Source of the DNA: a virus
Strand: one strand, 5' to 3'
DNA length: 29,675 nucleotides
Virus record (IMG/VR): IMGVR_UViG_3300011416_000031
Location: 1 to 29,675 of that record
The notes beneath the pieces were generated by a model. That model ran no database searches, was not told the origin of the DNA, and was given only the letters and a program-made list of their open reading frames with translations. This document shows, in pieces, positions 1-29,675 of the stretch; positions within the stretch are counted from its first letter, which is position 1, and the number at the start of each line of letters is the position of its first letter. The translations under genes were made by a program, and so were the position numbers.

Positions 1-695
1 AGGTCTTCTGCTATTCTCTTGTCCTCGGACACCTTCCATGCTTTGAACTCAGTCAGCTTGGCCGACACATAATCGGCGTTATTGGTGGCTGCGAGTTCCG
101 CCGCGTCTTCAGGCGAAAGCCGGGAGACTGTCCATTCCTGAAAGTCCTCACCTTTGACCACTTTCTCCCAGTCAGGATGGTCCCTTGTCAGGAACCTCCG
201 CTCGATCAGGAGATTCGTGTCGACTGCAGGTTCTACGACTGCCGCGGCTGCCGGAAGTGGCGCAGGTTCCGCTGTAGGGCTTTCAGTCATCGGATCAAAG
301 AGCATCGCCGCCAGTTCAGGGAAATCGTTTTCCAACCGTTCCCGCGCTTTGGGCGACATTCCAGTGGCAGAGGTCCGGGCTTCTTCAAGTTTCTGCTGCC
401 GCTGTTTCAATCCACCTGCCATCCCAAAAATTTTGTCGAATTTCTTCTGCCATTCCTGGTCCCGCTCGTTCAGCTTGGCGAGAACATCGTCGAGCTTGAG
501 AGGGGTATCCGTTCCGGTTTCGATCTGGACTTCAATATCGGGTGTTGCTTCATCATCAGCTGCGATCTCTGTCGGAATTTCTGCTGGGCCTGGCTCAATG
601 TCAGTGCCTTCAAAACCGGCTTCAAACGCTGCCTCTTCCTGCTCTGCTGCTGCTACATCATTCGGATCTACTACGGTCTGGCCTTCGATTTCCAT
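1..695 (-). CDS. Scaffold-like head assembly protein (partial, runs off left end)
   Basis: The frame is open from an ATG at 695 (Shine-Dalgarno GGAGGTAG, about 5 bases upstream) to the window edge without a stop, giving at least 231 residues. The first ~60 residues are very acidic (Glu/Asp/Ala rich). They are followed by a helical region around 65-110 (KLDDVLAKLNERDQEWQKKF, then QRQQKLEEAR) and a Pro/Ala linker. This acidic, coiled-coil, soluble composition is typical of phage scaffolding proteins, which line the inside of the procapsid and leave before DNA packaging. Its place downstream of the portal and at the expected position before a coat gene fits. No catalytic motif is visible. The assignment rests on composition and context, not on a recognised signature. 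Confidence 0.7.
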   Translation of the reverse strand, partial: MEIEGQTVVDPNDVAAAEQEEAAFEAGFEGTDIEPGPAEIPTEIAADDEATPDIEVQIETGTDTPLKLDDVLAKLNERDQEWQKKFDKIFGMAGGLKQRQQKLEEARTSATGMSPKARERLENDFPELAAMLFDPMTESPTAEPAPLPAAAAVVEPAVDTNLLIERRFLTRDHPDWEKVVKGEDFQEWTVSRLSPEDAAELAATNNADYVSAKLTEFKAWKVSEDKRIAED

Positions 696-726
696 CTGCT
701 ACCTCCGAGTAATGGCCTTGCGGTCG

Positions 727-1191
727 TTACATTTGTTGTGTCGGGATACCCCGGCGATATAGTCTTACTTGAGTTTCTACTGCCCTATCTACTCCCCATC
801 CTTTTTTCAATCTATAAGTAATTATGTCTGGTGGTATCCCTGTCTTTTCGGACAATTCAGACAATGTGATTATTTTTTGTTGGTATTCGATAAGCCTGTT
901 GTTCCTTTTATTCCTGTTTTGTTCTATCTTTGTTGACCACTTGCAATTACCTTTATGGTAACCACTGTTATTCTCTATCCGATCCAGTGAGTGGGCACTA
1001 CTGGGTCTTCTCCCCATGTCTGCCAAGAAATTTTCATATATTTCCCACTCCTTACAAACTGTGATCCCTCTGCCGCCATACCGATGATAATCTTGATTTT
1101 TTATATCTTGACACCTACTTTTCATGTGCGACCATGACTGGTATTCCGGTGCCCGAGCCCGCTCGTTTTTCACCCTAATTCTTTTCTTCAT
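727..1191 (-). CDS. Free-standing HNH homing endonuclease
   Basis: A 154-residue protein of the common phage HNH type. It has an EYQSW..MK.RC start, the GGRGITVC.EW block, and the core SLDRIENN followed by GNCKW and a basic EQNRNKRNN stretch. The C-terminal part (LSELSEKTGIPPDIITYRL) looks like a small helix-turn-helix that would contact DNA. Such genes cut sites in related phages lacking the insertion and spread by repair. The ATG at 1191 is preferred over the in-frame ATG at 1197 because AAAGGGG sits 6 bases before it. The gene is clearly richer in A+T than the scaffold gene next to it, consistent with lateral acquisition. It is wedged between a small gene and the scaffold gene. Confidence 0.85.
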   Translation of the reverse strand: MKKRIRVKNERARAPEYQSWSHMKSRCQDIKNQDYHRYGGRGITVCKEWEIYENFLADMGRRPSSAHSLDRIENNSGYHKGNCKWSTKIEQNRNKRNNRLIEYQQKIITLSELSEKTGIPPDIITYRLKKGWGVDRAVETQVRLYRRGIPTQQM

Positions 1192-1222
1192 ATCCATCCC
1201 CTTTAGATGTCCTTAAATTATA

Positions 1223-1271
1223 CCGTGGCAACCAGTAAGGTGCTGGCGTTCGGGGATCAGCCTAGCCACGG
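1223..1271 (-). promoter_or_regulatory. Hairpin and TATAAT box upstream of HNH gene
   Basis: The arms CCGTGGC and GCCACGG (7 bp) enclose a 35-base loop in the gap before the HNH gene, and a perfect TATAAT (minus strand, 1217-1222) follows the second arm. No convincing -35 box lies 16-18 bases upstream, so this may be a weak own promoter of the endonuclease gene or simply a structured leader. There is no T-run, so it is not a standard terminator. Confidence 0.25.
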
Positions 1272-1282
1272 AATTCTTTATT

Positions 1283-1477
1283 TCACTCCATTATTTTAGG
1301 GGTGGTCGCCCATCCCAGGATCTTCTTCAGCGTCCTTATTTCACCACGGATACTTGAGGTCTCTTCGATATCCCGGTCCCCGTCATTCTTCTCCCGGGCG
1401 ACTTGAAGATTCTCCGTCAGTTCCTTCTCTATCTTCTGCCACAGGGCAGATTGTTTCTCGGCTTCGGTGAGGGTCAT
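1283..1477 (-). CDS. Small coiled-coil protein, unknown function
   Basis: A 64-residue, highly charged helical protein (TEAEKQSALWQKIEKELTEN) with no cysteines or membrane segment. Its ATG overlaps the stop of the upstream DUF5856-like gene (ATGA) and GAGG lies 5 bases before it, so the two are probably translated together. The family is not recognised. The pair sits between portal and scaffold, suggesting a virion or assembly accessory role, which is inference from position only. Confidence 0.65.
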   Translation of the reverse strand: MTLTEAEKQSALWQKIEKELTENLQVAREKNDGDRDIEETSSIRGEIRTLKKILGWATTPKIME

Positions 1478-1827
1478 TTTAACCTCAACAGGAATATGGT
1501 CTTCGTGTAGACCGTTGTCAGATTGTCCACCAGATTACCGATGCTGGCACTGTCCCCGCAGATCTCATCCCGGTTGGTCTCGATCCAGTCGGCCTCTTCC
1601 TGAAGGTGCGCGACCATATCCTCCGGGGAGTAGTTGCTGGAGATGGCCGGCATATCGAACTGGCCGAACATGCCGATGTAGTTCTCCACGAGAGAGTCGA
1701 TGGCCTCGATGACGTCCTGGTAGAACGCGCTGAGCGCCGAATGCTCGGCAAACGACTTGGTCTTCCAGTGCTTCCGGTGTGCGGCGTCCCGGGTTGCAAA
1801 GACCTTTTGGATAAGCTCGTTGATCAC
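1474..1827 (-). CDS. DUF5856-like (ferritin/Dps-like helical) phage protein
   Basis: A 117-residue helical protein beginning with a GTG at 1827 preceded by GGAGGATG. Landmarks are INELIQKVF, then TRDAAHRKHWKTKSFAEHSAL, and a Gly-Gln region near FGQFDMP. I recognise this pattern (H.KHW.T.S...H.AL..FY) as the DUF5856 family found among phage structural-region genes, with a four-helix ferritin-like look. It carries several His/Glu residues compatible with a metal site, but function is unknown. A longer in-frame start upstream would run back through the preceding gene and lacks a ribosome site. The start of the next gene overlaps its stop. Confidence 0.7.
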   Translation of the reverse strand: MINELIQKVFATRDAAHRKHWKTKSFAEHSALSAFYQDVIEAIDSLVENYIGMFGQFDMPAISSNYSPEDMVAHLQEEADWIETNRDEICGDSASIGNLVDNLTTVYTKTIFLLRLK

Positions 1828-1828
1828 G

Positions 1829-2188
1829 CTACATCCTCCGTATCCAGCCGGCCGTGCATCCACTGACATTGACAAAAGGTGTCAAGGGATTGACGAACAA
1901 CGGAGCACTCCACTGGGCGACAGGCAGGACGGGTTCGGACACGGTTCCTGTTTTGGATGATGTCTTCATTATTCGGATGAAGCAGGTTGTGCCTGTCGGC
2001 GCGAAGATCGAGAACCCGGTGAACTGGTTGGTCATGTCGAACGTGGTCGAGTTGACCGTCAGCACCTGAGATGCCATACCGTTGGGTGCGAACCCCTGGA
2101 TGAGGTTGTTGTTGGGATCTCTCGCCAAACCAGCAAAGCCTGCCGATGCGGTGATGAGTACCAATGCCATTGCGATGATGAATTTCAT
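1829..2188 (-). CDS. Secreted small protein, unknown
   Basis: A 119-residue protein with a classical Sec signal peptide: MKF, then a hydrophobic stretch IIAMALVLITASA and a likely cut after GFA. The mature part is rich in Thr/Phe/Pro (TFDMTNQFTGFSIFAPTG) with two cysteines and looks like a beta-rich fold. Shine-Dalgarno AAGGAG precedes the ATG by 7 bases. A secreted product between portal and scaffold is unusual. It could be a virion surface or periplasmic protein. Not recognised as a family. Confidence 0.65.
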   Translation of the reverse strand: MKFIIAMALVLITASAGFAGLARDPNNNLIQGFAPNGMASQVLTVNSTTFDMTNQFTGFSIFAPTGTTCFIRIMKTSSKTGTVSEPVLPVAQWSAPLFVNPLTPFVNVSGCTAGWIRRM

Positions 2189-2202
2189 GGGGTGTCTCCT
2201 TA

Positions 2203-2853
2203 TTACTCCTGTTGCTGGTTAACTTTTGCTGCCCATCGCTTCTTGCATTTGGGCACAAGGCCCTCAATATATTCTGCGGTGTGTATGGACGCTTGCCTTA
2301 GCTTTTGAGTGTCCGACATCTTTTTTCTTGTTTCGTCGGAAGGTGTTTTACCTATCTGCCTCTGTCTGCATTTCTGCCTGAATTCTTCAGAAAACTTTTT
2401 GCCTTTGTTTGCCCCTGGTTGCCCTTTATGTGCCAAGGATTGACGTTCTAAATGTTCTGCTGTCCTCGGCGGTTTCTTTTTGCCTAACCCAGACAAGGAC
2501 ATTTTGCGTCTCGTTTCGGCACTCATTACCCTCCCCAATGCGCTCCCTGCTGTCGGGGCTATATTGTAACCGTGACTGACGCTATCGAACCTGTCTATCC
2601 AATATTGTTCCCGCTCAATGAGCATTTCTTTGTTGCCTACATGCTCAAGTACGGTAAAGGTAAAAGCAGATTCTCCATATTTGAGCCAAGCATTTAGTAA
2701 CTTGGTGTTGTGATGTTTCCCGTTGCGTAATCGCTGTCTATGCCCGTTTCTTCGATTTCTTAGATTTACAGCACTTCCGATATAAACTTTTTCGCTGTAA
2801 GCATGTTTTATTTGATAAATGCCTGAAGTATGTGGTATTCCCTTGTTATCCAT
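2203..2853 (-). CDS. GIY-YIG homing endonuclease with NUMOD3 repeats
   Basis: A 216-residue protein of the Seg/I-TevI class. The GIY motif is at residues 11-13 and YIG at 24-26, with the conserved Arg-rich helix (NLRNRRNGHRQ) and the catalytic Glu region (LIEREQYWID, about residue 80) following. From about residue 105 there are tandem NUMOD3-type DNA-binding repeats (SAETRRKMS, then EEFRQKCRQ, then SDETRKKMSD). These enzymes nick or cut DNA and mobilise their own gene. It lies directly after the portal gene and its codons are A+T rich compared with portal. Shine-Dalgarno AAGGAGG precedes the ATG. Confidence 0.92.
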   Translation of the reverse strand: MDNKGIPHTSGIYQIKHAYSEKVYIGSAVNLRNRRNGHRQRLRNGKHHNTKLLNAWLKYGESAFTFTVLEHVGNKEMLIEREQYWIDRFDSVSHGYNIAPTAGSALGRVMSAETRRKMSLSGLGKKKPPRTAEHLERQSLAHKGQPGANKGKKFSEEFRQKCRQRQIGKTPSDETRKKMSDTQKLRQASIHTAEYIEGLVPKCKKRWAAKVNQQQE

Positions 2854-2887
2854 TACACCCTCCTTGACAGGTTGTCTTGGTTAGAAG

Positions 2888-2913
2888 CCGTCTACTGTTA
2901 CAAGCAGTGACGG
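2888..2913 (-). other. Hairpin between portal stop and GIY-YIG start
   Basis: CCGTCACTG pairs with CAGTAGACGG with one bulged base and a 7-base loop, lying just after the portal stop and about 35 bases before the GIY-YIG ATG. There is no T-run after it. It may limit translation or stabilise the upstream message. Function inferred from position only. Confidence 0.35.
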
Positions 2914-2923
2914 TTTCGTTTAT

Positions 2924-5260
2924 TTACTGCTCGAAAGCGTGGCCCTCTTCTGCTCTCCCTGGTGGCTCAACTACTGGGGTCATTACCTGCCCGACTCCAG
3001 CCATTTGCTTTTGCACCCTTAATTTCATGCTATTTGACGCAAGTTTTTCTTTGATTTGGTCAAGCGATATTTTTTCCTGTGTTGCATACTGAAGCATTGC
3101 TAATTCCCTTTTGACCATCAGTTCTCTTATTCTCATCTCTGCGTTGGTCTGAACTTCTTGTGCTTTTGTTTCGGCATAGATATTTTCGTGCGATCGGTCT
3201 ACATCGATCTTATGTTTTTGTATAGTTTGCCCTGCTATTGCAATGTCCTTTTCGTGGGCAATTTGTTTGTCTACATCTGCGGATTTAATTTTTTGCACCT
3301 CAATCGCTGGGACCATCGGCACCTTCTTGGCCATCTCGGCTTTCTTGGCGTCGTCCATGACCCATTTGTCAGGGATCATCCGCTTGGACTTCAGGACCTC
3401 AATCATGGCCTTGGCCGGGTCGAGTTCGTAGATCGGGTTGGCTGCCAGCTGCAGGAGCATGACTGCTTCCATCGCCTGGATCTCGCGCTCGACCAATGAG
3501 GTAGATCCGATGGCCTGTATCTTCATGTCCCCCTTGCAGTCTTCGGGGCCGTGCAGAAGCAGATACTCGTAGTAGCGTTTGATGTGGGGTTCGGTGACTC
3601 GCTCGTCGAAGATCCTGGCCAACCTGCGAAGGATGGCACTGGCATTCTTGTGCAGCAGTTCCATCCCGCCAACGGTATCCGGCGCCGTCCCCTGCTGACC
3701 CTGCATGATGAAGAAGATACCCGTAGCATCCTCCATCATCTTGTAGGCCAGTTGGATGATGGCTGTCAGTTCCTGCTGGATCATCGGGATGTTGACGGCC
3801 AGGAAGGCGTCTTCCATCTTTTTGAAGTCGCCCTGCTCAGTCGCCCACCAGATCTTCCGGGCGGTGAGTTCCCAGCGACCATTGGCCGGCACGACTGCAT
3901 TCTGGCGGATGACCATCATCGGCCCACTTGAAAGGCCGGCGTTGTCCATCAGGGCACGGGCGGCTGAGTTCAGCATCTCCTGCGGGGTGCGACCCTGCCG
4001 TGCGATACCTGTCCCCCACGGGCTGCCGGGGTTGCGCTGCCAGGGCATGAGGTCATATGGGAACTCACCAGACTCCAGGGGGTTGACGAAGGCCTTGATC
4101 GGTGTGTCGTTGACCATGGTCACGATTGCCGGCAGCATTTCCTTCGTGCTGTTCTTGCCCACGGTCTTGACGTTCATGGCCGACAAGTCGGAAACGTCCA
4201 CCAGGCCATAGTAGTACCAGACCTCGTACTCCTCGGAGTCCGCGGTATCTTGCTGATGTAGGCGCCGGCCGTCATCGTAGTTCTTTTTGTACGGGCCTTC
4301 GTCGAGCACCAGGTCGATCTGCTCCGACAGGTAACCTTTGAGACCCTTGAGGTCCTTCAACTGTTTGGCGTTGAGGAAGTCCCGCTCGAGGATGTACGAA
4401 CCCTTGTGGATATCGTCACCGCAGGCCGGGTCAGGAAACAGGTTCCAACACTCGACAGACCTGGACTTCGGTCCCACTGCGGTTGTGATCTCAAGGGATG
4501 TGCGTCCCTGAGTCTCCAGTGCCTTGCGTACCGTGTATTTATCAGGATAGGGGCCCTTGAGTATGCCTGTGCCAAGTTTGGCAGCGTCCTCTATAACCTT
4601 GCGGACCTCTGTGTGGTAACTCGATTCGACCAGCCAATCCTGAATCTTTGTCTCGCCCTTCTCGGCTTTCTTCTCGGCTTCGAGTTGGCGGGGAGATGTC
4701 TTCTCTGGGGATGGTGCAGGGGGTGCGGCCGGGACGCCGGGCATGGTCGGGTCAACCGGTGCCATGGGGTCGATAGGAGCGGTGGGTGCCCCGGGTACCT
4801 GCGGGACTTGTGGCTGCCCACCGGCAGCACTCTCGTCATCCTGGACCGGCGTAGCTTTGACCGAGAAGTTCCAGTCGCCGGCCGGCAGGAGGATATCCCC
4901 CATCCTGGCTGAAGCACTCTCTACGAACTGACGGGTGATATTGAAAAAGGATGTGCAGCGGGTTGTCGATGCGGAAGGTGTCTTGGATATCCCACCGCCT
5001 GTGGAGGGTGACTTCTGCCAACTGATCTGATCACGGTTGCCGTCGTCGACACCGAGGTAGAATTCGAGATCTTCGTTCCAGACGTCCTCGATCCCTGATT
5101 GCTTGCGGAACTTGATCGCATCGTCACGTTTCCTGGCGACTTCCTTGCCAATGGAATCGATCTTGATGTTCTTGGCTGCCCGGAGTTCATCCAAGAGAGA
5201 CTGGATATCCTCGGGGAGTTTGTCTTCCATGCCGTCTATTTCGATCTGCTGTGTGTCCAT
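2924..5260 (-). CDS. Portal (head-to-tail connector) protein
   Basis: A 778-residue protein forming the dodecameric ring through which DNA enters the capsid. An N-terminal helical domain is followed by a core with FVESASARMGDILLP near residue 115 and the block ECWNLFPDP. Further on come the typical FPYDLMPWQRNPGSPWGTGIARQ segment and the stem/clip region (QLAYKMMEDATGIFF, then GGMELLHKNASAILRRLARIF). Residues ~149-188 form a Pro/Ala-rich insert. The last ~110 residues are one long charged helix, as in the barrel of podovirus (P22-type) portals. ATG 5260 is chosen because GGTGG precedes it. A GTG 33 bases upstream has AAGGG touching it and would lie in a hairpin. The podovirus affinity is inference from length. 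Confidence 0.88.
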   Translation of the reverse strand: MDTQQIEIDGMEDKLPEDIQSLLDELRAAKNIKIDSIGKEVARKRDDAIKFRKQSGIEDVWNEDLEFYLGVDDGNRDQISWQKSPSTGGGISKTPSASTTRCTSFFNITRQFVESASARMGDILLPAGDWNFSVKATPVQDDESAAGGQPQVPQVPGAPTAPIDPMAPVDPTMPGVPAAPPAPSPEKTSPRQLEAEKKAEKGETKIQDWLVESSYHTEVRKVIEDAAKLGTGILKGPYPDKYTVRKALETQGRTSLEITTAVGPKSRSVECWNLFPDPACGDDIHKGSYILERDFLNAKQLKDLKGLKGYLSEQIDLVLDEGPYKKNYDDGRRLHQQDTADSEEYEVWYYYGLVDVSDLSAMNVKTVGKNSTKEMLPAIVTMVNDTPIKAFVNPLESGEFPYDLMPWQRNPGSPWGTGIARQGRTPQEMLNSAARALMDNAGLSSGPMMVIRQNAVVPANGRWELTARKIWWATEQGDFKKMEDAFLAVNIPMIQQELTAIIQLAYKMMEDATGIFFIMQGQQGTAPDTVGGMELLHKNASAILRRLARIFDERVTEPHIKRYYEYLLLHGPEDCKGDMKIQAIGSTSLVEREIQAMEAVMLLQLAANPIYELDPAKAMIEVLKSKRMIPDKWVMDDAKKAEMAKKVPMVPAIEVQKIKSADVDKQIAHEKDIAIAGQTIQKHKIDVDRSHENIYAETKAQEVQTNAEMRIRELMVKRELAMLQYATQEKISLDQIKEKLASNSMKLRVQKQMAGVGQVMTPVVEPPGRAEEGHAFEQ

Positions 5261-5275
5261 TTGTCCACCAAACAG

Positions 5276-5325
5276 GAAAGCCCCACTGCACACCCCTTAT
5301 AAAAGGAATGGACAGCAGGGCTTTC
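5276..5325 (-). promoter_or_regulatory. Long hairpin in portal leader
   Basis: GAAAGCCC and GGGCTTTC form a perfect 8-bp stem around a 34-base loop that itself contains the near-palindrome CCTTTTATAAGG. The structure ends 15 bases before the portal start codon. It could be an attenuator or an RNA processing site that sets portal dosage. It has only a short TTTC tail, so it would be a poor terminator. Confidence 0.4.
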
Positions 5326-5365
5326 GCACGGCTGAGTTCGGCGACTTAGTGCGCCGGGTACAAAA

Positions 5366-5656
5366 TTAAGCGCAAGATATTACAGGCTGTTCATCTTTGT
5401 CAACTGTTTTATTCAGAAGGCGTAAAGCGATTGTTTTTTTGATGCCGTCAGCAATGTATCTTTTTTCGGCGATGTTGAAGCACTTATTACCCCCTATGTC
5501 GATATAACCGACGCCATTAGCTGTCCATATCTGGATGTCTGGGTGCTTTGTGTTACCAAAACAGTATTGCCCCTGCCGCCAGTCTTCTGGATGCGCCATC
5601 ATTTGCCGCACAAAATCTACCACCCCTTCGGAAACCAAACACTTCGACCAGAACAT
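5366..5656 (-). CDS. Hypothetical protein upstream of portal
   Basis: A 96-residue protein starting at ATG 5656 (GGAGGGG upstream; a GTG two codons earlier is less well spaced). It has four cysteines (CLV, QYCF, KCF, ISCA) and a mixed alpha/beta pattern (DIQIWTANGVGYIDIGG). Not recognised. It is the last of a run of ten small genes between terL and portal. Confidence 0.6.
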   Translation of the reverse strand: MFWSKCLVSEGVVDFVRQMMAHPEDWRQGQYCFGNTKHPDIQIWTANGVGYIDIGGNKCFNIAEKRYIADGIKKTIALRLLNKTVDKDEQPVISCA

Positions 5657-5688
5657 AGTCACCCCTCCGCTTTATTGATGATCACCCG

Positions 5689-6012
5689 TCAGTCGTCGCC
5701 TTCGTAAATCGCCGTCTCAAAACACATCTGCCAGAGGACGGCGGCAGCTGAGAAGAACCTGCCCACACTTGCCAACATTACCATAATGGCAATGTCGTTT
5801 GTGACCGCCACCCATCTTGGTATAGACCGACCTGTTGCGCGAACCTTTCGCTTGGAATCATCACACATAAAAACCAAGGGGGTTAGCGCAGCTCCCACCC
5901 AAACCAGAAAGAGAATCACGTTCCTTGCTGGTTCAACGTGGAAATAAAGCCCGTAGACAGCACAGACGGTAGCACCGCCATTCAACAGCAACCCGATAAT
6001 AAGACGCTTCAT
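5689..6012 (-). CDS. Multi-pass inner membrane protein
   Basis: A 107-residue protein with about three hydrophobic segments: residues 3-24 (LIIGLLLNGGATVCAVYGLYF), about 31-48 (VILFLVWVGAALTPLVF) and about 69-94 (VAVTNDIAIMVMLASVG onward). A basic loop (DDSKRKVRATGRS) separates the second and third. Shine-Dalgarno GGGGGGAG overlaps the end of the preceding gene and the start codon overlaps its stop. Function unknown; superinfection exclusion is one possibility but nothing proves it. Confidence 0.65.
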   Translation of the reverse strand: MKRLIIGLLLNGGATVCAVYGLYFHVEPARNVILFLVWVGAALTPLVFMCDDSKRKVRATGRSIPRWVAVTNDIAIMVMLASVGRFFSAAAVLWQMCFETAIYEGDD

Positions 6013-6188
6013 TCTCCCCCCTTGTTGATGATCACCACCCGCGAATTCTTACCGACTTGAATGTCATCAATAGTGGTGACCACAGGTATGTAATGCCCCT
6101 TCTTGCCGAGGCCAAATTCCTTCTCCAGCAGGCCGACCAGCATCTTGGCAACCTGGTAGACTATCTTGGCTAGGCGGATCTCAGACAC
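6009..6188 (-). CDS. Small hypothetical protein
   Basis: A 59-residue protein read from a GTG at 6188, inside the end of the previous gene (8-base overlap). A longer frame extends upstream but lies over the neighbouring gene. The sequence is amphipathic (IRLAKIVYQVAKMLVGLLEKEF) followed by a beta-like part (HYIPVVTTIDDIQVGKNSRV). Unrecognised. Translational coupling is likely given the overlaps on both sides. Confidence 0.55.
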   Translation of the reverse strand: MSEIRLAKIVYQVAKMLVGLLEKEFGLGKKGHYIPVVTTIDDIQVGKNSRVVIINKGGE

Positions 6189-6483
6189 CGATGATCCTGC
6201 GCTCTTCGATTGACTTGCGCTCCTGCCATTTGGCACCCCACTCGATGGCCTCAAGCATGATGTCAGTCTGAATCAGTTTCATCTCAGGGGTGAGCCCGGC
6301 CGGAAGTCTTTCTGCGATGAACGATTGAATAAAATCTGATATTTCTTCAGCCTCGGCTTGTGCCTGCTTGTCCAACTGACTCATTTGATCCTCCATGTAT
6401 TTCAAATTGAATTGGTCAAGCCTGTCGATGACCGGCTGGATGATTGCCTGGAACTTCCGGTGGAATCTGTCCCAGTCGCTCAC
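6181..6483 (-). CDS. Helical small protein, unknown
   Basis: A 100-residue helical, charged protein beginning at a GTG that overlaps the upstream stop (GTGA). It contains VSDWDRFHRKF, QMSQLDKQAQAEAEEISDFI and a conserved-looking end (EAIEWGAKWQERKSIEERR). No motif known to me. The end pattern recalls small phage proteins that ride between terminase and portal genes. Confidence 0.6.
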   Translation of the reverse strand: MSDWDRFHRKFQAIIQPVIDRLDQFNLKYMEDQMSQLDKQAQAEAEEISDFIQSFIAERLPAGLTPEMKLIQTDIMLEAIEWGAKWQERKSIEERRIIGV

Positions 6484-6827
6484 AGCATGATCCAGTCGTT
6501 CAGCCTCTGCACGACATCCGCGGGAGTGTGCCCGTCCCAAGGGAAGGCCTGATTCAGGGTGGCGACTCCCGGGTCGTTGAGCGTGTCCCACATCTCAATA
6601 GGCAGATGGTAAGTAATGGGCCCAGTCGGCAAGGACATACCGGCAATGAACCACCCGTCAAACATAGTCCCATCATCGTGGAGCAGTGATCGCCAGACAG
6701 GTCCCTTGGTATTGCTGTGAAGCATCAGGGCAACGAACAGGGCACACCGATGGGCATAGAGTTCGTCGAAGGTGTGATACCCATCTGATACCTGCCCCGA
6801 CTCACATGGTAGCGTAATTTGTCCCAT
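6480..6827 (-). CDS. Conserved-looking phage protein, unknown function
   Basis: A 115-residue protein starting at ATG 6827 (GAGGGAGGGA just upstream), with an in-frame ATG 11 codons earlier that lies before the ribosome site. Landmarks are GYHTFDELYAHR, then LLHDDGTMFDGWFIAGM, then ITYHLPIEMW. It reads like a small globular alpha/beta protein. I recall similar proteins in phage accessory regions but no function. It overlaps the next gene by four bases. Confidence 0.65.
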   Translation of the reverse strand: MGQITLPCESGQVSDGYHTFDELYAHRCALFVALMLHSNTKGPVWRSLLHDDGTMFDGWFIAGMSLPTGPITYHLPIEMWDTLNDPGVATLNQAFPWDGHTPADVVQRLNDWIML

Positions 6828-6852
6828 ACATCCCTCCCTCTCTTGGTTTGTG

Positions 6853-7107
6853 CTACTCACTCCCTGATCTAAAAAACATTACCCGGACCCCTTCACAGGG
6901 GACGCCTGATCTGTCCCGCACAAACTTCCATCCCTTGGGGCAGTCTCTTTTGGCTTGTCCGGCCATATCCAAACCTCTCTCTGCAGCAGTTGGTTTGTCA
7001 GATGTGTAGACCCTGAATATTTCATCCGGTCCACGCAACAGCCTCTTTGCCCTCGGCCACCTCCGTATAAAATGATGCGGTCGCTGTCTTACCTGTTCAG
7101 GTCTCAT
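6853..7107 (-). CDS. Basic hypothetical protein
   Basis: An 84-residue, Arg-rich protein (RPHHFIRRWPRAKRLLRG) with two cysteines in the second half (DCPKGWKF, VPCEGV). Shine-Dalgarno GGAGGGGG lies 5 bases before the ATG. The stop is followed by the 11-base motif AGTAGCACAAA that also marks the next two gene ends. Function unknown. Confidence 0.5.
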   Translation of the reverse strand: MRPEQVRQRPHHFIRRWPRAKRLLRGPDEIFRVYTSDKPTAAERGLDMAGQAKRDCPKGWKFVRDRSGVPCEGVRVMFFRSGSE

Positions 7108-7127
7108 ATCCGCCCCCTCCGTTTGTG

Positions 7128-7364
7128 CTACTTGATTGCCAATATTGGTTTCCCATCCTTATCAAGACGAGGATGGACACCGCCGAACAGGCCTCCCTTA
7201 ATATACTGAACCCCTGTCAGGTTGTCAGTGTAGATTGTCAAGCCTGACCGCTTGCCAAACATCCGGCCGGCTCTTTTGTCGTCCGTGCTGTCATATCCCC
7301 ATCGCAGATAGTTTGCCACCAGAGATATGGTGAGGATTGCCAGAATGATTATTGCCAGTTTCAT
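7128..7364 (-). CDS. Membrane-anchored small protein
   Basis: A 78-residue protein with an N-terminal hydrophobic anchor (residues 3-20, LAIIILAILTISLVANYL) and a soluble, probably beta-strand domain (LTIYTDNLTGVQYIKGG, then HPRLDKDGKPI) that resembles the phage-tail-region DNLTGVQYI type sequence. The anchor has no clear cleavage site, so it is likely retained in the inner membrane. GAGGAGGGG precedes the ATG. Function unknown. Confidence 0.6.
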   Translation of the reverse strand: MKLAIIILAILTISLVANYLRWGYDSTDDKRAGRMFGKRSGLTIYTDNLTGVQYIKGGLFGGVHPRLDKDGKPILAIK

Positions 7365-7387
7365 AATACCCCTCCTCGCTATTTGTG

Positions 7388-7720
7388 CTACTTCTTCTTG
7401 GATGCTTCGACCGGCTTTGCAGCGTCTGAGTCAACAACCTTGCCAGGCCTGATAATGCAACCCCTGGCGATTGCTTCGTTATCAATAACGATCATCGGAT
7501 TGTTGGCGATCTGCATGTTCTCGATTGCCGCGGCCATCAGTGAATCCCTTGCTGCAGCAGTGAGCAGGCCGACGAACTCCTTACACGCCCCTGCCGGCGG
7601 CATCCTCCCTGTCACTGTGACCAGCAGGTTCTGCAGGGCTGTGGCCGCCTGCTCCTCGGCGGTCGGTTGGACGTCATCGATCATACCGTCATTCTCTCCT
7701 GTTGTTCCCATGCTTTGCAT
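7388..7720 (-). CDS. Hypothetical protein between terL and portal
   Basis: A 110-residue soluble protein, Ala rich and largely helical (AEEQAATALQNLLVTVTGRM, then FVGLLTAAARDSLMAAAIENM), with a Lys-rich tail (VEASKKK). GGAGGAGGG precedes the ATG. A second ATG three codons on is also possible. Family not recognised. Confidence 0.6.
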   Translation of the reverse strand: MQSMGTTGENDGMIDDVQPTAEEQAATALQNLLVTVTGRMPPAGACKEFVGLLTAAARDSLMAAAIENMQIANNPMIVIDNEAIARGCIIRPGKVVDSDAAKPVEASKKK

Positions 7721-7733
7721 GCTTCCCTCCTCC

Positions 7734-7994
7734 TTATGCTGGTTTTGTTTCCGGGTCTATCCGAATTATGATGCTCTTGTCGTTGTTGTCGGTATTGTAG
7801 GCGGAAAACCCATGAGGTTCGCGGAATTCATTCTGCCTCACCCATCCCCCCCGGCAGTCATAGAAGGATCCAGAGAATATCTTGCATTGCAGAGGTTCTT
7901 TCTCAAATGATGTCAGGACATTCTTCTCGAACTCTGACTCGGGTGTGATCACCAACTGCACAACACCATCCTCGATATAGATTGCTGTCTTCAT
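7734..7994 (-). CDS. Hypothetical protein
   Basis: An 86-residue alpha/beta protein opening with MKTAIYIEDGVVQLVITP, a beta-hairpin-like start seen in many small phage proteins. It has cysteines at LQCKIF and YDCRGG. AGGAGGAGGGG precedes the ATG. No function known. Confidence 0.6.
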   Translation of the reverse strand: MKTAIYIEDGVVQLVITPESEFEKNVLTSFEKEPLQCKIFSGSFYDCRGGWVRQNEFREPHGFSAYNTDNNDKSIIIRIDPETKPA

Positions 7995-8008
7995 CCCCTC
8001 CTCCTTTG

Positions 8009-8077
8009 TTTGATGCGGCTAAACTTCTGAAGTGTTTCCCCGTCTTTTCTGGCACTCTGTTTGATGGGGCTAAACTT
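8009..8077. repeat. Short direct repeat pair in intergenic space
   Basis: An 18-base element, AAGTTTAGCC then G or C then CATCAAA on the minus strand, occurs at 8009-8026 and 8060-8077 with one mismatch. The right copy contains the stop codon (TAG) of the gene ending at 8070. The left copy lies in the gap before the next ribosome site. The pair looks like a duplicated gene boundary, possibly the scar of a deleted or acquired small gene. Confidence 0.6.
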
Positions 8078-8312
8078 TTGACTCCCTGTGCAGAACCGTG
8101 ATCACTAGGTCTTGACCGTTCCTGAGTACATTGATGTCTTGCCGTATCATCCCAACTACGATGCTGCCAACCTCCCTCCTGAGAGTGGACTCGATCTTCT
8201 TCATAGCCTCTTGGATGACCGGTTCGCAGGCATTGATCATCGCCTCTTTGCACTCTTTCCGCATAAACTCAGCCACTTTGTCTTCATTGATAAATGCATA
8301 TAGTCCTGTCAT
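8070..8312 (-). CDS. Small helical hypothetical protein
   Basis: An 80-residue protein: INEDKVAEFMRKECKEAMIN, then PVIQEAMKKIESTLRREVGS and a short beta end (QDLVITVLHRESKV). Its ATG overlaps the stop of the 57-residue gene upstream (ATGA) and follows GGGAGGAGAGGGAG. No known motif. Confidence 0.6.
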   Translation of the reverse strand: MTGLYAFINEDKVAEFMRKECKEAMINACEPVIQEAMKKIESTLRREVGSIVVGMIRQDINVLRNGQDLVITVLHRESKV

Positions 8313-8482
8313 CTCCCTCTCCTCCCCTCAAACTTGAACTTCAACCCTGCCACTCGATAAACTTTCCTGTACCCTTCTCGTTCGCTGAACAGCAGTGGCG
8401 ATCCATCATCCACAGCCACCCACGCCAGAGCCCCGAACACCCTCACCCACATCCCCCACTTCCAAAAGTAAATGCCGAACAT
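8309..8482 (-). CDS. Small Trp-rich protein directly after terL
   Basis: A 57-residue protein from ATG 8482 preceded by GAGGAGAG. The first half is hydrophobic with several Trp/Phe (FGIYFWKWGMWVRVFGALAW) and may associate with the membrane. The second half is basic and ends in GRRGR. It begins 10 bases after the terL stop and overlaps the next gene, so it belongs to the same transcript. Unrecognised. Confidence 0.55.
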   Translation of the reverse strand: MFGIYFWKWGMWVRVFGALAWVAVDDGSPLLFSEREGYRKVYRVAGLKFKFEGRRGR

Positions 8483-8491
8483 ACTCTCTCC

Positions 8492-10759
8492 TCAATACCC
8501 CATTGTCCGACTGATCGGCTGGAAATCATCTATCCTCGGCATCGTTGTGATCGGGTCGTCGTTGGTCATCTCTTCTATGACCTGGCAGGCATAACCGAAT
8601 GAGTCGCTATTGCTGACCAGCATCCCCTCGGCCAGGTAACAGTTATGCTTCTCCACCGTCAGGTTGTAGACTGGCTGCCCTTCTACGTCTGAAGTCTCGA
8701 GCTTTACAATTCTTGCCGCAGAACTTTGATTTGGTAGGGTAGTAAGTGACATATTCCTTGCCACAGACTGTGCAATTCTTAGCCACAGGTTGACGCTTTT
8801 CCCATGCTGCCTTCCCGTTTGCGCTATGCCATGCTCTGCCTTCTTCTGTGCCGTGCCACTCCCTTGCAGCAAGTTGGGCTTTCTCAAGTGCGGCCATGGC
8901 TCCAGGGGACCCAATCCATTTCTGGATGGCAGCGTTTGTTTTCCATCGCTCGGCGTTTCTTGCTCTGTTCTCTGGCCTGCGCCTTGCTTCGTGGGAGAGT
9001 TCCCGTGCTGCAGGCAGGATCTCTCTGGTGTTACGATCACTGACTTGCCACGACCCTTTGAGACCGTGGTGCCGCATGTGTTCCGACTTGGGAAGCAGTT
9101 CAAAATTAGAGAGATCGTTGTGGCGCTTATCTTCGTCAATATGGTGGACATCATACCCCTCGGGGATTGGTCCGTTTGCTTTGATCCACATGTCTCTGTG
9201 GAGTGCTCTTGGTGTCTGCTTCCATTTATCATGACAATAGAAATACTTTCCCGTAAACCGATACCTGCGTCCATCGAAAACGACAACATCGCCGGCCATA
9301 ATACACCTCCATCAATTAAGATGGAGTCACCATACACCAAGTCTCCAGCGAATACAATACCATTAAGCGTCAGCATCCTGTGATTCGGTGTGACCCGAAG
9401 TTTTTTTCCATCCGCAAGGGTGATGGTTACCAGTTTTTTTGACAGCCCGGACACGCCTGCATTGATCACTAGGCCCTGGTCACCCGTTGGCAGGATAACT
9501 TTGTCGCCGGCTTGAACTGTTTCAATGGGCACCAGTCCTCTGTCCAGCAACACCCTCTCGCCGGCCGGCAGGCAGCCATGGCTATACTCATCGTGTATCG
9601 GAGTGGCATCCGCACCGTTCGCTCTCTCAGGGCGCCGGTATCGTTTCAAACACTCGAGCAGGTCCTTGGTCTTCTCCTTGTCGAATACCCACCGCGGGAA
9701 GGCTGCCCGGCCGACTTTGATCCGGTCCTCTTCGTTGGTCTTCGGCACACGCTTAACCCTGAACCTGTACTTGGCCAGGATTTTGGCGTCTGTGGTCCCG
9801 GTCTTCCGCTCCTCGGAGAACCCGTCGTGGGGCAGGAACATGAATCCCCAGTTATACGGCTTCTGCCTAAGAAGGATTGCACACTCGTCAGTCGTAGTCT
9901 TGTTGACCTGGAGGTAGTCGATGCACCTGACCTCCGACCGGGACCGCTGCACCATGGTGATCGCCATGTTGTCCGCAAAGCCCAGGTCCCAGATTGCATG
10001 CACCTTGAGGTTCGGATCGTACGGCAGGAACGTCACCCTCTGCTCGGCCTGGGCCTTGGCAACTTCTTTGGCGTAGATGGCGCCGGCGACCGCGGCCTTG
10101 CATGCGCCTAACCAGATGTTATCGTAATCGTCCGGTGCAGTTGCCAGACAGTGCAACCTCTCGAGCTCGAGGACGTTCGGAAACCATGGATTGTCAGTGT
10201 AATTGATGAAGCACACCCAGGCATTGGCGGGAGGGTTGGTGACAAACCTGACGTACGTGGCGTCGGTGTCGAGTTCCGGGTTGAACGTAACCCATATCTC
10301 TGAGCACTCGAGGGTGACCATGTCTTCTTTGCGGATCGTCGGGCAGAGAAGGTCCCACGACTTCTTGGTAACCGTTTGCGCTTCTTCCACCCAGCAAATG
10401 TCGACCCCTTCGTATGACTTGATCGAGTGAGCGGTCAGATCAGAAAGGCCGGTGAACAGGAACTCCGTGCCGTTCCGGCCGCGGATGATGTTGTTCTGGA
10501 CGTCATAGAACCAGTCAAGCTGCATGCCCTCGATCTGGTCCTTGAGTAGTTTATGGACTGAGTCGGCCAGGGTCTTCTGAATCTCCCTGGTACACAGGAC
10601 CCTGAGTTTCTTCCTGCTCCCCAGGATCAGCAGGGCCCGCGCCACCGACCAGGACTTGGCGGAACCGCGGCCACCATACATAACCTTGTAGCGCATGGGA
10701 CGGAACATCGGTGCTAATTTTGGCGGGAATCTGACCTGGATCTTTAGCCGGGCATCCAT
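8492..10759 (-). CDS. terL: Terminase large subunit with in-frame intein
   Basis: A 755-codon precursor. After intein removal the 433-residue extein is the usual size for a PBSX/Terminase_3-type packaging motor, an ATPase plus nuclease that cuts concatemers and pumps DNA through the portal. ATPase motifs are Walker A GGRGSAKS (29-36), Walker B ICWVEE (121-126) and the coupling motif VTFNP (157-161). Nuclease acidic residues are D258 (IWDLG) and D312 (PHDG). The third motif is SHG followed by SDSFGY, and the intein sits exactly between its halves. The frame is open through the intein even though an HNH gene occupies another frame there. terS ends 3 bases upstream. Unless splicing works, the nuclease site is not assembled. 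Confidence 0.93.
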   Translation of the reverse strand: MDARLKIQVRFPPKLAPMFRPMRYKVMYGGRGSAKSWSVARALLILGSRKKLRVLCTREIQKTLADSVHKLLKDQIEGMQLDWFYDVQNNIIRGRNGTEFLFTGLSDLTAHSIKSYEGVDICWVEEAQTVTKKSWDLLCPTIRKEDMVTLECSEIWVTFNPELDTDATYVRFVTNPPANAWVCFINYTDNPWFPNVLELERLHCLATAPDDYDNIWLGACKAAVAGAIYAKEVAKAQAEQRVTFLPYDPNLKVHAIWDLGFADNMAITMVQRSRSEVRCIDYLQVNKTTTDECAILLRQKPYNWGFMFLPHDGFSEERKTGTTDAKILAKYRFRVKRVPKTNEEDRIKVGRAAFPRWVFDKEKTKDLLECLKRYRRPERANGADATPIHDEYSHGCLPAGERVLLDRGLVPIETVQAGDKVILPTGDQGLVINAGVSGLSKKLVTITLADGKKLRVTPNHRMLTLNGIVFAGDLVYGDSILIDGGVLWPAMLSFSMDAGIGLRESISIVMINGSRHQEHSTETCGSKQTDQSPRGMMSTILTKISATTISLILNCFPSRNTCGTTVSKGRGKSVIVTPERSCLQHGNSPTKQGAGQRTEQETPSDGKQTLPSRNGLGPLEPWPHLRKPNLLQGSGTAQKKAEHGIAQTGRQHGKSVNLWLRIAQSVARNMSLTTLPNQSSAARIVKLETSDVEGQPVYNLTVEKHNCYLAEGMLVSNSDSFGYACQVIEEMTNDDPITTMPRIDDFQPISRTMGY
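8609..9574 (-). mobile_element. Intein inside TerL nuclease motif
   Basis: Residues 396-717 of the precursor (322 residues) form a class 1 (Hint) intein. Block A begins with Cys1 (CLPAGERVLLDRGLVPIETV). Block B contains the Thr-x-x-His (RVTPNHRML). Block F/G reads VYNLTVEKHNCYLAEGMLVS and ends in Asn before Ser+1 of the extein. The penultimate residue is Ser, not the usual His. Between GDLVYGDSIL and block F are about 200 residues rich in Ser, Thr, Gln, Gly and Arg with no endonuclease motif in this frame. That stretch is the out-of-frame reading of the HNH gene. The insertion point lies at the active-site Asp of TerL, a typical conserved-site location for inteins. Confidence 0.93.
8643..9299 (-). 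CDS. HNH homing endonuclease nested out of frame in the intein
   Basis: A 218-residue protein starting at ATG 9299 behind GGAGGTG (5-base gap), in a frame shifted from terL. The N-terminus (VVVFDGRRYRFTGKYFYCH) leads to the HNH core: VHHIDEDKRHNDLSNFELLP at 51-70 and KSEHMRHH at 71-78. A basic helical region follows, then a putative zinc site C176/C179/C194/C198, and an RRRR tail. The core resembles I-HmuI-type HNH enzymes. The stop TAA falls inside the His-Asn of intein block F, so its last ~25 codons overlap essential splicing residues. It would be made by internal initiation from the terL message and would drive homing of the intein. Confidence 0.92.
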   Translation of the reverse strand: MAGDVVVFDGRRYRFTGKYFYCHDKWKQTPRALHRDMWIKANGPIPEGYDVHHIDEDKRHNDLSNFELLPKSEHMRHHGLKGSWQVSDRNTREILPAARELSHEARRRPENRARNAERWKTNAAIQKWIGSPGAMAALEKAQLAAREWHGTEEGRAWHSANGKAAWEKRQPVAKNCTVCGKEYVTYYPTKSKFCGKNCKARDFRRRRAASLQPDGGEA

Positions 10760-10762
10760 CGG

Positions 10763-11149
10763 TTACTTGTCACCGAAGATGACTTCAATGCTGGCGTCAA
10801 CCGTGACGTTTGCTTCAGTCCTCTCAATGTAGAGGCCTGACGCTTTCCCCCTGCTGATCTCGGCTGAGATAGCTGCACTGTATTGCTTTGCTTTCGATGC
10901 TGCGTTGCGGAGAGTCTGGAGATCTTTCAGGTGGGACTCGAGGGTCATCTGTACTTTTTCGAGGACTGGTTTCTGTAATTCGGCAATTCTTGCTAAAATC
11001 TTGCCATCTTTCATCAAACGGCATGCTTGCTCTTGAATAGTTTTGGTTGTCATCTTACTGACATCACGAGACTTTTTGAACGCATCTGTTTGCGTCATCC
11101 CTTGTGCTATTCCCTGCGCGAACATTTCTCGTTTTACCGGTAGCTTCAT
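10763..11149 (-). CDS. terS: Terminase small subunit
   Basis: A 128-residue protein with an N-terminal helix-turn-helix layout (REMFAQGIAQGMTQTDAFKKS, then TIQEQACRLMKDGKILARIAE) and a C-terminal oligomerisation helix (LESHLKDLQTLRNAASKAKQYSAA). This is the Terminase_2-like architecture. Small terminase recognises the packaging site and hands the genome to TerL, whose gene begins 3 bases downstream. ATG 11149 overlaps the upstream stop (ATGA). A GTG three codons earlier touches the GGAGGA site and is less likely. The ending ASIEVIFGDK is typical of this family. Confidence 0.82.
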   Translation of the reverse strand: MKLPVKREMFAQGIAQGMTQTDAFKKSRDVSKMTTKTIQEQACRLMKDGKILARIAELQKPVLEKVQMTLESHLKDLQTLRNAASKAKQYSAAISAEISRGKASGLYIERTEANVTVDASIEVIFGDK

Positions 11150-11415
11150 TGTGCCCACTCCTCCACCTCCCCCATGTTCAACCCATCCTCCGCAGCATCT
11201 TTTACTTTCCCCTTCTTGGGTGTCGGGACCTCTGCTCTATCCCCCTTCACCAGGAAGAGGATATACTGTTGGCGATTCTCCGTACCAACCAGAGGGCGAA
11301 CCTGCAGTGCCTCAGTCTCTGGTATATGGAAGTTGATGTTGTGCCCTCCTGCGGGGTGGCTGGATATCTTGGTGATCACCGCAGGGATCTGGAGGGGTTT
11401 CTCTTCCTTGCTCAC
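11146..11415 (-). CDS. Hypothetical protein before terS
   Basis: An 89-residue protein starting at GTG 11415 overlapping the upstream stop. It has a beta-rich first half (IPAVITKISSHPAGGHNINFHI, then YILFLVKGDRAEV) and an acidic tail (DAAEDGLNMGEVEEWAQ). Not recognised. Tight overlap with terS suggests a packaging or DNA-related accessory role, by position only. Confidence 0.6.
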   Translation of the reverse strand: MSKEEKPLQIPAVITKISSHPAGGHNINFHIPETEALQVRPLVGTENRQQYILFLVKGDRAEVPTPKKGKVKDAAEDGLNMGEVEEWAQ

Positions 11416-11606
11416 GGCTTGACCACCACTTTTTTATTGAGCGAGTGTTCACAGTATGGGGGGAGGACGCCACGCATTTTCATCAGTGTGCGGTAGTCCG
11501 GTGCTTTCGGCTTACCCTCTGCATCCATGCAATCACCCACCAATTCAGATAGGGCTAGAGACATGAGGTTGAGCGATATCGCCAATATGGATTCTCTCTC
11601 ACCCAT
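11412..11606 (-). CDS. Small hypothetical protein
   Basis: A 64-residue protein with Shine-Dalgarno GGGAGGT 4 bases before the ATG. It has a helical N-terminus (ESILAISLNLMSLALSELVGD), then a segment KAPDYRTLMKMRGVLPPYC and a Lys/Val tail. It looks like a small helix-loop-helix protein. Function unknown. Confidence 0.55.
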   Translation of the reverse strand: MGERESILAISLNLMSLALSELVGDCMDAEGKPKAPDYRTLMKMRGVLPPYCEHSLNKKVVVKP

Positions 11607-11607
11607 A

Positions 11608-11700
11608 TTACCTCCCTGCCCAGATAATCAAAGCAGCCGTGTTGATCGCCGCCAGTGAAGCGGATATGAAGATCATCAACAGTAGCTGCTTTGGGTTCAT
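11608..11700 (-). CDS. 30-residue single-pass membrane peptide
   Basis: ATG 11700 follows AGGAGATAAG and the frame ends at 11608, one base before the next start. The product is MNPKQLL followed by a hydrophobic helix (LMIFISASLAAINTAALIIW) and AGR. It is one membrane span with a short cytoplasmic head. Context and ribosome site support translation. Function unknown. Confidence 0.6.
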   Translation of the reverse strand: MNPKQLLLMIFISASLAAINTAALIIWAGR

Positions 11701-11714
11701 GGCTTATCTCCTGC

Positions 11715-12005
11715 TTATTGGACGACACCTTTACGATAACTGTCCTGCATTGCCTGGTCTTCCTGCCCGGCCGCAGCAGGATCCTCTGTGAGGCCTGCGT
11801 CGTCCGTGGCCATACCATCACCAGGGGGGCCCATCGATGCAGCGTCCAGCAACTGGCTAGCAGCCGACAGCACCTCTTCCTTGGTCTTGAAGGTCTGTTT
11901 CTCACCGCCCTCCGCTTGATCCTCTGGTGGTGCCTCTTCTCTTTCCCCTGCTTCCAGTGAAAAAGTTCCATCAGGTTCTACGCAGATCTCGATTTTGGTG
12001 GACAT
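11715..12005 (-). CDS. Acidic disordered protein, first gene of late block
   Basis: A 96-residue protein starting at ATG 12005 (AAGGAG 7 bases upstream). It is very acidic and low in hydrophobics (EAGEREEAPPEDQAEGGEKQ, later GMATDDAGLTEDPAAAGQED), so probably unstructured. It is the first gene after the promoter at 12046-12074. Function unknown. Confidence 0.6.
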   Translation of the reverse strand: MSTKIEICVEPDGTFSLEAGEREEAPPEDQAEGGEKQTFKTKEEVLSAASQLLDAASMGPPGDGMATDDAGLTEDPAAAGQEDQAMQDSYRKGVVQ

Positions 12006-12045
12006 GACCGACTCCTTATTTCTTAGGTGTTTGTAACTTTTGGAG

Positions 12046-12074
12046 ACAATAATCCTGTCAAGCGGCTTTGTCAA
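12046..12074 (-). promoter_or_regulatory. Sigma70-type promoter for terminase/head genes
   Basis: A perfect TTGACA (12069-12074) is 17 bases from TATTGT (12046-12051), in the one non-coding gap of this region. A second TTGACA lies inside the spacer. The start of the first late gene is 41 bases downstream. The same -10 sequence TATTGT is used at 23457-23462. Confidence 0.6.
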
Positions 12075-12092
12075 TTACAATAGCGATGAGAC

Positions 12093-12659
12093 TCACTCCA
12101 CTCCGTAGCGAGACTTGATTTCATCGATAATAATTGCTCTTTGGCCTGCTTTCAATTCTAACGCTTGGCTTATCATCTCCACTATCTCTCTTGCCGTCTC
12201 TTTCTGTGCGGATTCTGCCCTATTGTACTGTTCTTCTGCGTATTTGTCCCGTTGAATTCCCATCAGGCGCAGAACTCGATTTTCTTCTTTCAAGTGTTCC
12301 ACCTCTGTCTGTAGTTCTAATCCAGCAGCGAATTTCCCATCATCAAAGACCTTTTGTAGAAACTCCATACAAGTTAATTTTTGATTATATTTAATTGCTG
12401 AATCTTCCGAGACAATTTCAAAAGGTACGATTACTGACTCCATGTTTTTAATTAATATGTTTTTGTCGCTTACCAATCCTTTCAACCGTTCTACCTCTTC
12501 GGTGAGGCGCTTGATTTCAGTATCTTTCCCCCGCAACACGCGCTCATACATGCTTTCAATATGCTGCTCAACTTTCGGGTCTGCATAGTCACTACAATGT
12601 GATTTATGGCTTACAATAGAAATATCATTACCACATTCTTTGCATATCGTATCGCTCAT
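12093..12659 (-). CDS. Coiled-coil protein with N-terminal Zn-ribbon-like knuckle
   Basis: A 188-residue protein. Residues 6-9 (CKEC) and a later Cys/His pair (HKSHC) could bind one zinc. Most of the rest is coiled coil in two segments (RGKDTEIKRLTEEVERLKGL, then LELQTEVEHLKEENRVLRL). The end is helical (ALELKAGQRAIIIDEIKSRYG). Its start overlaps the upstream stop. No family recognised. It is the last gene before the promoter at 12046-12074. Confidence 0.6.
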   Translation of the reverse strand: MSDTICKECGNDISIVSHKSHCSDYADPKVEQHIESMYERVLRGKDTEIKRLTEEVERLKGLVSDKNILIKNMESVIVPFEIVSEDSAIKYNQKLTCMEFLQKVFDDGKFAAGLELQTEVEHLKEENRVLRLMGIQRDKYAEEQYNRAESAQKETAREIVEMISQALELKAGQRAIIIDEIKSRYGVE

Positions 12660-12817
12660 TCTCCGTCCCTCCCCCTGATTGCCTCAAAAGACTCACATCT
12701 ACCGGGAGCAATGCCATACCAGTGAAACGTGTTCATAGGCAGCCGAGAATAACTCCGATATTTAACACAGTTCTTTTTTATTGGGCAGTTTTGCCCTTTA
12801 CAAAATATACTTTCCAT
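12656..12817 (-). CDS. Small Cys-rich protein
   Basis: A 53-residue protein from ATG 12817 (GGAGGGACA upstream), starting inside the end of the preceding gene. Cysteines at FCKGQNCPIKKNC and GRCESF give four potential zinc ligands. The YG(I)APGRCE.FE ending is seen in several small phage Zn proteins. Function unknown. Confidence 0.6.
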   Translation of the reverse strand: MESIFCKGQNCPIKKNCVKYRSYSRLPMNTFHWYGIAPGRCESFEAIRGRDGE

Positions 12818-13052
12818 TGTCCCTCCTGATTGCCTCGGCAATATCCTCAGCCATGCCTACGCGGTGCACATACCATCCGATAGGTTCGCCGAGACAATCT
12901 TGATTCATTCCTTTTGTTTCTGCTATCTCCGCCGCCCTTTCTTTGCCAGCGGCGTAACCAGCTTGCCAACAAACCCTTGCATCAAAATCTCTATCTTGGG
13001 TAAAGTCAGGTTCTCTATCTGTTTCTTTTTTCCAGAATTCCTCAAAAGTCAT
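12798..13052 (-). CDS. Hypothetical protein
   Basis: An 84-residue acidic protein. FEEFWKKE, then CWQAGYAAGKERAAEIAE, then AEDIAEAIRR are its landmarks. The W.AGY.AG.ERAAEI segment is a pattern I associate with small accessory phage proteins of unknown role. The start follows GGAGA. It overlaps the next gene by 20 bases. Confidence 0.6.
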   Translation of the reverse strand: MTFEEFWKKETDREPDFTQDRDFDARVCWQAGYAAGKERAAEIAETKGMNQDCLGEPIGWYVHRVGMAEDIAEAIRRDNGKYIL

Positions 13053-13084
13053 TCTCCACTCTCCCCTTGGCCGTGGCCGCTAAA

Positions 13085-13285
13085 CTACCCCTTTCGCCGA
13101 TTCCAGTGTTTAATTGCCTCTTCTGGTGATTCCCCTGTGACTGTTGGTGAAACTTCACAGCGTACACTGACACAGCCTATCAGATGTTTATTCGGGCCTC
13201 CTCCATGCCACGGCTCCATTGTCGGACGTGTACCACAAAAGGGGCATTTCAAAGCTGTTTTCGGTCTAGTTATAGGTTGACTCAT
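13085..13285 (-). CDS. Lar-like restriction alleviation / Zn-ribbon protein
   Basis: A 66-residue protein from ATG 13285 behind AAAGGAGA. It shows the Lar family layout: LKCPFCG at the start, then IGCVSVRCEVSP, then SPEEAIKHWNRR at the end. Lar from Rac prophage relieves type I restriction by stimulating modification. Many phage Lar-like proteins are only assumed to do so. The four cysteines (CPFC and C...C) form a zinc ribbon. Its place among early accessory genes fits an anti-restriction role, which is inference. Confidence 0.72.
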   Translation of the reverse strand: MSQPITRPKTALKCPFCGTRPTMEPWHGGGPNKHLIGCVSVRCEVSPTVTGESPEEAIKHWNRRKG

Positions 13286-13315
13286 CCCTGTCTCCTTTCT
13301 CCCCACTCAGGAGGG

Positions 13316-13486
13316 CTAAACGGAAAGTACCGCAAGTTTCATTCTCATTTGGGTTCTTTCGGGCTGTTTACCATCGCACGAGGGACGCTCAAGATATTCT
13401 CTGACAGCTTGTTTCAGTGTTTCTAATTCGTCAGCCGATGCTATTCTGTGTGGGCCTATTTCTGTGTCACAGCATTTGCGTTTCAT
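13316..13486 (-). CDS. Small protein, unknown
   Basis: A 56-residue protein from ATG 13486 with a strong AAGGAGG site 4 bases upstream. It starts KRKCCDTEIGPHRI and continues with a helix (DELETLKQAVREYLERP). It ends in GTTTAG, the gene-end motif seen several times here. Function unknown. Confidence 0.55.
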   Translation of the reverse strand: MKRKCCDTEIGPHRIASADELETLKQAVREYLERPSCDGKQPERTQMRMKLAVLSV

Positions 13487-13516
13487 ATCGCCTCCTTATT
13501 CGTTATCTCGACTGAC

Positions 13517-13774
13517 TCATATACCAGCTTTATCTATCGCTTCAAGCAACTCCTTCCCTGTCATTTCCATTATAGAATCAATGACGAGAAAATGCACCGC
13601 AGCGTTGTCGTTACCACCACGATAAGCTATACACCATCCGTCCCCTGGCTGGTCGCAGAAATGAGCTGATTCATCATCTAATATTTCCCGCAACTTTTTG
13701 TTATGCTCTTGCAATAATGCATCAATTTTATCTTGCAATATCCTGGCTTTTTTTAACGCTATCGACGTTTTCAT
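13517..13774 (-). CDS. Coiled-coil hypothetical protein
   Basis: An 85-residue protein. Its first 40 residues are a basic coiled coil (ALKKARILQDKIDALLQEHN). The rest is globular (GDGWCIAYRGGNDNAAVHFL, then MTGKELLEAIDKAGI). ATG 13774 is favoured because AAAGGAG lies 6 bases before it. Function unknown. Confidence 0.6.
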   Translation of the reverse strand: MKTSIALKKARILQDKIDALLQEHNKKLREILDDESAHFCDQPGDGWCIAYRGGNDNAAVHFLVIDSIMEMTGKELLEAIDKAGI

Positions 13775-13792
13775 CCTCATCTCCTTTCTCCA

Positions 13793-13945
13793 TCAGGGTT
13801 GTGGACTAACCTTCTTGCGGCCCGCTTGCATCTTAGCTTGAGCTTCTGGTGTCAGAGTGCGCTTTGACTTCTTGCCCCCCTTAGAGGCGAGGTGCTTTGC
13901 TATGAGGTTATCTGGTATGAGTTGTTGGCAGTGGGGGCAGTTCAT
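13793..13945 (-). CDS. 50-residue Zn-knuckle protein A
   Basis: ATG 13945 opens a protein with NCPHCQQLIPDNLIAKHLA, a Lys-rich stretch (GGKKSKRTLTPEAQAKMQ) and AGRKK. It matches in length and plan the protein at 23505-23657 (NCPHCGEPI, then a basic helix), so the two are probably paralogues or convergent members of one phage family. With a single CxxC, zinc binding might need dimerisation. Role unknown; nucleic-acid binding is plausible from charge. Confidence 0.65.
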   Translation of the reverse strand: MNCPHCQQLIPDNLIAKHLASKGGKKSKRTLTPEAQAKMQAGRKKVSPQP

Positions 13946-13948
13946 ATT

Positions 13949-14221
13949 TTACCTCTTAACCGTTGCTACATCACCAACGTAGACCGTATCTGAATAAACA
14001 CCCCATGCTTGCGGGGCCTCTTTCTCGGCTTGGCATTGTTGGCACTCACAGGGTTTAATCAACCATAGTGCGTCTTTCACGTCCGCCCATGTGTCAACAG
14101 AATAGGTGTGTGTCCCGTTCTCAGGTATTGAATACCCTGACTGCGTATTTATGAAATATCCGTCTTGCTCTTTTTCAATACTGGCGATCATTTTTGAATA
14201 TTTCTTAGGAAGAGTTTTCAT
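13949..14221 (-). CDS. Hypothetical protein, first gene after promoter
   Basis: A 90-residue protein (KYSKMIASIEKEQDGYFINT, then TWADVKDALWLIKPCECQQC) with a CECQQC cluster and a C-terminal beta-like end. GGGGG precedes the ATG. It follows directly on the promoter at 14257-14285, so it would be the first gene of that transcript. Not recognised. Confidence 0.6.
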   Translation of the reverse strand: MKTLPKKYSKMIASIEKEQDGYFINTQSGYSIPENGTHTYSVDTWADVKDALWLIKPCECQQCQAEKEAPQAWGVYSDTVYVGDVATVKR

Positions 14222-14256
14222 ATCATTACCCCCTGTTTAATTTCCAGCCTGTAACC

Positions 14257-14285
14257 ACTATATCGTAAGCGCTTATGTAAGTCAA
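14257..14285 (-). promoter_or_regulatory. Strong promoter with palindromic operator
   Basis: TTGACT (14280-14285) and TATAGT (14257-14262) are 17 bases apart. The spacer contains a perfect 10-bp palindrome TAAGCGCTTA (14266-14275), where a bound dimer would block RNA polymerase. The region around it is very A+T rich. It follows the second copy of the 26-base repeat and precedes the accessory gene at 13949-14221. Confidence 0.65.
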
Positions 14286-14315
14286 GATGAAAATTATTAT
14301 AATTATTTAATTGTG

Positions 14316-14341
14316 TCATTTCCTCCCCTATGCCGCGACTA
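14316..14341. repeat. 26-base direct repeat, copy 2 (3' border of PAPS-reductase gene 1)
   Basis: It matches 15196-15221 at 25 of 26 positions. On the minus strand it reads TAGTCGCGGCATAGGG then GAGGAAATGA: the stop codon of the PAPS-reductase-like gene, a spacer, a ribosome site and an ATG. Downstream of this ATG is only a 33-codon frame that runs through the promoter at 14257-14285. Confidence 0.85.
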
Positions 14342-15199
14342 CCAAAGAAACATCTGGCAATCTGCGTTATCTGTGTCGTTGACGTTTTCTGTCTGTAGCC
14401 ACCAATCCCAAAGTTCCTCAACGCTGTTCATTCTCTCAATCCAGCGTGGGCCGCCATCTCGGCGCGGTACGCCTTTCCATGTGTCCCAATAGACCTGAAA
14501 GCCTCGTTTCCACATTGCTTCATACTTGGGCCAGCGTTTAAACTCTAATAAACGATTTTTGCCGCCCATTGGACAGCCTACACAGCCGAGACGTTTAAAA
14601 CCTTCATCATATAGGGAACAGTATGGCATGTTGTTTTCTCGAATAAACTGCCATACATCCGCATCCGTCCAGTAGATTATTGGACATAAAATCATGCCGC
14701 CGTTGTTGTTGTTGATTATTTTCCACATACCTTTTCGACGTGGCGACTCTGCCGCCCTTACTCCGGTTGATTTCAAGTATCCAGTGCCGCCTTGCTCTTT
14801 GTAAACTTCGCAACACCACCGTGATAACCTTGTGGGGGGGCCGTTGCTTTTAAACTTCATGTGCATTGGGAGATTGCCCTGCATGGGGTGATTCCACTTT
14901 GCTTGTGGGTATTCTCGTTTGATAAACTGGACAAGCTCCGGCGGGTCAATAGTCACGTTGTTGTAAAAGAGCCGGTACTTTACTCCCGCCATTTCAAACA
15001 GCTTCGCCATGACGATTGAATCCTTGCCGCCTGAGAAACAGACATAATAGCCATCCGGTGACAGTTTCAGCGCCATAGCCTCGTAACTGCGGATCGTCAG
15101 CAGGGCAATCTCGATCTTCTCTGCCAGAGGGACAGCAAGGGCTTGCTGATACATGGCCTCAGTATCGTCATTGCCAAATAAATCCACAATTTGCATCAT
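14339..15199 (-). CDS. PAPS-reductase-family (PP-loop) protein 1
   Basis: A 286-residue member of the PAPS reductase/DndC-like adenine-nucleotide alpha-hydrolase family. The PP-loop is SGGKDS (about residue 54). Further blocks are VTIDPPELVQFIKREYP, RWCCEVYKEQGG, GVRAAESPRRKGMW and a C-terminal LGCVGCPMGG that could bind an iron-sulfur cluster or zinc. Family members activate substrates with ATP or adenylylated sulfate. DndC uses the fold for DNA phosphorothioation, but the phage versions have no proven role. ATG 15199 matches the start in the repeat copy at 14316-14341. It is a close paralogue of 24337-25206. The gene is bounded exactly by the two repeat copies. Confidence 0.88.
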   Translation of the reverse strand: MMQIVDLFGNDDTEAMYQQALAVPLAEKIEIALLTIRSYEAMALKLSPDGYYVCFSGGKDSIVMAKLFEMAGVKYRLFYNNVTIDPPELVQFIKREYPQAKWNHPMQGNLPMHMKFKSNGPPTRLSRWCCEVYKEQGGTGYLKSTGVRAAESPRRKGMWKIINNNNGGMILCPIIYWTDADVWQFIRENNMPYCSLYDEGFKRLGCVGCPMGGKNRLLEFKRWPKYEAMWKRGFQVYWDTWKGVPRRDGGPRWIERMNSVEELWDWWLQTENVNDTDNADCQMFLW

Positions 15200-15221
15200 T
15201 TCCTCTCCTATGCCGCGACTA
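15196..15221. repeat. 26-base direct repeat, copy 1 (5' border of PAPS-reductase gene 1)
   Basis: It is 880 bases from copy 2 and carries the stop codon of the upstream HNH-like gene, the ribosome site, and the ATG of the PAPS-reductase-like gene. One substitution (A for G in the ribosome-site stretch) separates the copies. Confidence 0.85.
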
Positions 15222-15527
15222 GGCCGATACGCCAGTTCTGTAACGAGCAAAATAGCTTTTCGCAAGCGGCAGGTACTTTTTAACTGAGTCAGGTGTCTTA
15301 TCTGCTTTCGGGTGGCAGCCCCTTGCGTTCGCGTTGCACAAAGGCACAGTAATATCATCCCCACACTTCGTTGATGTCCCGCCTGTCTCTACATGGTGGG
15401 CATCTATGTTCCCAAGGTGAGCAGGCCACCCACACCCAGCGCAAGGTTGAGACCGGATCCATTCAAGATATCTCTTATCCCGGTACGGCTTGACTTTGAA
15501 ATTTGTTGCCACGAATACCACCCCCAT
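15219..15527 (-). CDS. HNH-type nuclease, Ref/DUF968-like
   Basis: About 102 residues. It contains CAGCG near the start, then NIDAHHVETGGTSTKCGDD, ITVPLC and CHPKAD. The Cys pair, HH, and C/H positions follow the zinc-supported HNH fold of phage recombination-associated nucleases (Ref, DUF968, lambda ninG neighbourhood types). This sort of protein usually belongs to the recombination/replication block and is not a homing enzyme. ATG 15527 has AAAGAGA before it. A GTG at 15512 after GGGGGTGG is an alternative start. A frame continues 30 codons upstream without a good ribosome site. Confidence 0.7.
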   Translation of the reverse strand: MGVVFVATNFKVKPYRDKRYLEWIRSQPCAGCGWPAHLGNIDAHHVETGGTSTKCGDDITVPLCNANARGCHPKADKTPDSVKKYLPLAKSYFARYRTGVSA

Positions 15528-15620
15528 TCTCTTTGCGATTTGCTCTACCTGGTCGGCACATCTTCCCCGGGCGATCTGTCTGATACCACTGGTGTTGTGG
15601 TGGCGCCGGGATCTCACCAG

Positions 15621-16127
15621 TCAACATCCTCTTTTGTTTAGAATCCGGATTTCATCACACATGGAATCCCTTTTTAATTTAATATCTTCACTCAAAACCT
15701 TTTCCCACCCATCATCGCTATAGGTTTTCCCAAAAGAGACAAAAACCTCTGCTTGTTTCGCCTTCACTCTCAAAAATGGCAAAAGTAAACAAGCTAGATT
15801 TACGGCTCTATGTCCTTGGATTCGCCAATGGTACTGTGCTCTGTGCGGTGGTTTTTCAATTCTTGTTTTGAGCGCAGTGCCAAAAACATTACAGAGCCAT
15901 TCTATTATTTCTTTGTCGCACATAATGATTTGGATGGTTGGAATATGTATCCCTCTAACACTCTTGCCTATGCCCAAGCATCCTTCACCGTCAATTAAGC
16001 CGGCCAAGTAAGCAAGATCAATAGCAGTAAGCCCTGTTATAGGGTCAACCGGCTTATTGTTTTCTTTGTCAGTTTTTTGTTCCTGGTACCGGTTCTGCCA
16101 ATATTCAATTCTTTGGAATTTTGACAT
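15621..16127 (-). CDS. LAGLIDADG homing endonuclease
   Basis: A 168-residue protein with one clear motif, LAGLIDGEGCL (residues 41-51), including the acidic catalytic position. The rest follows the single-motif family plan (IHIPTIQIIMCDKEIIEWL, then YHWRIQGHRAVNLACLL, then KAKQAEVFVSFG). Single-motif enzymes work as dimers. The gene is free-standing between a DUF7694-like gene and an HNH-like gene, and has no intron or intein around it that I can see. It is A+T rich compared with the replication genes. GGAGTG precedes the ATG. Confidence 0.88.
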   Translation of the reverse strand: MSKFQRIEYWQNRYQEQKTDKENNKPVDPITGLTAIDLAYLAGLIDGEGCLGIGKSVRGIHIPTIQIIMCDKEIIEWLCNVFGTALKTRIEKPPHRAQYHWRIQGHRAVNLACLLLPFLRVKAKQAEVFVSFGKTYSDDGWEKVLSEDIKLKRDSMCDEIRILNKRGC

Positions 16128-16147
16128 ACAGAAACACTCCAGTGCTT

Positions 16148-16558
16148 TTAAATAGTTCCGTAACGTCCAAAATCAGGGAGGTTGTCACCTTCAATACAGC
16201 ACCATAAATGGAGGCAATATTTATGAATGTTGATGTGCTTTGATGCCGGCACAAATATCTGTAGGGCCTGCCGGTCGCGGCCGACGAAAACGTCCTTCAC
16301 CTCGCACATATCTTCGTAGGTGGGGATTCTCGATTTGCGGGAGAGACTGACGTGCAGCCAGGTTTTCCCATCACCCTCGAGGTTGTCTGCCGTGAAGATG
16401 ACACGCAGGCCATTGATACTTTCGTAATGGTACTGATCCGCGTAAACAGGGTCTGCGGGATAGACACGTTTCCACTGGACCGGCAGGACGACCGGGGCGT
16501 ACTGCTTACTCAGGGCCACGCACTCCAGATATTGTTCTTTGGTGATTTCTGGTTCCAT
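16148..16558 (-). CDS. DUF7694-like phage protein
   Basis: A 136-residue protein. Its second half has the recognisable block LHVSLSRKSRIPTYEDMCEV, then VFVGRDRQALQIFVP, then HKYCLHLWCCIEGDNLPDF. I associate this pattern with the phage family DUF7694, whose function is unknown. The start overlaps the region after the gene at 16560-16739 and has GAGAGG upstream. It is probably co-transcribed with the helicase loader. Confidence 0.72.
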   Translation of the reverse strand: MEPEITKEQYLECVALSKQYAPVVLPVQWKRVYPADPVYADQYHYESINGLRVIFTADNLEGDGKTWLHVSLSRKSRIPTYEDMCEVKDVFVGRDRQALQIFVPASKHINIHKYCLHLWCCIEGDNLPDFGRYGTI

Positions 16559-16559
16559 C

Positions 16560-16739
16560 TCAATACCTCTCGAAAAGTTCTTCCAGCTTAGTGCCCTGCT
16601 TCTCGGTCAAAGGCATACCCGCGAGTATCCTGAGATGGACCGATTCAATAAAGGACTCGTTAAACTCCCCCTCGATGTGTCCCTGCGCCATCAGTTCATA
16701 AAGTTTGCCGGCCATCATCTTGTGACGTTCTCTGCTCAT
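16560..16739 (-). CDS. Small helical protein after the helicase loader
   Basis: A 59-residue protein starting at ATG 16739, which overlaps the loader's stop (ATGA). It has helices RERHKMMAGKLYELMAQG and FNESFIESVHLRILAGM, and a charged end (TEKQGTKLEELFERY). Not recognised. Coupling to the loader gene suggests a replication accessory role, inference only. Confidence 0.65.
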   Translation of the reverse strand: MSRERHKMMAGKLYELMAQGHIEGEFNESFIESVHLRILAGMPLTEKQGTKLEELFERY

Positions 16740-17587
16740 GCCGCCACCCCCTCGGTCTTCGGCCGCCTTCTGTAACTGTCCCAGTCGAACACCAGAAATT
16801 TGCTGCCGTCATCATAAAACCTGTCGATCACCCTCTCCCCCATTATTTCCGTGATCTGAGACAACTTCAGGTTGCTGATCAGGATCGTCGGCCGGCGTTT
16901 CTCGTACCGCTCATTGATCACCTCGGTCAGGTAGAGTTGCTCTGTAGGTGTGCCGAACTGGACTCCCACTTCGTCGATTGCCAGCAGGGACGGAGACACG
17001 AAGGAATCGATTATCGACTGCTCACTCTCTTCCTTGTTGCGCCAAGAGTCTTTGATCTTGCGTACCAGTTTCATGGCCGTGGTGTGAAGAAAGTAGAAGT
17101 CCCGCTTGATGATCTCTTGGCCGATGATGGCCGCCAGCATATTCTTGCCAGTGCCAGGGGCGCCGATCATCAGGATGTTTGATCCTGACCTATCCCCGAA
17201 ACCTTCAACATATTCCCGGCACTCTTTCAGAACCGATGCAGCCTTTGGATTGGATGGTTTGTAGTCATCGAACGACATGCCCATAAACCTCTGTCCGATG
17301 CTGCACTGTTGCAGATTTTCACTTATCCTGCGCGATCTCTTCACATCCTCCTGCTTTTTTTTAATCTCATCTGATTTCCTATCAGCCTCTTCCCTGCAAC
17401 CACTACAAAACTCGATATGATCCCCCATCACAGGAACTTTGGTCATCTGACCACCACAGTCTGGACACACCCCGCCAGGCTGCATATCGAAATCAGGAGA
17501 GGAAATCGGTTCCAACCCCGTTTGCTTCAACAAGTCCCGTTTTTCTTCCAGTCTGGCCTGTGCTTCCTGCAGTTCTTGGTCGGTCAT
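16736..17587 (-). CDS. DnaC-like helicase loader (AAA+ ATPase)
   Basis: A 283-residue protein. An N-terminal four-Cys zinc ribbon (CPDC at ~41-44, CSGC at ~61-64) is followed by a basic linker and an AAA+ ATPase domain: Walker A GAPGTGKN (~142-149) and Walker B LLAIDEVG with D205. The sensor region contains RPTILISNL, followed by ERVIDRFYDDG. GKN in place of GKT/S is usual in DnaC/DnaI-type loaders. It would deliver the host replicative helicase to the phage origin. ATG 17587 has AAAGGAG seven bases upstream. The upstream initiator gene overlaps it by 95 bases. Confidence 0.9.
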   Translation of the reverse strand: MTDQELQEAQARLEEKRDLLKQTGLEPISSPDFDMQPGGVCPDCGGQMTKVPVMGDHIEFCSGCREEADRKSDEIKKKQEDVKRSRRISENLQQCSIGQRFMGMSFDDYKPSNPKAASVLKECREYVEGFGDRSGSNILMIGAPGTGKNMLAAIIGQEIIKRDFYFLHTTAMKLVRKIKDSWRNKEESEQSIIDSFVSPSLLAIDEVGVQFGTPTEQLYLTEVINERYEKRRPTILISNLKLSQITEIMGERVIDRFYDDGSKFLVFDWDSYRRRPKTEGVAA

Positions 17588-18167
17588 TTCCATTCTCCTT
17601 TATCGGGTACAGGTCGGTCCATGAGTTTGCCGTACTCTGGTTCAGCACACCAGCAGGGTCGTGACCCTCGGCCTTCAGTTTATCCAGATCCTTGATTCTT
17701 AATTCTGATGCGTACGGAGTCATCGGCTTTCTGATCTTTACCCTCATCTCAACATACCCCTGCCAAGCATCAAGAGGCAACCACTCGGGGAGCACCGCGA
17801 CCGGTTTTGGTTTTGATTCTTTCTTTGGTATTGCTTCTGTTACTGCTACTGCTATTGCTACTGGTTGGGTTGTGTTGATCTCGTGTTCAACATCTTCTAA
17901 CATATGTTCAACATATGTTGCCTCTTGTTGCTCTTTGATGGCCCTTTGTTCAGCACTTGCCTTCCCTGCTTTCGATCTCTTTTCCCTGAATCCATGGGCC
18001 TCTAAGATTATTCCTTTAGCCATGTCAGTCACTGCGGTCTCGGGATCATCTTTTCGGAGATCATTGAAAAACTGAAGGAACCACTTCTCTTTATTTTCGA
18101 CGAATATGACCTCGCCCAGGACCTCATTAGGATTGATGCGATAGAAGAAATTTTTGGATTTACTCAC
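17493..18167 (-). CDS. Replication initiator-like protein (O/DnaT type)
   Basis: A 224-residue protein starting at GTG 18167 behind GGGAGG. The N-terminal part is a small domain (KSKNFFYRINPNEVLGEVIF). The middle is a low-complexity Ala/Val/Pro linker. The C-terminal block LPEWLPLDAWQGYVEMRVKI, then DKLKAEGHDPAGVLNQSTAN, then W.DLYPI is the tail found on phage replication proteins that precede DnaC-like loaders. The last ~30 residues overlap the loader gene in another frame. The gene carries paired 10-bp palindromes (17899-17919), reminiscent of the origin within lambda O. DNA-binding specificity cannot be read from the sequence. Confidence 0.75.
   Translation of the reverse strand: MSKSKNFFYRINPNEVLGEVIFVENKEKWFLQFFNDLRKDDPETAVTDMAKGIILEAHGFREKRSKAGKASAEQRAIKEQQEATYVEHMLEDVEHEINTTQPVAIAVAVTEAIPKKESKPKPVAVLPEWLPLDAWQGYVEMRVKIRKPMTPYASELRIKDLDKLKAEGHDPAGVLNQSTANSWTDLYPIKENGNDRPRTAGSTGQTGRKTGLVEANGVGTDFLS
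17889..17919. repeat. Iteron-like palindromes, candidate replication origin
   Basis: The palindrome AACATATGTT occurs at 17899-17908 and 17910-17919, an 11-base period (one helical turn), with a third AACAT half-site at 17889. Because 11 is not a multiple of three, the repeat is not explained by repeated codons. A pyrimidine/purine-biased, low-complexity stretch (17815-17865) lies next to it and could unwind easily. Its location inside the initiator gene parallels lambda O. Confidence 0.45.
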
Positions 18168-18307
18168 AACACCTCCCGACAAACCATAACACTATCACTT
18201 GCACTCTGAAAAAAGGCGAAGGCCCTCTGAGTGATGCAGCACTCGCGGGGCCTTCTGGGGTTGAGGAGTTTACACTCCGTCACCTTTGGGGTAAACACAT
18301 CCTGCAT
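18164..18307 (-). other. Possible 47-codon leader ORF over terminator
   Basis: An ATG at 18307 opens 47 codons ending in a TGA that overlaps the initiator's GTG. The product has RRPRECC and RAFAFFQSAS and two hydrophobic patches. No Shine-Dalgarno is visible before the ATG, and a terminator hairpin lies within the frame. It may be a leader peptide whose translation affects the hairpin, or chance. Confidence 0.3.
18209..18254 (-). terminator. Rho-independent terminator/attenuator before the initiator gene
   Basis: On the minus strand an outer stem AAGGCCC/GGGCCTT and an inner stem GAGTG/CACTC form a long hairpin followed by CGCC and six T. It lies between the MazG-like gene and the replication initiator. 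About 40 bases upstream a smaller hairpin GGAGT/ACTCC could compete or stack, so an attenuation-type control of replication genes is possible. Confidence 0.65.
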
Positions 18308-18384
18308 GATGCGTTTGTTATTTGATTGTTATGAGCAATTAATATCTGAACTCATCCGGTAACGCAAGAGAAATATCACCATGG

Positions 18385-18654
18385 CTAAACTTTTCGATTC
18401 CGACAGACATCGGCTATCATGGCCGCGAAATTTGATACGTCCGATGCCTCTGAGACCACCCGATCTGCTGACTCTCCCTGATGGAGATATCCCCATAAAG
18501 CGCCAGAGAGTTCTTCCACTTCCTCTTTCAACCTCTCCAGTAGATAATGAGGATCGCAGTCTCGCCACGTTCCCTTGCCAGAGTTCTTCGGCAGCACCAG
18601 GGTTGCCAGCATATCGGCAGCGTGATCTTCTACAAGTTGAATTCGTTTCTCCAT
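18385..18654 (-). CDS. MazG-like nucleotide pyrophosphohydrolase
   Basis: An 89-residue protein from ATG 18654 behind AAGGA. It has the all-alpha NTP-PPase pattern: LLERLKEEVEELSGAL (the ExxEE-like helix) and later ASDVSNFAAMIADVC (the ExxD-like helix: E.SDV.NF). Such enzymes hydrolyse (d)NTPs or alarmones and are common in phage early regions. Length is at the short end of the family. The upstream gene has the same 14-base start-site sequence. Its 3' end carries the GTTTAGCC gene-end motif. About 200 bases without a confident gene follow it. Confidence 0.75.
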   Translation of the reverse strand: MEKRIQLVEDHAADMLATLVLPKNSGKGTWRDCDPHYLLERLKEEVEELSGALWGYLHQGESADRVVSEASDVSNFAAMIADVCRNRKV

Positions 18655-18673
18655 GACAGTCCTTCCGACTAAA

Positions 18674-18955
18674 TTAATACCCTCGGATACCACCTATACC
18701 ACCCCACCCAGCACCGTAAGCCATGCCGAAAAGTTGAGCCATCATCATCTGACTCTGTGTTCTTTTGCGTACAATTCGCTCGTGTCGCTGTTCGGTTATA
18801 TCTATCTGCCACCAGACCATAGTGTCGTAAGCCGCACATTCCTGTTGATACCGGATGCGCCGGGTCGACTCGATTGCCTCTAGCCTTTCCTGCTCTCGTT
18901 GAATGGCAAGAGATTTACGCTGTTCAAAGGTTCCCCTTCTGCTTGCTTGTCCCAT
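18674..18955 (-). CDS. Small basic protein of the SRRG(T/S)FE.RK type
   Basis: A 93-residue protein starting at ATG 18955 (GAAAGGA upstream). It begins GQASRRGTFEQRKSLAIQRE, a helical, basic opening I have seen on small phage/plasmid proteins. A coiled, charged middle (EQRHERIVRKRTQSQ) leads to a glycine-rich end (GAGWGGIGGIRGY). Role unknown, perhaps nucleic-acid binding. Confidence 0.6.
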   Translation of the reverse strand: MGQASRRGTFEQRKSLAIQREQERLEAIESTRRIRYQQECAAYDTMVWWQIDITEQRHERIVRKRTQSQMMMAQLFGMAYGAGWGGIGGIRGY

Positions 18956-18965
18956 GACAGTCCTT

Positions 18966-19517
18966 TCAGTGGGCCCATCCGATTTTATCGAGATATTTCT
19001 TCGCATCCTCCCAGCCGCAGGCCACTGTCACGCACCATCCCATCCCTTCCAGATAGTCCAGCCATTCCTGCTGCTCAGTCGAGACTACTCCCCCCGACCT
19101 GCGCTTCAATTCCAGAGCGCAACCTGGTGCATGGGGATGGTTCGGCGGAGATCCAAAAATGAGAATGTCTGGCAGACCCTTGGAGACGCCGTGGGATTTC
19201 AGCCGGGCGGCAACCCGCACATCCCTGTCACCACCATTGGGCGGATGTGCCCACTTAAACCCGTACTTTTTCGCCAGCAGATGAAGGTACTTTGCAAGTG
19301 CCGCCTGTTCATCATCTTCTCTCGGACATGCCATCTTCAGTTTCCACCTCTTTGAAGGCCGAACGGGTTTGTCCTGCGGTATAGGTATGGACCTTGCCGC
19401 GTCGTCCTCGATGAAGCCTCCCTGCTTGATGTTGGGCGGCATTCCGATGAAAGGGGCGGACACCTTTTTGCCTTCCCTCCGGTGCTGCAACAAATCTTCG
19501 TATTCCTGCTCTGTCAT
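18966..19517 (-). CDS. VRR-NUC family nuclease
   Basis: A 183-residue protein. The PD-(D/E)xK core is seen as DEQAALAKYLHLLAKKYGF, then GVSKGLPDILIF (catalytic Asp), then ALELKRRSGGVVSTEQQEWL (E.K). This is the VRR-NUC family, often a phage Holliday-junction or repair nuclease standing in for RusA. ATG 19517 overlaps the stop of the HNH gene, with GGAGG 11 bases upstream (a little far). A TTG six codons earlier is possible. It has an N-terminal ~65-residue extension that I do not recognise. Confidence 0.82.
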   Translation of the reverse strand: MTEQEYEDLLQHRREGKKVSAPFIGMPPNIKQGGFIEDDAARSIPIPQDKPVRPSKRWKLKMACPREDDEQAALAKYLHLLAKKYGFKWAHPPNGGDRDVRVAARLKSHGVSKGLPDILIFGSPPNHPHAPGCALELKRRSGGVVSTEQQEWLDYLEGMGWCVTVACGWEDAKKYLDKIGWAH

Positions 19518-19990
19518 TCGGATAAATGCCTCCAAGATTGCCTGAGTATAATTCTGCTTACTGTCGGTTGGTTAATGTTGTATCTTTTAGCTATGTCTAT
19601 CTGCCGCATAGTCCCCGCCAACAGCCTTATCTCATACACCTGCAAATCTGTGAGTTTTGCATTTTTAGCCGACATGCCTATCTGTGGGGTGTTTTTGTAC
19701 CTTCCTTTTGATTTACAGTCCTCCATATTTTCTTTGTGAGTACCCAAGAATAAATGGTCGGGATTGACGCATTTCGGGTTATCACATTTATGACAAACGC
19801 AAATCCCGTGTGCCCCCTCGCCTTTAGGTATAGAACCGTGCGTCAGTTCCCACGCCACTCGTGAAGCCTTTTGCATTTTGTCCAGCACCCTGAACCTGCC
19901 ATATCCTTGGGGGTCTAGTCTGGCGGCCCATACCCAACAAAAATCAGTTTTTACAACCTTTTCCCAAAATCGTTGTGCTAAAGTTTTCAT
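19514..19990 (-). CDS. HNH homing endonuclease with C-terminal HTH
   Basis: A 158-residue protein. HGICVCHKCDNPKC is followed by VNPDHLFLGTHKENM, the Cys-rich HNH_3 core with H, N and H in place. The C-terminus (AKLTDLQVYEIRLLAGTMRQ, then IAKRYNINQPTVSRIILR) is a helix-turn-helix that would read the target. This is the plan of I-HmuI-like and related phage homing enzymes. It is inserted between an XRE-type regulator and the VRR-NUC gene with 4-base overlaps on both sides. It is A+T rich. Confidence 0.88.
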   Translation of the reverse strand: MKTLAQRFWEKVVKTDFCWVWAARLDPQGYGRFRVLDKMQKASRVAWELTHGSIPKGEGAHGICVCHKCDNPKCVNPDHLFLGTHKENMEDCKSKGRYKNTPQIGMSAKNAKLTDLQVYEIRLLAGTMRQIDIAKRYNINQPTVSRIILRQSWRHLSE

Positions 19991-20235
19991 GGCCGTGCCT
20001 CATTCGGACAGATACCATGGGGCAGGTTCGCCTTGATCCTGTCCCCCATAGTGCTGAAGAATTCACGGTCTACCTGCTGGAGTTCTAAGGCGGCCCTGAC
20101 CACTGCCGGCGGAACCTGGGCCGTCCCATCCTCATACCTCTGATAGGTGGACTTCGGGACTCCCACGCACAGGGCGAAATCCCCCATGGAATAACCCAGT
20201 TCTTTCCTGAATGCCCTGATCTTTGAAGCGTCCAT
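19987..20235 (-). CDS. XRE-family helix-turn-helix regulator
   Basis: An 82-residue protein. The HTH is IRAFRKELGYSMGDFALCVG, then VPKSTYQRYEDGTAQVPPAV, a Cro/C1-type domain with the recognition helix at VPKSTYQRYE. After it comes a short tail (DREFFSTMGDRIKANLP). ATG 20235 follows AAAGGA. Size fits a small repressor or antirepressor-type regulator. Which promoter it binds is unknown; the palindromes at 14266-14275 and 23467-23477 are candidates. Confidence 0.8.
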   Translation of the reverse strand: MDASKIRAFRKELGYSMGDFALCVGVPKSTYQRYEDGTAQVPPAVVRAALELQQVDREFFSTMGDRIKANLPHGICPNEARP

Positions 20236-20286
20236 TTTCATCCTTTATCCGCACACGGGAGAGGTGTTTTTGTACGCACTATAATC

Positions 20287-20448
20287 TCATTCTTCGATCT
20301 CTTCAACGGTTATCCGAAACTTCCGGTTGACCGTGTCGGGTGGCATTGTGAGGTAGATCATCCCGTAGTGCGCCCGGCGAACAACCCGCTTTTCAATGGT
20401 GAAGGTCTCTGTCTTCTCGTAGGGTTTTATCTCGGTGATCACTGACAC
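20287..20448 (-). CDS. Small beta-rich hypothetical protein
   Basis: A 53-residue protein from GTG 20448 immediately after the stop of the preceding gene (AAGGTAGG before it). A second GTG at 20442 is possible. It has alternating strands (VSVITEIKPYEKTETFTIEK, then YGMIYLTMPPD). A longer frame from 20559 would overlap the neighbour heavily. Unknown. Confidence 0.5.
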   Translation of the reverse strand: MSVITEIKPYEKTETFTIEKRVVRRAHYGMIYLTMPPDTVNRKFRITVEEIEE

Positions 20449-20449
20449 C

Positions 20450-20752
20450 CTACCTTCGGCAATACTGCCGTGCAACTTCTTCAAACTCAGGAGTCCCCAA
20501 GAGACTCCTCCCAGTGTCCACTGAAACTCCGAGGTCATCGACTCGCTTGTTGATTGCATGTTGCTCTGCCTCAGTGATGATTACTTTCTGGACAGGGGCA
20601 ACGTATTTCTTCGCTCGTCTGACTCTTCGCGTCTTGGCATAACCGTTCTGGTATTCTCTGCGTATCCTCACCTTGCAAGCCTGGCAGAGTTTTGAAAGTC
20701 CGGATTTGGACGAAAATTCAGTCTTGCAATCTCGGCAAGTTATCAGGTGCAT
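20450..20752 (-). CDS. Zn-ribbon protein of the recombination block
   Basis: A 100-residue protein beginning with a four-Cys ribbon (TCRDCKTEFSSKSGLSKLCQAC), then a very basic part (RIRREYQNGYAKTRRVRRAK) and a helical tail (FEEVARQYCRR). Zinc plus positive charge suggests nucleic-acid binding. Gene order after NinB recalls the small nin genes of lambdoid phages, but I cannot assign one. AGGAGGGA precedes the ATG. Confidence 0.65.
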   Translation of the reverse strand: MHLITCRDCKTEFSSKSGLSKLCQACKVRIRREYQNGYAKTRRVRRAKKYVAPVQKVIITEAEQHAINKRVDDLGVSVDTGRSLLGTPEFEEVARQYCRR

Positions 20753-20764
20753 GCACAGTCCCTC

Positions 20765-20818
20765 CTATATCGCCGCTACTGCCAGAGCAGCATCAAGTTT
20801 GAAATGTCTTGTTCTCAT
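20765..20818 (-). other. 17-codon ORF with good ribosome site
   Basis: An ATG directly after the ninB stop (TAA), with GGAGG five bases before it, opens 17 codons (MRTRHFKLDAALAVAAI). It ends at a TAG just before the ribosome site of the next gene. It may be a coupling leader or a remnant. Confidence 0.35.
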
Positions 20819-21268
20819 TTAATCCTCCGGGTGAGGCAATCTGATTCCTAGATCTGCCGCACTTCTTTCTATTTCAGTCATATATTCGCTCATCTGTTTG
20901 ACGTTTGCTGTCGTGGTGGAAGTCAAAGCTACTATTTTTTTTCTGAGATCGATGGCTTGGTCTTTCATCCCATGTTTCCACACTTCACGTAGTGATTGTA
21001 TCATCTCTGCGTAATCGGGATCATCCCGTTCATAGATATGGACTAGATAAATATCCTTATACCGTTCATGGGCTGTTTCTTTCGACTCCCCTAGTTCTCC
21101 TCCTATGATCGTCAGCCATTGCCAGTAAAGAGCATTTTGATCCAACGAACGGTCTTTCTTGTGTTCCCTGATAATTACCTCATGGACTGGGTCAAGCGGC
21201 AAAGATTCAATAATAGCTACCGCTCGTTTTTTGAGTTCTGAAGTGGATGCGACGATCTTGTGTTTCAT
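20819..21268 (-). CDS. ninB: NinB-like recombination protein
   Basis: A 149-residue protein with the family signature KDRSLDQNALYWQWLTIIGG (residues ~38-57) and the helical Cys-poor end (TANVKQMSEYMTEIERSAAD). NinB (Orf of lambda) binds single-stranded DNA and SSB and can replace RecFOR functions in Red recombination. It follows the exonuclease with a 4-base overlap, completing an ERF-exonuclease-NinB recombination operon. Length matches the family. Confidence 0.85.
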   Translation of the reverse strand: MKHKIVASTSELKKRAVAIIESLPLDPVHEVIIREHKKDRSLDQNALYWQWLTIIGGELGESKETAHERYKDIYLVHIYERDDPDYAEMIQSLREVWKHGMKDQAIDLRKKIVALTSTTTANVKQMSEYMTEIERSAADLGIRLPHPED

Positions 21269-21879
21269 GGCCGGAGTTTCTTGAGCGAATCGATCATATC
21301 CTCGACTGACTGATTGAAAGCCAGGACCGCCGACTCCATCGCCTTGATGTCAGCCTCGTTGCGTTCCATCCGGCAGATGAATAGCTGCATGTTCTCAGGC
21401 AATTCCGGACAGTAGGAAACAAACTCATTCCACTGTCTACCGGAACAGGCAAGTTCGGCCGTCATTTGTTTGACGTACTCAGGAGGGATTCGGTTCTTGA
21501 AAATGTAGTCGATATGGATTGCCGGAATCTTGCGCTTGATTTCCACCATGCCGTCAGTCCCGACCAGACCGTCCGGCGAAACCCCAAAGCACTCGATTGT
21601 CGGATGCTTGATAAAGGCGACCTGTTCAACATCGTTGCCAGTGATGAAAGAGTAACAGTCCCTGGCTGCCGGCTCGTCCTCGTTGCCCCGGTCCATGTAA
21701 CCGTTCTTGAAAGAGGACTCGACAACACAGTTTGTGAGACGTTCACAGCAGAGTTGAGCAAGGTAATTCGCATAGCCGACGCCTTTCTTCTCCTGCATGA
21801 CGTCGGAGATCCTTGAACCGGTTATCAAACCGCAGCGAAGTTGTCTCCACTCGTCCGTTCCTTGAATGATCTCGTCCAT
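21265..21879 (-). CDS. YqaJ/lambda-exonuclease-like recombinase
   Basis: A 204-residue PD-(D/E)xK exonuclease. Motifs are TGSRISDVM near the start, the RGNEDEPAA helix (~64-72), the catalytic SPDGLVG with D103 and EIKRK with E113/K115, and the terminal QMTAELACSG glutamine helix. It would resect double-stranded ends 5' to 3' to load the partner annealing protein encoded just upstream. TAATG overlap with the ERF gene supports coupled synthesis. GGGGGG lies before the ATG. Confidence 0.9.
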   Translation of the reverse strand: MDEIIQGTDEWRQLRCGLITGSRISDVMQEKKGVGYANYLAQLCCERLTNCVVESSFKNGYMDRGNEDEPAARDCYSFITGNDVEQVAFIKHPTIECFGVSPDGLVGTDGMVEIKRKIPAIHIDYIFKNRIPPEYVKQMTAELACSGRQWNEFVSYCPELPENMQLFICRMERNEADIKAMESAVLAFNQSVEDMIDSLKKLRP

Positions 21880-22616
21880 TATGCCCCCCGTTTCGATTCC
21901 AGGCCCTTGACAGCCTGATTGTATTTTGTGGCGGGGAGTTCGGTCACAGCATTGATATGATAATATACGCAGAACTTGGCGACATCCGCCTTGACCTCGG
22001 CAATTAGTGCCAGGATGTCGTTGGCTTGAGTTTCTGTGATCGTTTCAACCTCTTCTTTTTTGCTGGCGGCCTTACCATCGTCGTCCTGGTCCTGTGCGGC
22101 CATGCCGGTAATGGCTAACAAGGTGTATCGCTCCAAGTAAGTAACGGTTGATGCTACCTGCTGGATGAGGTTTTTCTTGCCACTGTCGTCCTTGCCGGCC
22201 GTCATTGTGACATGGGTTGAATGCCCCATACTGTGAGTTAAGTGGCACGTAACGGTGATCTCGGTTTCCTGCGAGACATCCCAAGAATGGGAGAGACCGT
22301 ATTTCGACATGACGGGGATGATTGAGAGGATGATGTTGCCGAGAGTCGCGTGCTTGTAGCCGGTAAACGACCCGTCCTTGTTTTCATACCCGACTTTCTT
22401 GTCCTTGAGTATGACGATGCTCTCAGCCTTGAAATCAGCGACCGCTTGGTGGTACGCTTTCCGCGCTTCATTCTCCTCCCACCTCAGTTGCAGGTTGAAG
22501 AGTTGCTCCATTTTCTCGATGCTGGCATCTGTCTGCAATGCTCTCTCGATGAGTGCCATGGGAGTGACATTTGTTGACGCAGGGATTTGCTTTGCGATTT
22601 CTATTTCCTTGTTCAT
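21879..22616 (-). CDS. erf: ERF-family single-strand annealing protein
   Basis: A 245-residue protein. The ERF core is clear: YKHATLGNIILSIIPVMSKY, then VSQETEITVTCHLTHSMGHS, then QQVASTVTYLERYTLLAITG and the acidic AAQDQDDDG. ERF of P22 anneals complementary single strands and circularises the genome. The first 70 residues form helices (EKMEQLFNLQLRWEENEARK) typical of the family. The C-terminal 55 residues form a separate small domain. CTGGAGG precedes the ATG. Confidence 0.92.
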   Translation of the reverse strand: MNKEIEIAKQIPASTNVTPMALIERALQTDASIEKMEQLFNLQLRWEENEARKAYHQAVADFKAESIVILKDKKVGYENKDGSFTGYKHATLGNIILSIIPVMSKYGLSHSWDVSQETEITVTCHLTHSMGHSTHVTMTAGKDDSGKKNLIQQVASTVTYLERYTLLAITGMAAQDQDDDGKAASKKEEVETITETQANDILALIAEVKADVAKFCVYYHINAVTELPATKYNQAVKGLESKRGA

Positions 22617-22632
22617 AAACCCTCCAGTTTAT

Positions 22633-22782
22633 TTATTTTGCCTTACAGTCTTTGCACTCGCGCCCCTGGTTGCTGTGGTCGCAATGGCAGGTAATGTCGG
22701 GCGGCATGACGTACTTCTCAATCAGCAGGATTGCCGCACCCAAGACTAGGAACAATCCGCCGATAAGGTAGAGTTCAGTCAT
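22633..22782 (-). CDS. 49-residue membrane protein with Cys/His tail
   Basis: ATG 22782 lies inside the end of the preceding gene (8-base overlap). One transmembrane helix (LYLIGGLFLVLGAAILLIE) is followed by a tail with CHCDHSNQGRECKDCK, five potential metal ligands. A matching helix-plus-Cys plan occurs in the upstream neighbour. Unknown. Confidence 0.6.
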   Translation of the reverse strand: MTELYLIGGLFLVLGAAILLIEKYVMPPDITCHCDHSNQGRECKDCKAK

Positions 22783-22957
22783 GTCCCTTCCCTACCCTCT
22801 CTTTGTACTCTTCAAACTTGACCGCGTAGTCGCAGTCCTCGCACATGCTCCCCCTGCCTGACATAGCGCACAGACACATTACCAGCACCCCAGAGGCGCA
22901 ACCGGCCATGAACACAAGGATGATTAACGCTGGATGCTCGGTGATAAGCTCGATCAT
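22775..22957 (-). CDS. 60-residue single-pass membrane protein
   Basis: A hydrophobic helix (ALIILVFMAGCASGVLVMCL) followed by RGSMCEDCDYAVKFEEYKER. GGGGGAG precedes the ATG. The CEDC pair after the membrane span resembles the tail of the next protein, so the two may act together. Function unknown. Confidence 0.6.
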   Translation of the reverse strand: MIELITEHPALIILVFMAGCASGVLVMCLCAMSGRGSMCEDCDYAVKFEEYKERVGKGHD

Positions 22958-22985
22958 TTGCTCCCCCTGTTGTCGATGATTTCCA

Positions 22986-23231
22986 TCACTTCTCTCCTCT
23001 CGCCCACTTGTTATAAAAATGAAGGGCAGCGCGGTCGTCCCGATCCTGCTGTTTCTTTGTCGCCTTGAATACCTGCTCCTTCTCCTGCTCGGACATGATC
23101 ACCTTCTGGGTCTCCATGTCGTCTTTGCCTGCCATGTGGCAACAGACCACAAGAACTGAGACTACGATGATGGTCCCGACTGCTCTCGCCCAGTGGATCG
23201 GTGGAACCTGCTGTCGATGATGAATTCCCAT
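22986..23231 (-). CDS. Small membrane-anchored protein
   Basis: An 81-residue protein from ATG 23231 (GGAGGTG upstream). One transmembrane stretch (VGTIIVVSVLVVCCH, about 20-34) is followed by a charged helix (SEQEKEQVFKATKKQQDRDD) that ends near the C-terminus. Likely inner membrane with a soluble coil. Unknown. Confidence 0.6.
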   Translation of the reverse strand: MGIHHRQQVPPIHWARAVGTIIVVSVLVVCCHMAGKDDMETQKVIMSEQEKEQVFKATKKQQDRDDRAALHFYNKWARGEK

Positions 23232-23245
23232 GCTGCACCTCCGGT

Positions 23246-23428
23246 TCATTTCAAGTCGTCCAGTTTGACCTTCAACATCCTTGCAATCGCCTTGGCTTTC
23301 AGATCGTCGATGTTCTCTCCTGCCAAAGCTCTCCGTACCGTCATGTTGCTGAAATCGCCCTTTGACTTCTTGGCCAATTCCTCGGGAACCCTGCCGACCA
23401 TTGCCTCTTTTAACCGTGTGAGTATCAA
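23246..23428 (-). CDS. Small Cro-like HTH regulator (TTG start)
   Basis: A 60-residue protein read from TTG 23428, six bases after GGAGGTGG. A frame from 23488 would start upstream of the -10 box. The HTH-like sequence is EELAKKSKGDFSNMTVRRAL followed by GENIDDLKAKAIARMLKVKL. It is the first gene of the promoter at 23457-23485 and may autoregulate through the CTGTT-A-AACAG repeat there. A clean database match is needed to be sure. Confidence 0.6.
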   Translation of the reverse strand: MILTRLKEAMVGRVPEELAKKSKGDFSNMTVRRALAGENIDDLKAKAIARMLKVKLDDLK

Positions 23429-23456
23429 GTTGCCACCTCCGTTTATTTGATGACCC

Positions 23457-23485
23457 ACAATAACAACTGTTAAACAGGCTGTCAA
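23457..23485 (-). promoter_or_regulatory. Promoter with inverted-repeat operator upstream of HTH gene
   Basis: TTGACA (23480-23485) and TATTGT (23457-23462) are 17 bases apart. The spacer contains CTGTT-A-AACAG on the plus strand (23467-23477), a perfect inverted repeat. The regulator gene begins 29 bases downstream of the -10. Confidence 0.65.
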
Positions 23486-23504
23486 CAACTTTCTTTCACT
23501 AATG

Positions 23505-23657
23505 TTAATTCTCTGTTTTCTTTTTTCTGCGCTTCTCCCAGCTCGATATCGCCGCGTTCTTCCTCTGCAACTTCGCGGCCTCGGTCATGGTCTTCTTCTG
23601 CTTGCCGAGAAGGGATGCGGCATTTATGGGTTCTCCACAATGAGGGCAGTTGGTCAT
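23505..23657 (-). CDS. 50-residue Zn-knuckle protein B
   Basis: ATG 23657 overlaps the upstream stop. The protein begins NCPHCGEPINAASLLGKQKK and has a basic helical rest (TEAAKLQRKNAAISSWEKRRKKK). Same length and plan as the protein at 13793-13945. It may bind nucleic acid. It ends 20 bases before the promoter region at 23457-23485. Confidence 0.65.
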   Translation of the reverse strand: MTNCPHCGEPINAASLLGKQKKTMTEAAKLQRKNAAISSWEKRRKKKTEN

Positions 23658-23950
23658 GGTGCGTTCCTTTCGGCGACTGCAGCCAGCACCATAGGTTTCA
23701 CTGCGCAAAGTTCGCAGACTGAGGCGGCTATAGGGTCCATCAGAGGTGTTGCAAGGTCTTCGTTCTGCCCCATCACGGCCGCCAGTTGTCCGCCGATCAT
23801 CATGCCCAGTCCCTGCTGTCTCTGGATAGCCCCTGCGTCCAGACCAAACCGCTCAATGGTGACCTTCCAGAACATCGGCAGTCCACAGGACCCGATTTTC
23901 TTTCCGCATACCGAACACGTTGCCAGTGCCCTGAGTTCTGATTCTTTCAT
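23654..23950 (-). CDS. Small four-Cys (zinc) protein
   Basis: A 98-residue protein from ATG 23950, behind AGGAGGT. Two CxxC pairs, CSVCGKK near the start and CELCAVK near the end, frame a middle with a helix rich in Gln/Gly/Met (RQQGLGMMIGGQLAAVMGQ). Zinc ribbon closed by both ends is likely. Family unknown. It is coupled (ATGA) to the LPD29-like gene. Confidence 0.65.
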   Translation of the reverse strand: MKESELRALATCSVCGKKIGSCGLPMFWKVTIERFGLDAGAIQRQQGLGMMIGGQLAAVMGQNEDLATPLMDPIAASVCELCAVKPMVLAAVAERNAP

Positions 23951-24327
23951 GGTGATACCTCCTGTGCATCGTGGACGATTTTGATGCTGATGTAAAAGTT
24001 GGTCTGGTTGACGTCGGTGGGGTGGCCGAAGTTGTCGCAGTTGTAAGCGAGGATCGTGGCCTTGATGGTGTCCAGCCATTTCTGGGCAACAGGAGTATAC
24101 CTGCCAGCGGCGGCAGCCGGGAAGGTGGCGATGACCTTATCCCCACCTGGAGGCACCACGATGGTAGCATCAATCGCTGAACCTGCCGAGAACTTCTCAC
24201 TGCGAATGCTAACCTTCAAACCGGCCGGCAGAACTCCATCGGCAAAGCACTGCTTGATGTCTGCCCGGATCAGTTTGGCGATCTCGACAGTTGAAAGACC
24301 TTCTTGATATTTACTCCCCTTGAACAT
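23947..24327 (-). CDS. LPD29-like domain protein
   Basis: A 126-residue protein: TVEIAKLIRADIKQCFADG, then LKVSIRSEKFSAGSAIDATI, and a C-terminal strand pair (NFYISIKIVHD). The order AKLIR.D.K..F...KVSIRS..FSGGSAID is that of LPD29, a domain I know from polyvalent phage and plasmid proteins. Its function is unknown. Here it stands alone, not fused to a large protein. AGGAGG precedes the ATG. Confidence 0.6.
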   Translation of the reverse strand: MFKGSKYQEGLSTVEIAKLIRADIKQCFADGVLPAGLKVSIRSEKFSAGSAIDATIVVPPGGDKVIATFPAAAAGRYTPVAQKWLDTIKATILAYNCDNFGHPTDVNQTNFYISIKIVHDAQEVSP

Positions 24328-24336
24328 GATGCCCTC

Positions 24337-25206
24337 CTACCAGAGAAATAGTTGACAGTCTGCTTCGTCGCCTTCGTATGCCTTGCCACTTACCCACCAG
24401 TTCCAGAAGTCCTCTTGTGTCGGGAATTTCTCAATCCAACGGTCTTCCCCTTTTTTCGTGGGAGTCCCTTTATATTTGTTCCAGTAGGCATCAAAACCCC
24501 GCTTCCAAAGTGCCTCATATTTCGGCCACCTTGCAAAGTCTCTTGCCTGCCCCTTGGCCCCCCCCATTGGACACCCGACACAACCAAGGCGTTTAAATCC
24601 TTCATCGTAGAGTGAACAGTACGGCATGTTGTTGTCTCGGATGAATCGCCACACGTCAGCCTCGGTCCAGTAGAGGATCGGGGAGAGGATCGGGGAGAGG
24701 TCGCTTTTGTGAAGTGTCACTGTTTGCCACATGCCCTTGCGCCTGGCTGACTCTTCGGCCCTGACACCAATAGCCTTGAATAACCCACGTCCCCCTTGTT
24801 CCTTGTAGATTTCACAGCACCATCTAGCAAGGCGTGTCGGGGGGCCGCAGGACTTGTGTGCCATATACATCGGGAGTGACCCCTGCATAGGATGGTGCCA
24901 AGTGGTGCCAGGGTATTCACGCTTGATAAACTGGACAAGTTCAGGCGGGTCGATGGTGACGTTGTTATAGTTGCGGGTAAACTTGACTCCTGACATTTGA
25001 AAGAGTTTGTCCATAACGATACTATCTTTCCCACCAGAAAAGCACTCATAGAAACCGCCAGAATCGCGCTCAAGAGCCATCTTTTCATAAGTGCGTATAG
25101 TCAACAGCGCCATTTCAATTTTATCTGTCAAGGGAACAGCAAGCGCGGCCTGATACATCGCCTCTACATCGTCGTTGCCGTATAAATCGGTTATTCGTTG
25201 ATTCAC
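24337..25206 (-). CDS. PAPS-reductase-family (PP-loop) protein 2
   Basis: A 289-residue close paralogue of the protein at 14339-15199. It starts at GTG 25206 behind AAGGAG. PP-loop SGGKDS is at 57-62, then VTIDPPELVQFIKREYP, RWCCEIYKEQGG (Cys 130/131), GVRAEESARRKGMW and LGCVGCPMGG with C209/C212. A 12-base tandem duplication (24673-24696) encodes SPIL twice near residue 181. It sits between a Dam methyltransferase gene and an LPD29-like gene. A role in DNA or nucleotide modification is conceivable (DndC uses this fold) but unproven. Confidence 0.88.
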   Translation of the reverse strand: MNQRITDLYGNDDVEAMYQAALAVPLTDKIEMALLTIRTYEKMALERDSGGFYECFSGGKDSIVMDKLFQMSGVKFTRNYNNVTIDPPELVQFIKREYPGTTWHHPMQGSLPMYMAHKSCGPPTRLARWCCEIYKEQGGRGLFKAIGVRAEESARRKGMWQTVTLHKSDLSPILSPILYWTEADVWRFIRDNNMPYCSLYDEGFKRLGCVGCPMGGAKGQARDFARWPKYEALWKRGFDAYWNKYKGTPTKKGEDRWIEKFPTQEDFWNWWVSGKAYEGDEADCQLFLW

Positions 25207-25291
25207 AATTTGCTCCTTCTCAAAAGTGACTCGGTCTGCCCAGCAACCACCACAGGAAGTAAGATAGATATCGCATCATTTGTTTTCCCTC

Positions 25292-25759
25292 TCATCTTGC
25301 AGAATGACGGCAATTTGGCACCGTCGATAATTTCGGCGGCCCACCCGGTACCGGACGAAAAACCACCACCATTGAGGCATGGTTCGCTCTAGCGGCCTGA
25401 CCATCCAGAGTGAACCATAGTCGATCTTTCACAAACCGGATCTCACTGGCCTTCATGCAGAAGTCATGAAACCACTTTGTATCACCTGAAACCGGAAGCA
25501 AGCAAACTCCGGTACCGCCAGCCAATGCCGTGTCGTGCGCCTTCTTTACCCACGAATAAACGTCCTGACCTCGACCATAGGGCGGATTCATAAAGAAGGT
25601 TTCTCCCGTCCAATCCTGTATAAGTCCGTTAATTTCCGGCGTGAAAAACTTGGAACATTTCGCGGTACCGGGGAGTGCCGCCACGTCCAGAGTGAAATTA
25701 AACTCTGAATTCAGCATGTCGAAAAACGATTGTGGAGTTGCCCATGTTGTGATAGCCAT
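25292..25759 (-). CDS. Phage DNA adenine methyltransferase (Dam-like)
   Basis: A 155-residue protein of the phage N6-adenine methyltransferase family. The catalytic motif is FMNPPYGRG (NPPY about 58-61), preceded by WATPQSFFDML and DVAALPGTAKC. A cofactor-side loop GGTGVCLLPVSGDTKWFHDF follows. Such enzymes protect phage DNA or mark it. ATG 25759 overlaps the upstream stop (TGATG) with AAGGAGG seven bases before it. About 85 bases follow before the next gene. I see nothing in them beyond a ribosome site. Confidence 0.88.
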   Translation of the reverse strand: MAITTWATPQSFFDMLNSEFNFTLDVAALPGTAKCSKFFTPEINGLIQDWTGETFFMNPPYGRGQDVYSWVKKAHDTALAGGTGVCLLPVSGDTKWFHDFCMKASEIRFVKDRLWFTLDGQAARANHASMVVVFRPVPGGPPKLSTVPNCRHSAR

Positions 25760-26055
25760 CACCACGCCTCCTTATTGAACTGAATATTATCGAACCGCTC
25801 CCCGGCCACGAACTCGTCAGCCGCCTTCTCGTCCTCACGAATCCAACGGTCGACCACGCCATCAAACTCCAGATCAGACTTCTGACTCTCAATCTCTTTG
25901 ATCCACTTTGGGATAACGAACTGCAGGGCATGGGCCTTGACCTTCTCAACGAAGTCCTCCGGCAGGACTGCTTCGCCATCTGCGTTGTAGGTCACATCGA
26001 ATGCCAGGAAGTCGTTGCTCAACTCGAATTCTATTGATCGTGGTTTCATGGCCAT
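25759..26055 (-). CDS. Hypothetical protein upstream of Dam
   Basis: About 98 residues, read from ATG 26055 or the ATG two codons on (AAAGGTAGG precedes). It is acidic, with IEFELSNDFLAFDVTYNADG, then helices (FVEKVKAHALQFVIPKWIKE). A frame upstream of 26055 would overlap the preceding gene. Unknown. Confidence 0.6.
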   Translation of the reverse strand: MAMKPRSIEFELSNDFLAFDVTYNADGEAVLPEDFVEKVKAHALQFVIPKWIKEIESQKSDLEFDGVVDRWIREDEKAADEFVAGERFDNIQFNKEAW

Positions 26056-26056
26056 C

Positions 26057-26413
26057 CTACCTTTCGGCCATTCTGTACTCGGCCATGTCGATTGCGAAAC
26101 CAGGGTCGTCTGCCAGTTTACATTTAGGGCGATAATCTTTGACCAGATAAACCTCACCGCGGGTCTTGATGTCGATCAGAGTGGCGAGGTTGAGGACCCG
26201 GAACTCATGCTTGACGATGTCGAACACGGTCACGAACGGTGTATCTTTCCTGGCCACCGTGCTGGGGTTGCCCTTGACGCCCTTCTTGACGCCCTTGCGC
26301 CCGGTCAGCTTGCGAATCGAACCATCGAGCTTCACGAAGTGAACAGTGAAAAACCCCCCATCAGTACCGTTGATAATCTCCACTGCCTTCTCCCTGTTGA
26401 TTACGCTTGCCAT
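26057..26413 (-). CDS. SH3-like beta-barrel phage protein
   Basis: A 118-residue protein. Its middle VHFVKLDGSIRKLTGRKGVK, then VTVFDIVKHEFRVLNLATLI, is a pattern I know from phage proteins labelled as SH3 beta-barrel fold-containing, often the first gene of an early operon. AGGAGGG precedes the ATG. It is the first gene after the promoter at 26450-26478. Exact function unknown. Confidence 0.7.
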   Translation of the reverse strand: MASVINREKAVEIINGTDGGFFTVHFVKLDGSIRKLTGRKGVKKGVKGNPSTVARKDTPFVTVFDIVKHEFRVLNLATLIDIKTRGEVYLVKDYRPKCKLADDPGFAIDMAEYRMAER

Positions 26414-26449
26414 GGTGTCCCTCCTCGTTTCGTTCTTCCTGATGATTCA

Positions 26450-26478
26450 ACTCTACTGCGAAGCGTTCCGTATGTCAA
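26450..26478 (-). promoter_or_regulatory. Sigma70-type promoter for the early block
   Basis: Perfect TTGACA (26473-26478), 17-base spacer, TAGAGT (26450-26455). It lies just downstream of the lysis-side terminator and drives the run from the SH3-like gene onward. Confidence 0.65.
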
Positions 26479-26508
26479 GCAATTATTTTCAAATTATTTT
26501 ATGGGCAC

Positions 26509-26539
26509 AAAAAAACCCCTCGAAATCAATCAAGGGGTT
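26509..26539 (-). terminator. Rho-independent terminator of the lysis block
   Basis: AACCCCT/AGGGGTT stem (7 bp) with a 12-base loop, followed on the minus strand by seven T. It separates the lysis cluster from the early promoter immediately downstream. Confidence 0.85.
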
Positions 26540-26545
26540 CGTTTC

Positions 26546-26620
26546 TCAGGCATGGCCCTCATAGGGGCAGAACCACCACAGGTCGTCAGGATCGTAATCC
26601 CATTCACATAGACAACACAT
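26546..26620 (-). CDS. 24-residue Cys/Trp-rich microprotein
   Basis: ATG 26620 overlaps the stop of the shifted frame of the preceding gene (TAATG), with GAGG 10 bases upstream. The product is MCCLCEWDYDPDDLWWFC, then PYEGHA: four Cys and three Trp, too ordered in composition for chance coding. It is the last gene before the terminator. Unknown. Confidence 0.5.
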   Translation of the reverse strand: MCCLCEWDYDPDDLWWFCPYEGHA

Positions 26621-26738
26621 TACTTATTGACCTCGTTGTTCTGCTCAACGGTCGAGTTGCACCGCTCCAGTGCCGCCCGGTAGACCTCAAGGTTCTCCAG
26701 CATATCCCGGCTCCGCCGCAATTCTTTTTTCCTGGCAT
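26620..26738 (-). CDS. Small helical gene needing a -1 frameshift
   Basis: ATG 26738 has AAAGGAG six bases upstream. The fifth codon ends a classic slippery heptamer A_AAA_AAG (26724-26730). In frame 0 the ORF gives a poor 44-residue product ending at 26604. After a -1 shift it gives MPGKKELRRSRDMLENLEVY, then RAALERCNSTVEQNNEVNK, a sensible charged helix ending TAA at 26620, where the next microprotein's ATG overlaps. Either programmed frameshifting or a one-base error in the A-run explains this. Confidence 0.5.
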
Positions 26739-26817
26739 GGGGTTCTCCTTTCTAGCTTTGAGTATCATTTTAGGTTAAATATGATATTCAAACCGATTTG
26801 TGTCTCATGGGTGAGAC

Positions 26818-26985
26818 TCAAGGTAATGCTGATACAGGCACAGTGTTGCCGTTCAGCCCTTCAACGCTAACCGGCTTCTCCGTGGTTGAATAGCATCTGA
26901 CATAGCTATCCGTTGCGTAAATGGTTGTTTCGTTGTAGGCGCAACCGCTAAGGGTGAGCAGTAATGTAAGGAGTATGTACCTCAT
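26818..26985 (-). CDS. Small outer-membrane-type lipoprotein (o-spanin candidate)
   Basis: A 55-residue protein: a signal peptide (RYILLTLLLT) with lipobox LSGC, so a mature N-terminal lipidated Cys at 15, then 40 residues (AYNETTIYATDSYVRCYSTT). Its ATG overlaps the holin candidate's stop. Size, lipobox and position after a holin suggest an Rz1-like spanin component, although it is not proline-rich. It could also be another phage lipoprotein. Confidence 0.65.
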   Translation of the reverse strand: MRYILLTLLLTLSGCAYNETTIYATDSYVRCYSTTEKPVSVEGLNGNTVPVSALP

Positions 26986-27152
26986 GGCTTTTTGTCGGGC
27001 GTGAACACGCCTATCAAGCCCATGACGGCCAAGCCTCCCGCGACTATGGCTTCTGTCTGCTCCGGTGTCAACACAACGCCACAGGCGGTCAATATTGCGA
27101 TAAGGCCGCGCCAGGTGCTAGGTTCCTTCATTCTCTCGATAAGCGTGTTCAT
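26982..27152 (-). CDS. Small two-helix membrane protein (holin candidate)
   Basis: A 56-residue protein from ATG 27152 (AAAGGAG five bases upstream; an earlier start lacks this). Two hydrophobic stretches, WRGLIAILTACGVVL and AIVAGGLAVMGLIGVF, joined by TPEQTE, and a charged C-terminus (TPDKKP). This is the shape of small class II holin-type proteins of phages, encoded next to the lipoprotein and near the endolysin. Stop/start overlaps on both sides. Confidence 0.7.
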   Translation of the reverse strand: MNTLIERMKEPSTWRGLIAILTACGVVLTPEQTEAIVAGGLAVMGLIGVFTPDKKP

Positions 27153-27538
27153 ACGTTCTCCTTTAAGTTGTTTTTGCCTGTCCAAAAAGCAGGGCCTCCG
27201 AAAAGATGCACGGTTTCATAGTAAGTGACAGCCCTGCGGCGTCTCAGCCATTTCAACCATCCTCCGACATATTCAACCTTGCGAAGTATGTTGTTTAGAA
27301 ACGTCCTGTCTGCCGAGTCTTTGGCTTCAATAGTAGGTGGCGCCACGGCATATTCCCAATCATGTATCTGGCACTCTTCCTTGATTGACAATCCCCATAT
27401 CGTGTCTGGTACAAGGTCAACCTTCCATCCTTTAGGGCCGCAACCGTTTGTAACTTGGTCGCGTACTTCCCGAGATGCCAGCCAGTATGATTCCGGGGCG
27501 AAAGGTCGCGTATCTATCGGTCTGATCGGTTCTCTCAT
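27149..27538 (-). CDS. His-Asp protein, possibly phospholipase A2-like
   Basis: A 129-residue soluble protein. NGCGPKGWKVDLVPDT is followed by EECQIHDWEYAVAP and DSADRTFLNN, then a basic RRRR. The order CGP...C..HD..Y...AD..FL is similar to PLA2-fold proteins (parvovirus VP1 type), with HD as a catalytic pair. No signal peptide. I recall proteins of this type as hypothetical in phages. Its position in the lysis cluster makes a membrane-acting enzyme plausible, but the assignment is tentative. AAGGAGAATGT precedes the ATG. Confidence 0.6.
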   Translation of the reverse strand: MREPIRPIDTRPFAPESYWLASREVRDQVTNGCGPKGWKVDLVPDTIWGLSIKEECQIHDWEYAVAPPTIEAKDSADRTFLNNILRKVEYVGGWLKWLRRRRAVTYYETVHLFGGPAFWTGKNNLKENV

Positions 27539-27627
27539 ACATTCTCCTTCGCAAAATCACAGAACTTCCTGCATCGGCAGGTCTTACACAGTGGGCCGGC
27601 ACATTTGAGGTAACAGTCTGGGATCAC
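27535..27627 (-). CDS. 30-residue seven-Cys-type microprotein
   Basis: GTG 27627 overlaps the upstream stop (GTGA) and the ORF ends in the ATGA of the next gene. The sequence (IPDCYLKCAGPLCKTCRCRK, then FCDFAKENV) has six cysteines in 30 residues, suggesting a metal-binding knuckle. No strong ribosome site, so translation would rely on coupling. Confidence 0.45.
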   Translation of the reverse strand: MIPDCYLKCAGPLCKTCRCRKFCDFAKENV

Positions 27628-27716
27628 TTCTTGGACTCGATACACTGACCGCATGTCATACATTCATCAAAGTCGATATCAACGTAGCCATATTTCCAAC
27701 AGTCCTTGTGGGCCAT
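27624..27716 (-). CDS. 30-residue four-Cys-type microprotein
   Basis: ATG 27716 has AGGGAG five bases before it and lies inside the preceding gene. Sequence AHKDCWKYGYVDIDFDECMT, then CGQCIESKK with four cysteines. The CxxC pair recalls a ferredoxin-like or zinc knuckle, but it is too short to assign. Confidence 0.5.
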   Translation of the reverse strand: MAHKDCWKYGYVDIDFDECMTCGQCIESKK

Positions 27717-27817
27717 AACGACTCCCTTAATATCTGAAGTGTTTCGAGGTCAACCGTGGCCCCGGTCTGCCAGAAGATTTTGTTCTGCATGTCTATGAGC
27801 GTTCTCAGGCGTTCCAT
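27656..27817 (-). CDS. Small protein overlapping microproteins
   Basis: A 53-residue protein from ATG 27817 (MERLRTLIDMQNKIFWQTGA, then TVDLETLQILRESLW). The first 37 residues look coding. The last 17 overlap the 30-residue ORF in another frame and look less so. The ribosome site is weak (GGGGTAATAA). Real but unrecognised, moderate certainty. Confidence 0.45.
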   Translation of the reverse strand: MERLRTLIDMQNKIFWQTGATVDLETLQILRESLWPTRTVGNMATLISTLMNV

Positions 27818-27838
27818 TTATTACCCCGCAGAGGGGAG

Positions 27839-28228
27839 TCATGCGAGTTCAATATGCGGTCGGTCTTTGAATGAGTGCTCTAGCATATTAAAATCGCCGT
27901 CCCAATCAGCGCCCAACCTGATTTTGATGCCCATCATTCGGGCCACTCCCAGGATGACACCAGATAGCAGTGTGAAGGCTTCGGCATCGTTCCAGTTCAG
28001 CGGATAAGGGGCTACGTCCACGGCACGGCTGGGGAGCTTGTTATGCTCTCCGTGCGGCCATTTCAACTTGCTGTTGCCATCGGCAAATGCCTTGTCCTGT
28101 TCGGCCTGCCCGCGATGCCCGCAGGTGATGGAGAAGTCAACGTGCTTGATGGCCTCGTTCATCAGCCGCTGCAAGTCGGGGTGACAGGTGGTCAGTCGTT
28201 CTGCGGATTGTTTACCGAATGTTGGCAT
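27839..28228 (-). CDS. Peptidase M15 endolysin
   Basis: A 129-residue single-domain enzyme of the VanY/L-alanyl-D-glutamate peptidase type. CHPDLQRLMNEAIKHVDFSI leads to the zinc site: HGEHNKLPSRAVDVAPY (H62, D71 likely) and the final PHIEL (H125). T5-type endolysins share this small size and cut the peptide stem of peptidoglycan. No signal peptide, so it depends on a holin. AGGAGA precedes the ATG. Confidence 0.9.
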   Translation of the reverse strand: MPTFGKQSAERLTTCHPDLQRLMNEAIKHVDFSITCGHRGQAEQDKAFADGNSKLKWPHGEHNKLPSRAVDVAPYPLNWNDAEAFTLLSGVILGVARMMGIKIRLGADWDGDFNMLEHSFKDRPHIELA

Positions 28229-28259
28229 GTTTATCTCCTATCTTTCAGTGTGCCGAGTT

Positions 28260-28634
28260 TCATCCGAATATCTCCTTCCAGAGTTTCGCCGCCCACATAC
28301 CAATATTGAACTTGTCAGCAATCAGAACCACAAAGATTCCAAGCAGCAGGAGTTTGTCGGCCAGTTGAATCTTGACACTCTCCCAGAACTTTTTTTCAGT
28401 GGAGGTGACCTCCTCTACACCTGCGTCATGGGCATGGACGAGCTCAACTTTCCTTATTCGGCTGAAGACCTCGGAAAGGTCTTTGTCGTGTTTGTCCAGC
28501 CTCTTCTCATGGCCCGAGACGATGGCACCCTGTTCTGCTATGGTCTCAAGGGCGGTGACCACACGGTCAAGCACGGCCTCTAGGCGGTTGATCTTGGGGT
28601 CTTGTGGACAGTCTGCTACGGTGTGGTTATTCAT
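28260..28634 (-). CDS. Coiled-coil plus C-terminal membrane protein (XhlA-like)
   Basis: A 124-residue protein. A long coiled coil (NRLEAVLDRVVTALETIAEQ, then GHEKRLDKHDKDLSEVFSRI) precedes a single membrane span near the C-terminus (KLLLLGIFVVLIADKFNIGM) and a short tail. This is the layout of XhlA-type haemolysin/holin-associated proteins in phage lysis cassettes. GGGAGAGAA precedes the ATG. Confidence 0.6.
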   Translation of the reverse strand: MNNHTVADCPQDPKINRLEAVLDRVVTALETIAEQGAIVSGHEKRLDKHDKDLSEVFSRIRKVELVHAHDAGVEEVTSTEKKFWESVKIQLADKLLLLGIFVVLIADKFNIGMWAAKLWKEIFG

Positions 28635-28691
28635 GGTCTTCTCTCCCAGTGATTGAAGTACGCCCGAAGGCCATTACAGCGAATAGTACAG

Positions 28692-29186
28692 CTACGGTAT
28701 CGGAATAGCTATGTCGTCAATCCACATTGTCTCGCCGGCGCCGAACGGGGTGACCGAAATGGTCACCAGCTGTCCGGCGCCTGCCGGGCAGGGACCGGAC
28801 ACGTAGTACCAAGTGCTGCCTGCACCGCTCAAGACCTGGTTTATCACTGTGGTTGCGCCTACGGTGACCAGCACGGTGTGATTTGCGCCGTAGTAGTACC
28901 TGATCCACATGCCAAAGGTGCCGCCTGCGGTGTCCATTGTCCTAGTCATGGTGACAGCAGCGCCACTGGGGGCGGTAACCTTGGCTGATTTGCTGCCCGC
29001 GTGAAACTGGTCGGTGGCTATGCCGAAGGTCGCCGAGGCCCAAGGTGATATTGTCGCCCCTTCAAAGGCGGCGGCCTCGTACTTGACGACATTCCCCACC
29101 AGCAAAAACCGCTTTGCCGCTGGTCCCGCATGGCAGTTGGTGGCGATCAGCAACAGGATTGTCAGAAGTCGTATCCGCATAATCAC
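28692..29186 (-). CDS. Secreted beta-sandwich (carbohydrate-binding-like) protein
   Basis: About 164 residues from GTG 29186 (overlapping the upstream stop) or ATG 29180. Signal peptide MRIRLLTILLLIATNCHA is followed by a jelly-roll type pattern (FEGATISPWASATFGIATDQ, then FHAGSKSAKVTA, later WIDDIAIPI). The F.G...W.....G....D..HSGSKSAKVT...WIDD layout is that of carbohydrate-binding modules. It could be a virion or surface decoration protein. The signal peptide in a phage gene is unusual. Confidence 0.6.
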   Translation of the reverse strand: MIMRIRLLTILLLIATNCHAGPAAKRFLLVGNVVKYEAAAFEGATISPWASATFGIATDQFHAGSKSAKVTAPSGAAVTMTRTMDTAGGTFGMWIRYYYGANHTVLVTVGATTVINQVLSGAGSTWYYVSGPCPAGAGQLVTISVTPFGAGETMWIDDIAIPIP

Positions 29187-29675
29187 ATCCCCGCCATGAC
29201 GTTACAGTGCCAGTAGTCTGTAGCGAAGGCCCCGCAGACCAGCACGTTATCTTTGGATACCGTCAAAGTCGGAGCAGTTGCAGCAGGCCATTTGATGTTG
29301 CTGCCACCCCATGTCGGTAGGGTTGTGCCGGTTATCAGTTTTGCCGTAAAGGATGCCCCTGCAACGGGTGTTGCCAGGCTGATAGTGCAAGCACCTGATA
29401 AGGTCATGATCTGCATCCCGCCGTTGGCAGGGTCGAGCGTGGCCGATGTGGAGCAGGTAGCCGGTGAGGTCGTGTAGACAGTTTCTTTGTATTGGGTGGC
29501 GGTGATACTCCCCACCCCGGTGCAGGTAGTATTCCCGACACAAACAGCGCCGTCGTTCTGTATTCTCATGCGAGTAGTGCGTGCGGTTGTTCCGGTGGCC
29601 GTAGTCTGGAAGTCCATATAACTACCCTTTGCGGTAGTGGTATGGGTTTCAGAGGCATTGACAACCCAAGCCGCG
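29183..29675 (-). CDS. Fibre-like protein, C-terminal part (runs off right end)
   Basis: The frame is open to the window edge (no stop upstream of 29617), so this is the last ~163 residues of a larger gene. TTRMRIQNDGAVCVGNTTCT is the repeat-like motif of phage tail fibre/appendage proteins (MRI...G.VGIG). Then comes a Thr/Ala-rich beta region with paired cysteines (PATCSTSATLDP, GACTISLATP) and an end CGAFATDYWHCNVMAGM. Host-recognition role is likely by analogy. ATG 29617 is internal. Confidence 0.7.
   Translation of the reverse strand, partial: AAWVVNASETHTTTAKGSYMDFQTTATGTTARTTRMRIQNDGAVCVGNTTCTGVGSITATQYKETVYTTSPATCSTSATLDPANGGMQIMTLSGACTISLATPVAGASFTAKLITGTTLPTWGGSNIKWPAATAPTLTVSKDNVLVCGAFATDYWHCNVMAGM

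Follow-up and report, generated by a model that had tools for sequence, protein, structure and literature searches.

A large-terminase gene (terL) of viral origin very probably carries a mobile intein whose homing endonuclease is encoded by a separate, overlapping HNH gene in another reading frame, with this gene translated by internal initiation and TerL spliced through a linker made from the same DNA. The window (the whole 29,675-nt stretch analyzed here) comes from the IMG/VR record IMGVR_UViG_3300011416_000031, and both the terL and the HNH ORFs lie on its minus strand. The overlap is real, widespread as a means of packing a mobile element, and subject to selection; the splicing of TerL, initiation within the terL mRNA, cleavage of a target, and homing are all inferred. 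A first-pass annotation of this DNA had already proposed that an HNH gene lies within a TerL intein in a different frame. This is borne out by the ORFs at the positions given below, by their Pfam matches, and by more than 70 distinct relatives.

The terL ORF (8492..10759, minus strand) encodes 755 residues consisting of an N-extein, an intein, and a C-extein, and matches Terminase_3 (E = 4.5e-32), Intein_splicing (E = 2.7e-11), and phrog_3717 (E = 3e-62). The N-extein (TerL residues 1–395; 9575..10759, minus strand) matches Terminase_3 (E = 1.3e-32) and is 50% identical to TerLs of Pseudomonas phages up to residue 395, and the C-extein (8492..8608, minus strand), which begins with Ser, matches SDMFRYVGQAVEIM of phage JBD90. 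Removal of the intein in silico yields IHDEYSHG-SDSFGYACQVIEEM. A match to this is LHDEYSHGSDMFRYVGQAVEIM in the TerL of Pseudomonas phage JBD90, which has no insert. This inteinless protein aligns across IHDEYSHG/SDSFGY and provides an exact empty site, located in the nuclease motif of TerL; as required of an intein, the host protein is intact in this alignment once the insert has been removed.

The intein comprises 322 residues from Cys1 to Asn322 (TerL residues 396–717; 8609..9574, minus strand), as delimited by TIGR01445, TIGR01443, the JBD90 empty site, and terminal residues read from the sequence. The N-terminal half of its Hint domain (blocks A and B, residues 1–86; 9317..9574, minus strand), detected with a purpose-built N-block HMM, opens with Cys1 in CLPAGERVLL and contains TPNHRML as block B (TxxH; TIGR01445, E = 3.6e-05), which fulfils the requirements for an intein N-terminus. 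The C-terminal half (blocks F and G; 8609..8677, minus strand; purpose-built C-block HMM, E = 3e-14) reads VYNLTVEKHNCYLAEGMLVSN and is followed by the +1 Ser; its end, LVSN/S, has the Asn-then-Ser expected of an intein, with a TIGR01443 value of 0.002 that is above the cut-off of that model. At the penultimate position, Ser replaces the His that is usual there, as it does in other relatives. In the AlphaFold model, both halves have a pLDDT of approximately 95, compared with mostly 39–64, with a few helical stretches, for residues 93–280 (8735..9298, minus strand), the stop-free linker obtained when the HNH DNA is read in the intein frame. The nearest solved Hint structure is that of the gp41-1 intein.

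The slot between blocks B and F is the usual place of an intein endonuclease. In the window it is occupied by the HNH gene (8643..9299, minus strand), of which the last 35 nt overlap the start of block F. The offset of 1460 nt between this gene and the terL ORF places them in different reading frames, the intein being read in the HNH+1 frame. The predicted product of 218 residues matches HNH_3 (E = 1.4e-14) and phrog_15471 (E = 1.3e-26) and is predicted to fold (AlphaFold mean pLDDT of 86); the gene is nested in relatives too. Its catalytic motif, the HNH_3 Pfam stretch (residues 32–76; 9072..9206, minus strand), is intact; across 61 HNH relatives, H52, H53, and H74 are invariant and N60, N61, and N65 nearly so. 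Equally invariant are C176, C179, C194, and C198, which form a C-terminal four-cysteine module (residues 176–198; 8706..8774, minus strand). The earlier suggestion that one DNA encodes both a mostly unstructured linker and an HNH protein is thus supported by AlphaFold confidence, by the splicing residues and empty site, and by the codon-position bias described below, with both products still to be shown.

These features suggest a mechanism in which the homing endonuclease would be a separate gene lodged between Hint blocks B and F and not a domain of the intein. Ribosomes coming from the terL start would read through the insert and turn the HNH DNA into a stop-free, largely unstructured linker, and the two Hint halves would then assemble with each other and splice TerL within the nuclease motif (splicing being inferred). 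Other ribosomes, initiating at the internal GGAGGTG-ATG, would produce a free HNH protein of approximately 25 kDa (an inferred initiation). This protein may cut intein-free terL alleles and so drive the homing of intein and HNH gene together; the cleavage site and homing itself are inferred.

By sequence, the nearest solved HNH protein is I-HmuI (E = 0.0016; PDB 1u3e), a homing endonuclease from a phage intron with a related HNH domain, which is also the best, but weak, fold match. Group I introns are the home of HNH genes such as that for I-HmuI, and the insert could accordingly be imagined as a group I or group II intron with an HNH gene that is removed at the RNA level. This alternative, which the first-pass annotation had named as a possible refutation, found no support, as no Rfam intron family matched up to an E-value of 10 in a search for a catalytic RNA core. 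Moreover, both Hint halves are present in full in the insert, together with Cys1, Asn, and the +1 Ser, and its frame is kept open. The intron reading was rejected on these grounds and can practically be dismissed; unlike I-HmuI, the HNH protein of the window is carried by an intein, and it bears the four-cysteine module.

Among known systems, canonical homing inteins such as those of mycobacteriophage TerLs (PMC5050341) share with the window the Hint domain, the terL host, and an endonuclease between blocks B and F. However, a canonical homing intein has its endonuclease in frame with the splicing domain, whereas that of the window lies in another frame and would form a protein of its own. The site of insertion likewise differs, being in the TerL nuclease motif here and in the ATPase domain in the mycobacteriophages (PMC5050341). 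The closest precedent comes from the methylase insert of phage ShiLan, with its HNH hidden in a second frame. The ShiLan-domain and Pacc40 inserts in phage DNA methylases encode an HNH out of frame with the host gene, introduce no stop into that gene, are disordered when read in its frame, and show signs of homing (Arsenault, Gosselin, Gogarten 2025, PMC11855218). In those cases no splicing domain and no ribosome-binding site were found, and the insert is presumed to stay in the host protein (PMC11855218). The window, which likewise has its HNH in the other frame of a stop-free insert, departs from that type, which lacks a self-splicing domain, because its HNH gene is surrounded by a complete Hint domain with intact splicing residues; a ribosome-binding site is also present. 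The ShiLan and Pacc40 HNH genes were not among the matches of a tblastn search of phage records with the window HNH protein. The full-text literature searched, from which most subscription papers and preprints are absent, yielded no account of a splicing intein with its endonuclease in a different frame. PMC11855218 cites a 2025 preprint about non-canonical intein architecture in actinophages, and priority with respect to this preprint is uncertain.

Across the HNH gene, the intein frame contains no stops and the third frame contains 15. About ten chance stops had originally been expected in the second frame, but this figure was wrong: synonymous resampling of the HNH protein with local codon usage gives 2.5 expected stops (probability of none, 0.04), and shuffling of the protein's own codons gives 1.4 (probability of none, 0.15). 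Expectation in the HNH+1 frame is low because a stop requires a codon ending in TA or TG followed by a codon that begins with a purine. In the reverse null, in which the intein-frame protein is kept and an open HNH frame is asked for, 6.3 stops are expected (probability of none, 0.002). Taken alone, the locus in the window is thus weak evidence (probability of about 0.04–0.15) and relatives were therefore examined.

A tblastn search of phage records with the HNH protein matched genes annotated only as terL in three phages, and in these, as in a fecal contig without annotation, the HNH lies within a TerL intein and is displaced from its frame in the same direction as in the window. Scanning of IMG/VR and GTDB genome contigs with a profile identified at least 133 loci, with only the best 80 contributed by IMG/VR. 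Among the matches listed, 142 loci formed 121 clusters at 90% HNH identity, which were analyzed with HMMs for both Hint halves and for the HNH. Both halves are present in one uninterrupted ORF around the HNH, with the intein in the HNH+1 frame, in 69 of these 121 clusters (among the matches listed). Four partial cases bring the HNH+1 total to 73 of 121 on the same basis (among the matches listed): L034, L113, and L114, in which Hint is matched at one end only, and L093. In L093 (3816–3852), a single frame change or indel just upstream of the HNH detaches the Hint N-terminal half, the frame across the HNH being open; this may reflect either sequencing error or decay. In three other clusters (L026, L076, L080) the intein lies in the HNH+2 frame, with the C-terminal block read by eye. 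The remaining clusters among the matches listed have a broken intein frame (12 of 121) or no Hint match (33 of 121), and in none of the 121 is the HNH in frame with the intein. The search for the same overlapped frame in related terL inteins, proposed earlier as a check, therefore found it nested with an open intein frame in 76 of 121 clusters (among the matches listed), and the layout is not the one-off that it might have been taken for.

The splicing residues are retained in these relatives: among the matches listed, Cys1 is present in 69/69 nested inteins, and of those extending to the intein end, 68/68 have a terminal Asn followed by Cys or Ser at position +1. The exteins are mostly terminases, with Terminase_6N in 37/69 and Terminase_3 in 34/69 (overlapping counts among the matches listed), and one is a DegT-type aminotransferase (L073).

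With these relatives, the possibility that the overlap arose by chance, or that the HNH is a decayed remnant without function, loses what little force the probability of 0.04–0.15 at the window locus lends it. Among the matches listed, synonymous resampling predicts 3.87 intein-frame stops per gene for the 69 nested genes, which have none, whereas their unused frame has 19.2 stops vs. 17.6 expected; the three genes with the intein in the HNH+2 frame also have none, compared with 10.9–17.6 expected. By contrast, 20 free-standing relatives among the matches listed have 5.50 stops vs. 5.62 expected, which indicates that an open second frame is maintained only in genes where it has to join two Hint halves. 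Since the nested set was classified partly by its open frame, the stop-free counts are not fully independent of that classification, and the fair contrast among the matches listed is of 76 open and 12 broken intein clusters with the free-standing genes, of which 1/20 is stop-free. In 81 close pairs, which share members and are not independent, substitutions number 3034, 2508, and 5467 at HNH codon positions 1, 2, and 3, respectively. Amino-acid conservation of the linker is not above the null set by HNH constraint (z = 0.31; unused frame, z = 0.52), and the idea of a linker conserved for a function of its own was rejected on this ground. Together, the third-position excess and the unconserved linker show that the HNH frame carries the protein-level selection and that the intein frame must mainly lack stops. 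On this comparative evidence the overlap is far beyond chance, and with the catalytic and cysteine residues invariant, a chance or functionless HNH is barely credible.

How the HNH is translated is less directly supported. The ribosome site noted in the first-pass annotation is present: a Shine-Dalgarno (SD) sequence, GGAGGTG (9304..9310, minus strand), with an SD score of 7, the highest of the set, precedes the HNH ATG; its spacing is 4 nt (TATT) and not 5 as had been stated. Among the matches listed, an SD of at least 5 nt is found in 22% of 68 nested genes, vs. 5% at other start codons, and 62% of the nested relatives have no SD match of at least 4 nt at the best start. The frames are one base apart, and with so many relatives lacking a clear SD, the HNH might instead be made as a frameshift fusion to the intein N-terminal half. 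In the window, however, the HNH frame is closed by a stop four codons ahead of the ATG, which leaves almost no room for a frameshift, and the 7-nt SD stands ahead of that ATG; in relatives the median distance from upstream stop to HNH domain is only 17 codons. A frameshift fusion is thus decidedly improbable. No internal promoter was found on the coding strand before the HNH, and together with the scarce room for frameshifting this favors internal initiation on the terL mRNA, an inference made without expression data.

In gut-type loci (L031, L048, L083, L060, L020, L064, and others) no SD is seen, and the apparent ATG follows an A-rich stretch inside block B, approximately 45 nt before the HNH domain; judged from sequence, this may suggest another way of initiation in those hosts. 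In the window, a perfect 7-bp hairpin, CTCCATC-TTAATT-GATGGAG (9307..9326, minus strand), holds part of the SD in its 3′ arm. It could be opened by ribosomes in the intein frame, making HNH translation dependent on their passage, but this is speculative and weakly supported: the fold z-score is -1.4 in the window, and SD pairing over 26 relatives (0.64 vs. 0.50 in shuffles) is only a mild tendency. A regulatory hairpin over the SD was accordingly not upheld.

Stops in the intein frame of homologues had been named in advance as a possible refutation. They do occur, in 12 clusters, but 11 of these (L009, L018, L075, L079, L094, L095, L096, L103, L104, L110, L120) have, among the matches listed, an IntN half, then the HNH, then a separate IntC ORF, and are split inteins; in the twelfth, L118, no IntC was detected. 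Several split clusters (e.g., L075, L018, L110) have a start codon and SD-like purines just before IntC, and the 11 TerL loci are possible new split inteins, as far as their gene order can tell. Dassa et al. in 2009 reportedly described, as "fractured genes," split inteins whose halves are separated by a homing gene. Such systems resemble the present family in having a free endonuclease gene between IntN and IntC, which is exactly the layout of the 11 clusters; that gp41-1 is the nearest solved Hint is a further point of resemblance. The window is not itself a split intein, since its IntN and IntC lie on one polypeptide (a single ORF) joined by the overlapped linker, and its nuclease is an HNH. 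The split layout was also seen in Vibrio phage 1.245.O (L146, NC_055736, 2950–3940), where TerL ends in an IntN half and is followed by an unannotated HNH ORF and then by a "hedgehog/hint" gene that consists of IntC and the C-extein.

Free-standing members of the HNH family flank terL or terS in PAE1, SN1, CL2, EauM-23, Poludnitsa, and BP10. A part in packaging is known for phage HNH proteins encoded beside the terminase (Kala et al. 2014, as cited in PMC12613952), and the HNH could be at terL mainly as a DNA-packaging factor working with the terminase, and not for homing, a role that these flanking positions would suit. This is unlikely, as the HNH gene sits inside an intein at a precise insertion point, its best structural relative is the homing enzyme I-HmuI, and the same family occurs inside the intein of the DegT-type aminotransferase of L073. 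That gene (DegT/DnrJ/EryC1 family, 3075–6242) has two Hint matches, one around the nested out-of-frame HNH and the other with an in-frame LAGLIDADG. In-frame LAGLIDADG domains were found in the ORFs of L026, L106, and L073 (a second Hint match being shown for L073), which means that a single gene can combine the in-frame and the nested layout.

In the HNH tree, 18 changes were counted among free, nested, and split states, with about half of the forks weak. In some pairs the HNH and Hint are approximately 65–75% alike and the exteins less than 30%, as joint movement of intein and HNH would predict; overall, however, HNH distances correlate with extein distances (r = 0.66), and much inheritance may therefore be vertical. 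The likely origin is a free-standing HNH gene beside terL that entered a mini-intein and gave rise to the overlapped form or to a split intein. More broadly, these loci may constitute a distinct and widespread class of mobile inteins in bacterial and archaeal viruses, with a homing endonuclease gene that always overlaps the intein out of frame and is translated independently, a class that would arise repeatedly from free-standing HNH genes flanking terL and interconvert with split inteins, linking free homing genes, split inteins, and canonical inteins; this proposal could equally prove right or wrong.

If the mobile-intein reading is true, inteins need not carry their endonuclease as a domain, as a mobile gene can be hidden in the second frame of a linker, and nuclease synthesis would be uncoupled from splicing. 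It would also suggest how inteins gain endonucleases, namely through invasion by a neighboring free gene with an open second frame as the sole constraint, and would unite the free-standing, nested, and split states within a single HNH family. For studies of how overlapping frames originate, the nested loci provide a large natural set.

In Acinetobacter phage Highwayman (L003) the HNH is nested in the TerL intein, and a related HNH in phage BP10 (L147) is free-standing before terS, with no TerL intein annotated there. A plasmid search returned one match, Halobacterium sp. GSL-19 plasmid pGSL19_54.9 (L145, 1400–3712), where the nested HNH lies in a terL-like Hint-domain gene just before a portal gene, on an archaeal plasmid with other phage genes. 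The nested HNH genes are unannotated in this plasmid and in phages Highwayman, TJE1 (a Tetrasphaera phage), and LS06-2018-MD07.
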